Part shown: positions 1 through 62,868 of the stretch, one piece after another | How the letters are laid out: the number at the start of each line of letters is the position of its first letter | Numbering within the stretch: position 1 is the stretch's first letter | Notes under the pieces: generated by a model | Told to the model about the DNA's origin: nothing | Databases searched by the model: none | The model's input: only the letters and a program-made list of their open reading frames with translations | Position numbers and translations under genes: made by a program | Assembly: GCF_900107195.1 (NCBI RefSeq) | Contig: NZ_FNPB01000015.1 | Location: 1-62,868, forward strand | Length of the DNA stretch: 62,868 bases | Direction of reading: 5' to 3' | DNA from: Halobellus clavatus | Lineage (GTDB): Archaea; Halobacteriota; Halobacteria; Halobacteriales; Haloferacaceae

Positions 1-253
1 CGTCAAGAGCAACGTGATTCGGGCTTCGACCCTCTGTGGGCTGTAGATCGGCTTTCTGCACCCAATCGTGGATCGCTTTCGGCGAGCGCTCGACACCCCA
101 CTCTTCGAGAACCGGGACGGTATTCCGGAGCGACAGCCCCGCTAACTGCAACTGAATACCGAGCTTCATCGCACGCTCGGGTGTCCGCTGACGCTCCACA
201 AAATCCAAATCAATCCAGTCTGTACATCCGGTGAGGCGGGCGATTTCTGGCAT
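1..253 (-). CDS. IS6-family transposase, N-terminal part (partial)
   Basis: Translating the minus strand from the ATG at 251-253 gives an 84-residue open stretch starting MPEIARLTGCTDWIDLDFVE and running off the window edge. It aligns along its length with the intact transposase at 4043-4678: the shared blocks are the FVER segment, MKLGIQLQLAGLSL and the helix-turn-helix-like HDWVQKADLQP. The visible part ends just as the first catalytic Asp region (VALD) begins, so integrity of the DDE triad cannot be judged. It lies inside an IS6-type element whose end is at about 306. Confidence 0.8.
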   Translation of the reverse strand, partial: MPEIARLTGCTDWIDLDFVERQRTPERAMKLGIQLQLAGLSLRNTVPVLEEWGVERSPKAIHDWVQKADLQPTEGRSPNHVALD

Positions 254-306
254 AGATCACCAAGAAATCACTCCGCCTCACTCTTCATCCTTAACTAAAC
301 ACGACT
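1..306 (-). mobile_element. IS6-type insertion sequence, right part only (cut by window edge)
   Basis: The terminal inverted repeat lies at about 290-306 and reads CTTAACTAAACAC, a diverged form of the CTTATCTGAACAC end of the intact copy at 3990-4686. The spacer between repeat and transposase start (GCCTCACTCTTCATCC) is also shared. The rest of the element lies left of the window. Its insertion seems to have removed the 5' part of a PHP-domain gene that resumes at 307. Confidence 0.75.
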
Positions 307-510
307 ATTTTCGCGAAAGAACACAACCTACCAGTGACCGGTGGGAGTGATGGTCACTTTCCAAAAGAAATTGGGCGTGCTATGACTATATCAGAGGAAC
401 CGATACCCAAGGCAATTAGAAATAATCATACTACTGCTGCTGGAAGAGATGGGTTTATATCCGGTCATATAGCTACAAAATTGTATGAATTATTTGGGTT
501 TAATAAATAA
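307..510 (+). pseudogene. C-terminal fragment of a PHP-domain metal-dependent phosphoesterase
   Basis: This frame is open from the IS end to TAA at 508-510 and encodes about 67 residues. It contains HNLPVTGGSDGHFPKEIGRA, the usual C-terminal active-site segment of PHP-domain phosphoesterases (GSD.H metal ligands), then the PHP-associated C-terminal part with AAGRDGFISGHIATKLYEL. No start codon or N-terminal half is present, because the insertion sequence at 1-306 replaces it. I read it as a gene truncated by IS insertion or by deletion between IS copies. Family assignment is by motif recognition only. Confidence 0.65.
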
Positions 511-564
511 TGCGTGATACTTCTGCAATAGAAAGGTCTAATAATTAGTTCAGATGGGATTAGT

Positions 565-735
565 CGTGTATTCCAATTTCAAATCAAAGAAATAGAAACT
601 AGAACACTACCAATCGAATCTTCCGAGAACTTAGACACCGTGCTTTTTCCTCACACTGTTTCAGCCACGTCGATCCTCAAACTGCCGAAAATGGGCTCCA
701 AGTGTTTGCTTCTTGCCTCTATACTCCAAACGATA
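565..735 (+). pseudogene. Decayed 3' remnant of an IS6-type transposase
   Basis: A plus-strand frame across 607-735 reads NRIFRELRHRAFSSHCFSHV then DPQTAENGLQVFA. This matches the C-terminal end of the intact transposase at 4043-4678 (RVFREVKRRT...CFSHVDPATADDW). Upstream of it, at about 565-606, weak similarity continues but a stop codon interrupts the frame. It is a relic with no function. In the rest of 511-907 I see only AT-rich sequence and the upstream region of the next gene; an open frame on the minus strand at 661-855 is a shadow of this relic. Confidence 0.6.
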
Positions 736-907
736 AACTACCATCTCACTTCCTATGTTAAATTGTGGTTCACGGACCAGTACGTGATCAGATGAGAATC
801 CATCTCGACAGATTTTACTATCCTGAGACTGTGTCCTGTCGCACGCATCGGACAATGACTATCTTAACACTAAATATCGGACCGCATTTCTATGGAGTAA
901 CAACAAA

Positions 908-2224
908 GTGACTAGAGTTGCTCTCGTTGTACTCGATACACTCAGAAAAGATTCATTTGACGAACATTTCGACTGGCTTCCGGGAGATCGATTCGAGAAT
1001 GCGTGGTCACCAACCCACTGGACTGCGCCTGCTCATGCCTCCTTATTTACCGGCCTATATCCTGGTGAACACGGAGTGAATTCTAAATCACTGACATTCA
1101 ATTACCCGGGCTCTACCTTGGTGGAACAGCTTTCTAATGACGGTGTCACAACCCGTGCATTTTCTACTAACGCCTATGCGTCACCATCGTTCCGTTTTGA
1201 TAGAGGATTCGATGAGTTCACCGGTGACTACCGAATGCGATGTCGAGCCGGTCACACCTTCGATTGGTATACTTTGATCAACGACCAAGAAAGGGGTTTT
1301 AGTCGATATCTCGCTGGAATTCGTGGTTGTATTCAGTCTGAAAACACGCTTGAGTCTGTAAAGTACGGACTGTTAATCAAAGCAAATGAAGAAGGGCTTT
1401 GGTCTCCAACCGATAGCGGAATCTCTGAGGCAATCCAATGGATACGATCGTCATCATTCAATGACGACGAATTCGTTTTCGCCAATCTAATGGAAGCGCA
1501 TTCGCCGTATCTTCGACTCCCCGATGAATATCTTCCACAGTTTGGATCTGACACTATTCCTGACCATCCTACTATCGAGCACACTTTCAAAGAGGTTAAT
1601 GAAAAGCATCTTCAAGAGGCATACGACTGTGCCGTAACGTACCTCTCTGACCGGTATCGGGTTCTATTTGATGAACTTATTGAGCAGTTCGATTATGTGA
1701 TAACTGTCTCTGACCACGGCGAACTCCTCGGTGAGTACGGATATTTCGGCCACAACTACGGATTATTCCCGGAACTGACTCAGGTTCCGGTCGTAATATC
1801 AACTGGAAACCATTCTGGAAGCCGCTCAACCGAACTAGTGAGTCTTATTGATATTTATGTGACGATTCTTGACCTCTTCGGTAAGATACCGAACGAATCT
1901 CAGGGCCGTTCACTCGTTGGGGACAACCGATCCGAACCGGACGCATACCTCACCCAGTCGTTCGGACTCCAGACACGGTTGCTTAATCGTGTGGATGAAA
2001 CATTCGATATTGCACGCTTTGACACGCCACTAAACGGCGTGATTACGACCGATGGATATGGGTATGAAACAGCGGATGAAGAGTGGATACAGACGAATAC
2101 AAACAAGAATCTCCGCAGAGAAATGCAATCCCTATTGTCGGGATTAGAGAATTCGCCGACACGCTCTGACTCCGTTATGGACGAAGGTACCAGACAGCAT
2201 CTGGAAGATCTGGGCTACATTTAA
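908..2224 (+). CDS. Sulfatase-like hydrolase/transferase, alkaline phosphatase superfamily
   Basis: The 438-residue protein begins at a GTG. The N-terminus has VALVVLDTLRKDSF, with the metal-binding Asp typical of the superfamily. Near residues 37-52 is SPTHWTAPAHASLFTG, where Thr occupies the Cys/Ser nucleophile position of classical sulfatases and His the Arg position. The second metal site is SDHGELLGEYG, followed by HNYGLFPELTQVPVVIS. No signal peptide or membrane segment is visible, so it is probably cytoplasmic. The Thr nucleophile points away from formylglycine-dependent sulfatases and towards phosphotransferase or phosphodiesterase-like members. It sits 40 bp before a glycosyltransferase gene on the same strand, so a role in glycan decoration is likely. 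The substrate is unknown. Confidence 0.8.
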   Translation: MTRVALVVLDTLRKDSFDEHFDWLPGDRFENAWSPTHWTAPAHASLFTGLYPGEHGVNSKSLTFNYPGSTLVEQLSNDGVTTRAFSTNAYASPSFRFDRGFDEFTGDYRMRCRAGHTFDWYTLINDQERGFSRYLAGIRGCIQSENTLESVKYGLLIKANEEGLWSPTDSGISEAIQWIRSSSFNDDEFVFANLMEAHSPYLRLPDEYLPQFGSDTIPDHPTIEHTFKEVNEKHLQEAYDCAVTYLSDRYRVLFDELIEQFDYVITVSDHGELLGEYGYFGHNYGLFPELTQVPVVISTGNHSGSRSTELVSLIDIYVTILDLFGKIPNESQGRSLVGDNRSEPDAYLTQSFGLQTRLLNRVDETFDIARFDTPLNGVITTDGYGYETADEEWIQTNTNKNLRREMQSLLSGLENSPTRSDSVMDEGTRQHLEDLGYI

Positions 2225-2264
2225 ATGGATAAAACACTGAATGGTTAAGCAAAGATAAACTAGT

Positions 2265-3986
2265 ATGGAAATATCAACCGCCGATCTTGTTATTTGTAGA
2301 ACAGATGATGATCTACCAGACAGCCGGAACAACTCGCTCGTTATTGAGCGGGAGATCCGGGAGTTCGACGTGAAAGATGCTAAAGACACTCACCGTCGAC
2401 TGGTCCAACTTGATATTGATCATCAATACGACATTCCCGTCTGTGAAATATACGGACACCACATTTGGCACGACGGCGGAAGTCTCCACGAACACTCCCC
2501 TTATTCGATGGAGTTACTAGTATTACTGTATCGTCGGATCGTGGATGAGATTGCCGAAGGGGATCGAGTCGTAGCCATCGGCGTTGGTGGACGATACCTC
2601 GATATGCTCTACGACCTAGCCGAAAACGAGGGTATTGAATTGACCGTCCGAGATGAACCAAAAGAATCAAAATCGGATCAGTCGGTTCGGCGAAACGCGT
2701 TTTTGTGGGTCCCTATCGTACTCCTCGACGTATTTTGTTCGTTATTTTTGAGTGTCTTGTTCCGGGCCGGCACAGCTTCCATCCTTGTCGTCTACCCGGT
2801 ATTTCGTCCCGAAACCTTCCGACCACTTGAATCCTACTTCGACATCGAATACGATGGGTCGTTCTATGTGCTAACGCTTTCATATCTGTTGAATTATCGA
2901 TCGATGTTTGCTGACGAGATTCCGACTGTCCCGATCCACTGCTTCGAATCAGGCCGTGGTTTTCTCTCTCAGTGTCGGTTCGCGGTCAAATTTGCCCAAG
3001 ATCTCTACCATCGCAAAACAGAGAGAAAAATGATTGATACGGTCGAAAATGAAACTGGAATCCGTCTCAATCGAACTGTTGGGTCATTATACCACCGCGC
3101 TGCCGCATTCAATTTTGCCTCCTGTCTTAGATATGAGACGGCACAACGTGCCTTCAGCAAGTCAGACTATGAGGCCTTGCTGCTCCCTTCCTCAGACGGT
3201 CTCAACAAAGCGATTGGCCTAGCGGCTCGAGAAGTGGGTGTCGAGATATTCCTTCTTCCTCATACGATTCTCCACCAGCCAGTAACGGCGGAGGTTACTT
3301 ACAAACACACGCGGTTCGTTGAGGGGTCAATTACGCGAGTGCCCCTCCAAGAGGCCAATAACATTGAATCCGCAGAGCTGGGGTTACCGAAACATCTTGC
3401 CATTCGAGATCGGGGACAGATGATGGATCCCAAATCTGAGACTGGTCAAATACTAATCGGCACACAGCCGTATGATGATGGACGCCGGCAGGAGTTCATC
3501 TCTGATGTTCTCCGTGCGGGTCTGGAGGCGACGGACTACGATCTTGTCATTAAGATCCATCCTGGAGAAGAGCGTATATTTTACCAATCTGCGATAGCAG
3601 ATCTCGAACTCACAGATGCAGACCGAGAGCGTATCTCGATTACTGATGGTGGTCTCTATCAGAGCATCGTCGACAGCGATCTTATGGTAACCATCAGCTC
3701 GAATGTCGGAATTGAGGCTGTCATCCTCGGAACCCCGACGATATGCTACAACAAATGGTCCCCTGATATCCGAACACCACTGTATGCAACTATCGGAACT
3801 GTACCATACATCGATAACCCTGAGAGCCTCTCGAAGACATTTGACCAAGACTCATTCTCACACCTTTATCAATCACAGGATGGTATGCTTTATGAACAGT
3901 TTATGGTACGGAACAACTCTCTTCAAACAATCACGGAAAAAATTGAAGACCGATTTCGAGCGTCTATTCAATCTGATGATAGATGA
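2265..3986 (+). CDS. GT-B glycosyltransferase with HP and SS motifs (capsule/polysialyltransferase-like)
   Basis: The product has 573 residues. The C-terminal half looks like the nucleotide-binding domain of a GT-B transferase: KIHPGEE at residues 430-436 and TISSNVGIEAVILGTP from 476. HP and SS motifs of this kind bind the cytidine monophosphate part of the donor in bacterial polysialyltransferases and Kdo transferases, and related His-Pro motifs occur in CDP-glycerol transferases. A hydrophobic stretch at about residues 145-175 may be a membrane or interface segment. The predicted substrate is therefore a cytidine-activated sugar, which fits the KdsB-like gene at 6730-7476. The stop codon (3984-3986) lies within the direct repeat next to the IS element at 3990. 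Exact family unproven. Confidence 0.7.
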   Translation: MEISTADLVICRTDDDLPDSRNNSLVIEREIREFDVKDAKDTHRRLVQLDIDHQYDIPVCEIYGHHIWHDGGSLHEHSPYSMELLVLLYRRIVDEIAEGDRVVAIGVGGRYLDMLYDLAENEGIELTVRDEPKESKSDQSVRRNAFLWVPIVLLDVFCSLFLSVLFRAGTASILVVYPVFRPETFRPLESYFDIEYDGSFYVLTLSYLLNYRSMFADEIPTVPIHCFESGRGFLSQCRFAVKFAQDLYHRKTERKMIDTVENETGIRLNRTVGSLYHRAAAFNFASCLRYETAQRAFSKSDYEALLLPSSDGLNKAIGLAAREVGVEIFLLPHTILHQPVTAEVTYKHTRFVEGSITRVPLQEANNIESAELGLPKHLAIRDRGQMMDPKSETGQILIGTQPYDDGRRQEFISDVLRAGLEATDYDLVIKIHPGEERIFYQSAIADLELTDADRERISITDGGLYQSIVDSDLMVTISSNVGIEAVILGTPTICYNKWSPDIRTPLYATIGTVPYIDNPESLSKTFDQDSFSHLYQSQDGMLYEQFMVRNNSLQTITEKIEDRFRASIQSDDR

Positions 3987-3989
3987 GTG

Positions 3990-4686
3990 GGCGGTGTTCA
4001 GATAAGGATGAAAAGTGAGGCGGTTCGTTTTCTGAGTGCTCTATGCCCGAAAACGACCGCCTCGACGGATGTTTAGACGAGATCGACTTAGAGTTTGTTG
4101 AACGCGAAGCGACACCGCGGCTGCTGATGAAGCTCAGTATTCAGCTGCATCTCGCGGAACTCCCGCTTTCGAATACTGTTTCGTTTCTTGAGGTATTTGG
4201 TGTCAGTCGCGCTCGGTCGACCGTCCACAACTGGGTTCACAAGGCCGATCTACAGCCCCAGACTGGCCGATCGCCGGATCACGTTGCGGTCGACGAAACC
4301 GTGATCCGCATCGACGGCGAGCAGTATTGGCTGTATGCCGCCGTCGATCCCGATTCAAACGAATTACTCCATACAAAGCTTGAAACGACAAGAACGAACG
4401 CTCTCGCAGAGATGTTTTTCGGTGAACTCCGCGAGAAACACAACGTCGACGACGCCGTATTTCTCGTCGATGACGCCACTCCGCTGAAAGAAGCCTGCCA
4501 CCGACACGGCCTCGATTTCAGATACGAACCTCGTGGAAATCGCAACAGCGTTGAACGTGTCTTTCGTGAGGTAAAACGTCGAACTGATTCGTTCTCAAAC
4601 TGTTTCAGTCACGTCGATCCAGCAACCGCCGACGATTGGCTCAAATCATTCGCGTTCGTATGGAACCAGCTTATCTGAACACTACC
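3990..4686 (+). mobile_element. Intact IS6-type insertion sequence with short direct repeat
   Basis: The left end GGCGGTGTTCAGATAAG (3990-4006) and the inverted right end (4670-4686, reads GGTAGTGTTCAGATAAG on the other strand) match at 15 of 17 positions. The element is about 697 bp with one transposase gene. The hexamer TGAGTG directly flanks both sides (3984-3989 and 4687-4692), consistent with target-site duplication, so this copy is probably recent. The expected IS6-family duplication is usually 8 bp; the two outermost positions differ here or the boundary is misplaced by two bases. Confidence 0.8.
4043..4678 (+). CDS. IS6-family transposase
   Basis: The 211-residue protein is full length for the compact haloarchaeal IS6-type transposases. 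It has an N-terminal helix-turn-helix-like part (STVHNWVHKADLQP, about residues 55-68) and a DDE catalytic core: VAVDETVIRIDG (first Asp), FLVDDATPL (second Asp) and RNSVERVFREVKRR (Glu). The C-terminus is WNQLI. No frameshift or stop interrupts it. It is the only complete copy of this family in the window; other copies are at 1-253 (partial), 565-735 (relic), 4818-5453 (frameshifted) and 5630-5730 (relic). Confidence 0.9.
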   Translation: MPENDRLDGCLDEIDLEFVEREATPRLLMKLSIQLHLAELPLSNTVSFLEVFGVSRARSTVHNWVHKADLQPQTGRSPDHVAVDETVIRIDGEQYWLYAAVDPDSNELLHTKLETTRTNALAEMFFGELREKHNVDDAVFLVDDATPLKEACHRHGLDFRYEPRGNRNSVERVFREVKRRTDSFSNCFSHVDPATADDWLKSFAFVWNQLI

Positions 4687-4809
4687 TGAGTGCAAGATAC
4701 GGTTTACATACCTTCGAGATATCAAACTACGTAGCGTTTCGGGAGAGGTGCCTGCCCGGGCGCATCATCGTCCAGATTGGCTGGTTAAAAAAGTTGGGCA
4801 CACACAACC

Positions 4810-5506
4810 GGCATTGTTCAGATTAGCTGATTGAAGCAGACGGCGAACGCTTGGAGCCACGTTTCTGCGGTTTCAGGATGGTGTGTCTGAAGTGGTCTGC
4901 GAAGGCTTCAGTTCGGCGTTTGAGTTCTTTGAAGACACGTTCGATGGCGTTCCGATTCCCGTGGGTGACGTGTTGGAATCGGAGCGAGTGGCGGTGGCAG
5001 GCCGCCTGCAGCCAGGGTGCACCATCGACCAGGAAGATCGCCTCGTCGACGAGATATTTCTCGTGGAGTTCCGCAAGGAAAATCTCGGTCAGCGCTTGGG
5101 TCCTGGTCGGGAATAGTCGCAGGTGTAGCAGGCGGTTCGTATCGAGGATCGACCGCTGCAAACAGCAAGTAGCGCTGGTCATTCACTCGAATTATAGTCT
5201 CGTCTACTGTGACGTAATTCGGATTCTGTCCCTCGGCAGGCTGTAGATCTGCCTTCTGAACCCAGTTGTGAAGGGTGGAACGACACCGATCGATACCCAG
5301 GCTTGCAAGGACAGAGACGGTATCCGACAGCGATAGTCCCGCCAAATGCAGTTGGATACCCAACTTCATCGCCGACTCGGGTGTCGCCTCTCGCTCCACA
5401 AAACCTAATTTTGGAAAGTCGCTACCTCCGATGAGGCGGTTGGGTTTTGGCATAGGCACCAACGAACTACGACCGCCTCACTTTTCGACCTTATCTGAAC
5501 AGTGCC
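4810..5506 (-). mobile_element. IS6-type insertion sequence carrying a broken transposase
   Basis: Inverted ends are GGCATTGTTCAGATTAG at 4810-4826 and, on the opposite strand, GGCACTGTTCAGATAAG at 5490-5506. The size (697 bp) matches the intact copy. Flanking octamers (ACACAACC and CCGTTTCT) do not match, so no target duplication is left, suggesting an older insertion or recombination between copies. Confidence 0.75.
4818..5453 (-). pseudogene. IS6-family transposase with two frameshifts
   Basis: From the ATG at 5451-5453 the frame reads MPKPNRLIGGSDFPKLGFVE and continues through VTVDETIIRVND and LLFAAVDP. Homology then continues in another frame from about 5130 (TNRLLHLRLFPTRTQALTEI) through IFLVDGAPW and NRNAIERVFKELKRRTEAF. 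A second shift near 4875 is needed to read the conserved end HPETAETWLQAFAVCFNQLI with stop at 4818-4820. All three catalytic acids survive but in different frames, so the gene is dead unless programmed frameshifting occurs, for which I see no slippery heptamer. Confidence 0.75.
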
Positions 5507-5629
5507 CCGTTTCTGCCACCACGGAGACGTATCTAAAATTTTTGTTCTATGAAATCCCTCTGATGTATGTCGTCAATTTAACCGTGCTGTAAAAACGGAA
5601 CACTGACCTATGGTGATTCAATACAGCCT

Positions 5630-5730
5630 TCTAAATCGGGCGAATGGAAATCAGAATTCCATTAAGCGGGTCTTTCGGGAATTCCTAGTTATTCCACAAT
5701 TTCAGCCATTCACTGACTGATCTAACGCTC
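5630..5730 (+). pseudogene. Short relic of an IS6-type transposase
   Basis: The plus-strand frame at about 5638-5727 reads RANGNQNSIKRVFREFLVIP, matching the GNRNSVERVFREV segment around the catalytic Glu of the intact transposase; here Glu has become Lys. Similarity fades on both sides and the frame ends in TGA. It fills part of the space between the broken element ending at 5506 and the FkbM gene; I see nothing else in 5507-5741. Confidence 0.5.
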
Positions 5731-5741
5731 TAAACTAACCG

Positions 5742-6494
5742 CTACTCTTGAACGGCGGCAAGGACATATATGTCGTTTTCAATGCACATCTCGGTATTGC
5801 CCTTATCAGCGATTTGTTTCGAAGTTATCGAATATGATAGGTTCTTCAGTAGGTCCTCGACCTTTGAACTGGGAGCTCCATTTATTCCGTGGGTCTCAAC
5901 TACGATTGCTCTCGGACGGATGAATAAGTTCTCTAATATTTCTATTTCTGAACCTTCACAGTCCAACTCCAATACATCACACTCGGGCAATTCTTCAGGG
6001 GAAATTTGAGATGCCTCTCCCGGTTTTCCACGGAGACTAATATGGGGTCCAACAATACTATGTATGACTTCTACTCTGTTTTGAACGTCATTTTTCTTGA
6101 TAGTGTCCTCGACGTGTTTTACTTCCTGAATCGAGCCTTCGTAGACAATTACTTCTCCGGTGGATCCAGTTTCTTGTGCGGCTTTGACTGCCGTTACACC
6201 CCACCCACCCCCTACAATGGCAATTCGATCTCCGGGTCTTACATGCTCTTCGAGTCCAGAAACTATTCCAGATTCGTAATTCGGTAGATCTTTATTTCTC
6301 CACGAGAGATAGGGATCAAAATACCGTGCTGCCTGTACCTTGATTCCATTATAATTTGCAGTCGTCCTCGGCAATTTGGGTGCGACATAGTGATTATGTA
6401 AGTGATGGGTAGATTGTTTAAAAAGCTCGACCACACCTTGTTCTTGAACGATACCGATAACCCTGTTATATAATTCATATAACCTATGATTCAT
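5742..6494 (-). CDS. FkbM-family SAM-dependent methyltransferase
   Basis: The start chosen is the ATG at 6492-6494 (MNHRLYELYNRV); a GTG eight codons upstream is possible. The 250-residue protein has a Rossmann-type SAM-binding segment RIAIVGGGWGVTAVKAA (glycine-rich motif I), an acidic end of the next strand (VIVYEGS), and the FkbM signature CDVLELDCEGSEIEILENL, where the Asp-Cys-Glu-Gly stretch normally reads DxEG. FkbM enzymes methylate sugar hydroxyls in glycans and antibiotics. Its position in the island suggests O-methylation of a sugar. It is read towards the IS-rich zone, opposite to the GT-B gene. Confidence 0.8.
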   Translation of the reverse strand: MNHRLYELYNRVIGIVQEQGVVELFKQSTHHLHNHYVAPKLPRTTANYNGIKVQAARYFDPYLSWRNKDLPNYESGIVSGLEEHVRPGDRIAIVGGGWGVTAVKAAQETGSTGEVIVYEGSIQEVKHVEDTIKKNDVQNRVEVIHSIVGPHISLRGKPGEASQISPEELPECDVLELDCEGSEIEILENLFIRPRAIVVETHGINGAPSSKVEDLLKNLSYSITSKQIADKGNTEMCIENDIYVLAAVQE

Positions 6495-6729
6495 ATGACC
6501 TATGATTGATCCGTGCACTTAATAATGCCCTTTCGGAAACCGCTTTGCTTATTGGTACTATCGCGTGTTATTGCTTTTGCACTTTTCGAAAGACGATGTA
6601 TCATTCTTGATAAGAACTAATATCTCGTCTCAGTATATCCACCTGCAGACTCTCTCCGAACCATACACAAATTATGACTTGTTTGTACATCGTCAACTGG
6701 ATTCGACTGAATTGTAGCCGATTGGTAAT

Positions 6730-7476
6730 TCAGTACTCACCGAATAACGCGTCTTCTTCCATCATTTCATTCACTCGCTCGTGATCAGACTCTGTATCGA
6801 CAGCGTGAACGTCTCGATCAGTCTCGACAATTTTGACATTGTATCCGTGTTCCAGCAATCGCAGCATATCGATCGACTCAGCAAGTACTAATTGTGTCTC
6901 TTCTAACTCGAGGTAATTAAACAAAAACTCCCGCCGGAACGGCATAATACATACCTGTTTGTATACGTCGAACTCACTGAATGCTACATCTCGGAGATTG
7001 GGGATCGGCTCTCGGGAGAAGTAAAGTGCGTTCCAGTCTCGATCAACGACGACCTTAACGTTATTTTGGTCACGGAAATCCGACTCATCATCGATGCTTT
7101 TAGCTAGATTCACGCAACCGATTTCGTCGTCGTTGAGTAGCGGTTCGATTGCATCGTCGATCATATCAGGATAAACCAATGGTTCGTCTCCTTGAACAAC
7201 TACGATAATGTCGCCATCAGTCGACTTTGCTGCCTCTGCGACTCGACTAACCGGTCTAGTATGGCTACCGGTCATAATCGCATTTCCACCGAATGACTCG
7301 ACTTCCTCTTTGATTTCCTTGTCGGGTGTTGCAACGTATGTGTTATCGACGCTGTTGCTGAGCGAAGTTCGCCGGAAGACGTGTTCCACCATCGTCATCC
7401 CCTGAATATCGCAAAGCGGCTTACCTGGGTATCTAGACGACCCCATCCGAGCCGGAATAATGGCATCGACAATCAT
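6730..7476 (-). CDS. KdsB-like cytidylyltransferase (CMP-ulosonic acid synthetase)
   Basis: The 248-residue protein matches the 3-deoxy-manno-octulosonate cytidylyltransferase family in length and motifs. It has the nucleotide-binding N-terminus IIPARMGSSRYPGKPL, the metal/substrate motif VVQGDEPLV, then NNVKVVVDRDWNALYFSREP and a late LRLLEHGYNVKIVETD segment typical of KdsB. Family members couple CTP to an 8- or 9-carbon 2-keto-3-deoxy acid, giving a CMP-sugar. No KdsA/NeuB synthase, KdsD or KdsC gene is in the window, so the ulosonic acid must come from elsewhere or be a different substrate. The divergent neighbour at 7596 encodes a sugar-acid dehydratase, which makes 2-keto-3-deoxy acids. 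Confidence 0.8.
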   Translation of the reverse strand: MIVDAIIPARMGSSRYPGKPLCDIQGMTMVEHVFRRTSLSNSVDNTYVATPDKEIKEEVESFGGNAIMTGSHTRPVSRVAEAAKSTDGDIIVVVQGDEPLVYPDMIDDAIEPLLNDDEIGCVNLAKSIDDESDFRDQNNVKVVVDRDWNALYFSREPIPNLRDVAFSEFDVYKQVCIMPFRREFLFNYLELEETQLVLAESIDMLRLLEHGYNVKIVETDRDVHAVDTESDHERVNEMMEEDALFGEY

Positions 7477-7582
7477 ACGTGTGAGATAATCATAGGGCGT
7501 GTTATAGATTATGAATCATAAGCAGAAACCATCACGCACGATAAAATTTACTATGATATTAGTTAATACATATAAATTTGCA

Positions 7583-7590
7583 AAGGAGGT
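7583..7590 (+). promoter_or_regulatory. Strong Shine-Dalgarno sequence
   Basis: AAGGAGGT is a full-length match to the anti-SD of archaeal 16S rRNA and lies 5 nt before the ATG at 7596. It decides the start of the dehydratase gene against an upstream in-frame TTG at 7578. Many haloarchaeal genes are leaderless, so such a strong site is notable. Confidence 0.75.
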
Positions 7591-7595
7591 TATAT

Positions 7596-8756
7596 ATGTC
7601 AAGCCAAATTGAAATAACTGACTACGAGTTGTTCGACGTCCCTCCCCGATGGGTGTTTTTAAAAATAGAGACATCAGATGGTATCTGTGGTTGGGGTGAA
7701 CCGGTAGTCGAGGGAAGATCGAAAACAGTTATTAGTGCTGTCGAGGAATTAATGGACGCGTACCTCGTCGGAAAGGATCCACGAAACGTACAAAAACACT
7801 GGCAGACGCTCTATCGGGGTGGATTCTATAGAGGGGGTCCAATTCTGATGAGTGCAATAGCTGGAATTGATCAGGCTCTGTGGGATATCCGAGGACGATA
7901 CTATGGTGCACCAGTTCACGAACTTCTCGGTGGAAAGGGACGCAATAAAAACAAATACTATCGTTGGGTTGGTGGCGATCGTCCGTCGGATGTCAGCGAA
8001 AACGCTGCGGATCTTGTTGAGAAGGGCATTACTGCCCTCAAAATGAACGCCACTTCTGAATTCGAGCGAATCGAAACGCCAACTGGTATCAAAGAGGCAG
8101 CTACTCGACTCAAGGAAGTTCGTTCAGCCGTAGGTGATGACGTGAAAATAGGGGTGGATCTCCACGGCCGAGTCGCCAAGCCGACGGTGCGGCAGCTGTT
8201 GACGGAGTTGGAACCGTATGATCCAATGTTTTTTGAGGAACCCATTCTTCCCGAACACAACGACGTCTTACCGACAATTGCGGAGGCAACAGATGTACCG
8301 ATCGCTACCGGGGAGCGAATGTACTCTCGCTGGGATTTCAAGCCCGTTCTCAAGGATGGAACCGTCGACGTGATCCAGCCAGATCCGTCTCATGCAGGTG
8401 GAATCACTGAGGTCGTGAAAATCGCTTCTATGGCTGAGGCGTATGACGTTGCTCTCGCACCGCACTGTCCCCTCGGTCCCATTTCCCTTGCCGCTGCACT
8501 ACAGATAGACGCCGTATCTCAAACAGCAATTATTCAGGAATCAAGCCTGGGGATTCATTACAACACGGATGTTGACATATTAGATTATGTTGAAAACAAA
8601 TCAGTATTCACACCGAGTAATGGATACCTAAACATCCCGACTGACGAGGGACTAGGAGTGAGCATCAACGAAAAGAAAGTCCGTAAATTGAATGGAGATA
8701 CAGATTGGCATAATCCGGTATGGCGCTATGAAGATGGAAGTATTGCGGAGTGGTGA
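7596..8756 (+). CDS. Mandelate racemase/enolase-superfamily sugar-acid dehydratase (galactonate dehydratase-like)
   Basis: The 386-residue protein has the superfamily layout: N-terminal capping domain, then a TIM barrel. LKMNA provides the barrel Lys region, GVDLHGR the first metal Asp plus the His typical of D-galactonate dehydratase (D-x-H), FFEEPI the second ligand, and ATGERMYSRWDF the third acid. VIQPDPSHAGGITEV and LAPHCPLGPISLAA (catalytic His) follow. Galactonate dehydratase turns an aldonate into 2-keto-3-deoxy-aldonate. In degradation loci it sits with a KDG kinase and aldolase, neither of which is present here; it is divergent from a CMP-ulosonate synthetase gene instead. Other aldonates are possible substrates. 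Confidence 0.8.
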   Translation: MSSQIEITDYELFDVPPRWVFLKIETSDGICGWGEPVVEGRSKTVISAVEELMDAYLVGKDPRNVQKHWQTLYRGGFYRGGPILMSAIAGIDQALWDIRGRYYGAPVHELLGGKGRNKNKYYRWVGGDRPSDVSENAADLVEKGITALKMNATSEFERIETPTGIKEAATRLKEVRSAVGDDVKIGVDLHGRVAKPTVRQLLTELEPYDPMFFEEPILPEHNDVLPTIAEATDVPIATGERMYSRWDFKPVLKDGTVDVIQPDPSHAGGITEVVKIASMAEAYDVALAPHCPLGPISLAAALQIDAVSQTAIIQESSLGIHYNTDVDILDYVENKSVFTPSNGYLNIPTDEGLGVSINEKKVRKLNGDTDWHNPVWRYEDGSIAEW

Positions 8757-8775
8757 TTGACAAAGAAATCACATA

Positions 8776-10587
8776 TTAGGAACTGATCGAAATGATTTGA
8801 ACTTTCGAGTTATCAGTTGAGTCAGCCCACGCTGAGTCGTACTGACTGAGCGGATATTCGGTTATCTCGACTTCACTCGTTCCGAGTTTAGCTAATTCCT
8901 CCGTCACCTCGTTTAGGTCGTTCATTTTGGTATGTGCTGTGTGGATGAGGGTCTTACCAGCAAGATCTGAAGAACTAAACTCATCAACTTCGCCGATCTG
9001 AGTTATCACTGTTCCCTGTTCTGTAGATGCCAGTATTGATTCTAATGCGCCCGCAGATTCAATTGCGTTAACCACAATATCTGGCGAGGACATATTGCTA
9101 TCCGAAACACCCTGGATGTATTCGTTCAGGGTTAATTGCTGTGACTGTACTTCACGATTCTTTACAAGTTCAACACAAAGCTCGGCATCGTGTGTGTTTC
9201 CAATAATATAACACGTTGGATTTTCTGGAGATACAGCAAGTGCTTTCTCTATACCGGATATTTGAGACCGCATTCGACTAGCTAACACACCGAGTTTTGG
9301 ATCGATATGACTGTCCAACGGGTAAACGTGATCAGCGGGAGCAGTCATAAAACGAGAATACGGTCCCTCATCCGTATCTACACCAAGTTTAACTGGGTCT
9401 TGGCAATCTTCAAACTTTCCCTCGCTACAGGCTGAGCATAAGCCACACGGGAACTCTGTCTTTCCAATAACGACATCTCCAACATTAACTGAACTGGCGT
9501 TTGCTCCTCGTTTGACTACCGTGCCAACATAGCTCTCACCGGGGACAATCGGATACTGTTCCGGGTCATGGCCGTCAACCGATCGATCATCCGCCTGTAC
9601 GCCAGCGTAGTCGATACGAATCAGGACCTCACTAGGTTTCACCTCTGGGAGCGGAGAACTCTCAAGGCTCGCGTTGCCGTTCGAGTCGATGATCACCTTC
9701 TGGTTTGCACCAGCGTAGAAGTATTCATATCGGTTGGCTTCTAAATCGGAGTCGGACATAAGTCCCGATGCTGTCCCGATATGCTGACAGTAGCGGAATT
9801 TTATGATCTCCGATACCGTCGATCGATCAGCCTCACCAGTAGCAATTGCTGACAGAATATCTCTAGAGATATCATACGGGAGCTTTGCATATTCTGCCCA
9901 CCTATCGGACGGTTGCTTGATACCGATTTCAACATCAGCTGAAGCCTCCCTTTCGAAACGACTGAACACCTGATCCCAGGTTTCATCGTGAATATGGTAT
10001 ATACAAGAGTCGGACTCGTATATAACGACGTAACCACTTTCGATAAAGTGCTTGGCCCACTCAATGTCTTCGTGTCCTGTCAGATATTCATTATATTTAT
10101 GTTCCTCCCAAAGATCTCTTCTGATGACCGAACTAGCGTTGTTAGCAAAGTAATCCGGAGGCGTTTGACGCTTGCTCTCATCGGGAAATAACTGGTTGAA
10201 CAGCCGCCGCTCTGCAAACTTTGTTTCGTCAATCCCCACTTGATTACTGTAGACCATCGCAACATCTTCATCTTTAAAATGATCTAACATAGTCCCTAAC
10301 CACTCGGAATCAGTCGGGATTGCGTGTGCAGAAAGAAATGAAACGTAATCCCCTTCAGCAGCTTGACATCCTACGTTACAAGAGTAACCGAAAGTAAAGT
10401 CTTGTGGGGCGACAAACTCTATTTTGTCAACGTACTCCTTAGCGATTTCGAGGGTTCCGTCTGTCGATCCTGAATCAACCAGAATGATCTCGAAGTCCTG
10501 ATACTCCTGTCCGCTGACGGCTTCCAGAACGTCGCCAATGTGTTCCGCTTCATTAAATGACCGAATAACTATGCTTGTTTCTACCAT
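8776..10587 (-). CDS. Fusion of GT2 glycosyltransferase and MDR (alcohol dehydrogenase-like) domain
   Basis: One uninterrupted 603-codon frame. Residues 1 to about 255 are a family 2 glycosyltransferase: SIVIRSFNEAEHIGDVLEAV, IILVDSGSTDGTLEIA and TGHEDIEWAKHF. From about residue 290 to the end is a medium-chain dehydrogenase/reductase: EVLIRIDYAGVQADDRS, YPIVPGESYVGTVVKRG and the structural-zinc cluster CGLCSACSEGKFEDC. The catalytic-zinc ligands are changed: the usual Cys in GICGSD is Gln here and the His of GHE is Glu. The Rossmann glycine motif is replaced by YIIGNTHDAEL. The MDR half may therefore be non-catalytic or bind a sugar nucleotide. It lies between the dehydratase and an SDR gene in the glycan island. 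Confidence 0.85.
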   Translation of the reverse strand: MVETSIVIRSFNEAEHIGDVLEAVSGQEYQDFEIILVDSGSTDGTLEIAKEYVDKIEFVAPQDFTFGYSCNVGCQAAEGDYVSFLSAHAIPTDSEWLGTMLDHFKDEDVAMVYSNQVGIDETKFAERRLFNQLFPDESKRQTPPDYFANNASSVIRRDLWEEHKYNEYLTGHEDIEWAKHFIESGYVVIYESDSCIYHIHDETWDQVFSRFEREASADVEIGIKQPSDRWAEYAKLPYDISRDILSAIATGEADRSTVSEIIKFRYCQHIGTASGLMSDSDLEANRYEYFYAGANQKVIIDSNGNASLESSPLPEVKPSEVLIRIDYAGVQADDRSVDGHDPEQYPIVPGESYVGTVVKRGANASSVNVGDVVIGKTEFPCGLCSACSEGKFEDCQDPVKLGVDTDEGPYSRFMTAPADHVYPLDSHIDPKLGVLASRMRSQISGIEKALAVSPENPTCYIIGNTHDAELCVELVKNREVQSQQLTLNEYIQGVSDSNMSSPDIVVNAIESAGALESILASTEQGTVITQIGEVDEFSSSDLAGKTLIHTAHTKMNDLNEVTEELAKLGTSEVEITEYPLSQYDSAWADSTDNSKVQIISISS

Positions 10588-10658
10588 CAGTTGTGTCTAA
10601 TTGAATACGGTTCTATCTATGCTTATCGGCTTTGATCACTAACTCATTCTGAGGAGAA

Positions 10659-11468
10659 TTAATCCCGGGAAACATCAAGGTCCCTCAGTAACATATTATC
10701 TTGTAAAACAGCGCTTCGTCCACCATCAACAAGTACGCGCGAACCTGTAACGAATGAGGATAAATCGCTCAATAAAAACACGACGATATTTGCCACGTCT
10801 GTAGGATCTCCTATTCTTCCTAACGGGTGAATTTTTTCGAGATGAATCTTATCACTTTCTTCAATTGATCTTCTGACTCTTTCAACCTCTATCCATCCGG
10901 GTGCGACTGTGTTGACTCGAATCCCATCAGCACCCCAAGCAACTGCCATCGATCTTGTCAGTCCATCAATGGCCGTCTTTACCACATTGTACGGGAATTT
11001 TTTGGGCTGTGTGAGCTGTCCGTGATTCGATCCGATATTAACGATTGCGGCATCGTCACTCTCTTTGAGATACGGATAGGCGTATTTCCCCATAAGCCAA
11101 TAAGCCCGGAGATCAGTTTCGACAATCGCTTCCCACGTATCGAGTGTTACTTCCTCTGGGGATGTATCAGTTTCAAACCCAGCATTGTTGACTACCGCAT
11201 CAATTCCTCCAAACTCCTCCACGGTTATTTCAACAAGAGTCCTCAAGTCACTCGGTTCTCGCACATCGGTTTGGACGAACACTGCACTCCCTCCAGCAGA
11301 TGTGATTTCGTTCACAACCTCTTGGCCATCACTGGCTGTACGGCCACTGACAACAACATTTGCGCCCATATCTGCTAGTCGGCGCGCAGTTGCAGCACCT
11401 ATTCCTCGAGTACTCCCCGTTATTACAGCCGTTAACGTTGATAAATCAACTATATTTCTTCCTGACAT
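10659..11468 (-). CDS. SDR-family oxidoreductase
   Basis: The 269-residue protein is a classical short-chain dehydrogenase. AVITGSTRGIGAATARRLA is the nucleotide-binding motif, VNNAG follows, and the catalytic region has NIGSNHG (Ser) with YNVVK (Tyr-x-x-x-Lys). The C-terminal VLVDGGRSAVLQ is also typical. After GSTRG the second strand ends VVSGRT, where Arg at this place favours NADP(H), an inference only. Among relatives are glucose/galactose dehydrogenases and 3-oxoacyl-ACP reductases. In this locus, 71 bp before the GT2-MDR gene on the same strand, oxidation or reduction of a sugar seems the best guess. Confidence 0.8.
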   Translation of the reverse strand: MSGRNIVDLSTLTAVITGSTRGIGAATARRLADMGANVVVSGRTASDGQEVVNEITSAGGSAVFVQTDVREPSDLRTLVEITVEEFGGIDAVVNNAGFETDTSPEEVTLDTWEAIVETDLRAYWLMGKYAYPYLKESDDAAIVNIGSNHGQLTQPKKFPYNVVKTAIDGLTRSMAVAWGADGIRVNTVAPGWIEVERVRRSIEESDKIHLEKIHPLGRIGDPTDVANIVVFLLSDLSSFVTGSRVLVDGGRSAVLQDNMLLRDLDVSRD

Positions 11469-11521
11469 AATTTAAATATTATTGATATTTGTTATCTCAT
11501 TTTGTAAAGTTACTATTTCGA

Positions 11522-13324
11522 TTATTCTACCGTTTGTGACTGGATCTCATACAGTTCTGCGTATTTTCCCCCTTCAGTTAGCAGTTCGTCATGGCCTCCT
11601 GTTTCGATGATCTGACCACTGTCGATCGTATAAATCCGATCCGTGTTTTTCACCGTTGATAACCGATGTGCGATAGTAATTATTCCGTAGTCGTGATCCA
11701 TAGCTTCTATTGAGGCTTGCACTTCTTTTTCTAAATTAGAGTCGAGATCGCTTGTCGCTTCGTCTAACACCAAGAAGTCTGCATCTGTCAGTAATGCCCG
11801 TGCGATGGCCACACGCTGCCGCTGACCACCGGAGAGTCGTATCCCGTCGTCCCCCAACTGAGAGTCGTACCCCTTCGGTAGATCATCAAGGAATTCGTCT
11901 ACTTTCGCGATTTCACAGACGCGTTCTACTTCATCGTGTGTTGCGTCCTGATTACCCACCGTCACGTTCCCTCTCAGAGTGTCGTTAAAAATAAACGGGT
12001 GCTGACGAACAACAGCGATTCGATCGCGCCACGCGCGTAAATCAAACTCATTAATGGGTGTGCCATCCGCCGTGATTACTCCACTATCCGGGATATAAAA
12101 GCGTGATAAAAGCGAAACGATCGTTGATTTTCCAGCACCCGATTGTCCGACAAACGCAACAAACTCTCCCCGAGCAATAGAGAAGGAAATCCCGTCAAGA
12201 ATCTGCTCGTCATTCGAGTAGGAAAAATGAACATCATCAAATTCTACCCGTGAGACACGCCCCGGTGTCAAATCACCATCGGTTTCACGGCGACTGCCGA
12301 GTTCTTCGACGAACTTCTGTGTCCGGACTAGATGCGAGAGATTCCCTTCGAGGCTGTAGATCTTATTGTTCAGTCGACTTACCAAGGGGGCGAGCCGGAA
12401 CATAGCGAGGAAAAATATTCCCAGCGCACCGAGTGCCAATCCACTATACGCGAACCCGATATAGATAAGCGTGAAAAGTGAGAGTGCTGCCGCGAGGTCA
12501 TAGAAATTCTGAATAGCTGCCTTGTTACGTTCGAGATTGATCGAAGCTGATCGGTACTTTCCTATCCATTCGCTAAATATGTCGAACACCTCATCAGAGA
12601 GTCCAAATAGTTTCACATCACGGATTCCTTGCGTTCCAGCCTGCACGGCCTCCTGTACGCGTTCGTTAGCGGTAGCCACTCGGGATCCCACGGTATATGC
12701 CGGTTCGATAATTTCTCGGAGGAGGTACGTTATTCCACCGAGTAGGACCAGCGCAAACAGCGCCATCCGGGGCGCAATATAAAACATTACTGAGAGGTAG
12801 ACGACCGCGAGAAATGCTGTCTCAAGGGACTGGACCCCTGCTTCAATCACCCGGCCGGAGTATCGCGTCTCCGTGATAATCGCATTCAGGATATCATCGG
12901 AACCTTCTTCATCAAAGTAACTCACGCGCGCTTCAAGCGCCGAGTCAAATGCCTTGGTCCGGAGTGCTTCTTCGTACGTCTTCTGAACGATTGATCGTAA
13001 CCAAGCCACGAAGAATGATGATACGAATCGAACAGTCATCGCTAACCCTACGCCGAGAATCAGATATTCTAATTGGAACGGTACACCTACGAGCGCGTAC
13101 GCCCGAAGAAAGATGCCAAGAAGACCGTTAGCTTCGGTAATCGGTTCTTGTGCTTGGGCAACCTCAAGGATCGGCCAAATGAAACTTAGCCCGATACCCT
13201 CAAGAAAAGCGGTAGCCCCTCCTAGGAGTACGATCACCAGCGTGAGTTTTGGACGGAACTGCGCGACTTGACGCACCGCCGTCAGCTTCATCTGTAGCGT
13301 GATATCCTCGCCGGCATCCGTCAT
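11522..13324 (-). CDS. ABC exporter, fused permease and ATPase (MsbA/PglK-like)
   Basis: The 600-residue half-transporter has a membrane domain with about six helices in residues 25-330 and a nucleotide-binding domain from about 345. The NBD has Walker A GQSGAGKST, the Q-loop VRQHPFIFN, signature LSGGQRQRVA, Walker B FLVLDEATSDLDS and the switch His in ITIAHRLST. Homologues flip lipid-linked saccharides (PglK) or lipids (MsbA). Sitting between sugar-modifying genes and aglB, it is a good candidate for moving the lipid-linked glycan across the membrane. Multidrug or peptide export cannot be excluded. It ends the run of intact island genes before the IS5-type relic. Confidence 0.85.
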   Translation of the reverse strand: MTDAGEDITLQMKLTAVRQVAQFRPKLTLVIVLLGGATAFLEGIGLSFIWPILEVAQAQEPITEANGLLGIFLRAYALVGVPFQLEYLILGVGLAMTVRFVSSFFVAWLRSIVQKTYEEALRTKAFDSALEARVSYFDEEGSDDILNAIITETRYSGRVIEAGVQSLETAFLAVVYLSVMFYIAPRMALFALVLLGGITYLLREIIEPAYTVGSRVATANERVQEAVQAGTQGIRDVKLFGLSDEVFDIFSEWIGKYRSASINLERNKAAIQNFYDLAAALSLFTLIYIGFAYSGLALGALGIFFLAMFRLAPLVSRLNNKIYSLEGNLSHLVRTQKFVEELGSRRETDGDLTPGRVSRVEFDDVHFSYSNDEQILDGISFSIARGEFVAFVGQSGAGKSTIVSLLSRFYIPDSGVITADGTPINEFDLRAWRDRIAVVRQHPFIFNDTLRGNVTVGNQDATHDEVERVCEIAKVDEFLDDLPKGYDSQLGDDGIRLSGGQRQRVAIARALLTDADFLVLDEATSDLDSNLEKEVQASIEAMDHDYGIITIAHRLSTVKNTDRIYTIDSGQIIETGGHDELLTEGGKYAELYEIQSQTVE

Positions 13325-13448
13325 CTTAGATATGTGGCGTTTTTCCTGCTCGGTTCATAAGGGTGCTGCTTGCCAGATATCTTCAAAATCTTCTATGATG
13401 AATAGATTCTGAGTCACGGTTACAAGGCCTCACAGAGTGATTTTAACT

Positions 13449-13800
13449 TCAGGATGCTAAAATCAGGATGATTTCACGGAACTGTCGATACCAGCCGAGA
13501 GCTTGTACGGCGTTGCCGAGCGAGCGCTTCGTTGTCGAGAACGAAGTCTCGGCCATCCAGCGCTGAGAGTAGTCTTTTATCCGGATAAGTGCATTGTGCA
13601 CTAGCGTCAACAGTCTTGACCCACGCTGTAAGATGAGTGGCTCGACGCCCAGCACGTAGAACTGTCGTGACCCAGTTGTGGAATGCTTAGTCGGCAGCTA
13701 CGGACAGCAGGTTGTCCGCATTCCGGCGGACGACCTGTGGGCCAGTCTTCGTATCGTATCTCCACCGGTCCGAGATGTGTAGGCCAAGGACGATAAGAGA
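13449..13800 (-). pseudogene. Remnant of an IS5-type transposase
   Basis: Minus-strand frames give conserved haloarchaeal IS5-family segments: HISDRWRYDTKTGPQVVRRN and ADNLLSVAAD (followed by a stop) in one frame, then GVEPLILQRGSRLLTLVHNA, YSQRWMAETSFSTTKRSLG and WYRQFREIILILA to the stop at 13449-13451. The N-terminal half with the first catalytic Asp is missing, and the pieces lie in different frames. It marks the right edge of the AT-rich island, next to aglB. Confidence 0.65.
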
Positions 13801-13830
13801 CTCTCTCGTTTAGCGTCGTCACTTTCACCG

Positions 13831-14521
13831 TGGGAACATTGTTTTCTGATCGCTAGCGATAGTATGACGAGGTTGAGCGGCGGTCCAAAAGAGCGAACAG
13901 GATCGAATTGTCAAATTCCATCGGATCGAATCTGGATAAATACAAACGTTGGGGTAAGGAGTTGGCCTCAGACGGTCAAGTGATGCCGACCATCCTCCGA
14001 ACGGTCACACACTTATCACAGATAGCCACAACCGGCGTGTTGTCGATATCAACGAGGAAACCGGAATTATCTGAAAGGCAAACGTACCGCTGCCGCACGA
14101 CACTGAGTGAATCGAAACCTGCCAAGAGGGTGATGGAGGGGAATCAGCTGTTCAATTGGATCTATCTTCCGTCACAACATCGTCCAGCAGTGACTCGCCA
14201 ATCAGACAACTCAAAGAGTTCGGACGGATATTATTCCAGGATGAGGTTGCAAATGCGGTTTCTTATATGATCTCGAAGTACCTGATTTCGTATGTTGGGC
14301 TGGCAGCAGTAATTGATATTCCTGCGTTGTGTTTGTGGGTGTCACCGAATTCTACTGGTCAAGGTAAACCATTGTACTCCCTCTTGCCAAAGAGAACTGA
14401 ATATTCGCGCGCAGAGCCGTCTATTCCAAGTTAAGAACGGACTTAAATAACCCCATTTGACGGTATGTTCGGAACTTCATTCACAAGGCTTATTCACCCT
14501 TTCCGAATCACTTCGTACATA
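13831..14521 (+). other. Decayed or non-coding DNA upstream of aglB
   Basis: I see no convincing intact gene. A plus-strand frame at 14130-14434 contains a Ser-rich stretch followed by FGRILFQDEVANAVSYMISK and the hydrophobic YLISYVGLAAVIDIPALCLW. This may be the relic of a membrane or glycan gene, but I cannot name it. An overlapping frame at 13908-14270 has unconvincing composition. The promoter of aglB should lie in the last 100 bp; TTAAATAACC at about 14442-14453 is a TATA-like candidate. Confidence 0.4.
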
Positions 14522-17500
14522 ATGGGTTCGCGTAGTGAAGCTGACGACGGAGGGGGCCAGTCAATCCTTGACCTCGTTGAAGACTGGTATCATATCCCCG
14601 CTCTCCTCCTCATCGTGATCGTAATGTTCGCGTGGCGGATTGAGACATACTCCAGTTTCATCCGCGATGGCGAAGTCTACTTCTCCGGCAATGACGCGTG
14701 GTATCACTTCCGCGAGGTGATGTACACCGTCCAGAACTGGCCCTCTACAATCCCGTTCGACACGTGGACGTACTTCCCATACGGTACGTTTCAAGGGCAG
14801 TTCGGGACCCTCTACGACCAGATCGTGGCAACCGTCGCGCTGATCATCGGACTCGGATCCCCGAGTCAGGAACTCATCGGAAAGACTCTCCTCGTCGCGC
14901 CCGCGGTAGCGGGCGCGCTTACGGCAATCCCGGTCTACTACATCGGCAAGTCACTCTATGGCCGGCTCTCTGGACTTTTCGGTGCAACTGTTCTTCTCCT
15001 GCTTCCCGGATCGTTCCTCAGCCGGACGCTCGTCGGTGTCGCCGACCACAACGCGGTCGAGCCGCTGATGATGGCGCTCGCCGTGTTCGGCTTCGTCGCT
15101 GCCCTCCGAAAAGCCGAATCTTCGATGCCTGTTTGGGAAGTCATCCGGGAGGAACTCCTCGAAAACCGCACTCTCGATACCCTCGAAGCGCCGCTGAAAT
15201 GGGGTCTCTTCGCCGGCTTTCTGATCGGGCTCTACCTCTGGGTGTGGCCGCCGGCCGTCTTCTTTGTCGGAATCGTCGGCGTGTTCGCCCTCGTCAAAAT
15301 CCCGAGCGACGTCGTCAACGATCGAACGCCCGAACCGACCGCGTTCGCCATCGTGACGAGTATGCTCGTCGCCGCCGTGATGTCGATCCTCGTTATTGAG
15401 CAGACCGGGTTCAGTACGACAATCCCTTCGCTCCTCCAGCCACTCACCGCGTTGAGTGTCGCCGCCGCTGCCGTTTTCCTCTCGTGGCTCGCCCGCATCT
15501 GGGAGGGGACTGATCTCGATGCGTCTCTCTATCCAGCAGCAGTTGGTGGCATCATCGTCGTAGGTCTCGGCGTACTCTTCGTGCTCCCGATCGGACTACT
15601 TGATCTCATCGTCGGGAACCTCCTCCGTATCGTGGGCTTCTCCGCGAACGCTGCGACCCGAACCATCGGCGAGGCTCAGCCGTTCATCTCCCAGTCGTCG
15701 CTCCAGCGGTTCGGCGTCGACGCCGCCGGCCGGATCACTATCGAGTACGGATTGACGTTCTTCACCGGTCTCGCCGCGGCAGTCTGGCTCCACGCGAGAC
15801 CGCTGGTGAACAAGGGAACAACGCGAGCGTACGGCTACATCACTGGCTCGCTCGCCGTCGTCGCGGTCCTCTTCCTCGTTCCCGCCGTTCTCGGTGGGAT
15901 CGAAACTGCCCTCGGTATCGACGAGCAGGTCGCCGGCCTGCTTATTATCTCGGCGCTCATCGTCGGTGCGACGTTCCTTACCGATTACGACGCCGACACC
16001 CTCTTCGTGATCGTCTGGGCGGCGTTCGTCACCTCGATGGCGTTCACACAGGTCCGGTTCAATTACTACCTCGCGATCGTCGTCGCGGTGTTCAACGCGT
16101 ACCTCTTCGGCGAGATTCTGGAGTGGCTCGACCTCCGACAGTCGGTGACCGAGATTGCGAACGACATCGACGGTTACCAGGTGCTCGCGATCGTCGCCAC
16201 CGTCCTCTTAATCCTCGGTCCCGCGCTCACCGTGCCCATCGCCGTCGGCAACACGCAGGCGACGCCAGCCTGGCAGTCTGCGCAGAACAACGGCCCCGGT
16301 GCCGTCACGGTCTGGGATGACTCCCTGGAGTGGATGCAGGGCAACACGCCCGAGGAGGGCAATCTCGGCGGCGCCGGCAACGCCGACCAGATGGAGTACT
16401 ACGGCACGTACGAACGTACCGACGACTTCGAGTACCCCGATGGCGCCTACGGCGTCCAATCGTGGTGGGACTACGGCCACTGGATCACCGTTCAAGGCGA
16501 ACGGATCCCGAACGCAAACCCGTTCCAGCAAGGCGCGACTCCGGCGGCGAACTTCCTGCTCGCGCCGAACGAGACCCAGTCGCAGGAGGTCCTCGCCTCA
16601 CAGAGTACGGAGGGAGACAACACCCGCTACGTGATGGTCGACTGGAAGATGGCGACGCCGGGCTCGAAGTTCGGCGCGCCGACCGTCTTCTACGACGCCC
16701 AGGAGAACGTCTCCCGGGGCGATTTCCTCCGGACGATGTACAGTTTCAGCGAGGAGGGGCAGTTCGCCGGGACCACCCAAGTCCGCACGCAACGCTTCTA
16801 CAACAGCACGATGACGCGGCTGTACTACTACCACGGGAGCGCCCGCCAGCCCTCGCCGATCGTGTTCGACTGGGAGCCCCGGCAGGTGCAAACCGGTGGC
16901 GGTGAGTCAGTTACCGTCCCGTCCAACCCGCAGGGCGAGCAGTCGTTCGTGCGGACCTTCGACAATATGAGCGCCGCGCGGGAGTACGTCGCTGACGACC
17001 AGACGGCACAGATCGGTGGCATCGGCTCGTTCCCGAGTCAGCGCGTCGAGGCACTCGATCACTACCGCCTCGCGCACGTCAGCAACACCTCCGCTCGCAA
17101 TTCGATTCTCCGGACGACCCTCCGCAACTCCCGGACCGCCGGATTCAATCCCCAGGCGGCTGTCCCGAGCAACCCCGCGTGGGTCAAGACCTTCGAGCGC
17201 GTTCCCGGGGCGACCGTGGAGGGCAGCGGCGCGCCCCCGAACGCGACCGTGACCGCACGAACCGAACTGCGGATCCCGAACACGAACTCGACGTTCACGT
17301 ACACGCAACGAGCCGAGACGAACGCCGAGGGCGAGTTCACGATGACGCTGCCGTACTCGACGGCCGGCTACGACGAGTACGGCCCCGAGAACGGGTACAC
17401 GAACGTCAGCGTCCGCGCGACCGGTCCGTACACGATCTCCGCGCCGCCGACGATCCAGAACGGTTCGATCGTCTCCTCCCAGTCGAACCTCACGGTCTCC

Positions 17501-17713
17501 GAGGGTGACGTCAACGGCGACCTCGACGGCGAGGTGAGCGTCGAACTGGAGCGCACCTCCCAGGAGTTCTCGGTCGGCGGTGGCGGTTCAGACGGCTCGT
17601 CAGATGACGGGTCGACGAGTGACGGATCGAGTTCTGACGGCTCGACCTCGGACACGAGCACGCAGTCGCTCCGCGCGTCCGGAACCGCGGCCGACGTCAC
17701 GCGGGCGAACTGA
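14522..17713 (+). CDS. aglB: Oligosaccharyltransferase AglB (STT3 family)
   Basis: This membrane enzyme transfers lipid-linked glycans to Asn in N-x-S/T sequons on the outer face of the membrane. The start chosen is ATG 14522 (MGSRSEADDGG), matching the short acidic N-terminus of homologues; an upstream ATG at 14465 is in frame. The product has 1063 residues with about 13 membrane helices in the first half. The first external loop has FSGNDAWYHF (metal-binding Asp near residue 58), a later loop VADHNAVEPL, and the soluble part the WWDYG signature at 648-652 and DWKMATPGSKF, the DK-type motif. The C-terminal tail is beta-rich and ends in a Gly/Ser/Asp-rich stretch. The GC-rich, core-like sequence contrasts with the island upstream. 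Confidence 0.95.
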   Translation: MGSRSEADDGGGQSILDLVEDWYHIPALLLIVIVMFAWRIETYSSFIRDGEVYFSGNDAWYHFREVMYTVQNWPSTIPFDTWTYFPYGTFQGQFGTLYDQIVATVALIIGLGSPSQELIGKTLLVAPAVAGALTAIPVYYIGKSLYGRLSGLFGATVLLLLPGSFLSRTLVGVADHNAVEPLMMALAVFGFVAALRKAESSMPVWEVIREELLENRTLDTLEAPLKWGLFAGFLIGLYLWVWPPAVFFVGIVGVFALVKIPSDVVNDRTPEPTAFAIVTSMLVAAVMSILVIEQTGFSTTIPSLLQPLTALSVAAAAVFLSWLARIWEGTDLDASLYPAAVGGIIVVGLGVLFVLPIGLLDLIVGNLLRIVGFSANAATRTIGEAQPFISQSSLQRFGVDAAGRITIEYGLTFFTGLAAAVWLHARPLVNKGTTRAYGYITGSLAVVAVLFLVPAVLGGIETALGIDEQVAGLLIISALIVGATFLTDYDADTLFVIVWAAFVTSMAFTQVRFNYYLAIVVAVFNAYLFGEILEWLDLRQSVTEIANDIDGYQVLAIVATVLLILGPALTVPIAVGNTQATPAWQSAQNNGPGAVTVWDDSLEWMQGNTPEEGNLGGAGNADQMEYYGTYERTDDFEYPDGAYGVQSWWDYGHWITVQGERIPNANPFQQGATPAANFLLAPNETQSQEVLASQSTEGDNTRYVMVDWKMATPGSKFGAPTVFYDAQENVSRGDFLRTMYSFSEEGQFAGTTQVRTQRFYNSTMTRLYYYHGSARQPSPIVFDWEPRQVQTGGGESVTVPSNPQGEQSFVRTFDNMSAAREYVADDQTAQIGGIGSFPSQRVEALDHYRLAHVSNTSARNSILRTTLRNSRTAGFNPQAAVPSNPAWVKTFERVPGATVEGSGAPPNATVTARTELRIPNTNSTFTYTQRAETNAEGEFTMTLPYSTAGYDEYGPENGYTNVSVRATGPYTISAPPTIQNGSIVSSQSNLTVSEGDVNGDLDGEVSVELERTSQEFSVGGGGSDGSSDDGSTSDGSSSDGSTSDTSTQSLRASGTAADVTRAN

Positions 17714-17764
17714 TAGGAAAACGGTCCGATCCGGATTCCTCTCCGCCGTCCAGTTTTCTCAGTC

Positions 17765-18841
17765 TCAGACCGTCACCGAGACGGCATTCATCTGTAAGAA
17801 CGCCGTCTCGTAGCCGTCGTGGCGGGCGACCTGTGGCGGAACGTTCGGCGAGACGGTGAGTTCGTCGCCCGCCGCCACGGTTGGCACCGACGCCCCGTAG
17901 TGATAGCCGGCATCGGGATCGAGCGTTCGCTCCAGACGACCGTCGAAGACGACGTCGTCGCCGCGCCGCAGCGTCGCCTCCAGTCCCATCATCGGGAGGA
18001 CGATCCGATTGTGCGGCGTTCGGGCGGAGACGTAAAGGTAGGCTGAGCCGTTGGTCTCGGATCCGCTCTTCACCGCACAGACCTCGAAGACGGCGTCGCC
18101 GGTCCGCGTCGTGCCGAGATGCTGCCCCGGGAGCGCGTCGGCCGCCGGCGCGCGACCGACTGGCACGTCCCCCATCTGCATCGGCGCGATCGCGCCGCGC
18201 TCGCCGGCGTTCTCGGGACGGTCGATCGTGATCTCAGAGAGCGCGTCGCTGTCGAACTCGAACGGGACCGTCGCCGTCCGGGCCGACTCGAACGCGCCGG
18301 CGAAGCCGCCGGTCCGCCGCAACGAGACGCCGCCGACGTCGACCCGGGCCTCGTAGGATCCGTCTCCGTCGAGAGCGTAGTTCGAGCCGTAGTGAAAGCC
18401 CATCTGCTGGGAGAGCATCGGGTAGGCGAGTTCCTGCGTGACCAGTTCGCCCTCGCGCCGGATCTCGATCGTCACGCCCGAATCGAGCGGGAGCGACTGC
18501 CCGGTTTCGGCGTCCCACAGCGACACCATCAGGTGGAGGTCGTGGTCGGCCTCAACGACGCTCTTCGAGCGCTCAGTTCCCGAAAGCGTCCAGAAGCGGT
18601 GGGGGTACGAGTACGTGAGCGCGACGCGGTAGCGGCCGACCGCCGCCCGGCCGTACATCCCCATCCCCTCGGTGACCGCGGGGACGTAGACCGCATCGGG
18701 CCGATCGTCGGCGAGCGGCGGGTCGCGCCAGGCAGACTGGCGATCGAACCCGAGGGTCTGCAGGCACCCGGCCGTTCCGAGGAGCGCGCCGCTCCCAACG
18801 GCCCCCAGAACCGCCCGACGGGTCGTGCGGAATCGCCTCAT
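17765..18841 (-). CDS. TAT-exported lipoprotein, P19/Tp34-like (probable metal-binding)
   Basis: ATG at 18841 is preferred over the TTG one codon before. The 358-residue product starts with a twin-arginine signal (TTRRAVLG) and a lipobox TAGC with Cys26, so it should be anchored to the outer face of the membrane. The mature part contains YSYPHRFWTLSGTE, DHDLHLMVSLWD and MLSQQMGFHYGSNY; Met/His-rich beta segments of this kind resemble periplasmic iron/copper-binding P19/Tp34 proteins, and a second beta domain follows (HNRIVLPMMGLEATLRRGDD, YHYGASVP). I infer metal binding, probably iron uptake, but no transporter gene is adjacent. It is convergent with aglB, with only 51 bp between. Confidence 0.65.
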   Translation of the reverse strand: MRRFRTTRRAVLGAVGSGALLGTAGCLQTLGFDRQSAWRDPPLADDRPDAVYVPAVTEGMGMYGRAAVGRYRVALTYSYPHRFWTLSGTERSKSVVEADHDLHLMVSLWDAETGQSLPLDSGVTIEIRREGELVTQELAYPMLSQQMGFHYGSNYALDGDGSYEARVDVGGVSLRRTGGFAGAFESARTATVPFEFDSDALSEITIDRPENAGERGAIAPMQMGDVPVGRAPAADALPGQHLGTTRTGDAVFEVCAVKSGSETNGSAYLYVSARTPHNRIVLPMMGLEATLRRGDDVVFDGRLERTLDPDAGYHYGASVPTVAAGDELTVSPNVPPQVARHDGYETAFLQMNAVSVTV

Positions 18842-18918
18842 CAACGCGAACTATCGGTCGGACGGTGATGACGGTTGCGGAGGGCGACGTCGGGGCAGAC
18901 GACGGGGTCTTCGCCCGT

Positions 18919-19356
18919 TCACCGAACGTCGTCGCCGGTGACCCAGTCGTACTCCGCGTCGGCGCGCCGGCGCGCCGCGCTGCGAATCCCGCCGTAGTTT
19001 CTGATCAGGTCGGTCGTCGAGACGACGCCGACGACGTCCATCCCGTCGACGACGACGAGCCGGTGCACGTCGTGCTCGTGGAGTTTCTCGGCTGCCCGTC
19101 GCGCGGATGCGTCGGGGCCGATCGTGATGAGCGGTGCGCTCGCGGCCGCGCTCACGCCGATCGACGACAGCGGGTCGTCCGTCCGGTACGCCGCCCTGAG
19201 CACGTCGCTCTTCGTGAGGATGCCGCCCGGCACGCCCTCGTCGGTGACGACCGCACTCCCGACGTCCGAATCGAGCATCCGCTCGACGGCGTCCCGGACC
19301 GTGGCGTCGACGCCGATGGTGATAACGTCCGCCGAGGCGACCTCACTGACGCGCAT
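18919..19356 (-). CDS. CBS-domain pair protein
   Basis: Starting at ATG 19356 (MRVSEVASADVITIGVDATV), the 145-residue product is two tandem CBS motifs: the first with VERMLDSDVGSAVVTDEG and GILTKSDVLR, the second with AAEKLHEHDVHRLVVVDGMD and GVVSTTDLIR. Such stand-alone Bateman modules bind adenine nucleotides and regulate partner proteins. The frame extends upstream to 19413, but the extension lacks family similarity. No obvious partner is adjacent; the neighbours are a lipoprotein and sucD. Confidence 0.85.
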   Translation of the reverse strand: MRVSEVASADVITIGVDATVRDAVERMLDSDVGSAVVTDEGVPGGILTKSDVLRAAYRTDDPLSSIGVSAAASAPLITIGPDASARRAAEKLHEHDVHRLVVVDGMDVVGVVSTTDLIRNYGGIRSAARRRADAEYDWVTGDDVR

Positions 19357-19504
19357 CGGCCAGATAGAGGGTGGCAACCGTGATAACTCTCCGGTCCGAT
19401 GGGGTCGCGTCACCCGGGGTCTCGGTGCAGAGAGTACCGAGCGACGGACGCCGACGATACGCCGGGAGAGGTCAGAGATCGGTGGCGGGGGCAGCCGTGC
19501 GATC

Positions 19505-20374
19505 CTACAGGAAGTCTTCGACGTACTCGGCGACCTCGTTCGGCGTGTCGCCGACGGGGACGCCAGCGTCGTTGAGTGCGCTTATCTTCGAGTCCGCCGT
19601 TCCGGTCCCGGACCCCGAAACGATCGCGCCGGCGTGACCCATCCGCTTGCCTGGCGGCGCGGTGCGCCCGGCGATGAAGCCAGCGACGGGGGTGTCCATG
19701 TACTCTGCGATGAACTTCGCGGCCTGTTCTTCGTCCTCACCGCCGATTTCGCCGCACATCACGACTGCCTTCGTGTCTCCGTCGGCCTCGAAGGCTTCCA
19801 GCGCGTCGACGAACGACGTCCCGATGATCGGGTCGCCGCCGATGCCGATCGCGGTCGTCTGACCGATGCCTCGCTCGGTCAGATTCGAGACGACCTGATA
19901 CGTGAGCGTTCCCGATCGGGAGACGAGGCCGACGTCGCCGGACTCGAAGATGTTGCCGGGGAGGATGCCCAGTTTGGCCTCACCGGGGGTGATGATGCCC
20001 GGACAGTTCGGGCCGATGAGGCGCGTGTCCGTCTCGGAGAGCCGCTTGTTGACCTTCGCCATATCCTGGGTCGGGATGCCTTCCGTGATCGCGACCACGA
20101 GGTCGAGGTCGGTGTCGAGCGCCTCGAAGACGGCGTCGCCGGCGAACGCCGGCGGGACGAAGATCACTGACGCGTCGGCGTCCTCGGCCTCGACGGCCCC
20201 GTCGACCGTGTCGTAGACGGGGACGCCGGCGACCTCCTGGCCGCCCTTCCCGGGAACCGCGCCCGCGACGACGTTCGTGCCGTATTCGATCATCTGCTCG
20301 GTGTGGAACTTCCCCTCTCCACCGGTGATGCCCTGTACCACGACGCGCGTGTCGTCGTCGACGAAGATGCTCAT
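19505..20374 (-). CDS. sucD: Succinyl-CoA ligase (ADP-forming) alpha subunit
   Basis: This subunit binds CoA and carries the phosphohistidine in the TCA-cycle reaction succinyl-CoA + ADP + Pi = succinate + CoA + ATP. The 289-residue length is normal. It has [20 protein letters not shown] (CoA-binding Rossmann part), [24 protein letters not shown] and the phosphohistidine loop GHAGAIVSG. Its ATG overlaps the sucC stop by 4 nt (ATGA), so the two subunits are translationally coupled. Confidence 0.95.
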
Positions 20375-21516
20375 TGGGATGCCTCCTGTGCGTTCTCGAC
20401 TGCCTGTTGCACCGCGTCTTCGAGTGTCGCTTCGACTTCGACCAGATCGGTGTTGAGGATCTCCATCCCCTCCTCGGCGTTGGTGCCAGCCAGGCGGACG
20501 ACGACCTGCTTCGGGATCTCGTCGAACTGCTCCAGCGCCTCGTTGATCCCCTTGGCGACCTCGTCGCCGCGGGTGATGCCGCCGAAGATGTTGAAGACGA
20601 CGGCGTCGACGTTCTCGTCTGCGAAGACCATATCCAGCGCGTTCGCGACACGCTCGGCCTTCGCGCCGCCGCCGATGTCGAGGAAGTTCGCCGGTTCGCC
20701 GCCGAAGTGGTCGACGAGGTCGAGCGTCGTCATCACGAGCCCCGCGCCGTTGCCGATGATGCCGACGTTGCCCGACAGGCGGACGTAGTCGAAGCCGTAC
20801 TCGTTGGCTTTGGCTTCCAAGTCGTCTTCTGCCGCCTCGTCTTCCATTTCGGCCAACTCGGGCTGCCGGAAGAGCGCGTCCTCGTCGATGTTCATCACGG
20901 CGTCGGCCGCGACGACTTCCCGGTCCGCGGTGATCATCACGGGGTTGATCTCGATCTCGGAGGCGTCTTTCGACTCGTAGAGATCATACAGCGTCGAGAG
21001 GATCGACGCGATGTCGCCGGCGATATCGCCGGGGATGCCGGCGTCGTAGACGACCTTGCGGGCCTGATAGGGATGGAAGCCGAACGCGGGATCGATGTGC
21101 TCGCGGGCGATCGCCTCGGGGGTCTCCTCGGCCACGGATTCGATGTCGACGCCGCCCTCGGTCGAGACCATCGCGACGGGCTCGCCCTCACCGCGGTCCA
21201 TCGTGATCCCGACGTAGAGTTCGTTCTCGAAGTCGACGCCGGCCTCGACGAGGACCTTCTCGACGGTGTAGCCCTTCAGGTCCATTCCGAGGATTTCGTC
21301 GGCGTACTGCCGGGCCTCGTCCTCGTCAGTCGCGATCTTGATGCCGCCGGCTTTCCCCCGTCCACCGACGTGTACCTGTGCTTTGATCGCCGCCGGGAAA
21401 CCGATGTCTGCGACCGCCTCGACGACCTCCTCCACAGTCGTCGCCAGACGTGACTCGGGCACCGGAACCCCGGCGTCGGCGAAGACCTCCTTCGCCTGAT
21501 ACTCGTGTAAGCGCAT
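20371..21516 (-). CDS. sucC: Succinyl-CoA ligase (ADP-forming) beta subunit
   Basis: Start at ATG 21516 ([20 protein letters not shown]), which matches the family N-terminus; the frame runs 48 codons further upstream without homology. The 381-residue protein has an ATP-grasp fold: [27 protein letters not shown] and [10 protein letters not shown], then the CoA-ligase domain with [12 protein letters not shown] and [15 protein letters not shown]. It heads sucCD. The upstream gap is 88 bp from the lipoate-ligase gene on the same strand, so co-transcription with the 2-oxoacid dehydrogenase operon is possible. Confidence 0.95.
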
Positions 21517-21604
21517 CGTCCGAGGAACGGGTACGCGCCCGCATAAATCCCGCCGATATCGCTTCCCCGTCGGCCGCACTCTCCCGTGGCCGAATCGGCC
21601 GGCG

Positions 21605-22288
21605 TCACCCGCTCTGAGGCCCAGGGTTGATCGTCTCGACGGCCCCGTCGGGCGCGTCAAGGGCCCGGGTGAGTTGCGCTGTGAACTCGGCTTTCACCCG
21701 CTCGAACCGACACTCGCCGCCCGCGTCCGCGACCGTCCCGACGCTCGTCGGATCGAAGTCGTATCCCAGCTGCGCGTACACCGCAGTGAGCACGTCCGCC
21801 AGTTCGTCTCGGTCGTCGACGTACAGCACGCCGGAGACGAGTGCCCCCGAGGTCGTCACCCGCTGTGCGAGCCCGACGAGTTTGCCGTCGCACTGGAGGC
21901 TGTGATCGCCGGGGCAGTACGTCTCCGGCGGTTCGCCACGCGTGGCAGCCACGCCGAGGCCTCTGAGCGCCCGGCGTACCGCGGTCACCGCCCGGTCGTA
22001 CCGCTCGCCGATCCCCGTCCGGGCATCGGCCGCCTCACCCGGTTCTGCGAGTGCGAAGAGCACCGTCGTCGCCGTCGTGGCGACGGCACGCCCCCCGACG
22101 CGTCGCTCGACCGGCTCGAATCCCAACTCGCGGGCCCGGGCCTTCGCATCCTCGTACCCCGACTGCCGGGTGTCCCGGTAACCGAACCGCAGGTACCGCC
22201 CCGGGCGCCAGACGGCCACCGCGGGCACCCCCGCTGACGCGCGGTCGAGCAGTCGTTCGTGCACGCCTTTCTCGTCCGTATCGCTCAT
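21605..22288 (-). CDS. Lipoate-protein ligase/octanoyltransferase-family protein
   Basis: The 227-residue protein belongs to the biotin/lipoate ligase fold. Seen are LRFGYRDTRQSG, ERRVGGRAVATTATTVLFAL (the RRxxGG substrate motif) and YCPGDHSLQCDGKLVGLAQR, with the conserved Lys of LplA/LipM-type enzymes and nearby Cys residues that could act as acyl carrier in a LipM-like reaction. It overlaps the E2 gene by 4 nt (22285-22288), so it very probably attaches lipoate or octanoate to the lipoyl domain encoded two genes upstream. Whether it uses free lipoate plus ATP or octanoyl-ACP cannot be told. Confidence 0.8.
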   Translation of the reverse strand: MSDTDEKGVHERLLDRASAGVPAVAVWRPGRYLRFGYRDTRQSGYEDAKARARELGFEPVERRVGGRAVATTATTVLFALAEPGEAADARTGIGERYDRAVTAVRRALRGLGVAATRGEPPETYCPGDHSLQCDGKLVGLAQRVTTSGALVSGVLYVDDRDELADVLTAVYAQLGYDFDPTSVGTVADAGGECRFERVKAEFTAQLTRALDAPDGAVETINPGPQSG

Positions 22289-23007
22289 TCGACGTACCGC
22301 TCCGCGTCGGTCAGGCGCTCTGTGAGCGTCCCCAGGAACCGGGCCGCGTCGGCGCCGTCGACGACGCGGTGATCGAAGCTCAGATCGAGCGTGAGGCGCT
22401 TTTCGGTCCCGACGCCGTGCTCGCTGTTCTCGTTGGGGACGACCGCCTCACGGATCCGGTTCACGCCGAGGATCGCCACCTCGGGCGGGTTGATCACGGG
22501 GGTGAACGAATCGACGCCGAGCGGGCCGAGGTTCGAGACGGTGAACGTCCCGCCCTGGAACGTGCTCATCGAGTACTCGCCCGCCTGCACGCGCGCTGTC
22601 AACCGGCGGCGCTCCGCAGTGATCGTCGCGAGCGACTTCGACCCCACGTCCTCGAGGACGGGCGTCACGAGGCCATCGTCGATGTCGACCGCGACACCGA
22701 CGTTGTGCTCCTCGTAGACGCGGTGGGTCCCGTCCTCGAAGGTCGCGTTGAACGCGGGGTGCTCGGACAGCGTCTCCGAGAGCGCACAGACGAGCACGTC
22801 GACGACGGAGGGCTCGATCGGTTCGCCATCCGCTTCGAGTTCCGTAGCTGCCGCCGCCAGCATCGACTCGGCCGACACCGCCCGGCTCACGGTGACGTGA
22901 ACGGCCTCCTGGTAACTCTCCTGCAGTCTGGACGCGATCGTCCGCCGCATCGGACTCAGCGAGCGCTCGTCCGCCACCGTCCGCTCGGCCGCCTCGTCAC
23001 TCGTCAT
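22285..23007 (-). CDS. 2-oxoacid dehydrogenase E2, catalytic domain only
   Basis: Start at ATG 23007 (MTSDEAAERTV). The 240 residues are just the trimer-forming acyltransferase domain: LSPMRRTIASRLQESYQEAV, FNATFEDGTHRVYEEHNVGV, TFTVSNLGPLGVDSFTPVIN and the catalytic LDLSFDHRVVDGADAARFL (His...Asp). A normal E2 has one or more lipoyl domains and a peripheral subunit-binding domain before this; here neither is in the chain. The lipoyl domain is a separate gene that overlaps by 11 nt. It transfers an acyl group from lipoyl to CoA. The physiological 2-oxoacid is unknown. Confidence 0.9.
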   Translation of the reverse strand: MTSDEAAERTVADERSLSPMRRTIASRLQESYQEAVHVTVSRAVSAESMLAAAATELEADGEPIEPSVVDVLVCALSETLSEHPAFNATFEDGTHRVYEEHNVGVAVDIDDGLVTPVLEDVGSKSLATITAERRRLTARVQAGEYSMSTFQGGTFTVSNLGPLGVDSFTPVINPPEVAILGVNRIREAVVPNENSEHGVGTEKRLTLDLSFDHRVVDGADAARFLGTLTERLTDAERYVE

Positions 23008-23263
23008 CGGGATCCATCCACGCGAGGGTGTCTCCGCGAGCGAACTCGCCGTCCTCGCTGACGACGATCTCCTCGAGCGTCCCCGCGACGGGTGCGAGCA
23101 CGTCGACGCTGACCTTCTCGATCTGTACCTCACAGAGGCTGGTCTCGGGGTCGACTGCGGCGCCCTGGCGGATGAACCAGTTCACGACGACGCCCTCGTC
23201 GCTGTCGGCGTCGTCGGGCCACTCCGCGAGCGTCACCGCGACGCGGTCTCCGTCGTCCGACAT
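22997..23263 (-). CDS. Stand-alone lipoyl-domain protein
   Basis: An 88-residue protein starting at ATG 23263, one base after the E1 beta stop. It is a single lipoyl/biotinyl hammerhead: EGVVVNWFIRQGAAVDPETS, then CEVQIEKVSVDVLAPVAGTL, with Lys50 in the tip hairpin as the lipoylation site. The usual DKA is EKV here, which fits lipoyl rather than biotinyl domains (MKM). It must act as a free swinging substrate between E1 and E2, since no linker or subunit-binding domain is attached. The downstream E2 and ligase genes are coupled to it. Confidence 0.85.
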   Translation of the reverse strand: MSDDGDRVAVTLAEWPDDADSDEGVVVNWFIRQGAAVDPETSLCEVQIEKVSVDVLAPVAGTLEEIVVSEDGEFARGDTLAWMDPDDE

Positions 23264-23264
23264 C

Positions 23265-24275
23265 TTACTGCGTCCGTCGCACGGCCGCTTCGATGTCCCC
23301 CGCGTCGGCCACGACCTCGTTCTCCAGGGAGCGCGCGTACGGGATCGGGACGTCGGGGAGTGCAACCCGCTCGACGCTGTCGAGCGCGCCGACCGCCTCG
23401 TCGGCGACGCTCGCGACGATCTCGCCGGTCACGCCGTACGAGCGGTAGTCCTCGTCGACGACGACGAGGGTCCCGGTCTTCTCGACCGACTCGACGATCG
23501 TGTCGGTATCGAGCGGGACGAGCGAGCGGAGGTCGATCACCTCCGCACCGATCCCGTCTTCGGCGAGGGACTCGGCGGCCTCCAGCGCCCGGTGAACGTG
23601 CAGGCCGAGCGTGACGATGGTCACGTCCTCGCCCGCGTGCTTGACGTCGGCGCTCCCGAAGGGGATCGTGTAGTCGGTCTCCGGCACGGGCGTCTTCGGC
23701 CCGTCCGGTGCCGGGAGCCAGCCGATCCCCATCAGGCGCTTGTGGAACAGATAGACCACGGGGTCGTCGTCGCGGATCGCGTTGTGCATCAGGCCCTTGG
23801 CCTCGTAGGCGGTCGAGGGCACGACGACCTTCATTCCCGGCATATGAGCGAACGTCCCATAGAGGGTCTGTGAGTGCTGGGCGGCGTCGTTGTACGTGCC
23901 CCCGACGGCGGCGGTGAGCACCATCGGCACGGAGACGTTCCCGCCGCTCATATAGGTGTTCTTGGCCATCTGGTTGTAGATCTGATCCATCGCCACGCCG
24001 AAGAAGTCGACGAACATCAACTCGGCGATGGGACGCATCCCCTCCTGGGCGGCCCCGACGGCCGCGCCGAGGTACGCCGTCTCGCTGATCGGCACGTCCA
24101 TCACGCGGTCGTAGCCGAACTCCTCGCGGAGCCCCTCCGTGGAGTCGAAGATGCCGCCGTAGTCGGCGACGTCTTCGCCCATATAGAACACCTCGTCGTC
24201 CGCGCGCATCTCGCCGGCGATGGCCTCGACCATCGCGCGGCTCATCGTCAGTTCGCGGGTGATCTCTTCGGCCAT
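23265..24275 (-). CDS. 2-oxoacid dehydrogenase E1 beta subunit
   Basis: The 336-residue protein matches the beta subunit of acetoin/branched-chain/pyruvate dehydrogenases. It has FYMGEDVADYGGIFDSTEGL, DVPISETAYLGAAVGAAQEG (the Glu that activates thiamine diphosphate lies in this segment), MAKNTYMSGG and HSQTLYGTFAHMPGMKVVVP, with a C-terminal transketolase-like domain (IVTLGLHVHRAL, DLRSLVPLD). It overlaps the E1 alpha stop by one base. With E1 alpha it decarboxylates a 2-oxoacid or cleaves acetoin and acylates the lipoyl domain. The overall look is closest to AcoB, by recollection only. Confidence 0.9.
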   Translation of the reverse strand: MAEEITRELTMSRAMVEAIAGEMRADDEVFYMGEDVADYGGIFDSTEGLREEFGYDRVMDVPISETAYLGAAVGAAQEGMRPIAELMFVDFFGVAMDQIYNQMAKNTYMSGGNVSVPMVLTAAVGGTYNDAAQHSQTLYGTFAHMPGMKVVVPSTAYEAKGLMHNAIRDDDPVVYLFHKRLMGIGWLPAPDGPKTPVPETDYTIPFGSADVKHAGEDVTIVTLGLHVHRALEAAESLAEDGIGAEVIDLRSLVPLDTDTIVESVEKTGTLVVVDEDYRSYGVTGEIVASVADEAVGALDSVERVALPDVPIPYARSLENEVVADAGDIEAAVRRTQ

Positions 24276-25315
24276 CAGTCCTCACCCCCCGCGAGGTCGA
24301 AGTCGGGCTCGCTGTCGGTCACGCCGCTCGGCGGATTGACCCACATATCCTCGTGGGCGGCTGCCGGGTCGGGCTTGGGCTGGTCTTTGGCCCACTCGAT
24401 GGCCTCCTCGACGCGGGCTTCAGCCTCCGCGCGGAGATCTTCCAGTTCCGCGTCGTCGGTGCCGGCGGCGCGGAGGTCGTCTGCGAGCCGTTCGATCGAG
24501 TCGCGCTGGGCCGCCGCCGCCTGATCCGCCTCGGGGCGGTAGCTCTCCGGATCGCCCATAAAGTGACCCATCCGGCGGTGTACCTGGATCTCGAGGAGCG
24601 TCGGGCCGTTCTGGTCGCGGGCACGGCCGACGGCCTCCCGGGCGGCGTCGTAGACGGCCACGGCGTCGTCAACGTCGACCCGGCGGCCGGGCATATCGAA
24701 CCCATCGGCCCGCTTCGATCCGTCTTCGAGGTCCGTCACCCGCTCTTTGGGCATACTGATCGCCCAGTCGTTGTCCTCGATCACGAACACGACCGGGAGG
24801 TCGTGGACGGCGGCGAAGTTGAGCGACTCCAAGAACGCGCCCTGATCGATCGCCCCCTCGCCGAGATACGCGACGGCGACGCTGTCGGTGTTACGCTTCT
24901 TCGCGGCGAGTCCAGCGCCCGCGGCCGGGGGACACCCCTCGGCGATGATGCCGCTGCACGCGAAGCTGACGTCCGGATCGAAGAGGTGCATGTGTCCGCC
25001 TTTCCCCTTTCCGAGTCCGGTCTCTCGGCCGAAGATCTCGGCGGTCATTCGCTTCAGGTCCACGCCCTTCGCGATGGCGACGTGGTGTGGACGGTGCGGG
25101 GCGGTGACCGTGTCGTCGTCGCGGAGGTGCTGACAGACCCCGGCCCCCGCGGCCTCGTGGCCCGCTGCGAGGTGGAGTTCTCCGGGGATCGGCCCCGCGG
25201 AGATGTCGAAGGCCGGCTGCTTCCCCTCCAGGTACTCCTCTTGAAGCCGTTCCTCGTAGTGACGCGCCGTCACCATATCGGCGTACATCTCTGTGAGTTC
25301 AGTCAGTGCTACCAT
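24275..25315 (-). CDS. 2-oxoacid dehydrogenase E1 alpha subunit
   Basis: The 346-residue protein is the thiamine-diphosphate-binding alpha subunit. Key stretches are FDISAGPIPGELHLAAGHEA, HRPHHVAIAKG, GKGKGGHMHLFD and the cofactor motif GEGAIDQGAFLESLNFAAVH followed by VIEDN. It is the first gene of a five-gene run (E1 alpha, E1 beta, lipoyl protein, E2, ligase) with overlaps or single-base gaps throughout. No E3 (dihydrolipoamide dehydrogenase) gene is in the window, so a shared E3 elsewhere must serve it. Haloarchaea are known to carry several such complexes, mostly with unassigned substrates. Confidence 0.9.
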   Translation of the reverse strand: MVALTELTEMYADMVTARHYEERLQEEYLEGKQPAFDISAGPIPGELHLAAGHEAAGAGVCQHLRDDDTVTAPHRPHHVAIAKGVDLKRMTAEIFGRETGLGKGKGGHMHLFDPDVSFACSGIIAEGCPPAAGAGLAAKKRNTDSVAVAYLGEGAIDQGAFLESLNFAAVHDLPVVFVIEDNDWAISMPKERVTDLEDGSKRADGFDMPGRRVDVDDAVAVYDAAREAVGRARDQNGPTLLEIQVHRRMGHFMGDPESYRPEADQAAAAQRDSIERLADDLRAAGTDDAELEDLRAEAEARVEEAIEWAKDQPKPDPAAAHEDMWVNPPSGVTDSEPDFDLAGGED

Positions 25316-25473
25316 ATGGTACGTGTCAACATTGCAAATACTGATATTTAATTGTGAGTATTGCCCTGATTCTCCAAGATCGACTGCCCGATCGGCGTCG
25401 CGGGCCGACAGGGAGCGCGATTCCGTGCCGCGTTCGCCGTCCTTTAAGCCGTTCCGTGCCGAACCGCCGTTCG

Positions 25474-26430
25474 ATGCGCGCAGTCAGATTTCACGAACAC
25501 GGCGGACCGGACGTACTGACGGTCGACGAGGTCGACGATCCCGACCCCGACTACGGGCAGGTCCTCGTCGACATCGAAGCCGCCGGCGTCAACCCGGTGG
25601 ACACCTACTTCCGCGAGGGCGCCTACCCCGTGCCGCACCTGCCGTTCATCGGCGGCGGCGACTTCGCGGGCACCGTCGCCGAGGTGGGAGCGGGCGTCGA
25701 GCGCTTCGCGGTCGGTGACCGCGTCTTCGGCACGGGACTCGGCAACGGGATGCCCGGGTCGTACGCCGAACGGGCGGCCGCGCCGGTGGACTTCGTCTCG
25801 CACCTTCCGGACGACGTCTCGTTCGTCGACGGGGCGGCCCTCGGCACCGTCGGAGCGACTGCGTGGCAGGCGCTTGTTCACCACGCAGCGACGAAACCGA
25901 CCGAAATCGTACTCGTCCACGGCGGCAGTGGCGGCGTCGGACACGCCGCGATCCAACTCGCCGAGACGATGGGGGCTCGCGTCCACGCGACGGCGTCGCC
26001 CGAGTACGCGGGGACACTGACCGATCTCGGCGCGGACCAGGTCTTCGACTACGACCGCACCGACCTAGAAGCCGCCGTCGTCGACGCCGGCGGCGCCGAC
26101 GTCGTCGTCGACCTGCATATGGACCAGTACCTGCAGCTCAACGCGAACGTCGTAAATACGGGCGGGCGCGTCATCGGCATCGGCAACGACACCGCCGAGG
26201 GCGGTTTCGACGACATCGGCGTCACGAAGGGGAAAGAGGTCCAGTACCAGTTTATGTCGATGTTCAACGCCGACGACCTCAGCGCGGTACTCGATCGGGT
26301 GGGCACACTCGCCGCGAGCGGCGAGATGCTGCCTGTCGTTCACGAGACGTACGACCTCGACGACGCGGGCGAGGCCCAGCGCGCGGTCCTCGAAGACAGC
26401 TTCGTCGGGAAACTGGTCCTGGTGCCGTAG
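25474..26430 (+). CDS. NADPH:quinone oxidoreductase-like MDR protein (zinc-less)
   Basis: Start at ATG 25474 (MRAVRFHEHGGPDVLTVDEV); the frame continues upstream without homology. The 318-residue protein has the quinone-reductase branch features: AAGVNPVDTYFREGAYP in place of the catalytic-zinc motif, GGDFAGTVAEVG, and the Rossmann motif LVHGGSGGVGHAAIQLAETM. The structural-zinc cysteines are absent. It probably reduces quinones or enones with NADPH in the cytoplasm. It is divergent from the E1 alpha gene; the 158-bp space between should hold both promoters. Confidence 0.9.
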   Translation: MRAVRFHEHGGPDVLTVDEVDDPDPDYGQVLVDIEAAGVNPVDTYFREGAYPVPHLPFIGGGDFAGTVAEVGAGVERFAVGDRVFGTGLGNGMPGSYAERAAAPVDFVSHLPDDVSFVDGAALGTVGATAWQALVHHAATKPTEIVLVHGGSGGVGHAAIQLAETMGARVHATASPEYAGTLTDLGADQVFDYDRTDLEAAVVDAGGADVVVDLHMDQYLQLNANVVNTGGRVIGIGNDTAEGGFDDIGVTKGKEVQYQFMSMFNADDLSAVLDRVGTLAASGEMLPVVHETYDLDDAGEAQRAVLEDSFVGKLVLVP

Positions 26431-26444
26431 CGACTCGAACGGCG

Positions 26445-27851
26445 TCACAGCCGCGAGAGGGCCGCCCAGACGAGCAACCCGACCGGCAGCATAAAGAACG
26501 GCGAGAATACCAGCGAGACGCCCCACGCGAGGCTGTCGCTCACCTCCGGGGAGCGAAACAGCAGCGCCGGGACGGCCAGAAAACTGAGCGCGAGGACGCT
26601 GGCGGCGGCGATGACGGCCGGATCCCGGTCCGGACGATCTGTGTCTCTCACCGGTAGGTCCAGCCGCTCGACAGCGCGGTCGATGTCGCGGACGGGCCCG
26701 AGCCGCACGTTCCGATCGACCGAGTCGACGTCGGAGATGGTGAGCGTTCCCGTGCCGAGCAGGCGATCGGCGATCGCGTTTCGCACCGAGAAATCCGTTC
26801 TCGGGCCGATCGATGCGATCCACTGCGGGGCCTCGAGTGCGGTGTCGTAGGCGACGAGTTCGTCCCCGCGGCGCTGGTACTCGACCGTCCCGTAGCGGAG
26901 GTAGTAACTGAGCACGCGCGCGGCCACGATCGCGAGGACCGCAAGCAGCGCGGCCGCGAGCCATCCCGGCTCGCCGCCGACGACAGCGAAGCCGAGAAAC
27001 GCGAGCGCGAGGAGGCCGACGCGGTTCGCGAATCCGAAGAGAATCGCTCCGGTGCTCCCGAGCAGTACTGACCTGGCGTCGACTGTGACTCGCGCGCTCA
27101 CCTCCGCGTCGGGAAGCGCGAGTTCTGGCGGGGGTTCGCTCGTCGCTCTGTCGTCGAGGAGGCGCTCGCCGAGCCGAAGGATCGGCGTCCCGACGTGTTC
27201 GACGTAGTACCGGTACACGGAGGCGGCCGTCTTCGCGACGACGACGAGCGTGAGGACCAACAGGCCACTCGCCCGCGCGCCGGCGCTCCCGAGAAAGCCG
27301 ATCGCGACCACGACGAGCGACAACTGCGCCGGCGTGCGGATGATCTCCTGTGCGGACACCTCGGCGTACGCTGCTTCGCCGATGTACTCGAAGACGAAGT
27401 CCGACGCCTGTGCGACGACCAGCGCGCCGATACCGAGTGCGAGGCTGAGCGAGAAGACGAACCGGAGGTCCGCAGAGAGCCAGTACAGGACGCTCAGCGG
27501 GGCGACCGTCACGACCCAGATGCCGAGGATCGAGAGCGCGAACGGGACGTTCCGGGGGTAGATCGGCGGCCAGTCCGTTCGGAACTGCCAGCCGCCGCGC
27601 TTCTCACGGAGTTCGTGAAGCGGCTCGATCCGGGTGGAGACGCCAGGCGAACCGCGCTCGGCGAACAGGGCTTTCGCCGCGGCCAGGAGGACCGTGCTGC
27701 ACGCCTCCACCCAGTAGGCGACGAGCAGCGTCGAGAGCTTCCAGTCCCAGGCGAGGACCCCGACGAGGGGGAGGAGGTTCGCGCCGAGGACGGCGACGAC
27801 ACCAACGAGGAGGGCCGGAGTCGAATCGAGACGACCGCGCGGAGAGCGCAT
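26445..27851 (-). CDS. Haloarchaeal multi-pass membrane protein (DUF6498-like) with PH-like C-terminal part
   Basis: I do not recognise a function. The 468-residue protein begins with helices LLVGVVAVLGANLLPLVGVL and LLVAYWVEACSTVLLAAAKA, a pattern seen in DUF6498 proteins. Four or five helices follow, then a soluble stretch with EYQRRGDELVAYDTALEAPQ and RNAIADRLLGTGTLTISDVD that resembles bacterial PH-type (bPH2) domains, flanked by more helices. The C-terminus has two last helices. It is convergent with the quinone oxidoreductase (14-bp gap). DUF number is from memory. Confidence 0.7.
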   Translation of the reverse strand: MRSPRGRLDSTPALLVGVVAVLGANLLPLVGVLAWDWKLSTLLVAYWVEACSTVLLAAAKALFAERGSPGVSTRIEPLHELREKRGGWQFRTDWPPIYPRNVPFALSILGIWVVTVAPLSVLYWLSADLRFVFSLSLALGIGALVVAQASDFVFEYIGEAAYAEVSAQEIIRTPAQLSLVVVAIGFLGSAGARASGLLVLTLVVVAKTAASVYRYYVEHVGTPILRLGERLLDDRATSEPPPELALPDAEVSARVTVDARSVLLGSTGAILFGFANRVGLLALAFLGFAVVGGEPGWLAAALLAVLAIVAARVLSYYLRYGTVEYQRRGDELVAYDTALEAPQWIASIGPRTDFSVRNAIADRLLGTGTLTISDVDSVDRNVRLGPVRDIDRAVERLDLPVRDTDRPDRDPAVIAAASVLALSFLAVPALLFRSPEVSDSLAWGVSLVFSPFFMLPVGLLVWAALSRL

Positions 27852-28068
27852 TCTCGTCGGCTCCTACGAGATACGATGGCATTTGTACACCGGTTCCGGC
27901 GCTCGATGTCGGCTCCGGCGCTGCGGTCGGACCACGCCGCCGCCGGGCGCGCTTCCCCGGGCGTGGACGAAACTGGCCGTGATAGGACTCTTGTGTAGAC
28001 TTCTCACGGGGTGACCGACCGGGGATCGCGTGCCTTATCAACCGAATACCGAGTAGCCGAACTCGAAT

Positions 28069-29436
28069 ATGAGTCAACGAGAGACGTGGGCGACGCGTGC
28101 GGGATTCATCCTCGCCGCGGTCGGTTCAGCGGTCGGACTGGGCAACATCTGGCAGTTTCCCTTTAAGACCTCAGAGTACGGCGGGGCGACGTTCCTCGTC
28201 GTCTATCTCGTCGCTGCGCTGGGGATCGGCCTTCCGGCGATGCTCGCGGAGTTCGTCATCGGCCGGAAGAGCAACCTGAACGCGATCAGCGCGTTCGAAC
28301 GACTGGGGCACCGGAACTGGAAGTGGGTGGGGGTCCTCGGCGTCGGCATCGGCTTCTGGATCCTCTCGTACTACAGCGTGGTCGGGGGCTGGGTCCTCCG
28401 GTACATCGGGGGGAGCCTCACCGGCGCGTACTTCGCCGATCCGGCGAGCTACTTCGGGTCGGTCTCCGCCGGCCTCGACGCGCTGGTCCTGCACGCGGTC
28501 TTCATGCTCCTCGTCGTCGCCATCGTCGCCGGCGGCGTCGAAGACGGCATCGAGCGCGCCACGAAGCTGATGGTCCCGAGCATCGTCGTCATCCTCGGCG
28601 CGCTCGCGGTGTGGGTGTTCACGCTCTCAGGTGCCAGTCCGGGCTATGTGTACTTCCTCTCGCCGGACCTCTCACAACTCAGCCTCTCGGTCTCCTTCGA
28701 CCCGTTCCCCTCCTTCAGCGGCCCGCTCACGAACGTCATCCCCTTCGCGGTCAGCCAGGCGTTCTTCTCGCTGTCGCTCGGGATGGGGGCGATGATCACC
28801 TACGCCTCCTACGTCGGTGAGGACCAGAGCCTCTTCGGCGACAGCATCACCGTCGTCGTGCTCAACAGCGCGGTCGGCGTCCTCGCCGGATTAGTCGTCA
28901 TCCCGCTGCTGTTCGTGCAGGGCGTCGAACCCGGGAGCGGCGGTGCAGGAGCGCTGTTCATCAGCCTCGCGACGGCGTTCGCGGAACTGCCCGCCGGGCG
29001 TCTCGTCGGGGCCGTCTTCTTCGCTGTCGTCCTCATCGCCGCGCTGTCGTCGGCGATCAGCCTGCTGGAAGTCGTCACCTCCTACGTCGTCGACACCTAC
29101 GGGGCGCGGCGGCCGCGGGTCGCGGCCGTGCTCGGGGGACTGATCTTCCTGCTCGGGACCCCCTCCGCGTGGGACACCGCGTGGCTCACGTGGTTCGACA
29201 CGCTGGCGTACCAGTTGCTCCTCCCCCTGTCGGTGCTCGGCGTGCTGCTCTTCGCGGGGTGGGTCTACGGGCGCCCCGCAGTCGCGGAACTCCTCTCGGG
29301 GTCCTCCTTCGGGCAGGGCGTCGGCGTCACCTGGCTCTGGCTCGCGCGGACGGTCGTGATCCTCGCTGTCCTGCTCACGCTGTGGCTCGGCATTCAGACG
29401 CTGTTCGTCGACGGTGCTATCGTCCCACCGCTGTAG
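28069..29436 (+). CDS. Sodium-dependent transporter, SNF/NSS family
   Basis: The 455-residue membrane protein begins with the NSS hallmark WATRAGFILAAVGSAVGLGN and IWQFPFKTSEYGGATFLVVY: helix 1 with the unwound GSAVGLGNIW segment that binds sodium and substrate. About 11-12 helices follow; FFSLSLGMGAMITYASYVGE is helix 6, which also lines the substrate site, and ALSSAISLLE is helix 8 with sodium-binding Ser residues. Prokaryotic relatives import amino acids with sodium; the substrate here is unknown. A paralogue follows at 30292, with a TrkA-like gene between them on the other strand. Confidence 0.9.
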   Translation: MSQRETWATRAGFILAAVGSAVGLGNIWQFPFKTSEYGGATFLVVYLVAALGIGLPAMLAEFVIGRKSNLNAISAFERLGHRNWKWVGVLGVGIGFWILSYYSVVGGWVLRYIGGSLTGAYFADPASYFGSVSAGLDALVLHAVFMLLVVAIVAGGVEDGIERATKLMVPSIVVILGALAVWVFTLSGASPGYVYFLSPDLSQLSLSVSFDPFPSFSGPLTNVIPFAVSQAFFSLSLGMGAMITYASYVGEDQSLFGDSITVVVLNSAVGVLAGLVVIPLLFVQGVEPGSGGAGALFISLATAFAELPAGRLVGAVFFAVVLIAALSSAISLLEVVTSYVVDTYGARRPRVAAVLGGLIFLLGTPSAWDTAWLTWFDTLAYQLLLPLSVLGVLLFAGWVYGRPAVAELLSGSSFGQGVGVTWLWLARTVVILAVLLTLWLGIQTLFVDGAIVPPL

Positions 29437-29468
29437 GAACTGCGCGTGGCTCGTCGCCGTGCGGGCGA

Positions 29469-30122
29469 CTACCCGTCACCCTCGCCGCGGAACTGTTCGA
29501 GGACTTCGCCGACGACGTCCCGATCGGCCGCGACGAGGTACCGCCGTCCCTCGATCAGCCGTGTCGAGTGCTGTACGGCGACGTGTCCGCCCGACTCGGC
29601 GATGACGACGGTGCCCTCGGGGAGCGCGTCCGCCACCACCTCTCCGGCGGCCGGCGCGCCGTAATCGACCCGGACGTCGAGCACTTCCAGTTCGCCGGTG
29701 ACTTCCTCGATCGTCCGGACGTCGCTCCCGGCGAGCGCGTTGACGCCGGCGCGGACGCTGGCGCGCTCCGGGAAGTAGACCTGGTCGACGTACGCCTCGT
29801 ACTCGTCGCCGGCCCGGTCTTCGATCCGCGCGACGGTCCGGATGTCCGCGTCGTGGCGCTTTGCGGCCATACAGACGACGAGGTTCGTGTCCTCCTTGTC
29901 GGTCAGCGCACCCACGACGTCCGTGTGGTCGGTGATCGCGGCTTCGAGCACCGACGGCTTCGTCGCGTCGCCCTCCAGCACCTCGATGTCGTCACCTTCC
30001 ACCGCCTCGTCTGGCTCGGGATCGATGACAGTCACGTCTCGGCCCCGGTCGGCGAAGTGCTGTGCCACGCGGTGGCCGACGCGTCCACTCCCCGCAATCA
30101 CGATGTGACCCGATTCAGTCAT
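29469..30122 (-). CDS. TrkA-type potassium-channel/transport regulator (RCK N and C domains)
   Basis: The 217-residue soluble protein has the NAD-binding RCK motif HIVIAGSGRVGHRVAQHFAD (GxGxxG), acidic strand end TVIDPEPDEA, and VLEGDATKPSVLEAAI and VCMAAKRHDADIRTVARIED, all typical of TrkA-N. A TrkA-C domain follows (LEVLDVRVDYGAPAAGEVVA and TVVIAESGGHVAV). It lacks its own membrane part, so it should act on a potassium channel or Trk/Ktr transporter, or on the flanking transporters. It is placed between and opposite to two NSS genes. TTATATG just upstream at 30140-30146 is a TATA-like candidate. Confidence 0.85.
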   Translation of the reverse strand: MTESGHIVIAGSGRVGHRVAQHFADRGRDVTVIDPEPDEAVEGDDIEVLEGDATKPSVLEAAITDHTDVVGALTDKEDTNLVVCMAAKRHDADIRTVARIEDRAGDEYEAYVDQVYFPERASVRAGVNALAGSDVRTIEEVTGELEVLDVRVDYGAPAAGEVVADALPEGTVVIAESGGHVAVQHSTRLIEGRRYLVAADRDVVGEVLEQFRGEGDG

Positions 30123-30291
30123 ATTCGTTCATTATGGTATCGACATATAAGCCTCGGTGAGGCTCACTGGTGGCTTTCAAAAACCCGTGCCCGCCGATCG
30201 GCCCGTTCTATCACGAACGTCCGTTCTGTCTCTCAGCCGGGAGATGACCGGTCCGAAAGCCACTTACTCGGTTACAAGCGACTGAGACGCA

Positions 30292-31725
30292 ATGGCACGT
30301 GAGACCTGGGCGACGCGCGTGGGCTTCATTCTCGCAGCCGCGGGCTCGGCGGTCGGCCTCGGGAACATCTGGCGATTTCCGTGGGTGACGGCGGAGAACG
30401 GCGGCAGCGCGTTTCTCGCAGTGTATCTCGGTATCGTACTCGTGGTCGGCGTTCCCGGGCTCCTCGCCGAGTTCGTGATCGGACGCCGCGGCAAACAGAG
30501 CCCCGTCGGGGCGCTCCGGGACCTCTCGGGATCGCGGACGTGGGGACTGTGGGGAGTCTTCTACGTGATCACGGCGATCGCGCTGATCTCGTTCTACAGC
30601 GTCGTCGGCGGGTGGATCCTCCGGTACTTCGGCGAGAGCGCACTCGGACTCGTGGGCGCACAGCCGGCGTACTTCGCTGCGCCGGGGCAGTACTTCGGGG
30701 GGGTCGCGGCCGGTCTCGACGCCCTCGCCTTCCACCTGCTGTTTCTGGCGCTCACGGCGCTCGTCGTCTTCGGCGGCGTCCGCCGCGGGATCGAACTGGG
30801 GACGAAGGTGATGATGCCGGCGGTTCTCGTGCTCCTGATCGGACTCGCGGTCTGGGCGGGCGCGCGGTCCGGCGCGGCCGAGGCGTACGCGTTCTATCTC
30901 AGATTCGACGTCGCCACGGTCCGAGCGAACTTCTTCGACGTGCTCGGCCCGGCCGCCGGACAGGCGCTCTTCACGCTCTCGCTCGGGGCGGGGACGATGA
31001 TCACCTACGCCTCTTACATCGACGAGGACCGCTCGCTCCCGTTCGATGCGACGGTGATCGCGATTCTCAACACGCTGGTCGGCGTCCTCGCGGGCCTCGT
31101 CGTGTTCCCGCTGCTGTTCTCACTCGGCGTCGATCCGGCGCAGACGGCTCCCGGTCCCGGCGCGCTGTTCGTCGGCCTCGCCGGGGCCTTCGCCCAGTTG
31201 CCCGCCGGCGCGCTCGTCGCGACGGCGTTCTTTGGGGTCGTCGTGCTCGCAGCCCTCTCCTCGTCGATCAGTATGCTCGAAATTCCCGTCTCCTTCCTCG
31301 TCGACGAGTACGGCCTCGGCCGCCGGCGGGCCGTGGCGCTCGTCACCCTCGCGGTCGTCGTCACCGGCGGCGTCTGTGCGATCAATCCAACCGTCGGTGG
31401 CACGGCGGTGTTCGGCTTCGTCGCGGGGCCGCTCGTGGATACGCTTCTCACCGCCGGCCTGGCGGCGGTGCTGCTCTTCGTCGGCTGGGTGATGGGCCAC
31501 GACGCCATCAGTGAACTCCGCGCCGGTGGTGGCGACCTGAGCGCGGCGATCGCGACACCGTGGCTCCTCGCCGTCGGCGTCGTGCTTCCGGTGTTTCTGG
31601 TGTTCACGCTGCTCACGACGTTCGGCCTCAGCGGCAGTCTGGGATTCTGGCCGACAGTGCTCGTCGCGATCCTCGTGGGCGCCGCGGCCGTCGCGGGGCT
31701 CAGAACCGAGCGGGCGCTGGTCTGA
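30292..31725 (+). CDS. Sodium-dependent transporter, SNF/NSS family (second copy)
   Basis: A 477-residue paralogue of the protein at 28069-29436 with the same start WATRVGFILAAAGSAVGLGN and IWRFPWVTAENGGSAFLAVY. Helix 6 reads LFTLSLGAGTMITYASYIDE and helix 8 ALSSSISMLEIPVSFLVDEY. The first copy has Q-F-P-F-K after GLGNIW where this has R-F-P-W-V, so substrates may differ. About 12 helices. The tandem arrangement suggests duplication followed by divergence; the intervening gene is on the opposite strand. Confidence 0.9.
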   Translation: MARETWATRVGFILAAAGSAVGLGNIWRFPWVTAENGGSAFLAVYLGIVLVVGVPGLLAEFVIGRRGKQSPVGALRDLSGSRTWGLWGVFYVITAIALISFYSVVGGWILRYFGESALGLVGAQPAYFAAPGQYFGGVAAGLDALAFHLLFLALTALVVFGGVRRGIELGTKVMMPAVLVLLIGLAVWAGARSGAAEAYAFYLRFDVATVRANFFDVLGPAAGQALFTLSLGAGTMITYASYIDEDRSLPFDATVIAILNTLVGVLAGLVVFPLLFSLGVDPAQTAPGPGALFVGLAGAFAQLPAGALVATAFFGVVVLAALSSSISMLEIPVSFLVDEYGLGRRRAVALVTLAVVVTGGVCAINPTVGGTAVFGFVAGPLVDTLLTAGLAAVLLFVGWVMGHDAISELRAGGGDLSAAIATPWLLAVGVVLPVFLVFTLLTTFGLSGSLGFWPTVLVAILVGAAAVAGLRTERALV

Positions 31726-31830
31726 CCCGGAGTAGTGATTGGGTACGGCGGCTGGTCCGGCCAGCGGCACCGGTCGCTGCCGGGAGCCTCGCCGCAGTTG
31801 GCGGGTGGTCCGTGCCGGGGGACGCCCCCG

Positions 31831-32034
31831 CTACTCGACGTCGTCGAGTGAGACGGTCCGCCGGCGGATCGACCCACAGCCCGGACAGACGTGCCGGTAC
31901 TCGACGACGTCGCCCGTGGTCACCGCCTGCCACTCGCCGTCGGCGTCGTCGTAGCCGCACTTCGGACAGACGAGGTCGGCGTCGCTGTACTGCGTCCGGA
32001 GTCGCTCGAAGGGTGATCTGTCTGCGCCCGCCAT
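31831..32034 (-). CDS. Small zinc-ribbon protein (HVO_0649-like)
   Basis: A 67-residue protein from ATG 32034; a TTG two codons upstream is also in frame. It has two knuckles, CPKCGYDD and CPGCGSIRR, separated by about 25 residues with GEWQAVTTGDVVEYRHV, so one zinc ribbon is expected. The layout recalls a conserved family of small haloarchaeal zinc-finger proteins, among which I remember HVO_0649. Function unknown. It is divergent from the pccB gene and shares its upstream region. Confidence 0.75.
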   Translation of the reverse strand: MAGADRSPFERLRTQYSDADLVCPKCGYDDADGEWQAVTTGDVVEYRHVCPGCGSIRRRTVSLDDVE

Positions 32035-32196
32035 TGTCAAATTCTAGCACACCATCGGCATACATAAATTATCACGATCGTTCATTCACGTTACTGCGGC
32101 GAGTATCGACGTTCGACGAACCCTCGTTTATCGGATTGCGGAAACCCTTTTGCCTCCCGTCGGTACGTACGTGACGATGACCGGAGGTGGTCCGAC

Positions 32197-33747
32197 GTGA
32201 CGATGGAGGACCGGATCGAGGAGCTACGCGAGAAGCGCGAGCGCGCGCTGAAGGGCGGCGGCGAGGAGCGGATCGAGTCCCAGCACGAGAAGGGAAAGAT
32301 GACCGCCCGCGAGCGCATCGAGTACTTCCTCGACGACGGGACCTTCAACGAGATCGACCAGCTCCGGACGCACCGGAACCACAACTTCGGGATGGAGGAG
32401 AAACAGCTCCCCGGCGACGGCGTCGTGACGGGCTACGGGGAGGTCAACGGACGGAAGACGTTCGTCTTCGCCCACGACTTCACCGTCTTCGGCGGATCCC
32501 TCGGCGAGGTCCTCGCGGAGAAGATCACGAAAGTGATGGACAAAGCCGTCGAGGTCGGCTCGCCGGTCGTCGGCCTCAACGACTCCGCAGGCGCGCGGAT
32601 TCAAGAGGGGGTGCAGTCGCTCGCGGGCTTCGGTGAAATCTTCCGCCGCAACACCGAGGCCTCCGGCGTCGTCCCTCAGATTTCGGCGATTATGGGCCCC
32701 TGTGCCGGCGGTGCGGTCTACTCGCCCGCGCTCACCGACTTCACGTTTATGGTGAAAGACACCAGCCACATGTTCATCACCGGGCCGGACGTGATCAAGA
32801 CCGTCACCGGTGAGGAAGTGAGCTTCGAGGAACTCGGCGGCGCGGTCACACACGCCTCAACCTCCGGCGTCGCCCACTTCGCCTGTGACTCTGAAGAGGA
32901 AGCGCTCGACGACATCCGACAGCTGCTCTCGTATCTCCCGCCGAACAACGTCGAAGACCCGCCGCGCGCCGAGCCGTGGGACGACCCCGAGCGCGCCGAC
33001 GACTCACTGAACAGCGTGGTTCCCGACGAGCCACGCAAGCCCTACGATATGCACGACGTGATCGGCGGCGTCCTCGACGAGGGCTCGTTCTTCGAGGTTC
33101 ACGAGGGCTTCGCGAAGAACGTCGTCGTCGGGTTCGCCCGCCTCGACGGGCACGCGGTCGGCGTCGTCGCGAACCAACCCCGCGTCAACGCCGGGACGCT
33201 CGACATCGAAGCTTCCGAGAAAGCCTCGCGATTCGTGCGTACCTGCGACGCCTTCAACGTTCCACTCGTCACCTTCGTCGACGTTCCGGGCTTCCTCCCC
33301 GGCACTGACCAGGAGCACAACGGCATCATCCGCCACGGCGCGAAGCTCCTGTACGCCTACTCCGAGGCAACGGTGCCGCTTCTCACCGTAATCACGCGGA
33401 AGGCCTACGGCGGCGCGTACGACGTGATGGCCTCGAAGCACCTCGGTGCCGACGTCAACTACGCGTGGCCGACCGCCGAGATCGCAGTGATGGGTCCGCA
33501 GGGCGCGGTCAACATCCTCTACGACGACGAACTCGAGGCGGCCGACGACCCCGACGCCCGGCGCGAGGAACTCATCGCGGAGTACCGCGAGGAGTTCGCG
33601 AACCCCTACACCGCCGCCGACCGCGGCTTCATCGACGCCGTGATCGAACCGCCGGAGACGCGCTCGCGACTCGTCTCGGATCTCGAGTTGCTTCGCTCGA
33701 AGCGCGACTCCCTCCCCGAGAAGAAACACGGAAACCTCCCGATCTGA
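32197..33747 (+). CDS. pccB: Acyl-CoA (propionyl-CoA) carboxylase, carboxyltransferase subunit
   Basis: The subunit moves carboxyl from carboxybiotin to an acyl-CoA. The start is GTG 32197 with GGAGGT nine bases upstream; ATG 32203 is an alternative. The 516-residue length is normal. The tandem crotonase-like halves show [46 protein letters not shown] and, in the second half, [38 protein letters not shown] and [13 protein letters not shown]. In haloarchaea this enzyme serves propionyl-CoA metabolism and sometimes the 3-hydroxypropionate route. The biotin carboxylase/carrier subunit is not in the window. pccX follows after 6 bp. Confidence 0.93.
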
Positions 33748-33753
33748 GCGCCG

Positions 33754-34032
33754 ATGGATCAGACACTCCTCGAATCGCTGTCGATCCCCGACGACGCCAC
33801 CGACGAAGAAGCGGCCGCCATCGCCACAGCGATCGCGGCGCACGTGTCCGACGGTGAACGCGTCGCCGCTGCGGCGGCAGCGGCGGCGGCCGCCTCGGCG
33901 CCGACGTGGGAGGGCGAAAAGTGGACGTTCGCCGGGCGCGTCGACGCGACGAGCGGCCGCCGCGTCCGTCGCGTCCCCGACGGCGCGCCCCGCGATGGCT
34001 GGCGGGCTGCAGGACGAACCGATCGGTTCTAG
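33754..34032 (+). CDS. pccX: Small PccX-type subunit of propionyl-CoA carboxylase
   Basis: The 92-residue protein directly follows pccB. It has an acidic N-terminal helix [20 protein letters not shown], an Ala run (about residues 39-47) and a conserved [11 protein letters not shown] segment. This design recurs downstream of carboxyltransferase genes in haloarchaea and resembles actinobacterial epsilon subunits. In Haloferax mediterranei PccX is a small third subunit needed for propionyl-CoA carboxylase activity (known from the literature). The Ala run is encoded by repeated GCG/GCC codons, so length may vary between strains. Confidence 0.85.
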
Positions 34033-34088
34033 CGTCGAGTGCAGCCGCTATCGGGGCGGGACGGCCGAGAACAAACCTGCAGATGGAA

Positions 34089-34298
34089 TTACGCCGAGGC
34101 CGAAGACGACGAGGGGTTCGAGGCGCCCTTCTTCCGCGTGATGTACCCCGCAATCCGGTTGCGGACACCCTTCGATTCGACGTTTGTGAGCGTCGCAACG
34201 CTCTCTTTGTTCGTCTCGAAGTCCGTGTTGAACGCCTCGGGATACTTCTCCAAGAGGAGCTTCCCGAGCTGCTTGACGTATTTCGGTTTGATCGCCAT
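34089..34298 (-). CDS. rps17e: 30S ribosomal protein S17e
   Basis: Start at ATG 34298 (MAIKPKYVKQLGKLLLEKYP); the frame extends three codons further without support. The 69-residue protein matches archaeal/eukaryotic S17e throughout: FNTDFETNKESVATLTNVES and GVRNRIAGYITRKKG. The C-terminal tail is Ser/Ala-rich and slightly longer than usual. The gene faces the 3' end of pccX. Confidence 0.93.
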   Translation of the reverse strand: MAIKPKYVKQLGKLLLEKYPEAFNTDFETNKESVATLTNVESKGVRNRIAGYITRKKGASNPSSSSASA

Positions 34299-34402
34299 AC
34301 CCCTCATTCCGCCAGCGTCGCACTAAAACGATTCGTTCCGGGTCGCAGACGCTCCCGGACGCGAGCGTCGCCCTCGCCGGTGACTCCTCTTCGCGCCGCA
34401 CC

Positions 34403-34825
34403 CTACGGCGACCGGCCCAGTTGCTCGTCGAGGATGAGTCGCGTCTTGGTGTTTTTCACCTCGTCGAGCTCTCGCGCGCGAGTGATGAGGTTGTTGAGCG
34501 ACTGCGTGTCGGCGGCGTCGACGACGAGCACGACGTCCTCCTCGCCGGAGACTTGCCAGACGAAGTCGACCTGGTCCCACTCGACCATCTGGTCGGTGAT
34601 CTCGGTGGTATCGACGTCGACTTTCACCGACACCTCGATCATCGCCTTGATGTTTCCCGTGCGCGTGGAGATGGTGAAGCGCTCGATGATCCCGTCGTCC
34701 ATCAGACGCTCGACGCGGTTGCGCACGGTCCCTTCGGACGTGCCGACCCGCGAGGCGATCTCCGTGTAGGGGGTACGCGAGTCCCGGCGGAGGATATTGA
34801 GAATCTGTCGGTCGAGGTCGTCCAT
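34403..34825 (-). CDS. Lrp/AsnC-family transcription regulator
   Basis: The 140-residue protein has the full Lrp layout: N-terminal helix-turn-helix MDDLDRQILNILRRDSRTPY, EIASRVGTSEGTVRNRVERL, then an AsnC-type ligand-binding beta-alpha domain (FVWQVSGEEDVVLVVDAADT). It is divergent from carA, and the 97-bp space holds a perfect TTACGAA/TTCGTAA inverted repeat overlapping the likely promoters. By analogy with other Lrp proteins it probably regulates itself and carA in response to an amino acid such as glutamine or arginine; the ligand is not visible in the sequence. Confidence 0.9.
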   Translation of the reverse strand: MDDLDRQILNILRRDSRTPYTEIASRVGTSEGTVRNRVERLMDDGIIERFTISTRTGNIKAMIEVSVKVDVDTTEITDQMVEWDQVDFVWQVSGEEDVVLVVDAADTQSLNNLITRARELDEVKNTKTRLILDEQLGRSP

Positions 34826-34856
34826 ACGATGCCAACGGGTCGGGGTGGCTTACCGA

Positions 34857-34871
34857 TTACGAATTTCGTAA
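34857..34871. promoter_or_regulatory. Palindromic operator candidate between lrp-type gene and carA
   Basis: TTACGAATTTCGTAA has perfect 7-bp arms around a central T. A related half site, CTACGAAAGTAA, follows at 34878-34889, next to the carA TATA element. Size and symmetry suit an Lrp dimer. The site lies 32-46 bp before the regulator start, over its expected TATA position. Confidence 0.6.
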
Positions 34872-34889
34872 CTCAGCTACGAAAGTAAC

Positions 34890-34897
34890 ACTTATAC
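34890..34897 (+). promoter_or_regulatory. TATA box of carA
   Basis: ACTTATAC lies about 26-33 bp before the carA ATG (34923), with a purine-rich BRE-like GAAAGTAA just upstream. The spacing predicts transcription starting at or within a few bases of the ATG, so a leaderless mRNA. Confidence 0.55.
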
Positions 34898-34922
34898 CCG
34901 CAGATGACGTCCGTTTCTCGTA

Positions 34923-35990
34923 ATGTCGGACGCCTATCTGGCCCTGGAGGACGGCCGCGTGATCGAGGCCCGCGGTCGCGCTCCGGGACGGACCCGCGGC
35001 GAGTTAGTGTTCACGACTGCGTACACGGGCTACGAGGAGAGCCTGACCGACCCCTCTTACGAGGAGCAGGTCCTGACGTTCTCGTACCCGCTCATCGGTA
35101 ACTACGGCGTCCGCGAGGAGCGATTCGAGTCCGATCGCGTCCACCCGCGTGCGGCGATCGCTCACGAGTTCACCGAGGACGTCGTCGAGTGGCTCGAATC
35201 GGAGAACGTCCCCGCGATCGATCACATCGACAGCCGCGACCTCGTCACTTCGATCCGGGAGGAAGGGGCAATGAAATGCGGCATCGCGGTCGGGGACGAC
35301 GTCACCCCCGAAGATGCGAAGGCCGAACTCGAACAGTGCAAGGGGATGAGCGAACACGTCGACATCGGCAAGCGCGTCACCACCGTCGAGCACACCACCT
35401 ACGGCGAGGGCGGCGACGTCGACGTCGCGCTCATCGACTGCGGCGCGAAGATGTCGATCGTCGAGTCGCTCGTCGAACGCGACGCCGCCGTTCACGTTCT
35501 CTCGTACGACACGACGCCTGCGGAACTCGCCGATGTCGACCCCGACCTGCTCTTCATCTCTAACGGGCCGGGCGACCCGGCGAATTTCGAGGCTGCCGAG
35601 ACGCTCGTCGAGGAGTACGTCGGCGAGGTCCCGATCGCCGGGATCTGTCTCGGTCAGCAGGTCGTCGCCCGCGCGCTCGGCGGCACCACCGAGAAGATGA
35701 ACTTCGGCCACCGCGGCGTCAACCAACCCGTCCGCGACCTCGAGTCCGGACAGGTGGTTATGACCACCCAGAACCACGGCTACACCGTCGGCGAACCGGG
35801 CGACGAACTGCACGTGAAGCAGGTGAACGTCAACGACGGCACCGCCGAGGGTCTCGCTAACGAGGAACTCGACGTCATCACCCGGCAGTATCACCCCGAG
35901 GCCCACCCCGGCCCGCACGACTCACTCGGCTTCTTCGACGAGGTGCTCGCGATGACGGACGCGAGCCACCACGTCGTCGCCGACGACTGA
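34923..35990 (+). CDS. carA: Carbamoyl-phosphate synthase small (glutaminase) subunit
   Basis: It releases ammonia from glutamine for carbamoyl phosphate (arginine and pyrimidine synthesis). The 355-residue length is normal. The N-terminal domain has GELVFTTAYTGYEESLTDPS; the class I glutamine amidotransferase domain has FISNGPGDP, the nucleophile elbow AGICLGQQ (Cys242), NFGHRGVNQPV, TTQNHGYTV and the catalytic pair in YHPEAHPGPHDS. The carB gene is not adjacent within the window. Regulation by the divergent Lrp-type protein is likely given the shared operator candidate. Confidence 0.95.
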   Translation: MSDAYLALEDGRVIEARGRAPGRTRGELVFTTAYTGYEESLTDPSYEEQVLTFSYPLIGNYGVREERFESDRVHPRAAIAHEFTEDVVEWLESENVPAIDHIDSRDLVTSIREEGAMKCGIAVGDDVTPEDAKAELEQCKGMSEHVDIGKRVTTVEHTTYGEGGDVDVALIDCGAKMSIVESLVERDAAVHVLSYDTTPAELADVDPDLLFISNGPGDPANFEAAETLVEEYVGEVPIAGICLGQQVVARALGGTTEKMNFGHRGVNQPVRDLESGQVVMTTQNHGYTVGEPGDELHVKQVNVNDGTAEGLANEELDVITRQYHPEAHPGPHDSLGFFDEVLAMTDASHHVVADD

Positions 35991-36110
35991 TCACTCGTCC
36001 CCCGGTTCGCTGTTTTTGTTCGGGTTGGGGACCCCTCGCCCAGGCGCAGTCCGAGCGGACCGACCGCGAAGACCCACGGATTTATGACGAAACGCACGGA
36101 GAACGAATCT

Positions 36111-37418
36111 ATGAGCCAACCGGAGATCGTCCAGAACGACCTTGCCGACGAGGAGGTCGTCGCCCGGGTTGACCTCGGCGGCGAGGACGAACTGTACGTG
36201 ACGCCCACGCGGACGCTGCTCTACCGCGCTGAGGGGCTGCTCTCCGACGAATCCGTCGAGGAGTACCCACACGGTGCCGAGCGAATCACGGTCTCCGAGG
36301 GCCGACGCAAGGCGAAGGTGACGCTGGATTACGGCCTCGACGGCGACGCGACGCTCTCGCTGCCCGCCAAGCGACTCGACCGCGCCCTCCCGCCGATCGT
36401 CGAGGGGGTCCTCCACGCGAACGACATCCTCGACGAGGACGAACAGCTAGAGCGGCTGTTCCGGTTCAGCGAACTCACGATCGCTATCGCCGGCCGGCGG
36501 ATCGTCCGCCACATCGGGGCGAACCTCTGGGACGAGGACTTCGAGTCGTACCGCTACGAGGACGTGAGCGACTTGGCGTTCGAGGACGGAAGCGTCGCGA
36601 CGTCGGTCGTCCTGACTGTCAATGGCCGACAGGAACGCTTCAAGGCCCCCAACGAGGACGCCCGCGCGGTCCGCGCGGCCCTAGAAACGACGCTCCTGTC
36701 GTACTGGGACGTCGATTCGGTGGCCGAACTCCGGGCCGCGGCCGAATCGGAGGACGACGAGGCGGCTGCGTCCGAACCGGAAGCGGGTGACAACGTCTCG
36801 TTCGGGGACGGCCCCGACCCACTGATGGCTGATCCGACCGAACCGGAGGAACTGCCCGAGAACGCGACCCGCCAGCGCGAAGACGCGGGGGCCGAACAGG
36901 ACCCGACCGCCGAGACGCAGGCCGAAGCGGACGCGTCCGCAGGCGGAGCAGCCACCGACCCGGCCACCCAGCAGGTCGAGCCCTCGTCGTCGCAGTCGGA
37001 GGGACCCGGAGCGTCCGCGGAACCGGACCCGTCGCTGGGGGAGACGTCGACACCGGCACCCGACCCGAGTGCGGCCGAGTCAGCGTCTGACCCCCAGTCG
37101 GGAACCGGGGCTGAGTCGTGGGCGGATTCGATCCAGCGGTCCCCCGAACCGCAGTCGGCACCGGATCTCACCGAAGCGCAGTCTCCACCGACCGACCAGG
37201 GAGCTGGCTCGTCTCAACAGCCCGAAGGTCCGGAGTCGCAAGCGGGCGAAGGCGGCTTCGAGGGCTCCGGGTTCGAGTCCGCGACCCCGGCGGTCGACGA
37301 GCAACTCCGCGAGGAGTTAGCAGAACTCAGAACGATCGTCGAACAGCAGAACGAGGAACTGCGCGCACAGCGCGAACTCGTCGAGCAGCTCATCGAGGAA
37401 CTGCGGCGCGGTCGCTAG
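36111..37418 (+). CDS. Haloarchaeal protein with acidic linker and C-terminal coiled coil
   Basis: Function unknown. ATG 36111 (MSQPEIVQNDLADEEVVARV) is preferred over ATG 36084, because a TATA-like TTTATG lies about 28 bp before it, fitting a leaderless message. The 435-residue protein has a globular N-terminal part of about 215 residues (LYVTPTRTLLYRAEGLLSDE and WDEDFESYRYEDVSDLAFED), which looks like two PH-like beta domains. A roughly 170-residue low-complexity stretch of Glu, Ala, Ser, Pro and Asp follows, then a terminal coiled coil (EELAELRTIVEQQNEELRAQ). The architecture suggests a scaffold or cytoskeleton-type protein. This family is common in haloarchaea (I recall DUF7115, unsure). 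Confidence 0.75.
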   Translation: MSQPEIVQNDLADEEVVARVDLGGEDELYVTPTRTLLYRAEGLLSDESVEEYPHGAERITVSEGRRKAKVTLDYGLDGDATLSLPAKRLDRALPPIVEGVLHANDILDEDEQLERLFRFSELTIAIAGRRIVRHIGANLWDEDFESYRYEDVSDLAFEDGSVATSVVLTVNGRQERFKAPNEDARAVRAALETTLLSYWDVDSVAELRAAAESEDDEAAASEPEAGDNVSFGDGPDPLMADPTEPEELPENATRQREDAGAEQDPTAETQAEADASAGGAATDPATQQVEPSSSQSEGPGASAEPDPSLGETSTPAPDPSAAESASDPQSGTGAESWADSIQRSPEPQSAPDLTEAQSPPTDQGAGSSQQPEGPESQAGEGGFEGSGFESATPAVDEQLREELAELRTIVEQQNEELRAQRELVEQLIEELRRGR

Positions 37419-37421
37419 CGC

Positions 37422-38165
37422 TCAGTCTCGACCGAGCACCGCCCGCACGCACGACGGGCCGAACGGGCCGAGTTCTCCCGTTCCAAAGCGCACGAAGTGT
37501 CCGGTCGAGAGGCTCGCTCCGCAGCGACGGCACTCGTAGTCGCCCTCGCGTTCGATCACCTCCGCTTCGAACTGCACGGCGGTTCCGCGGCGACGGGTTT
37601 GGAGGCGCCCCCCTTCGCGTTCGATGACGCCTCTGAGTTCCGCGGTGTCGAGGATCTCTCTGGTGAGCGCGGGATTCGTCGTCACCGTTTCGATGCGGTC
37701 GACAGCCTCCGCCAGCGAGAGCGAATCGCGCTCGACGTGTGCGAGGAGGTCGACGCCGAGTTCGATCCGCTCGTCGCTGTCGAGGTCCGCGACGGGTGTC
37801 GTCTCGACGGCGTCGTCGCCTCCCGTCTCGTCGTCACCGCCGTCGCTGGAATCGCCGGTATCGACCCCTCGATCGGGACCCGCTCCGACCTGTCGCTCGG
37901 CACCCTCGCCGGCCTCTCGCTCGTCACTCTCGGTGTCTGGCTCGAACGCGTCCAGATCGACCTGCTCGTCCTCGTCGTCGGCCACGCCACCAGATCGATC
38001 GGCGCGCGCAAAATACTTGCAGGGTCGCGCCTCACCGGACGGCACGCCCGGGCAGCGGACTCCCCCGCTATTCGTGGCGAACAGTCGACACTCGATCTTC
38101 CGCCCCCGTGTCGGTTGTCGAACAACCGCGAGCCGACACGGGGCCTCTCTCAGCGCACGAGGCAT
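37422..38165 (-). CDS. Haloarchaeal DUF5830-like protein with two Cys-rich ends
   Basis: Function unknown. The 247-residue protein has an N-terminal CRLFATNSGGVRCPGVPSGE followed by ARPCKYF (three Cys), a very acidic disordered linker (about residues 60-115), a helical domain LGVDLLAHVERDSLSLAEAV with NPALTREILDTAELRGVIER that looks winged-helix-like, and a C-terminal treble-clef-like YECRRCGASLSTGHFVRFGT with a last Cys (GPSCVRAVLG). Nucleic-acid binding is plausible. Codons 8-21 overlap a strong inverted repeat. It ends 3 bp from the end of the preceding convergent gene. The domain name is from memory. Confidence 0.7.
   Translation of the reverse strand: MPRALREAPCRLAVVRQPTRGRKIECRLFATNSGGVRCPGVPSGEARPCKYFARADRSGGVADDEDEQVDLDAFEPDTESDEREAGEGAERQVGAGPDRGVDTGDSSDGGDDETGGDDAVETTPVADLDSDERIELGVDLLAHVERDSLSLAEAVDRIETVTTNPALTREILDTAELRGVIEREGGRLQTRRRGTAVQFEAEVIEREGDYECRRCGASLSTGHFVRFGTGELGPFGPSCVRAVLGRD
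38104..38143. repeat. Nested inverted repeat at the 5' end of the 37422-38165 gene
   Basis: Outer arms CCCCGTGTC (38104-38112) and GACACGGGG (38135-38143) are perfectly complementary and enclose GGTTGTCGAACAACC (38113-38127), itself a perfect hairpin with a CGA loop. In the minus-strand mRNA this begins about 22 nt after the start codon, so it could affect translation. Confidence 0.6.
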
Positions 38166-38244
38166 CTGGCCGCGGTCTCGTATATGAACGTTCGCCTCCG
38201 ACAGTCACGAACTGTTAAGCCGCCCGAGTGGCGATCCGAAACCG

Positions 38245-38916
38245 ATGGACTGGTCCCGACTGCGCGCGCGAGGTGTGGCGGGTGCGGCGCTCGCCATCGT
38301 CGCCGTCGGCGCACTCGTCGTCTCGCCGGATGCCGTCTTCGCCCGGGCGTCGTGGTTGGCGGCCGATCCCGTTCGACTCGTCGCCGCCGCGATCGTTCTC
38401 GCGGCGGTCCGCCCGCTCGTCGCGTGGCCGACGACGCTTTTGGCCGTCCTCTTGGGGTTCGGACTCGGCCTCTGGGGATTCCCGCTCGCCCTGGCGCTCG
38501 TCACGCTGACGAGCGTGCCGCCGTTCCTCCTCGCCCGCCGATACGGCCGGGTCGGGGCCGCCGCCGCCGCCGGCGAAGCGTTCGTCGAACGGACCGGCGA
38601 CGTCCGGAGCGTCGTCGCCAGCCGGTTCGTCCCCGCGCCCTCCGACGTCGTCTCCGTCGCCGCCGGCGTTGCCGGCGTCTCGCTCCCGGCGTTTCTGCTC
38701 GGCACTGCGATCGGCGAGATTCCGTGGGTAATCCTCGGGATTCTGGCGGGTGCCTCGGCCGAGCGCGTCACGGCCGCCGCTGTCGCCGGGGCCATCGACC
38801 TTCGAGTCGTCGCCATCGTTGGGTTTGCGGCCCTCGCACTGCTCGCACCGACCGCCTACGGCTGGTACGCCGAGCGGTCCCGCACGAGCGGTGCTTCCGG
38901 GCTGGAGGGTGAGTGA
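38245..38916 (+). CDS. TVP38/TMEM64 (VTT, DedA-like) membrane protein
   Basis: The 223-residue protein has about six hydrophobic helices. The conserved VTT core is visible as LGFGLGLWGFPLALALVTLT, an ER-type loop (EAFVERTGDVRSVVASRFVP) and GVSLPAFLLGTAIGEIPWVI. VTT proteins form re-entrant-loop folds and include lipid scramblases/flippases and DedA transporters. The exact role here is unknown. It is divergent from the 37422 gene. Confidence 0.8.
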   Translation: MDWSRLRARGVAGAALAIVAVGALVVSPDAVFARASWLAADPVRLVAAAIVLAAVRPLVAWPTTLLAVLLGFGLGLWGFPLALALVTLTSVPPFLLARRYGRVGAAAAAGEAFVERTGDVRSVVASRFVPAPSDVVSVAAGVAGVSLPAFLLGTAIGEIPWVILGILAGASAERVTAAAVAGAIDLRVVAIVGFAALALLAPTAYGWYAERSRTSGASGLEGE

Positions 38917-38970
38917 CCGCGGTCTACTGGACGGCTCCCGACGCCGTCGCTGTCATCTGACTTGCGAAGG

Positions 38971-38976
38971 TTTAAG
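38971..38976 (+). promoter_or_regulatory. TATA box of tRNA-Met
   Basis: TTTAAG with purine-rich GCGAAGG just upstream lies 27-32 bp before the mature 5' end at 39003, the normal distance for an archaeal promoter. Confidence 0.6.
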
Positions 38977-39002
38977 AACGTCATCGAACTACGGAGAAGT
39001 GA

Positions 39003-39158
39003 GCCCGGGTGGCTTAGCTGGACATAGCGCCGCACTCATAGGGTTTCCTGAGATTCGGTGCGGTACGCCTTGGAAGCCTCCGCCCGCTCCCCACGGGGCC
39101 CGCCGAGCCTCGGACCTGGGATATGCGGAGATCGTGGGTTCGGAGCCCACCCCGGGCA
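39003..39158 (+). tRNA. Elongator tRNA-Met (CAU) with an 82-nt intron
   Basis: Acceptor stem GCCCGGG (39003-39009) pairs with CCCGGGC (39151-39157), discriminator A at 39158, no encoded CCA. The D arm has GGCTTAGCTGGACATAGC. Anticodon stem CCGCA (39031-39034 and neighbours) pairs with TGCGG (39124-39128); anticodon CAT is at 39037-39039. The T arm is GTGGG-TTCGGAG-CCCAC. The loop is interrupted after A37 (39040); the intron runs to about 39122, one base uncertain, in the canonical 37/38 position. An intron in this tRNA is known from Haloferax volcanii. Confidence 0.93.
39041..39122 (+). other. tRNA-Met archaeal intron
   Basis: The 82-nt insert begins GGGTTTCCTG and ends CCTGGGAT. It is GC-rich in the middle and should fold with the exons into the bulge-helix-bulge structure cut by the tRNA splicing endonuclease. 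Position after base 37 and anticodon CAU are as in other haloarchaeal elongator tRNA-Met genes. Confidence 0.8.
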
Positions 39159-39297
39159 CTTCTCGAATCGATCCGACCTCTCCTCGGTAGCCACATCGCT
39201 GCGAGCATTGCCCGACAGCGCAGAGCGCGAGTGCAACGAGAGTACTTTCGGCGGCGCCATCGACGGGAATATTTCCGAAGCCGTCAACCGTTAAGCG

Positions 39298-39474
39298 ATG
39301 CGCCTGTCGAACCGATCCACCTTCGTCGTACTCGAGTCAGCCCTGATTATCGGCGGATTCACCGTCGCGGCGCAGGTTTCGCCTCCGGACGCCGCCAGCC
39401 AGATTAGAGGGACGCTGCTCATCCTCGTGTTGACGCTCCCGCTCTCGTACTGGTTCGCCTACAGACGTACCTGA
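39298..39474 (+). CDS. Small two-helix membrane protein (58 aa)
   Basis: ATG 39298 to TGA 39472-39474 encodes 58 residues: MRLSNRSTFVVLESALIIGG, a first hydrophobic helix (about 9-26), a short polar loop PPDAASQIRG, then LLILVLTLPLSYWFAYRR as a second helix with positive end. Codon use has the strong GC-rich third positions of real haloarchaeal genes. GGAATATTTCC at about 39266-39276 is AT-rich and could serve as TATA. I do not recognise a family. It follows the tRNA gene on the same strand. Confidence 0.6.
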   Translation: MRLSNRSTFVVLESALIIGGFTVAAQVSPPDAASQIRGTLLILVLTLPLSYWFAYRRT

Positions 39475-39550
39475 CCGGATTCGGGCCACGGCAGTAGTCG
39501 GAATGTACGCGTCCTGCAATCTTCAGGTCGAGATTGCTGTCGTCGTGACT

Positions 39551-39688
39551 TCAGTCGAGTTCGGGGGCCCGAGTCGCGGTCGTGATCGGGGCGCTGTCAG
39601 ATTTCGTGTTCGATTCGGTTTCCTCGGGGGGAACGCGGCTTGTCGTCGCAATCGGTGCTGCCTCGGACTCCTCACTGCTGTCGTTCAT
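39551..39688 (-). CDS. Small acidic hypothetical protein (45 aa)
   Basis: The frame from ATG (39686-39688) to TGA (39551-39553) encodes MNDSSEESEAAPIATTSRVP followed by PEETESNTKSDSAPITTATR and a short end. It is acidic and Ser/Thr-rich with no fold signature. A TATA-like TTTTAGGTA lies about 25-33 bp upstream on the minus strand. No family recognised; support is composition and promoter only. Confidence 0.35.
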   Translation of the reverse strand: MNDSSEESEAAPIATTSRVPPEETESNTKSDSAPITTATRAPELD

Positions 39689-39960
39689 TGCATCTATTGT
39701 TTCGCTGACGATACCTAAAACACTTTGGCTGAATGAACGATTATGATTCTACTGTACTATCAAATGTTCATTTTTATTCCAAAAAAGAACACGAATTATT
39801 GATGATGGACCGAGATCCGATGTTCCGAGCACGGAGCGACATCGCATCCGGTGCCATCTTACCGTCCTGTTGACGTCCCGTCTCGGAAGGAGGAACGCCG
39901 CTCTGATCCGCCCGGATACGGCAAACGGCGATCACGGGCCCGGTACGCACTCTCGTCCGC

Positions 39961-40320
39961 TCACTCACCGTGGATCAGCTCGGTCGACCCCTGCTTCGTC
40001 GGGGGTCGGAATTCGACCGTGTGGTCGGTGTGCCGTGCGTGGGTTTTCGCCCAGCGACGGGCAGGCCGTTCCTCCAGATAGCGATCACCATCCGGGCAGT
40101 GCCGACACTCTACGACCCAGGGCGTCACATCGTCGGGAAAGTGTCCAGTGTGACGCTCGTGATCGAGGGCGAACTGTTCGACGGCTCGGTTCCCAGCGTA
40201 CAGTTCCTCGAACTCGAAGTAGAGGTCCCACTCGCGGTTACACCGTGAACACGAGACTGTGGGGGCATCGCTCTCGGGTACGTCGCTTTCGGGCGCGTCG
40301 ATGCCTGATTCGTCGGTCAT
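39961..40320 (-). CDS. Haloarchaeal protein with two CxxC pairs
   Basis: Function unknown. The 119-residue protein has an acidic N-terminus with repeated PESDVPESDAP, then CSRCNREWDLYFEFEEL (first Cys pair, residues 24-27), DHERHTGHFPDDVTPWVVEC (His residues near the second site) and CRHCPDGDRYLEERPARRWA (second pair), followed by THARHTDHTV. The duplicated H-E/A-R-H-T pattern after each Cys pair suggests two related zinc-binding units. The 272 bp between this gene and the small ORF at 39551-39688 are AT-rich near 39720-39800 and contain no gene I can support. Confidence 0.7.
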   Translation of the reverse strand: MTDESGIDAPESDVPESDAPTVSCSRCNREWDLYFEFEELYAGNRAVEQFALDHERHTGHFPDDVTPWVVECRHCPDGDRYLEERPARRWAKTHARHTDHTVEFRPPTKQGSTELIHGE

Positions 40321-40582
40321 ACGCTAGCATTTCACGCCGAGCCCTTCTGTTCTGTCCTCCCTCCTGGCGGCGTCGACCGTTCCGTCTCAGTCGAAATGTA
40401 CTCCGTCTATCTCTCCGATGACGAGGGTGCGGCTCACTGGCTACCAAAGCCGCCAGGGCCGCTGCAGCGTCGTCGCCGATCGTGTGAGCAAGCTCTGCGC
40501 TCCCGCTGAAAAGCCGTTCTCGGGGGGTCTATCACCGAAGTGGTCACGAACGGGCGACTTCGCGAACGGTGGCGCGAATCGC

Positions 40583-40993
40583 TCACCGCGACAGCAGCGT
40601 CGACACCCGTGCGTTCTCTTTGAGCCGGAGGCCTGCACCGCCGACGGTCAGCGGGACGCGCGGGAGTTCCGTCACGTGGAGCGTCGGGTGCGATCCACCG
40701 CGTTCGAGGATTTCGCCCCGCGCTTGGAGCACCGCCGGCCCGGTCAACGATTCGTTGTACTCGAGGAGGTACGTCCCCGCTTCGAGGTGCCACCACTGGT
40801 AGTCGTCGCCCTGATCGCGCCAGGTTCGACTGTGCGGAACGAGGTCGGCGTCGGTGAGTTCGCCGCCGCCGAAGTCGACCCGACCGGGGCCGTGGATTTC
40901 GTAGATTTCGTTCACGGTGAGGTCGACGGCGTCCTCACGGACCTGCGTGGGCTCGTGGACGATGCCGTCGACTACGTCGGTGAGAGCAGACAT
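40583..40993 (-). CDS. dCTP deaminase/dUTPase-like protein
   Basis: Start at ATG 40993 (MSALTDVVDGIVHEPTQVRE); the frame extends 43 codons upstream without homology. The 136-residue protein has EIHGPGRVDFGGGELTDADL, HLEAGTYLLEYNESL and GPAVLQARGEILERGGSHPT, the beta-rich core of the dUTPase/dCTP deaminase superfamily; the active-site-like GPAVLQARGEILE corresponds to a Ser/Arg region of dCTP deaminases. It is shorter than dCTP deaminase proper (about 190), closer to dUTPase size. Expected role: nucleotide-pool cleaning. The specificity cannot be read. Confidence 0.7.
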   Translation of the reverse strand: MSALTDVVDGIVHEPTQVREDAVDLTVNEIYEIHGPGRVDFGGGELTDADLVPHSRTWRDQGDDYQWWHLEAGTYLLEYNESLTGPAVLQARGEILERGGSHPTLHVTELPRVPLTVGGAGLRLKENARVSTLLSR

Positions 40994-41463
40994 AGTCTCT
41001 GGTGTGGCCGCCAGCGACAAAAACGTCAGCGCCCGGACCGACGCCTCCCGAATCAGTCTCCTGTACGGGTCGAGGGAAGAAATCGGTGGCGTATGCGCCG
41101 ACGTAAGGGCTGCAAAACCCACGCCACCAGGAGGACCATCGGGACCATCGGACCCATCGAGACAGCATGACCGTGTAGCCCTGGTGGAGATCCGCCGGGA
41201 ACGGCGCGGCGTACACGAGCGGGAAGACGAGTCCCCCAGACGCGACTGACGACTGAGCCCGCTGCGTGCAGAGACCCCGTGGGGCCCAGATCAGTCACGC
41301 TCGTGAACGTGTCTGACTTTCGACCAGGCGGATCCCGGAGCGGCGACCGGTCTTCCTGTCAGCGCGTCCGAGTAACACCGGTGTTACCACCTGATACGGG
41401 TGTCTGCGAGTGTTTAAGCGGTTCGCGGTTCTACACAGAACTGTCGAATCCGACGCATTCCAT
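40994..41463. other. 470-bp region without a confident gene
   Basis: On the minus strand at 41053-41200 there are short hydrophobic frames (MGPMVPMVLLVAWVLQPLRR, and in another frame GGLVFPLVYAAPFPADLHQG) that could be a decayed small membrane protein gene; neither is convincing alone. The right end holds the upstream region of the LUD-domain gene: a perfect 16-bp palindrome at 41372-41387 and a TATA-like TTTAAG at about 41413-41418. Confidence 0.5.
41372..41387. promoter_or_regulatory. Perfect 16-bp palindrome upstream of the LUD gene
   Basis: GTAACACCGGTGTTAC is identical to its reverse complement. It lies about 25-40 bp upstream of the TTTAAG TATA candidate and 77-92 bp before the ATG at 41464, a place where archaeal activators or repressors bind. 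No regulator gene is adjacent. Confidence 0.6.
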
Positions 41464-42120
41464 ATGTCACAGCAGAAAACAGACTACATCGACGAAACCG
41501 ATATCGACAGCACGCTCGACGAACTTCCCGACGACGAGACGATCGAGGAGACCGTCTCGAACCTCGAAGCCCGCGGATTCGAGGTCGTCGTCGTCGACTC
41601 CGCCGACGAGGCACTCGAGACCATCCAGTCGCACATCCCCGCGGGCGCGTCCGTGATGAACGGCCACTCGACGACGCTCGAAGAGATCGGCTTTATGGAC
41701 TATCTCTCCGAGGGCGATCACGAGTGGGAGAGCCTCCCGGACGAGATCTGGAGCATCGACGACGACGCGGAGCGGCAGGCCGCACGCCGGAAATCTCAGA
41801 CTGCGGATTACTTCCTCGGCGGCATCAACGCCATCGCACAGACCGGCGAACTCGTCGCCGCGGACCTCTCAGGCAGTCGAATCGGCGCGTACCCCTTCGC
41901 CGCGGGCAACGTCGTCATCGTCAGCGGCGCGAACAAGGTCGTTCCGACGCTGGACGACGCACTGGATCGCCTCGAATCCGTCGCGTACCCGCTGGAGAAC
42001 GAACGCGCACAGGAGGCCTACGGCGTCGAATCTGCGATTGCGAAACAGCTCATCTTCCGCCGTGAGGCCGAGGAGGGCCGGACCACGGTCGTCCTCATCC
42101 GCGAGCAGTTCGGGTACTGA
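41464..42120 (+). CDS. LUD-domain protein (lactate-utilisation/LutC-like)
   Basis: Start at ATG 41464 (MSQQKTDYIDETDIDSTLDE); the frame runs further upstream across the promoter. The 218-residue protein has the LUD core: FEVVVVDSADEALETIQSHI, GASVMNGHSTTLEEIGFMDY, DYFLGGINAIAQTGELVAAD, SGSRIGAYPFAAGNVVIVSG and NKVVPTLDDALDRLE. LUD proteins occur in the LutABC L-lactate oxidation system, but stand-alone forms like this are widespread and unassigned. The ferredoxin-like and LutA/LutB partners are absent here. Confidence 0.85.
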   Translation: MSQQKTDYIDETDIDSTLDELPDDETIEETVSNLEARGFEVVVVDSADEALETIQSHIPAGASVMNGHSTTLEEIGFMDYLSEGDHEWESLPDEIWSIDDDAERQAARRKSQTADYFLGGINAIAQTGELVAADLSGSRIGAYPFAAGNVVIVSGANKVVPTLDDALDRLESVAYPLENERAQEAYGVESAIAKQLIFRREAEEGRTTVVLIREQFGY

Positions 42121-42326
42121 TCGGCCCGGTACGCTCAGTCTTCGCTTTTTCAGCCGTCTATCGTCGTTACTCATCTCTTGTGACTGCTAGGACTCATTTC
42201 CGGTGCTCGATGGAGAGCACAGCGGCTGTCGGATGTGGAAGAATGGAGAGATGAACCGCACTGCGGGACCGGAGTCGCTCCGGTTGTTCTGCTTGGGACC
42301 GTGCCCATCGAAGATGGGAGTTCTCG

Positions 42327-42444
42327 CTTAGTCGCGGCGGATGGCGAGCAGGGCTGCGGCGATGAGCGCCGTCAGTGCGACGACGACACCGAAGCCGGGC
42401 GTGGAGGTCGGCGTCTCCGTGGCCGGTTCTTCAGTGGTCGTGTC
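42327..42444. repeat. 118-bp direct repeat shared by the 3' ends of both S-layer genes (copy 1)
   Basis: The block covers the stop codon, the PGF-CTERM anchor and the start of the Thr-rich stalk. It matches 45512-45629 with a single mismatch (T at 42376, G at 45561). Sequence outside this block is much less similar, suggesting gene conversion or strong constraint. Confidence 0.85.
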
Positions 42445-45210
42445 TGCGGGCTCGGTCGTCGTGTCCGCAGGCTCGGTCGTCGCGTCGGCGGGTTCAGTGG
42501 TCGTGTCTGCGGGCTCCGTAGTGGTGTCCACAGGCTCGGTCGTCGTGTCGACAGCCTCGACGACTTCACCGGACTCGGACACTTCGTCCGCGTTGCCGCC
42601 GTTGACGACGATGTCGTACTCGTCACCGATACTCTGGCTACTGAAGTCGAACGTCGCACTCCAGGTCCGGTCGGACTGGACCACCGGCGACGCGGTCTTC
42701 AGGAAACTCGGGCTCGTATCGCCCGTACTCCGGACGCGGAGCGTCAGTTCTGTGCCCGGTGCGAGCGTCGTGTCACCGCTGATGGTCTGGTCACCGGCCT
42801 GTGAGACGTTGTACGGCTCATCGACCGTCACGTCGGGCTCTGTGACCTCGTAGTCGACGAGCGTCTCCTCATCTTCGTCGTCGGCCAGGTCGTCGGAGAC
42901 GAAGTCGAATCCGTTGTCGTTGAAGACGGTGAAGTTCGCAGTCAGTCCCTCGTCGTCCGGGATGCTCTGATCGCTTCGTGTGGTGTTGATCACGTCCGTG
43001 TCGTAGTAGACGTAGTAGGTGTCGTTGCCCCCGTCGGCCAGCACTGTCGTGTTGCTCTCGTTGAGCAGCACCTCGAAGGCGTCCTGGTTCGCACCGGCTT
43101 CAGATTGCTCGACCGTGAGGTCGTAGACGCTACCGTAGAAGCTATTATCGAAGAACTGCTCGGAGACGTCTTCGGTCTGCTGGGCACCGAGTGCGCCCTC
43201 GAGACCGGTACTCTGGAGTTCGTGAACGACGATGTCGCCGTTCGCGATATCGCTGGTCTGCGTCAGTTCCCCGTTATCGACGGCTTCAGTCACGTCTTCG
43301 AGATCAGCGATCGTCGTCCCCTCAGGGGCCGTCCACGTGCGGAACTCTTGCGTGTCACGTTCTTCGAGGACCACCGTCGCGATGCCAGTCGAATCCGTCC
43401 CGGAGACGCCCTCGTTCGGACGTGCTTCGAGATCGTAGTCACCGGCATCGATCAGATCCGACGTGTTGGACGAGAGGTCCCAACTCAGGACCTCGTCATC
43501 GCTTTCGTCGTCGACGTTCCAGAGAGAAGTGCTACTACTCTGACTGAGTTCGCCGGACGTTTCACCGACAGTCCAGAGCGAGTAGGTGTTCAGATAGAGT
43601 GTAACCTCGTCGTCACCGTTGTTGTCCTCGACGCTGACGTTGGAGACGACGCCCTGACTTTCTGTGCCAAAGGTCACTGTCGCGGTGTCAGTGTTGTCCA
43701 CTTCGACAGTGAACGCAACAGTATCACCGCGCTGATCATTGACTGTCGTCGATGCGAAGTCGGCTGCTTCGTCTCCCGCCTCGCTGACTGTAACGTCTGA
43801 CGACTCGGCTTCGACGCCGGAGTAATCGTCCGTCACGAGGACGGTGTAGTTGCCGGGATCGAGATCCAGTCCGGAACTGGAGGGATCGAAGCTGAAGTCG
43901 TATTCGCCCTGCCCGTTGAGCGAGGCCGTGGTGGTCGATCCGTCGACCGTATCCCCGCTGTTATCGAGCAGTTCGAGAGTCAACGATCGCCCCGAACCGC
44001 GGGCCTCGACGGTCCCCGTGATGTCCTCTTCGGTGGTCACGCTGCTGTCGTCGGCAGCGATTGTGAGCCCGAGATCACGGAGCGTCAGGTTCGCGGTCCC
44101 CGACGTTCCCTCGACGTCGATATCGAACGTGCCGAGGTTTCTCTCCTCAGTGTAGAGCACGTAGACCTTGCTCGTCGGGCCGGTAGAGCCCTGTGCGAAG
44201 TACGAATCCGTTTCATCTCCAGCCCCCTCGATGGTCACGTCGGAACCGACACTGTTCGCGATCACCGAGACGTTACTGCCTCGATACGCCGAGAGGTCGT
44301 TTCCGCCTTTGACCGTCGACGGAGCGAACGTCACCGTTTCGTTTCCGCTGTTGCTGACACCGTTGCCGGTCGTGTCGGTTACCGAATCCGGGACGTCGAC
44401 GACCACGTCACCCGTTCGGAGTTCGTTGTTGGTGAACTGGATGACGACACGGCCCTTGTCGGCTTGGTCGATACTGTAATCGCCTCCCGGAACGGCAGCG
44501 TCGTCGACGTACGGCTGGATATTGCTGAGCGTGCTCGAATCCATCTGCTCGCTGAACGCGAGTTCGATTTCGGAGTCGACGCTCGAAGACGGATCGTTGT
44601 CGTAGTGGATTGCACTTTCGAGTGTCGGACTACCGGATTGCGGGCCGACGCCAGAGTCTTGGATCGTGATCTGCTGGAAGTTACTGTAGGCTGCGTCGTT
44701 CCCTCCACTGGGGATGGCCCCATCACCGTCGTAGTCGACGCCGAACTGCGCGTTTACTGTCGTATCTCCCGAGACATCAGGGACGCCGACATCTGTAACC
44801 TCGAAGGAGACATTGACTGTGTCGTCGTTAACTCCGCTATTGTCGGAAAGGGTAACGTTGATCGTGTTGGTAGTTGTATCAATACTGTCCGAACCGAACG
44901 TTACACTTCCTTCATTCACAGAGGTCGCTTGAACTGCCGAACTGTCCGTGGTGAAATTATCGGGTAAATCGACGGAGAATATCTGATCCCCGTCTCCACT
45001 CGTGTTGATGTTGCTCGCGTTGAGCGTGAACGTGTACGTGTTGGTGCTTTCTTCATCTACTGTTGCTGGTGTGATACTACTATTCCCGGTGTCAGTAGAG
45101 GCCCCTGCGGCTGCAACGCTCCCCGAGAACGCGACGGTCCCAGCGAAGACACTCAGGACCAGTAGCACTGTGAGGAACACCGCGCGGCACTCGTTTGTAC
45201 GTAATCTCAT
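42328..45210 (-). CDS. S-layer glycoprotein with PGF-CTERM anchor (copy 1)
   Basis: Start at ATG 45210 (MRLRTNECRAVFLTVLLVLS), giving a signal peptide that ends at VAAAGA and a 960-residue protein. The mature part is Asp/Thr/Ser-rich with many Asn-x-Ser/Thr sequons (NITVLLS-like segments, for example NTINVTLSDNSG and NLTLRDLGL). It has the repeated Ig-like beta pattern of haloarchaeal S-layer proteins. The C-terminus has a Thr/Glu/Pro stalk made of degenerate 7-residue repeats (TTEPADT) and TPGFGVVVALTALIAAALLAIRRD, a PGF-CTERM signal processed by archaeosortase ArtA. AglB and the glycan island upstream probably glycosylate it. Confidence 0.9.
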   Translation of the reverse strand: MRLRTNECRAVFLTVLLVLSVFAGTVAFSGSVAAAGASTDTGNSSITPATVDEESTNTYTFTLNASNINTSGDGDQIFSVDLPDNFTTDSSAVQATSVNEGSVTFGSDSIDTTTNTINVTLSDNSGVNDDTVNVSFEVTDVGVPDVSGDTTVNAQFGVDYDGDGAIPSGGNDAAYSNFQQITIQDSGVGPQSGSPTLESAIHYDNDPSSSVDSEIELAFSEQMDSSTLSNIQPYVDDAAVPGGDYSIDQADKGRVVIQFTNNELRTGDVVVDVPDSVTDTTGNGVSNSGNETVTFAPSTVKGGNDLSAYRGSNVSVIANSVGSDVTIEGAGDETDSYFAQGSTGPTSKVYVLYTEERNLGTFDIDVEGTSGTANLTLRDLGLTIAADDSSVTTEEDITGTVEARGSGRSLTLELLDNSGDTVDGSTTTASLNGQGEYDFSFDPSSSGLDLDPGNYTVLVTDDYSGVEAESSDVTVSEAGDEAADFASTTVNDQRGDTVAFTVEVDNTDTATVTFGTESQGVVSNVSVEDNNGDDEVTLYLNTYSLWTVGETSGELSQSSSTSLWNVDDESDDEVLSWDLSSNTSDLIDAGDYDLEARPNEGVSGTDSTGIATVVLEERDTQEFRTWTAPEGTTIADLEDVTEAVDNGELTQTSDIANGDIVVHELQSTGLEGALGAQQTEDVSEQFFDNSFYGSVYDLTVEQSEAGANQDAFEVLLNESNTTVLADGGNDTYYVYYDTDVINTTRSDQSIPDDEGLTANFTVFNDNGFDFVSDDLADDEDEETLVDYEVTEPDVTVDEPYNVSQAGDQTISGDTTLAPGTELTLRVRSTGDTSPSFLKTASPVVQSDRTWSATFDFSSQSIGDEYDIVVNGGNADEVSESGEVVEAVDTTTEPVDTTTEPADTTTEPADATTEPADTTTEPADTTTEEPATETPTSTPGFGVVVALTALIAAALLAIRRD

Positions 45211-45512
45211 TGTAACATTTCGTGTGCAGCGGTCCTCCTTTTCGCTGAATTTCCCCCACCAGCGACTGGAGACCACTGCAGTATTGTGGGTAGGGGTGTT
45301 TTGAGGATTCCATTTGAAATTTAAATACTTCCGCTCCCGGTTATCAAAAAATAAACTCTCGGTCAGTACTGCCGGAAAGAGGCACCCTGCACTCTCTTGC
45401 TGTCGCTCTCTGGATAACGTCGAAAGAAATGGAAACCGAAGACCGGAGTGGATCCGGTAATTCAACCGATCAGTCCTGTCGTTTCCGGCGCAGACGAAGG
45501 CTCGTGAGAGCC
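45211..45512. promoter_or_regulatory. Upstream region and leader of S-layer gene copy 1
   Basis: About 300 bp without a gene. On the minus strand a strong TATA box TATTTAAATT lies at about 45319-45328, with CGGAAG upstream as BRE. Transcription should begin near 45297, leaving a leader of about 85 nt that includes AAAGGAGG at 45230-45237, which is 20 nt before the ATG. Long leaders are typical of highly expressed S-layer genes in haloarchaea. Confidence 0.65.
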
Positions 45513-45629
45513 TTAGTCGCGGCGGATGGCGAGCAGGGCTGCGGCGATGAGCGCCGTCAGGGCGACGACGACACCGAAGCCGGGCGTGGAGGTCGGCGTC
45601 TCCGTGGCCGGTTCTTCAGTGGTCGTGTC
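45512..45629. repeat. 118-bp direct repeat shared by the 3' ends of both S-layer genes (copy 2)
   Basis: Second copy of the block at 42327-42444, with one mismatch. It contains the stop codon and PGF-CTERM coding part of the second S-layer gene. Confidence 0.85.
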
Positions 45630-47897
45630 GGGCGCTTCGGTCGTCGTGTCGGGCGCCTCAGTCGTCGTGTCGGGCGCCTCAGTCGTCGTGTCGGGCGCCT
45701 CAGTCGTCGTGTCGGGCGCCTCAGTCGTCATACTCATCGATTCGACGACTTCACCCTCTTCCTCGGTATCGCCGACGAACGGGTTCACGACAACGATGTC
45801 GTATTGGTCGCCAACGTTCTGTCCACTAAAGTCGAACGTCGCGTTGAACGAGCCATCAGGCTGGACAACGGGTGATGCCGTTTTCAGGAAGCTCGGGCTC
45901 GTGCCGTCCTGACTGCGCACACGGATCGTCAGCTCGGTGCCCGGGGCGATGTTCGTGTCGCCGCTGATGGTCTGCCCTTCAGCGTTTGCCACGTCGAACG
46001 GCTCATCGACGTTCACGTCAGGCTCATTTGCGTTGAACTCAACGAATGTCTCGGAGTTCTCGTCGTCGTCGAAGTCGCTGTCAGGCGTGAAGTCGAACCC
46101 AGCGTCATCCTGTAGGATGGTGAAGTTCGTCTCCAGTGACGTGTCATCGTCCTGCGGGAGCGACTCATTTCGCGGTGCAGCAAGGCCCACATCACCGGTG
46201 TCGACGATGATGAAGTAGGTGTCGTTGGCACCGTCAGCGATGACGGTCACGTTGTCACCGTAACTGAGGTTGAGTTCGGATGCATCTTGGTTTGCGCCCG
46301 GACTAGACTCCTCAATTGTCAGGTTTAGTGGTCCGCTCCGGACGGTGTCGTTGAAGTTTTGCGTGACATCCTCATTGTCGCGTGCGTCGAGTGCACCCTC
46401 GAGGCCGGAGGCCACGACCTGATGGACTGCGTAGTCGCCGACAGCAATCTCTGAGGACTGGGTGATCTCGCCGTTTGCGATCCCCTCGTTGACGTCTTCG
46501 AGGTTAGAAACGGTTCCGAGCTCATCCGAACTACCCGTCCACATTCGGAGGGTATCTGTGCTGCGCTCGTCCAGTGTAACTGTCGCAACGTCGTCGGCGT
46601 TCGTCACGCCAGTTGCGACAGTTTGATCATCGGCCTCGACCTCAAGATCGTAGCTACCGGCGTCAACTAGGTCGTTCGTCTGAACTTGATTGTTCTGATT
46701 GTTAATGACGTCGTCGCTGTCGTCATCCAGACTGAAGACGTCATTACCGTTCCCAAGGTTGTACGTGTTGAGGTAGACGGTCACCTGATCGTCGCCGTCG
46801 TCGTCCTCAACGGTGGCGTTCGCTTTGACGCCGTCGCTTGCCGAACCAAAGCTGATCGTCGCTTCGGAGGTCGAGGTCATCTCGACGGTGAATTCGATGA
46901 AGTCACCACGCTGATTAACGATCGAGTTGGAGGCGAAGTTGACGTCTGCGTCAGACGCCTCACTGACGGTGACTGTCGAGGATTCGACCTGAATCTGGGT
47001 GTTATTGTCAGTTACCTCGACACTGTAGTCGCCCGTGTCAATGTCGCTGGCGGAGAAGTCGAAGTCGTACTCGCCCTGACCACTGAGTTCTCCAGTGTCA
47101 GTCTTCTCCACGTCACCACTACTATCTAGCAGTTCAACGGTGACATCGCGGCCAGAGTCAACAGCGTTGACTGTGCCTTCGATACTATCGTCGGTCGTAA
47201 CGTTCAGATCATCGATACTGACGCCCAGGCCGAGGTCACGGACGACAAGGAAGTTACCACTCTCGTCGTATTCGTAGTCACCCGACAGATCGTCCGTGTT
47301 CACGTAGAAGACACTGCTGTTAGTGCCGTTAGCGAATGTCTGGAAGTAGTTGTTGCCGTCTCCCTCAATCGATACCGACGAACCGCCTGAAGCATCGGTC
47401 TCGTTCACGACGGCAACGGTCTCACCCGCGAACAGTGTCTGATTACTGTTTCCGCTGGCGAAGCCGTCTCCGTCGATTGTCGAAGCCGCGAATTCAACGT
47501 CGAATGTACTACCTGCGATTCCACCGCTGAACTGATCGTTGAATTCGACCTCAAGATCGTTTGACGCGTATTTCCCGTTCAGTTCCAGGACGACAGCGCC
47601 ACTGCTATTCTGACCATTAACAGTAATAATTCTATCTACTTCATCGTTGATTTCGTCACCGTCGTCAAGCAACGTAACGTTGCTCTTATCCGCGGTACTG
47701 TTATCAACGAATCCGTCGGTCGGTACCTCAATGATCCAGTTCGTGTTGCTGCTGGTGTCATTATCGAACTGCACAGCGCCACCAGCATAGTCTTGCGCAG
47801 CAGCACTCCCCGTGAACGCTATGGTCCCAGCGAAGACACTGAGAACCATCAGCGCCGCGAGGATCACTGCGCGCGTCTTGTTTGTATTTCCTGTCAT
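45513..47897 (-). CDS. S-layer glycoprotein with PGF-CTERM anchor (copy 2)
   Basis: Start at ATG 47897 (MTGNTNKTRAVILAALMVLS); signal peptide ends at FTGSAAAQ. The 794-residue protein is Asp/Val/Thr-rich with many N-x-S/T sequons (for example NSNQTLFAG, NGTNSSVF and VNETDASG). It has the same domain order as copy 1: LVVRDLGLGVSIDDLNVTTD, SGQGEYDFDFSASD, then the ExTISGDTNIAPGTELTIRV segment. The stalk has five nearly exact TTEAPDT repeats. The anchor TPGFGVVVALTALIAAALLA is identical to copy 1. Which copy is the main wall protein cannot be told from sequence. Confidence 0.92.
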   Translation of the reverse strand: MTGNTNKTRAVILAALMVLSVFAGTIAFTGSAAAQDYAGGAVQFDNDTSSNTNWIIEVPTDGFVDNSTADKSNVTLLDDGDEINDEVDRIITVNGQNSSGAVVLELNGKYASNDLEVEFNDQFSGGIAGSTFDVEFAASTIDGDGFASGNSNQTLFAGETVAVVNETDASGGSSVSIEGDGNNYFQTFANGTNSSVFYVNTDDLSGDYEYDESGNFLVVRDLGLGVSIDDLNVTTDDSIEGTVNAVDSGRDVTVELLDSSGDVEKTDTGELSGQGEYDFDFSASDIDTGDYSVEVTDNNTQIQVESSTVTVSEASDADVNFASNSIVNQRGDFIEFTVEMTSTSEATISFGSASDGVKANATVEDDDGDDQVTVYLNTYNLGNGNDVFSLDDDSDDVINNQNNQVQTNDLVDAGSYDLEVEADDQTVATGVTNADDVATVTLDERSTDTLRMWTGSSDELGTVSNLEDVNEGIANGEITQSSEIAVGDYAVHQVVASGLEGALDARDNEDVTQNFNDTVRSGPLNLTIEESSPGANQDASELNLSYGDNVTVIADGANDTYFIIVDTGDVGLAAPRNESLPQDDDTSLETNFTILQDDAGFDFTPDSDFDDDENSETFVEFNANEPDVNVDEPFDVANAEGQTISGDTNIAPGTELTIRVRSQDGTSPSFLKTASPVVQPDGSFNATFDFSGQNVGDQYDIVVVNPFVGDTEEEGEVVESMSMTTEAPDTTTEAPDTTTEAPDTTTEAPDTTTEAPDTTTEEPATETPTSTPGFGVVVALTALIAAALLAIRRD
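45622..45726. repeat. Five 21-bp tandem repeats (Thr-rich stalk)
   Basis: Five in-frame units of GTCGTGTCGGGCGCCTCAGTC or near (45622-45642, then every 21 bp) encode TTEAPDT on the minus strand. Only the first unit differs by two bases. The stalk lies just outside the membrane anchor and is a likely O-glycosylation zone. Such repeats expand and contract by slippage. Confidence 0.85.
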
Positions 47898-48197
47898 AGT
47901 TTGTGTTGGTCGCATCGATCGTCGACACCAGCTTTGCGCGTACCGACGCAGGAACGCGTCCGTCCGATCGTTCGGACTCGGTCCGCGTTACTCGCTGCTG
48001 TCTCCATAGGTAGGGGTACGGACCAAACAAGTACCAGGTGTGGTAAATACTTTGTGTACTGTCTGACGCCAAACGGCTGCGAGAAGCCTCGAAACCACGG
48101 AATTATGTGATAGACGTTCACACACCTGCGCATAAAAGAAACCCTGCGTCACGCCCGACTACCAACTCATTTACCCCGCGCGGCCCATCGGCCCTGT
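47898..48197. promoter_or_regulatory. Divergent upstream region: S-layer copy 2 and mch
   Basis: About 300 bp without a supported gene. On the minus strand AGTATTTACC at about 48037-48046 is the likely TATA of S-layer copy 2, implying a leader of roughly 115 nt. TCATTTACCC at about 48166-48175 lies 22-32 bp before the mch ATG and may be its TATA. Short frames inside the leader have no coding look. Confidence 0.5.
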
Positions 48198-49136
48198 ATG
48201 GACTCGATCAATCGGATGGCCATCGAACTCGTCGACGAGGCCATCGACTTCGCCGACGAGCTCCGTGTCGACCCCTACGAACTGGATTCGGGGGCGACCG
48301 TCCTCGACTTCGGCGTCGACGCCGCGGGCGGCATCGAAGCCGGGATGCTCCTCGCCGAAATCCAGACCGCCGGCCTCTCGACGGTCCAGTCACGGATGGA
48401 CGACATCGCCGGCGCGGCGGTCCCGCACGTGGAACTCCAGACCGACCACCCGGCGATCTCCTTGCTCTGCTCGCAGAAAGGCGGCTGGGAACTCGGCTTC
48501 GAGGACCCGCCGTTCGACGGCCTCGGCTCCGGCCCGGCGCGAGCCCTCGTCGCCGAGGAGGACGAGTTCCACACGCTGGAGTACGTCGACGAGTTCGATC
48601 TCACCGTCCTCTCGGTGGAGAGCATCGACCTCCCTGACGACCGGATCGCCGAACACGTCGCCGACCGCGCTGAAGTCGAACCCAGCGGCGTCTTCCTCCC
48701 CTCGTACGCCACCGGCTCGACAGTGGGCAGTGTCACCGCGGCCGCACGCGCGGCCGAACTCGCGGTGTTCCGGCTGTTCGAACTCGGTTACGACGTCCGC
48801 AACGTTCGCTCGGCGTTCGGTTCCGCGCCGGTCGCCCCCGTCTCCTACGACGAGAGCGTCGCGATGGCGCGCACGAACGACGCCGTCGCGTACGGGGGCG
48901 AGGTCCACCTCACTGTCGCGGAGGACTTCGCGGAGTTCGACCGCGTCCCCTCCAGCGCCGGCGCGGAGTACGGCGTCCCGTTCGCGAAGATCTTCGACGA
49001 CGCCGACTGGGACTTCTACGAGGTGCCCGAGAGCGTGTTCGCGCCCGCACAGGTCACCATCGACGTGATCGACGGGCCGACGCACGTCCTCGGTGAGACC
49101 GACGAGGCACTCCTAGCCGAGGCGTTCGACCTCTGA
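48198..49136 (+). CDS. mch: Methenyltetrahydromethanopterin cyclohydrolase-like protein
   Basis: The enzyme interconverts methenyl- and formyl-tetrahydropterin in one-carbon metabolism. The 312-residue protein matches Mch along its length: INRMAIELVDEAIDFADELR, ATVLDFGVDAAGGIEAGMLL, AEIQTAGLSTVQ, SLLCSQKGGWELGF (the Q-K-A/G-G-W loop), GSGPARAL and FLPSYATGSTVGSVTAAARA. In haloarchaea, which are not methanogens, it is thought to serve folate/pterin-linked C1 interconversion. The next gene starts 5 bp after its stop. Confidence 0.88.
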   Translation: MDSINRMAIELVDEAIDFADELRVDPYELDSGATVLDFGVDAAGGIEAGMLLAEIQTAGLSTVQSRMDDIAGAAVPHVELQTDHPAISLLCSQKGGWELGFEDPPFDGLGSGPARALVAEEDEFHTLEYVDEFDLTVLSVESIDLPDDRIAEHVADRAEVEPSGVFLPSYATGSTVGSVTAAARAAELAVFRLFELGYDVRNVRSAFGSAPVAPVSYDESVAMARTNDAVAYGGEVHLTVAEDFAEFDRVPSSAGAEYGVPFAKIFDDADWDFYEVPESVFAPAQVTIDVIDGPTHVLGETDEALLAEAFDL

Positions 49137-49141
49137 TAACG

Positions 49142-49651
49142 GTGCGATTCAAACTCCTTCCCGAACCCCCCGCGTCGCTCGATCTCGTCGCGGACGCCCA
49201 GCGCGCCGTCCCGCTCGTCCCCGGGTCCGAGGATGACTGCTGCGCCCGCCTGATGCGACGCCTCGATTTCCCGTCCAGGGACGTCGCCCGGACGTGGCTC
49301 ACGTTTCTGCGCGCGCTCGAACTCGCCCGCGAGACGGCGTCGGGGTCGTTCGTCCGCGAATCGACCGATCCTACAGAAGCCCACCTTCGGGAGGCGTTCC
49401 ACGAGCGCGTCTACGGCGCGCGGGAAGTCCTGGCCGCGCTCGACACGGACGACCCCGTCGACGTTGACACGGTGTTCGCCGACTTCGAAGAGCGCGTCCC
49501 CGTCTGGGAGACGCACCGCGCCGCCGAAGACTGGCGGGACGTCTGGCGCGAGCGCGTCGAACGCATCCTGGCCTGGGCCGTCCGCCTCGATCTGGCCGCG
49601 GAACGCGACGACGGATACGTCCGGGTTCACCCGGATCGCGAGCAGGCGTAA
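49142..49651 (+). CDS. Conserved haloarchaeal hypothetical protein in the mch operon
   Basis: Function unknown. The 169-residue protein starts at GTG 49142, five bases after the mch stop, so it is probably co-translated. It is soluble and mostly helical: DDCCARLMRRLDFPSRDVAR, TWLTFLRALELARETASGSF, AHLREAFHERVYGAREVLAA and WRDVWRERVERILAWAVRL. Two adjacent Cys (DDCC) are notable. The coupling suggests a role linked to C1 metabolism, or just shared expression. No domain recognised. Confidence 0.65.
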   Translation: MRFKLLPEPPASLDLVADAQRAVPLVPGSEDDCCARLMRRLDFPSRDVARTWLTFLRALELARETASGSFVRESTDPTEAHLREAFHERVYGAREVLAALDTDDPVDVDTVFADFEERVPVWETHRAAEDWRDVWRERVERILAWAVRLDLAAERDDGYVRVHPDREQA

Positions 49652-49660
49652 CGACCCGGG

Positions 49661-50983
49661 CTACGTCGCCGGCGGCACGCCGGGAGCGTCGTCGCCGGCG
49701 GGGACGTCTCCACCTTCTCCGTCGTCACTCCCGTGAGCGCCGTACTCCTCTCGCAGTCGACGGATCCGCTCGGGGATGGGCGGATGCGTCAGGTGGAACG
49801 CGGCGTACGCCGGGTGCGGGAACGGATTACTGAGGTTCTCGCCGGCGAGTGTGCGGAGCGCGCGCGTCATCGCGTCCGCGCCGCCCATCGTCTCGGCGGC
49901 GAAGTCGTCGGCCTCGCGCTCGTGCGCGAGTGACAGCTTGTTCGTCAGCGGAGCCGAGAGCGTCAGCACCGGCCCGGCGTAGAGCAGGCCGATTCCGAGC
50001 GCGGCGTACGTCTCCGCTGGCAGGCCGAACGCCGTGTACACCCACTGGGACGTCGTCACCCACCAGAGGAACGCGAACACCACGGCCATCTGCACCGCCG
50101 AGGCGGCCACCTGCTTCCAGATGTGCGCCTTCTTCCAGTGGGCGAGTTCGTGCGCGAGCACCGCCTGGATCGCCTCCCGGTCCATCTGCTCGATCAGCGT
50201 GTCGAACAGCACCACGCGCTTGGCTCGACCGAACCCGACGAAGTAGGCGTTCGAGTGCGAGGAGCGACGGCTCGCGTCCATCTCGTAGATCTGCTCGCAC
50301 GCGAAGCCCGCGCGTTCGAACACGTCTTCGACCGCTTCCCGGAGGTCCCCGTCCGCGATCGGCTCGAAGTCGTTGAACAGCGGCGCGATCACCCGCGGAT
50401 ACACGATCATCACGCTCAGCGAGAAGGCGACGACGAGCGCCCACCCCGCCACGGGCCACAGCGTCGGGAGTGCCGCGACGGCCGCGAGCACCGCGGCGGC
50501 GACGATCCCCCCGAACGCGAGCGCGACGACCGTACCGACGAGGAGGTCGCGGAGCCACAGCGCCAGCGTCTGGTTGTTGAACCCGAAGCGCTCCTCGACC
50601 ACGAACGTCTCGTAGGCGTCGAACGGGATCGACAGGACGCGTCCGGCGAGGATCGCCCCCGCGAGCAGCAGCACGCCCTGTGCGACGCTCGGGAGTCCCG
50701 TCTCCGAGAGCGCGAACGCGATATCGCCGTAGACCCCGGAGACCACGACTCCGAGCAGCGCGACGATAGCGAGCCACGACTGCAGTCGCGAGAGGACCGT
50801 CTTCGAGCGCTGATACGAGAGCATCGTCTCGGGGTCGTCGACGTCGAGCGCCGTCCGGACCCACTCGGCGGCGTCACGGACGGCCCTGGCGCCGTACCGG
50901 AGGTTCAGCGCATCGAGCGCCGTCTCGAGAACCTGGACGCCGCCGAGAAAGCCGACGAGCGCGAGCGCAGGCAGTGAAACCAT
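49661..50983 (-). CDS. M48-family metalloprotease (Ste24/HtpX-like)
   Basis: Start at ATG 50983 (MVSLPALALVGFLGG); a TTG ten codons upstream is less likely. The 440-residue membrane protein has about seven helices and a zinc site with HELAHWKKAH (HExxH) and third ligand in HEREADDFAAETMGG. The EERFGFNNQTLALWLRDLL segment and length fit CAAX prenyl protease Ste24 better than the shorter HtpX. It probably degrades or processes membrane proteins. The hydrophilic Gly/Asp-rich tail is about 30 residues long. Confidence 0.9.
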   Translation of the reverse strand: MVSLPALALVGFLGGVQVLETALDALNLRYGARAVRDAAEWVRTALDVDDPETMLSYQRSKTVLSRLQSWLAIVALLGVVVSGVYGDIAFALSETGLPSVAQGVLLLAGAILAGRVLSIPFDAYETFVVEERFGFNNQTLALWLRDLLVGTVVALAFGGIVAAAVLAAVAALPTLWPVAGWALVVAFSLSVMIVYPRVIAPLFNDFEPIADGDLREAVEDVFERAGFACEQIYEMDASRRSSHSNAYFVGFGRAKRVVLFDTLIEQMDREAIQAVLAHELAHWKKAHIWKQVAASAVQMAVVFAFLWWVTTSQWVYTAFGLPAETYAALGIGLLYAGPVLTLSAPLTNKLSLAHEREADDFAAETMGGADAMTRALRTLAGENLSNPFPHPAYAAFHLTHPPIPERIRRLREEYGAHGSDDGEGGDVPAGDDAPGVPPAT

Positions 50984-51034
50984 ATCAGCGGAGAAGGGAT
51001 CGTCGAACTTCAACGTCGCGGGCGCTGCCGCAGC

Positions 51035-51114
51035 CCAGTCAGCCGTCGGTCACAACCCAGTCAGCCGTCGGTCACAACCCAGTCAGCCGTCGTTCGCAAT
51101 CCGGTCAGTCGTCG
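51035..51114. repeat. 22-bp tandem repeat, about 3.6 copies
   Basis: Units at 51035-51056 and 51057-51078 are identical (start CCAGTCAGCCGTCGG), the third at 51079-51100 has three changes, and a partial fourth reaches into the last codons of the GTPase gene. It occupies the 3' flank of that gene and the upstream flank of the M48 gene. Confidence 0.8.
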
Positions 51115-52745
51115 CCCGCGACGTCGTCCGCGTCGTCTCCCTCGACGTCGACGACCGTGCCGACGCCCTTCGATTGCCCCTCGCGGAAGACGAAGCGCTG
51201 GCCCTCCTCGACCAGATACGGCCGGAATTTGAACTCGACGGTCGCCGCCCCCGTGTCGCCAGGAAGCAACTGCCCGCCCTCCGGATGGAAGATCACCGCT
51301 TCGCTCGCCGTTTCGAGGTGGACCACCGGTTCGTAGCCGTCGCGGATCCGCGTCGGATGGTTCAACACCATCACTTCGGCCTCGAAGGACTGCACCGAGG
51401 GCGGGTCGGCGTCGGCCGGCAGGAGCGCCATCCCCCGCTCGATCTCGGACTCGTCGACGCCTTTGAGTGCGATACCGACGATCCGGCCGGCCTTCGCGCG
51501 GTCGACGCGGTGATGGTGCATCTCGATCGACCGCACCTCGACTTCGCGGTAGGAGCCGTCGGCCATCGGCCCCAGCAGGAGTTCGTCGCCGGTCTCGACG
51601 CTGCCGGAGTTCACTGTCCCGGAGGCGACCGCGCCGACGCCCGTCACCGAGTAGGTCCGATCGACGTACATCCGGAAGTCCTCCCGCGAGTCCCTTGCGG
51701 TCTTCGGCAGGCGCTCGAACATCGCGTCCAGGTCGTCGAGGCCGGCCATCGTCACTGCACTCGTCCGGACGATCGGGACGACCGAGTCGCTCAGTTCCTC
51801 GACCGCGGCGTCGACGCCGTGGCGATCGACACCGAGCGGGGTGCGGCCGACGTCTCTGAGCATCCGCTCGACCTCGCGTTCGACCTCGTCCAGTCGCGCG
51901 TCGTCGACGGCGTCGGCCTTCGTGATCGCGACGACGGTCGGCAACTCCATCGCGAGGAGGATCCCGAGGTGCTCGCGCGTCGTCTTCGTCGGCCCGTCGT
52001 CGGCGGCGACGACCAGGAGGCCGTAGTCGAGTCGCTGCCCGACCAGTCCGCGGATGGTCGTCCGGAGCCACGGCTCGTGCCCGACCGTGTCGACGAACGA
52101 GACGAGGCGGTCGGCTTCCTCCACCACGCGTGCGCGATCAGATTTCCGATGGGGGTTGTCCATATGGACCGCGCCGTCGTCGGTGAAGCCGTACACCGCG
52201 TAGGAGAGATCCGCGGAGAGGCCGCGTTCGACCTCGTGGGGTTGGACGTCGAGGAATCCCCGGGTCCCGCCCTCGCCGTCGTCGGCCTCGCCGGTGACGA
52301 GCGATCCGACGAGCGTCGACTTTCCGTGGTCGACGTGGCCCGCGGTGCCGACGACGATGTGGTCGTCGTCGACGTCGAGCATCGCTCCCTCGTGGACGGT
52401 CGCGACCCCGACCAGTCCCCGTTCGCTGTCCTCGCCGACGCCCCAGGTCTCGACGTCGTCGATGTGGGCGCCGGCCTCCTCGGCGAGGATCGAGAGTACG
52501 TCCATCGACTCGGAGAACGCGTCGGGTGGGATTCCGGCGATGCCGCCGTCGTCGGTGACGCCGACCACGTAGGTCGCCGCTCCGTCACCCGAGAGCACGC
52601 GATGCCGCAACTGCGCCGCGAGACTCTCCAGTCGGCCGTCCGCGAGGTGGACGTCCCGCGACAGTCGCTCTTTGAATTCGACGCTGCCGCCCTCCTCCTC
52701 GCCGCGCTCGAGGGCCGATTCGAGTACGGCCCGATCAGCGCTCAT
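51105..52745 (-). CDS. GTPBP1-like translational GTPase
   Basis: The 546-residue protein has an N-terminal alpha-beta domain of about 125 residues (LRHRVLSGDGAATYVVGVTD), then an EF-Tu-like G domain: G1 GTAGHVDHGKST, G3 DTVGHEPWL, G4 ITKADAVDD, and the G2-like RGLSADLSYAVYGF. Domain II has VGAVASGTVNSGSVETGDEL and domain III HLETASEAVIFHPEGG. Archaeal members are related to eukaryotic GTPBP1/2, implicated in ribosome rescue or mRNA decay. It is cytosolic. Its C-terminus is acidic (DDADDVAGDD). Confidence 0.9.
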   Translation of the reverse strand: MSADRAVLESALERGEEEGGSVEFKERLSRDVHLADGRLESLAAQLRHRVLSGDGAATYVVGVTDDGGIAGIPPDAFSESMDVLSILAEEAGAHIDDVETWGVGEDSERGLVGVATVHEGAMLDVDDDHIVVGTAGHVDHGKSTLVGSLVTGEADDGEGGTRGFLDVQPHEVERGLSADLSYAVYGFTDDGAVHMDNPHRKSDRARVVEEADRLVSFVDTVGHEPWLRTTIRGLVGQRLDYGLLVVAADDGPTKTTREHLGILLAMELPTVVAITKADAVDDARLDEVEREVERMLRDVGRTPLGVDRHGVDAAVEELSDSVVPIVRTSAVTMAGLDDLDAMFERLPKTARDSREDFRMYVDRTYSVTGVGAVASGTVNSGSVETGDELLLGPMADGSYREVEVRSIEMHHHRVDRAKAGRIVGIALKGVDESEIERGMALLPADADPPSVQSFEAEVMVLNHPTRIRDGYEPVVHLETASEAVIFHPEGGQLLPGDTGAATVEFKFRPYLVEEGQRFVFREGQSKGVGTVVDVEGDDADDVAGDD

Positions 52746-52857
52746 ATTGCTCCTGTAGAGGTAATCCGCTAAAACCCTTTTCGTGGTGTGAGTTGTCTTG
52801 TCACAGTAGCGCTCCGGAGTCGCGATAGCACCGGTGACCCACTCTCGCAGTCACTGC

Positions 52858-53391
52858 TCACTCCGTCAACCGCTCGTACGCACGGTTGACTCGCTTGAAC
52901 TGCTCCTCGTCACCGGATTCGGTGTCGGGATGGACTGCTTTCACCCGCTCGCGGTAGGCCGCTTTCACCGCCGCCTCGTCCGCTCCGGGTTCGAGATCGA
53001 GCGTCCGGTAGGCCTCCTCGGCGGTCGGTTCGTTCCGGTCGGTTCGCGGTCCGCGTCCGCCGCGGCGATCGTCTGCCCGCCGTCGGTTACCGCCGACCCG
53101 TCGATCGCCGGCCGCACCGGCGGCTCGTCGGCCCGGCCCGAATCCCTCGAAGTCACCGGGGCCTCGCGCGGCCGCGTTCGCCCGACGCCGCTCGGCCCGG
53201 TCGGCGGCGGTCTGTCTGATCCGCTCTGTGAGGCGACCGCTGGCGTGGTACCACAGCAGGTACGTCGCCGCGCCGAAGATCGCAGCGAAGAGCAGCAGGA
53301 ACGGCTGGAAGACGAACGCGAGGACCACCATCAGGACTGTCGTCCCCGCGAACACGGCGGCGATTCCGATGAGGAGTCCGTCGCTGTCCAC
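52858..53391 (-). CDS. Membrane-anchored J-domain protein
   Basis: The 177-residue protein starts at GTG 53391. Two N-terminal helices (LLIGIAAVFAGTTVLMVVLA and FLLLFAAIFGAATYLLWYHA) are followed by an Arg/Gly-rich disordered linker of about 60 residues and a C-terminal J-domain: EEAYRTLDLEPGADEAAVKA, VHPDTESGDEEQFKRVNRAY, with the HPD motif intact. It should recruit DnaK to the membrane. The order is the reverse of canonical DnaJ, but this type is common in haloarchaea. Confidence 0.85.
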   Translation of the reverse strand: MDSDGLLIGIAAVFAGTTVLMVVLAFVFQPFLLLFAAIFGAATYLLWYHASGRLTERIRQTAADRAERRRANAAARGPGDFEGFGPGRRAAGAAGDRRVGGNRRRADDRRGGRGPRTDRNEPTAEEAYRTLDLEPGADEAAVKAAYRERVKAVHPDTESGDEEQFKRVNRAYERLTE

Positions 53392-53502
53392 GACGTGAGT
53401 ATGGGGGCCGAGGCCCGTAAGCGTCTCGGCGTAGACGGCGCTCGGTGATCGTCAGTATCTGAAGGCGACAGACCGATTACCCGCCTCGGGGTATACGGAC
53501 CT

Positions 53503-53964
53503 ATGACGTCGATCCCGCTCGAAGACACCTACATCGAGAACCGCGTACTCGTCCAGCCGAACGACACCAACAACAACGACACCGCACACGGGGGCAACGT
53601 CGTCAAGTGGATGGACGAGGTCGGCGCGATGTCGGCGATGCGGTTCGCCGGGCAGACCGTCGTCACCGCGCGGATCGAGGGCGTCGACTTCCACCGGCCG
53701 ATCCCCCGCGGCGACACTGCGCTGATCGAGTCCTACGTCTACAAGGCGGGGACGACGAGCGTGACCGTCCTCCTCCGGGTGTTCAGCGAGGACCCGCTCT
53801 CGGGCGAGCGACAACTCACCACGGAATCGCACTTCATCTACGTCGCAATCGACGAGGAGGGCGAACCGGTTCCGGTGCCGGACCTCGACGTCGACTCAGC
53901 ACGGGCACAGGAGCTACACGCCGCTGCGGTCGATAACGACACCGACCGGTCGCGCGATCAGTAG
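53503..53964 (+). CDS. Acyl-CoA thioesterase, hotdog fold
   Basis: The 153-residue protein resembles YciA/cytosolic acyl-CoA thioesterases: ENRVLVQPNDTNNNDTAHGG, NVVKWMDEVGAMSAMRFAG (the hot-dog helix with catalytic Asp) and ARIEGVDFHRPIPRGDTALI, VLLRVFSEDPLSGERQLTTE. It hydrolyses acyl-CoA; chain-length preference is unknown. The C-terminus is an acidic tail. It stands alone between a J-domain protein and a zinc-ribbon gene. Confidence 0.9.
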   Translation: MTSIPLEDTYIENRVLVQPNDTNNNDTAHGGNVVKWMDEVGAMSAMRFAGQTVVTARIEGVDFHRPIPRGDTALIESYVYKAGTTSVTVLLRVFSEDPLSGERQLTTESHFIYVAIDEEGEPVPVPDLDVDSARAQELHAAAVDNDTDRSRDQ

Positions 53965-54053
53965 CGGCCTCACCGTTTCTCTGCTCTCGGAGCATCTGTG
54001 TTCGGATGGAGCTTCCGAGCATTCTATATCGCGCTTATCGATTTATCAATTAT

Positions 54054-54070
54054 ATTCGGTTCGACCGAAT
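54054..54070. promoter_or_regulatory. Inverted repeat upstream of the 54109 gene
   Basis: ATTCGGTTCGACCGAAT has perfect 7-bp arms around TCG. It lies 39-55 bp before the ATG at 54109 and just after the AT-rich TTTATCAATTATAT, a TATA-like element. This could be an operator. Confidence 0.45.
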
Positions 54071-54108
54071 CAGTATCTTCAACACCGCTGATTCCATAGC
54101 CGACGGAT

Positions 54109-54270
54109 ATGAGCCTTGAACGCGAATACGACTGTCCCGAGTGCGGCCACGACGGCTTCTGGAAGACCGCATCGATGGAGGTCCACCTCGGCACGAAGAC
54201 GAAGTGGAGTTGTAACGAGTGCGGCTACGGGTTCATCGAAATCGACGGCCTCAGCACCGCAAAAGCCTAA
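54109..54270 (+). CDS. Small zinc beta-ribbon protein (53 aa)
   Basis: ATG 54109 to TAA 54268-54270 encodes 53 residues: MSLEREYDCPECGHDGFWKT, ASMEVHLGTKTKWSCNECGY and a short end. Two CPxCG/CxxCG knuckles 24 residues apart form a zinc ribbon. The family is a common haloarchaeal one (I recall DUF7838). Function unknown; transcription or RNA binding is typical of such ribbons. It is convergent with gcvPB (6-bp gap). Confidence 0.8.
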   Translation: MSLEREYDCPECGHDGFWKTASMEVHLGTKTKWSCNECGYGFIEIDGLSTAKA

Positions 54271-54276
54271 CTCGCG

Positions 54277-55707
54277 CTATTCTTCGCTCGGTTCCAGCGC
54301 CTGCCAGGACAACTGCGGATTCCGGGCGGCGTCCGCCTGATCGATCCGTCGCGCCGTGGTCTTCGAGGGCGCGGATTCGAGCGCCTCGCTGTCGGCCGCG
54401 AACGCGGCGTTGAATGCGTCTGCGAGGTCGTTCAGCGAATCGATCGTCTCTGCTTCGGTGGGTTCGGTCAGCATCGCTTCGGGGACGAACTCGGGCCACT
54501 TCGTCGTCGGTGGGTGGACGCCGTGATCCAGCATGTGCTTCGCGACGTCTGCAGCGTCGCGCTCGCCCGCAGTCGCGGCGAACTCGTGGTGGAACGGCTC
54601 GTAGGGGATCTCACAGTCGAGTCGCTCGGCCAGGTAGTTCGCGTTCAGGACCGCCTTCGCGGAGGCGTCTTCGAGTCCCGCGTCGCCGAGGCGCGCGATG
54701 TAGGCGTACGCCTTCACGAGGACGAGCCAGTTGCCCTGATAGCCGTGGACCTTGCCGATGGTTCGCTCGGGATCGTACAGTTCGTACGCTCCCGATCGCT
54801 CGCGGACGCGAGGACTGGGGAGGAACTGCGCGAGCTCCTCGGTGACGCCGACGGGCCCAGCGCCGGGACCGCCGCCGCCGTGCGGCGTCGCGAACGTCTT
54901 GTGGACGTTGTAGTGCATCACGTCGAAGCCCATATCGCCGGGACGGGCGCGGCCGAGCAGTGCGTTGAGGTTCGCCCCGTCGTAGTAGAGCAGTCCGCCG
55001 GCGTCGTGGACGATCTCGGCGATCTCCTCGATGTCTCGCTCGAACAGGCCGACGGTGTTCGGGTTCGTCAGCATCAGCGCCGCGGTGTCTTCCGAGACGG
55101 CGGCCTCGAGCGCTTCGAGGTCGACGCGGCCGTCGTCACCGGACGGCAGTTCGACCACGTCGTAGCCGGCCATCGCCGCGCTCGCGAAGTTCGTCCCGTG
55201 AGCCGATGCGGGGACGATGACCTCAGAGCGGTCGTCGTCCCGCGATTCGTGGTACGCCTTCGCCACGAGGATCCCGGTGAACTCGCCGGCTGCGCCGGCC
55301 GGCGGTTGGAGCGTCACCGCGTCCATTCCGCCGATTCGGGCGAGGTAGTCCTGGAGGTGATAGAGGACCTCCAGCGTCCCCTGGAGGCTCTCCTCGGAGC
55401 GGTCGGGGTGTACGGCCCCGTTCGGATCGGCCGCGACGTCCTCGGCGAAGGTGGGGTTGTACTTCATCGTACACGATCCGAGGGGATACGGACCGGTCTC
55501 GACGCTCCAGTTCATCTGCGAGAGCCGCGTGTAGTGGCGCGTCACCTCGGGTTCGGAGAGGCTCGGCAACTCCACGCTGTCCCGCGTCAGGTCGTCAGGC
55601 AACGGCGAGTCGGCGTCGGTCTCGATGTCGATCTCCGTCGAATCCTTCTCGGAGAGCAGCGATTCGTACCGTTCGTCGTCGCCGTAGCGGGCTTGATCGT
55701 GATTCAT
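54277..55707 (-). CDS. gcvPB: Glycine dehydrogenase (decarboxylating) subunit 2
   Basis: This is the PLP-binding half of P-protein of the glycine cleavage system; the reaction is decarboxylation of glycine with transfer of the aminomethyl group to GcvH lipoate. The 476-residue protein has LSQMNWSVETGPYPLGSCTM, IVPASAHGTNFASAAMAGYD, ALMLTNPNTVGLFE and the PLP lysine in DVMHYNVHKTFATPHGGGGP. P-protein is split in archaea, as here; subunit 1 is the next gene upstream, whose stop lies 1 bp before this ATG. The C-terminal part has HPPTTKWPEFVPEAMLTEPT. Confidence 0.95.
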   Translation of the reverse strand: MNHDQARYGDDERYESLLSEKDSTEIDIETDADSPLPDDLTRDSVELPSLSEPEVTRHYTRLSQMNWSVETGPYPLGSCTMKYNPTFAEDVAADPNGAVHPDRSEESLQGTLEVLYHLQDYLARIGGMDAVTLQPPAGAAGEFTGILVAKAYHESRDDDRSEVIVPASAHGTNFASAAMAGYDVVELPSGDDGRVDLEALEAAVSEDTAALMLTNPNTVGLFERDIEEIAEIVHDAGGLLYYDGANLNALLGRARPGDMGFDVMHYNVHKTFATPHGGGGPGAGPVGVTEELAQFLPSPRVRERSGAYELYDPERTIGKVHGYQGNWLVLVKAYAYIARLGDAGLEDASAKAVLNANYLAERLDCEIPYEPFHHEFAATAGERDAADVAKHMLDHGVHPPTTKWPEFVPEAMLTEPTEAETIDSLNDLADAFNAAFAADSEALESAPSKTTARRIDQADAARNPQLSWQALEPSEE

Positions 55708-55708
55708 C

Positions 55709-57052
55709 TCAGAGCACCTCCTCGAACGCCGCGACCAGTTCGTCGGTCTTCCCGGCGTTCACCTCTGTTACGCACACTTGCAACCGGTGTTCGTCGACCG
55801 CGTGTACCGCGAACCCTTCGGTCTCCAACTCGCCAGCGATCGCCGGCGCAGGCCGGTCGGTTCGGACGAGGAACTCCCGGAAGTGATGGCGGTCGTGAAC
55901 TGGCGCACTGAGCCCTTCGAGTGCGCTCAGCCGGTCGGAGAGCGCCTCGGCCTCGCGGACGCACTCGCTCGCGAGATCCACGAGCCCATCCGGGCCGAGC
56001 AGCGACAGGTGCATCGCGGTCCGCAGCGCTACCCACGCCTGATTGGTACAGATGTTCGACGTGGCGCGCTCCTTCCGGATGTGCTGTTCTCGGGTCTGCA
56101 GCGTCAGCGTGTACGCTCTTCGACCGGTTTCGTCCTCGCTCGCGCCGACGAGTCGCCCGGGCACCTGTCGGAGGAACGACTCGCGGGTGGCGAACAGACC
56201 GAGGCCCATTCCGTACGCCGTTGGGAGGCCGAGGGCGTCGGCTTCGCCGACGACGACGTCCGCGCCGACGCCGGCCGGTTCTTCGAGGAGGCCGAGTGCG
56301 ACGACGTCCGTCCCGAGACAGAACAGCGCCTCGACGTCGTCGGCGACGCGTCCGACCGCCGACAAGTGCTCCTCGATCGTCCCGCGGACAGTCGGGTTCT
56401 CCACGTGGATCATCACCGTCTCCTCGTCCGCTCGCTCGGCGAGCGCGTCGACGTCCACGTTGCCGTCGTCCATCGGATAGGTGTCGATCGAGAGGTCGCT
56501 CCCGTCGACGTAGTTCTCGAGGACCGCGCGCTTGTTCTCGTGGAGGATCTCGGGGACGAGTACCGTCGTTCCCGACGCCGCTCGGACGCGTCCGGCGAGG
56601 CGCGCCGCCTCACCGAGCGCAGTCGCGGCGTCGTACATCGAACAGTTGGCCACCGGGAGCCCCGTCAGCTCGACGAGCAGCGACTGGTACTCGAAGAGCG
56701 CCTGCAGGAATCCCTGGGTGACCTCGGGCTGATACTGGGTGTACGACGTCAGGAACTCCGCGCGTTCGGAGAGTCCGTCGACGACCGACGGGACGTAGTG
56801 AGTGTGGTGGTCACGACCCAGAAACTCCGTCAGATCGTCGTTTTTCGCGAGCGTCGCTGCGATCTCCGAACGAAGCTCGCGCTCGTTCCGCGGCTCGATG
56901 CCCAGTTCGCCCTCGAAGCGGACGTCGTCCGGGACATCGAACAGTTCTGCCTCGCTCTCGACGCCGACCTCGTCCAGCATCGCCGCCGTCTCGTCGGGGG
57001 AGTGCGGCGCGTACGGACTGCCGTCGGCGTCCTCGTGTCGTCGTCGGCTCAT
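55709..57052 (-). CDS. gcvPA: Glycine dehydrogenase (decarboxylating) subunit 1
   Basis: The 447-residue protein is the non-PLP half of P-protein: [58 protein letters not shown] and [19 protein letters not shown]-like segment (written as [20 protein letters not shown]), [20 protein letters not shown]. It dimerises with GcvPB. It is third in the order gcvT, gcvH, gcvPA, gcvPB on the minus strand; the gap to gcvH is 87 bp. Confidence 0.95.
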
Positions 57053-57139
57053 CGGTCGTACTCAGCACTCCGCGTTCATGGGGGTTGCGGTCCGTAGTCG
57101 TCAGCTCGACGGGCGGAAGGATCGGTGCGCCCGCCCGAG

Positions 57140-57520
57140 TTACTCCGTCTGTTCCCGGTACTCGTCGGCTGACAGCAAGTCGTCGAATTCGCCTTCGTCT
57201 GCGACGTCGATCTCGAGCATCCAGCCGTCGCCGTAGGGGTCTTCGTTCACCAGCTCCGGCCGGTCGAACAGTTCTTCGTTCACCGCGGTCACCGTTCCGG
57301 AGACCGGCGCGTAGAGGTCGGAGACGGCCTTGATAGACTCGACGACACCGAAATCCGCGTCTTGGCTCACCTCGTCGCCCGTTTGCGGCAGTTCGACGAA
57401 GACGACGTCGCCCAGTTCGTCCTGGGCGAAGTCGCTGATGCCGACGGTCGCGGTGTCGCCGTCGGTGGTTGCGTACTCGTGCGATTCCATGTACTTCCGG
57501 TCTTCGGGTACTTCGAACAT
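57140..57520 (-). CDS. gcvH: Glycine cleavage system H protein
   Basis: The 126-residue lipoyl carrier has [40 protein letters not shown] and the lipoylation loop [20 protein letters not shown] with Lys64. It shuttles aminomethyl between P and T proteins and is lipoylated by a ligase such as the one encoded at 21605-22288. It lies 1 bp after the gcvT stop. Confidence 0.96.
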
Positions 57521-57521
57521 A

Positions 57522-58616
57522 TCAGTCGATGAATGGTGTGGGTACGATTTCCGCTCGTTTCTCCCGCCCGCGGACGGCCACCGAGACCTCGGTACCGGGA
57601 TCGGCGAGGTCGCTCTCGACGTATCCCAGCGCGATCGCCTCGTCCAGCGTGGGACTCATCGTCCCGCTGGTGACATGTCCGACCGTCTCGCCCTCTGCGA
57701 GGATCTCGTGTCCGTGACGGGCGATACCGCGCTCGCGCAGCATCAGGCCGACGAACTCCTCGTCGACGCCCGCGTCGGCGATTTCTGCCAGGGCGTCGCG
57801 ACCGACGAACTCCGTGTCGAGATCGACGGTCCAGCCGACGCCCGCCTCGAAGGGGTTTCGCGGTTCTTCGGCGGGGTCGAAGTCCTGCCCCGAGAGGAGA
57901 TAGCCCATCTCGGTGCGAAGGGTGTCGCGGGCGCCGAGTCCACAGGGTGTGCACCCCTGGTTCTCGACGAAGGCTTCCCAGACCGCTTCGATGCCGTCGG
58001 TCGGACACAGGATCTCGAAGCCGTCTTCGCCGGTGTAGCCCGTTCGCGACACCCACGATTCGACGCCGGCGGCCTGAGTGAACGTTCCGTCGCCCCAGTC
58101 GAAGGGCGACACGTCCGCGTCGGCGACACGCTCGACGGCGTCGACGGCGTCTGGCCCCTGAACTGCAACCATCGCCCACGTGTCGGTCTCGTTTTCGACC
58201 GCGGCGTCGAGGTCCCACTCGTCGCGGTGCGCCACGAAACGGTCGTACGCCTCCTCGTCGTGGCCGGCGTTCGGGACGAAGAGGTACCGCTCGGCCGCCT
58301 CGTCGGGGAGTCGGTAGACGATCGTGTCGTCGAGAATCGTCCCGGACTCGTCGGTGAACATCGCGTACTGGGAGTCACCCACCGAGAGCGCTTGCACGTC
58401 GTTGGACGTGAGCCGCTGCAGCAGCGCTGTCGCGTCCGGTCCCGAGACGGTGATTTCCCCCATATGCGACACGTCGAAGATGCCGACGGACTCGCGGACG
58501 GCCGCGTGCTCCGTCTGGATCGAGTCGAACTCGACCGGCATCTCCCACCCGCCGAAGTCGGTAAACCGTGCGCCATCGGCGTAGAGATCCGACAGCGGTG
58601 GCTTTCGTGGGGCCAT
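57522..58616 (-). CDS. gcvT: Glycine cleavage system aminomethyltransferase (T protein)
   Basis: The 364-residue protein transfers the C1 unit from aminomethyl-lipoate to a tetrahydropterin. It has [93 protein letters not shown] (the conserved Arg/Asp) and [20 protein letters not shown]. It is first in the four-gene gcv operon. Upstream on the minus strand GAATATACC at about 58652-58660 is a TATA-like element 36-44 bp before the ATG. Confidence 0.95.
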
Positions 58617-58947
58617 ATCGGAGGGTCGGGTCGGGACAAGAAATGTTTTGGTATATTCGGCACTCGCCGGGATAATATATCGTATAGCGCGATACAGAAA
58701 CCAGACGAACGGCGACGGCGTTCTCAGAGGTGTCGCTGAACCAGACGGTGTCGGTGAGGTCGAGTCCTCCGAGCGAATGACGACAGCAGACGACAGAACG
58801 CGCTGGTCTGAGGGTCGAACGTGGGTGCGAGTCAGTTATGCTGGACTGATCCGTGATTGTAGAGCGAATTTCCGAGAAACCGTCGTCCCGACTGCGGCGG
58901 CGAGCGCTGGACGGAGGTGGCTTCAGTCGGATCTGTATCGAGCGGCC
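58617..58947. other. 331-bp region without a gene
   Basis: It holds the gcvT promoter at its left end. TATCGTATAGCGCGATA at 58677-58693 is an imperfect inverted repeat in an AT-rich block that could be a second promoter or operator. The remaining 250 bp have only short frames without coding character. Confidence 0.45.
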
Positions 58948-59232
58948 TCAGCTCCCGGCTGCCGGGCCAGCCTCGGTGGCGTCAGCCGAAAGCCGCGGTG
59001 TAACCGCGTTGGCTCGCCAGACGTTCCCGCGGCGACCGACCCGCGAGAGATCGAGATCCACGCGCTCACCGGCGGCCAGCGATTCGAGCGCCTCGCGGGT
59101 GGATTCGTCCGCGTAATCGACGAGGTGGTACGTCGCGTTGGTCCCACTCGACCGGACCGTGAGCCCACCGTGGGGGTTCATTTCGGAGACGATTGTGAAC
59201 GAACTGTGGCTTTTATTCGCGTTCGCACTCAT
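58948..59232 (-). CDS. Conserved haloarchaeal hypothetical protein (94 aa)
   Basis: Function unknown. The frame starts MSANANKSHSSFTIVSEMNP, then HGGLTVRSSGTNATYHLVDY, ADESTREALESLAAGERVDL and a variable C-terminus. The beta-alpha-beta look and the terminal DLSRVGRRGNVWRANAV segment are those of a small single-domain protein seen in many haloarchaea. It is divergent from the NYN gene; an inverted repeat CTATTA-GGTG-TAATAG lies at 59272-59287 in the shared upstream region. Confidence 0.65.
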   Translation of the reverse strand: MSANANKSHSSFTIVSEMNPHGGLTVRSSGTNATYHLVDYADESTREALESLAAGERVDLDLSRVGRRGNVWRANAVTPRLSADATEAGPAAGS

Positions 59233-59408
59233 CCTGTTTTTCTATTCACCGTTATACTTCATAAGTCTAGGCTATTAGGTGTAATAGGTGTATGTTTCTA
59301 CTATACTTGTCGAGGGGGGACGTCGGGGCCGGGGTACGCTGGCCGCTGTCACGAGAGCGCCGAACTGTGCATCGTCGGCGTTATGTCGATCCCCACGGTA
59401 GCGGTGCT

Positions 59409-59900
59409 ATGGACCTGTTGGGACGGCTGTTCGGCGACGGCGACGAACCGCGGGTCGCGCTGTTCGTCGACGGGCCGAACGTCCTCCGCGACGAGTTCGA
59501 CGTCGACCTCGACGACGTCCGGGAGGCGGCTGCCGAGGCGGGACAGTTGACCGCGACGCGACTGTATCTCGACGAACACGCGACGCCGGGGTTGATTCAG
59601 GCGGCCGAAGCCCGCGGCTTCGAGGTGATCGTCACCAGCGGTGACGTGGACGTCCGACTCGCGGTCGACGTCACGCAGTTCGCCGTCGAGGACCGCGCCG
59701 ACGTGATCGCGATCGCCTCCCGCGATACGGACTTCAAGCCCGCCATCGAGGCCGCCAACGCGCGCGGCTGTCGCACGTTCGCGATCGCTCCCGGCGAGTT
59801 CGGTCGCTCGGATGCCCTTCGCAACGCGGCCACCGAGCGCGTCACGCTCGAAGAGGAGAGCGACGACGACAGCCCGACGCTCGTCGGCTACGACGGGTGA
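59409..59900 (+). CDS. NYN-domain (PIN-like/LabA-type) protein
   Basis: Start at ATG 59409 (MDLLGRLFGDGDEPRVALFV), since the frame upstream lacks homology. The 163-residue protein has the NYN active-site acids VALFVDGPNVLRDEF, TSGDVDVRLAVDVTQFAVE and VIAIASRDTDFKPAIEAANA. Members (TIGR00288/LabA-like) are predicted ribonucleases or RNA-processing factors. The C-terminus is acidic. Confidence 0.85.
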   Translation: MDLLGRLFGDGDEPRVALFVDGPNVLRDEFDVDLDDVREAAAEAGQLTATRLYLDEHATPGLIQAAEARGFEVIVTSGDVDVRLAVDVTQFAVEDRADVIAIASRDTDFKPAIEAANARGCRTFAIAPGEFGRSDALRNAATERVTLEEESDDDSPTLVGYDG

Positions 59901-59958
59901 GGACCGGCGCGCACTCCCATCGTATCCGGCTCCGCCAACCGGTCGCTGGTGACGACAG

Positions 59959-61206
59959 TTAGGATGTCCCGTGGTCGAGATAGCCGAGCGATTCCAGGAT
60001 TTCGCAGACTCGGCAGCTCCCCTCCACCGGGGGCCCCGTCGACGTGAGGCTCTGCGCCTGTTTCGTCTTTCCGCAGTTCGCACACGACGCGAAGGCTTCG
60101 CCGTCGGGTTCGTCGTGCGTGCGCCTCGCGTTACCCTCGAGTAGCCAGTACTCGATCCCGGGCCAATACGTCAACAACTGGTCCGCCAGATACCGATAGA
60201 GAGTCTGCTCGTTCGACTGCATCGTCCACTCCGCGGAGAGCGCGTGTTCGACGAACTCGCCTCGGGTACCGTAGTGATATAGCGCCAGTTCCCGCTTCGA
60301 GAGGAGCGCGGCGGGATAGACGTACGTGAGTTCGCCGAACGTGCGCGTCGGAAACGCGCCGACATCGAACCCCGACGCGAACGACTTCAGCAGTCCGGCG
60401 ACGAGATCCGACGCGTGCGCGCCGAGGGCGATCGTCTCGAACCCCTCACGCGTCGCGACGTGTTCCAGTAACCGGGTGATGAGATGATCTCCGATCGCGG
60501 CCGCATACTCGTCGTACTCCGTCTGCGAGAGCCTGTCGAACACGTCGGCGAACGACCCATCGATCCCGTACACTCGCTCGGCGACCGTCCCACTGACCGT
60601 GTGTAACTCGACTCCCAACTCCGCGGCGAGTTCCGTCGCGTACTCAACTGCGACAGAGGGGTCGGCGTCGCGCCGCCACGGGTCGTCGACCGTCGCTGCG
60701 GCGACCGTCAGGTCGGAACGTTCGTCGGCGATCCGCTGGAGCGCAATGAGCAGAGCGGTGCTGTCGACTTCACCGGAGAGCCCCACGAGCACTGAGTCGG
60801 CGGCGAGGAGATCGTACTCCTCGAGCGTCTCTCGGACAACCGATTCGACGTGGGTCACCAGTTCTTCGAGCGTGAGGTGGGTCCGCTCGATTCCGACTGT
60901 CCCGTCCGACGCGAACGAGACGTGTCGGTGTGTGTGGACGGCGGCCGAACCGGGGTCGTCCGGTCGGTCGTACAGGTCCCGTACGCTGTCGAGGTCGTAC
61001 CCTTCGACGAGTCGAACCCGGTACTCCGTTCCGGGGTCGAGGCTGACGGCGTCGGTGACCGGCTCCCCGTCGACGGTCGCGATGATCGACGCCGCGGGAA
61101 TCCGGTTCCGCGAGAGAACGTCACTGAGGGACTCGTCCGTCGTCGCGTCGAGCGGCTCCGGTTCGTCGTCGTGGCCGACGAGGAGGACGCGCGGTTTCGT
61201 GTCCAT
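59959..61206 (-). CDS. Ubiquitin-like (ThiS/MoaD-type) domain fused to PP-loop ATPase, degenerate tRNA-thiolase-like
   Basis: The 415-residue protein has an N-terminal beta-grasp part (residues 1-70: RVLLVGHDDEPEPLDATTDE, LSDVLSRNRIPAASIIATVD, GTEYRVRLVEGYDL), then a TtuA/NcsA-like adenine-nucleotide alpha hydrolase domain with PP-loop VGLSGEVDSTALLIALQRI. The second Gly of SGGxDS is Glu. The later signature GHNxDDxA is AHASDLVAGL, and the CxxC cysteines that bind the Fe-S cluster in TtuA are not seen before it. The C-terminus keeps a zinc ribbon: CANCGKTK and CRVCEILESLG. Expected ancestry: tRNA thiolation with ubiquitin-like sulfur carrier; present activity uncertain. Confidence 0.8.
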   Translation of the reverse strand: MDTKPRVLLVGHDDEPEPLDATTDESLSDVLSRNRIPAASIIATVDGEPVTDAVSLDPGTEYRVRLVEGYDLDSVRDLYDRPDDPGSAAVHTHRHVSFASDGTVGIERTHLTLEELVTHVESVVRETLEEYDLLAADSVLVGLSGEVDSTALLIALQRIADERSDLTVAAATVDDPWRRDADPSVAVEYATELAAELGVELHTVSGTVAERVYGIDGSFADVFDRLSQTEYDEYAAAIGDHLITRLLEHVATREGFETIALGAHASDLVAGLLKSFASGFDVGAFPTRTFGELTYVYPAALLSKRELALYHYGTRGEFVEHALSAEWTMQSNEQTLYRYLADQLLTYWPGIEYWLLEGNARRTHDEPDGEAFASCANCGKTKQAQSLTSTGPPVEGSCRVCEILESLGYLDHGTS

Positions 61207-61292
61207 CTATCTCTGTGGCTGACGACCTCAGCGCTCGACTGACGGTCTGAGAAGATTCGCTGCGGCAGCACTCCCGATCCGGCCGGCGCCGC

Positions 61293-61391
61293 TCACGTCG
61301 GGGATTCAGGGCTGCTGTCGCGGATTTCGTGCCGTTCTTGCTGTTCATCGATCCGCTCGCGGATCGTCGCGATCGTGTCTTTGGCACTCAT
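61293..61391 (-). CDS. Very small ORF (32 aa), possible small protein
   Basis: ATG (61389-61391) to TGA (61293-61295) encodes MSAKDTIATIRERIDEQQER plus HEIRDSSPESPT. It has an amphipathic helix and an acidic end. A good TATA-like AATACTTTTATT lies on the minus strand at about 61420-61431, 29-40 bp before the ATG, so a short-leader transcript starting near the ATG is plausible. No family recognised. Confidence 0.45.
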   Translation of the reverse strand: MSAKDTIATIRERIDEQQERHEIRDSSPESPT

Positions 61392-61440
61392 TGGCTCGTG
61401 TAAGATTACTGTCCGTTGGAATAAAAGTATTTGGCCCGGA

Positions 61441-62463
61441 TTAGAACTGCGCCCTGGCGAGATAGAGCGCGCTGGTGCGTTCGTCGGCGAACGTCACGTC
61501 GAGCGTCCCGTCGCGCTTCTGTGCGACGTTCGGATCGAGTTCCTCGATGTCCTCGGGCGTGAGTTGCACGCGGCCGGCGTCGCGGTAGTGGTCTGTGGTC
61601 TCTTTGCTGACGCGCCGCATCTCGACGTCGGTGGCTCCGTCGAGCGCCATCTCGATGTGGAGCCGATCGATCCCGCGCCTGAACCGGTGACACGGGAAGT
61701 GGAAGTAGTGCTCGTCGAGATCGGTCGGTTCGTCGAACGTCGCCGACCACCTGATTCCGAACTCCTCGGAGGGGTCCAGCGGCTCCGGGAAGTATAATTT
61801 GACCAGGGTGTCGTACTCGGCGACCCGTTCTGCCTCCCAGTTCTCGCTCTCTTGCCACTCGTTGCCGTCTCTGTGCTCCAGTTGAAAGTCCAGTTCTGCC
61901 GCGTCGATCTGCGCCTCGCTCGTGATCAGAACCGAGAGGTACTCAGTGGCGGATTCAGAGGCGTTCAGTCCCTCGAAGGTCTCCGTCCAGTAGATGTCGC
62001 CATCCCGGAGTTCGACCTCCGCCACGAGCTCTTGGAGGTAGTGGTCGGAGTCGTACGCCTTCGGAATGTCCTGGAGAAAAATCGAGAACGCGAGCGGGTA
62101 GAACGTGTCTTCCGCGCCGGTCTGTACGCTCTCTAAGTTCTGTCGCATCTCCTCTTCGAGTTGCTGTGTCTGCTGTTGATGCTCCGTTCGGATCCGCTGG
62201 ATCCGCCTGTAGAGGTCGATCGAGGACTTCGTCACGAGTCCCGTGACGAACAGCAGCAGCAAGGCGACACTGGCGAGTACTTGCTCCAACGTGGTCAGTT
62301 GGAACAACCGAAGCCACTGAACCATAATCGGGACTACCGAGAGGAGCGTGGCCGCGCCGAGGAGAATCCCGATCGCTGTTCGGGTGTTCGACCGCAGGAT
62401 CTCGATGTGGTCGGAGCGCGGCTCCGTCAGGACGGGCTCGTCACCCCGCTCGGTGTCCCGCAT
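61441..62463 (-). CDS. Hypothetical membrane protein with coiled coil and C-terminal soluble domain
   Basis: Function unknown. The 340-residue protein has a 25-residue cytoplasmic N-terminus, two helices (AIGILLGAATLLSVVPIMVQ, VLASVALLLLFVTGLVT), a coiled coil (RIQRIRTEHQQQTQQLEEEM, about residues 88-115) and a beta-rich acidic domain of about 215 residues with FYPLAFSIFLQDIPKAYDSD, EFGIRWSATFDEPTDL and HYFHFPCHRFRRGIDRLHIE. No catalytic motif is recognised. The TM/coiled-coil/beta layout is reminiscent of sensors or scaffolds. Confidence 0.65.
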   Translation of the reverse strand: MRDTERGDEPVLTEPRSDHIEILRSNTRTAIGILLGAATLLSVVPIMVQWLRLFQLTTLEQVLASVALLLLFVTGLVTKSSIDLYRRIQRIRTEHQQQTQQLEEEMRQNLESVQTGAEDTFYPLAFSIFLQDIPKAYDSDHYLQELVAEVELRDGDIYWTETFEGLNASESATEYLSVLITSEAQIDAAELDFQLEHRDGNEWQESENWEAERVAEYDTLVKLYFPEPLDPSEEFGIRWSATFDEPTDLDEHYFHFPCHRFRRGIDRLHIEMALDGATDVEMRRVSKETTDHYRDAGRVQLTPEDIEELDPNVAQKRDGTLDVTFADERTSALYLARAQF

Positions 62464-62536
62464 AAATCGGCTGGTTGAGTATGATTGGAAGGATTACTTA
62501 ACGCTATGGGGCGGACGGTGGATCGCGTACAGTCCC

Positions 62537-62648
62537 GACGCGGACCGTTCGATGCAGGCCGCCTGACGCGGACTGTTCGACGCAGGCCGCCTGACGCGGA
62601 CTGTTCGACGCAGGCCGCCTGACGCGGACTGTTCGACGCAGGCCGCCT
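62537..62648. repeat. Four head-to-tail copies of a 28-bp repeat
   Basis: Units start at 62537, 62565, 62593 and 62621, each beginning GACGCGGAC and ending CAGGCCGCCT. Copies 2-4 are identical; copy 1 differs by two bases. A degenerate fifth (GACGCAGGTCGG) begins at 62649. There are no spacers. The array lies between two genes, 87-198 bp before the amidase start. Confidence 0.9.
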
Positions 62649-62734
62649 GACGCAGGTCGGACCCACCGTCGCAGTCCGACTATGCGGAGAGTATATACAG
62701 AGTAAGCGAGAGGGTTGGATACGAACGTCTTCCT

Positions 62735-62868
62735 ATGCAGCGTGTCGATCCTTTCGTCCCGACGACGACGCTCGCCGAGCGCATCCGCGACGGGGACGTC
62801 GCGCCGAGCGATGCTGTCGCGACATACCTCGACCGCATCTCTCGGGACAATGACGACCTCAACGCCTT
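62735..62868 (+). CDS. Amidase-family protein, N-terminus (partial)
   Basis: The gene begins at ATG 62735 and runs off the window. The 44 visible residues include TTTLAERIRDGDVAPSDAVA, TYLDRISRDNDDLNA, the usual first helix of the amidase signature family (GatA/indoleacetamide/urethanase type, where xxAxxIRxGxxSxxExVxAYLxRIxxxNxxLNA is common). The Ser-Ser-Lys catalytic triad lies beyond the edge. TATATAC at 62692-62698 is a TATA-like element 37-43 bp before the start. Confidence 0.7.
   Translation, partial: MQRVDPFVPTTTLAERIRDGDVAPSDAVATYLDRISRDNDDLNA

Follow-up and report, generated by a model that had tools for sequence, protein, structure and literature searches.

Enzymes of the TtuA/NcsA type depend on a separate ubiquitin-like (Ubl) protein, which docks at their active site and from which they receive sulfur. 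TilS and NAD synthetase, also of the PP-loop type, add a nitrogen nucleophile at the expense of ATP and do so without an Fe-S cluster. The best described systems close to the gene reported here are NcsA (6SCY), which thiolates archaeal tRNA at U34 with the help of a [4Fe-4S] cluster, and TtuA (PH0300; T. thermophilus). Both have an N-terminal zinc finger, the motifs SGGKDS and GHNxDD, and three Fe-S cysteines, which in NcsA of M. maripaludis are Cys142, Cys145 and Cys233 (PMC10067955). The sulfur carriers TtuB, Urm1, ThiS and SAMP2 exist as free proteins, and their C-terminal Gly-Gly is converted to a thiocarboxylate, a chemistry reviewed for TtuB and Urm1 (PMC6225789). In the accessible part of Makarova and Koonin 2010 (PMC2948915), Ubl genes beside PP-loop ATPase genes and Ubl fusions with Cgi121, MoaE and E1 are reported, and a Ubl-PP-loop fusion is not named there. 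PP-loop enzymes with a nitrogen nucleophile or with small-molecule substrates include N-acetyl sugar amidotransferase (PMC10607449). In 6-thioguanine biosynthesis, the PP-loop ATPase YcfA has shifted from tRNA modification to small-molecule biosynthesis (PMC6225789). YcfA works with the PLP protein YcfC, and is likened to the proteins studied here by description, not by sequence. We know of no Ubl domain in YcfA.

The window, i.e. the whole stretch of 62,868 nucleotides from Halobellus clavatus that was analysed, contains a complete PP-loop gene at 59959..61206. The open reading frame proposed there in the initial annotation was recovered and lies on the minus strand, which had not been stated, with an ATG start codon at 61206. 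It encodes a protein of 415 aa and has full-length homologues; its GC3 of 0.82 and a codon usage resembling that of the adjoining genes indicate a sound coding signal. From the N- to the C-terminus the protein consists of a Ubl-like domain, a PP-loop domain and a Cys4 ribbon, and the coordinates given for them below all refer to the minus strand. No Pfam or NCBIfam model scored above its cut-off for this protein. The best Pfam match was ATP_bind_3 (E 1.1e-4, below cut-off), and the NCBIfam scores were 12.6 bits for NcsA (cut-off 500), 14.8 for TtuA (cut-off 450), 22.4 of 93.6 bits for TilS_N and 12.4 of 63.65 for nadE, the last two likewise under the curated cut-off. An identity as a defence system was discarded, there being no meaningful PADLOC match.

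The PP-loop domain (residues 110-310; 60277..60879), delimited by Pfam, profile and alignment, aligns over its length with NcsA and TtuA. As had been read from the sequence at the outset, SGEVDS stands in place of SGGxDS (residues 144-149; 60760..60777), and the alignment places an altered motif, GAHASD (residues 262-267; 60406..60423), at the position of GHNxDD in NcsA. The second Asp of that motif (D267) and the C-terminal ribbon (C375xxC378...C398xxC401; 60004..60084), located by cysteine positions and alignment, are retained as in NcsA and TtuA. C375, C378, C398 and C401 are the only cysteines of the protein. The N-terminal zinc finger of NcsA is thus absent, the first cysteine being residue 375, and an alignment with the NcsA of the same genome and other archaeal NcsA/TtuA-type proteins bore out the suspected absence of the CxxC ligands and revealed that of the third Fe-S cysteine as well. 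Since the cysteines are confined to the ribbon, the protein can neither bind a cluster as TtuA does nor form a persulfide for catalysis.

Five homologues were found, one in another haloarchaeon (genome G096) and four on plasmids of Geobacillus, Xenorhabdus, Pantoea and Paenarthrobacter. The G096 protein, the only homologue from another genome among 170 genomes of the family Haloferacaceae, is 30% identical and has SGGKDS and the ribbon. In the plasmid records, the protein from Geobacillus stearothermophilus pGS18 matches that of G096 with 28.5% identity over 98% of the query, and the Pantoea, Paenarthrobacter and Xenorhabdus proteins are more distant. The gene was present in none of the other genomes of the genus that were checked, and among the loci read from samples of 293 order, 391 class and 393 phylum genomes there were only canonical NcsA/TtuA-type proteins. 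The H. clavatus genome has no second copy, as a further match on contig C16 (E 0.013) was rejected as unrelated sequence; it does encode a canonical NcsA on contig C19, four ThiS/MoaD/SAMP-type matches above the family cut-off and one weaker match. Two scans of GTDB genome contigs and five of viral contigs yielded no relative, using short peptide patterns that are insensitive at 30% identity and weak at such divergence, and phage records contained only weak TtcA-like or unannotated PP-loop matches. The family is rare in the searchable data, bacterial chromosomes lying outside the sensitive profile search, and it is apparently mobile.

The window protein shares full-length colinear homology with these proteins, and in a tree with 32 archaeal NcsA/TtuA-type proteins and one TtcA the six form a single clade (branch support 100/99), with long branches that make the internal placements, and partly the grouping itself, less sure than the support values. 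The nearest solved structures to a profile of all six are NcsA 6SCY (E 3.6e-17, with the alignment running through the C-terminal ribbon) and TtuA PH0300, in agreement with the kinship originally suggested, followed by TilS and NAD synthetases. A comparison with the NcsA and TtuA models, proposed as a check, thus pointed to these enzymes at the level of the profile, but with the single sequence the scores stayed far below the NCBIfam cut-offs. Like TilS, NAD synthetase and N-acetyl sugar amidotransferase, the proteins are of the PP-loop type and show profile similarity to them; these enzymes, however, carry other accessory domains, and the similarity is far under the family cut-offs. In each of the six, an N-terminal extension replaces the zinc finger of NcsA, and the alignment shows neither the CxxC nor the third [4Fe-4S] cysteine. 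The ribbon is present, as in NcsA, in the window, G096 and Geobacillus proteins and absent from those of Xenorhabdus, Pantoea and Paenarthrobacter. SGGxDS and NxED, the latter as (L/Y)NxED, are kept in five members, the window copy being the sole exception.

The missing Fe-S site is thus a trait of the family and not a degeneration of the window copy, because all six members are without the three cysteines. The idea of a tRNA thiolase that lost its Fe-S cysteines in this lineage fails on the same count, as five of these members have an intact SGGxDS. The alternative raised with it, a different ATP-dependent chemistry, fits a family in which SGGxDS is kept in five members and the Fe-S ligands in none. 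The term degenerate, applied initially to the ATPase, suits the catalytic motifs of the window copy but not the family, whose five other members have intact motifs. Likewise, a test for conservation of SGEVDS showed the variant to be confined to the window copy. The best reading is that the Fe-S-free Ubl-PP-loop proteins constitute an undescribed family. No description of the fusion was found in the literature searched, most subscription journals being outside its scope, and we claim no priority.

The N-terminal domain (residues 1-70; 60997..61206) had been proposed to be beta-grasp. Searches with the window sequence alone (Pfam and phmmer single-sequence searches) gave no beta-grasp match. 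However, a profile of three members (window, G096, Geobacillus) searched against the whole PDB found 1RYJ (E 0.0028), SAMP2 (0.27) and PF1061 (0.47); 1RYJ, which is archaeal, and PF1061 we take to be ThiS/MoaD-like proteins. A reversed-profile control matched no beta-grasp protein, and the N-terminus of the six-protein profile also matches 1RYJ (E 0.021). A match of the three-member profile to polyubiquitin was discounted because its score is a sum over repeats that contribute about 3 bits apiece. The N-termini of the Pantoea subgroup gave no beta-grasp match, and an hhalign comparison of the N-terminal alignment with a haloarchaeal ThiS/SAMP set, which took in four wrong-strand rows (L053, L060, L062 and L069 are named), was colinear but weak (probability 2.7%) and was given no weight. 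Structure prediction was too poor to use (pLDDT 41.5 for the whole protein, 56 for residues 1-84) and Foldseek was uninformative; the low-confidence model of residues 1-84 has an order of strands and helices compatible with a beta-grasp fold but is unusable for a fold search. The proposal is thus supported by the profiles, not proven, and residues 1-70 probably form a ThiS/MoaD-like beta-grasp domain. While the nearest fold is that of the TtuB/Urm1/ThiS/SAMP2 carriers, the domain is internal and runs on as LVEGYDLD into the linker, with no Gly-Gly, so that TtuB/Urm1 thiocarboxylate chemistry is excluded in cis, as had been argued from the outset.

The window copy differs from its relatives in 5 of the 18 columns that are invariant in the other five members (R68E, G146E, N264H, E266S and L269V), and three of these changes (G146E, N264H and E266S) fall within the two catalytic motifs. 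Leaving out each other member in the same way gave three or four differing columns, none of them in the catalytic motifs. E68, an Arg in the five relatives by column comparison, is situated where the N-terminal domain ends (61003..61005); its loss together with the motif residues weakly suggests that the family Arg at position 68 may work near the active site. S144, G145, D148, S149, D267, the fold residues and the ribbon are kept. With Gly146, Asn264, Glu266 and Arg68 lost, the ATP-pyrophosphatase activity of the window copy is probably reduced or absent. Impaired catalysis, which presumes that the Gly-to-Glu exchange in the PP-loop is harmful, is the most likely condition of this copy, at about even chances. 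The intact reading frame and the host-like codon usage argue against simple decay. No close orthologue of the window copy was found in the data searched.

We put at roughly fifty-fifty the view that the window gene is a divergent, impaired or repurposed member of the Fe-S-free Ubl-PP-loop family and that the family works as follows. The PP-loop would bind ATP and adenylate a small molecule or nucleotide, possibly RNA, at one of its oxygens. AMP would then be displaced by a nucleophile that is not borne by an Fe-S cluster, i.e. an amine, ammonia, or sulfide from a partner. The Ubl part would be a fixed module in cis and may, like TtuB on TtuA, dock at the active site. The window copy would survive as a repurposed or decaying cargo gene. 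The family perhaps derives from small-molecule biosynthesis. A family with a Ubl-like domain in cis and without an Fe-S site would offer a natural test of what the Ubl contributes besides sulfur, and of the route by which PP-loop enzymes of sulfur transfer came to other chemistry; the window copy by itself is of modest interest.

Rather unlikely, in our estimation, is an active enzyme with a reshaped active site, in which SGEVDS would still bind the nucleotide and a changed reaction would be catalysed. The retention of S144, G145, D148, S149 and D267 would suit such an enzyme, as would a codon usage typical of an established gene, but it would have to operate with an acidic residue in place of the second glycine in its pyrophosphate loop and without N264 and E266, unlike all five relatives. 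Unlikely, too, is a selected non-catalytic partner, which would bind NcsA, SAMP-type proteins or tRNA and modulate thiolation or SAMPylation. The model for it is Ncs2/Ctu2 (PMC6225789), a homologue of NcsA that does more than catalyse, which, however, is eukaryotic, is the partner of an Fe-S enzyme (Ncs6/Ctu1) and has no Ubl domain. An intact reading frame with host-like codon usage, a ribbon and fold residues kept while the catalytic motifs are altered, and the presence of a canonical NcsA and ThiS/SAMP-type proteins in the genome would all agree with such a partner. However, the gene is missing from all other checked genomes of the genus although NcsA is general, there is no genomic link to NcsA, and the nearest relatives look catalytic.

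The neighbourhoods of the homologues bear on the preferred reading. The Geobacillus gene adjoins a nucleoside-phosphorylase-like gene, an MFS transporter and a Clp_N-AAA protein, with a nucleotidyltransferase upstream, and the Xenorhabdus gene adjoins an MFS transporter and an AAA ATPase. On the Pantoea agglomerans plasmid, a run of genes (L106 10105-26479) comprises a nucleotidyltransferase, an aminotransferase, a flavin-dependent oxidoreductase of the LLM type, SurE, an amidase, a PEP-utilizers_C protein and MFS transporters, together with a weak match to thymidylate kinase. Exporters are thus found beside three plasmid homologues (Geobacillus, Xenorhabdus and Pantoea) and nucleotide-metabolism genes beside two (Geobacillus and Pantoea), and these three loci look like small-molecule biosynthesis and export, judging by their gene content. 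Some plasmid members, which seem to sit in uncharacterised small-molecule gene clusters, are directly testable. A phosphonate cluster, to which a "PEP-binding" annotation in Pantoea had pointed, was rejected: the annotation reflects a PEP-utilizers_C domain, and a PEP mutase was not seen. The Paenarthrobacter neighbourhood has no exporter or nucleotide-metabolism genes of this kind, and neither there nor in G096 was a clear biosynthetic cluster found. The Paenarthrobacter member adjoins a gene (plasmid L107 3985-9873) for a 1962-aa protein with HrpA-type helicase and ribosomal-S1-type matches.

The G096 gene sits between two full-length leuS genes (L012 6474-9050, plus strand, and 10956-13625, minus strand) that share 51% identity, and a transposase gene is close by. 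Divergent forms of LeuRS have reportedly been noted in Halobacteriales in one paper. A leucyl-tRNA synthetase that confers self-immunity is known from agrocin-type systems. It is conceivable, though quite improbable, that the products of the family are nucleotide-type inhibitors made by adenylation without Fe-S, the Ubl in cis being what is left structurally of a step in which a sulfur carrier docked. Under this reading, the second leuS, directly upstream of the G096 member, would confer self-immunity as in agrocin-type systems, and the window copy would be what remains of such a pathway in an archaeon, decayed or put to another use. Least probable is the simplest reading of the initial annotation, in which the protein would be a lineage-specific paralogue of NcsA, the archaeal tRNA thiolase, that has degenerated. 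It could appeal to NcsA and TtuA as the nearest solved structures and to the common C-terminal ribbon, but is disfavoured by a clade that joins the protein to bacterial plasmid proteins and sets it apart from the sampled NcsA/TtuA-type proteins, by the score with the NcsA model and by the clade-wide absence of the Fe-S site.

In several relatives of the genus, a TatD-like hydrolase gene closely follows the NYN gene, which in the window occupies 59292-59900. In H. clavatus the TatD-like gene is on contig C27, 1,914 bases from the contig end. The ends of contigs C26 and C27 share 511 identical bases in opposite orientation, and these contain a 28-bp tandem array of 4.2 copies with 97% match (62537-62653 in the window; L105 4455-4571). 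The two contigs evidently join there, which gives the order NYN, PP-loop gene (minus), membrane-protein gene (minus), 28-bp array, amidase, TatD-like gene. The genes between NYN and TatD are an insertion of ~4.4 kb separating genes that are neighbours in relatives, and the part of it that lies in the window is 59901..62868. The membrane-protein gene (61441-62463, minus strand), upstream of the PP-loop gene and on the same strand, encodes a predicted protein of 340 aa of no recognised family. Neither of these two genes is at the same place in eight relatives.

The amidase gene lies in the contig C27 part of the insertion (L105 2946-4373, minus strand), and the nearest relatives of its product in plasmid records are haloarchaeal, with up to about 54% identity. 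That an amidase also occurs in the Pantoea run was dismissed as a meaningful link and is probably coincidence, the two being 32% identical and the family very common. Elsewhere in the window, which has 61% GC, a gene at 11522-13324 (minus strand) with a GC of 0.50 and a GC3 of 0.51 is possibly a recent acquisition.
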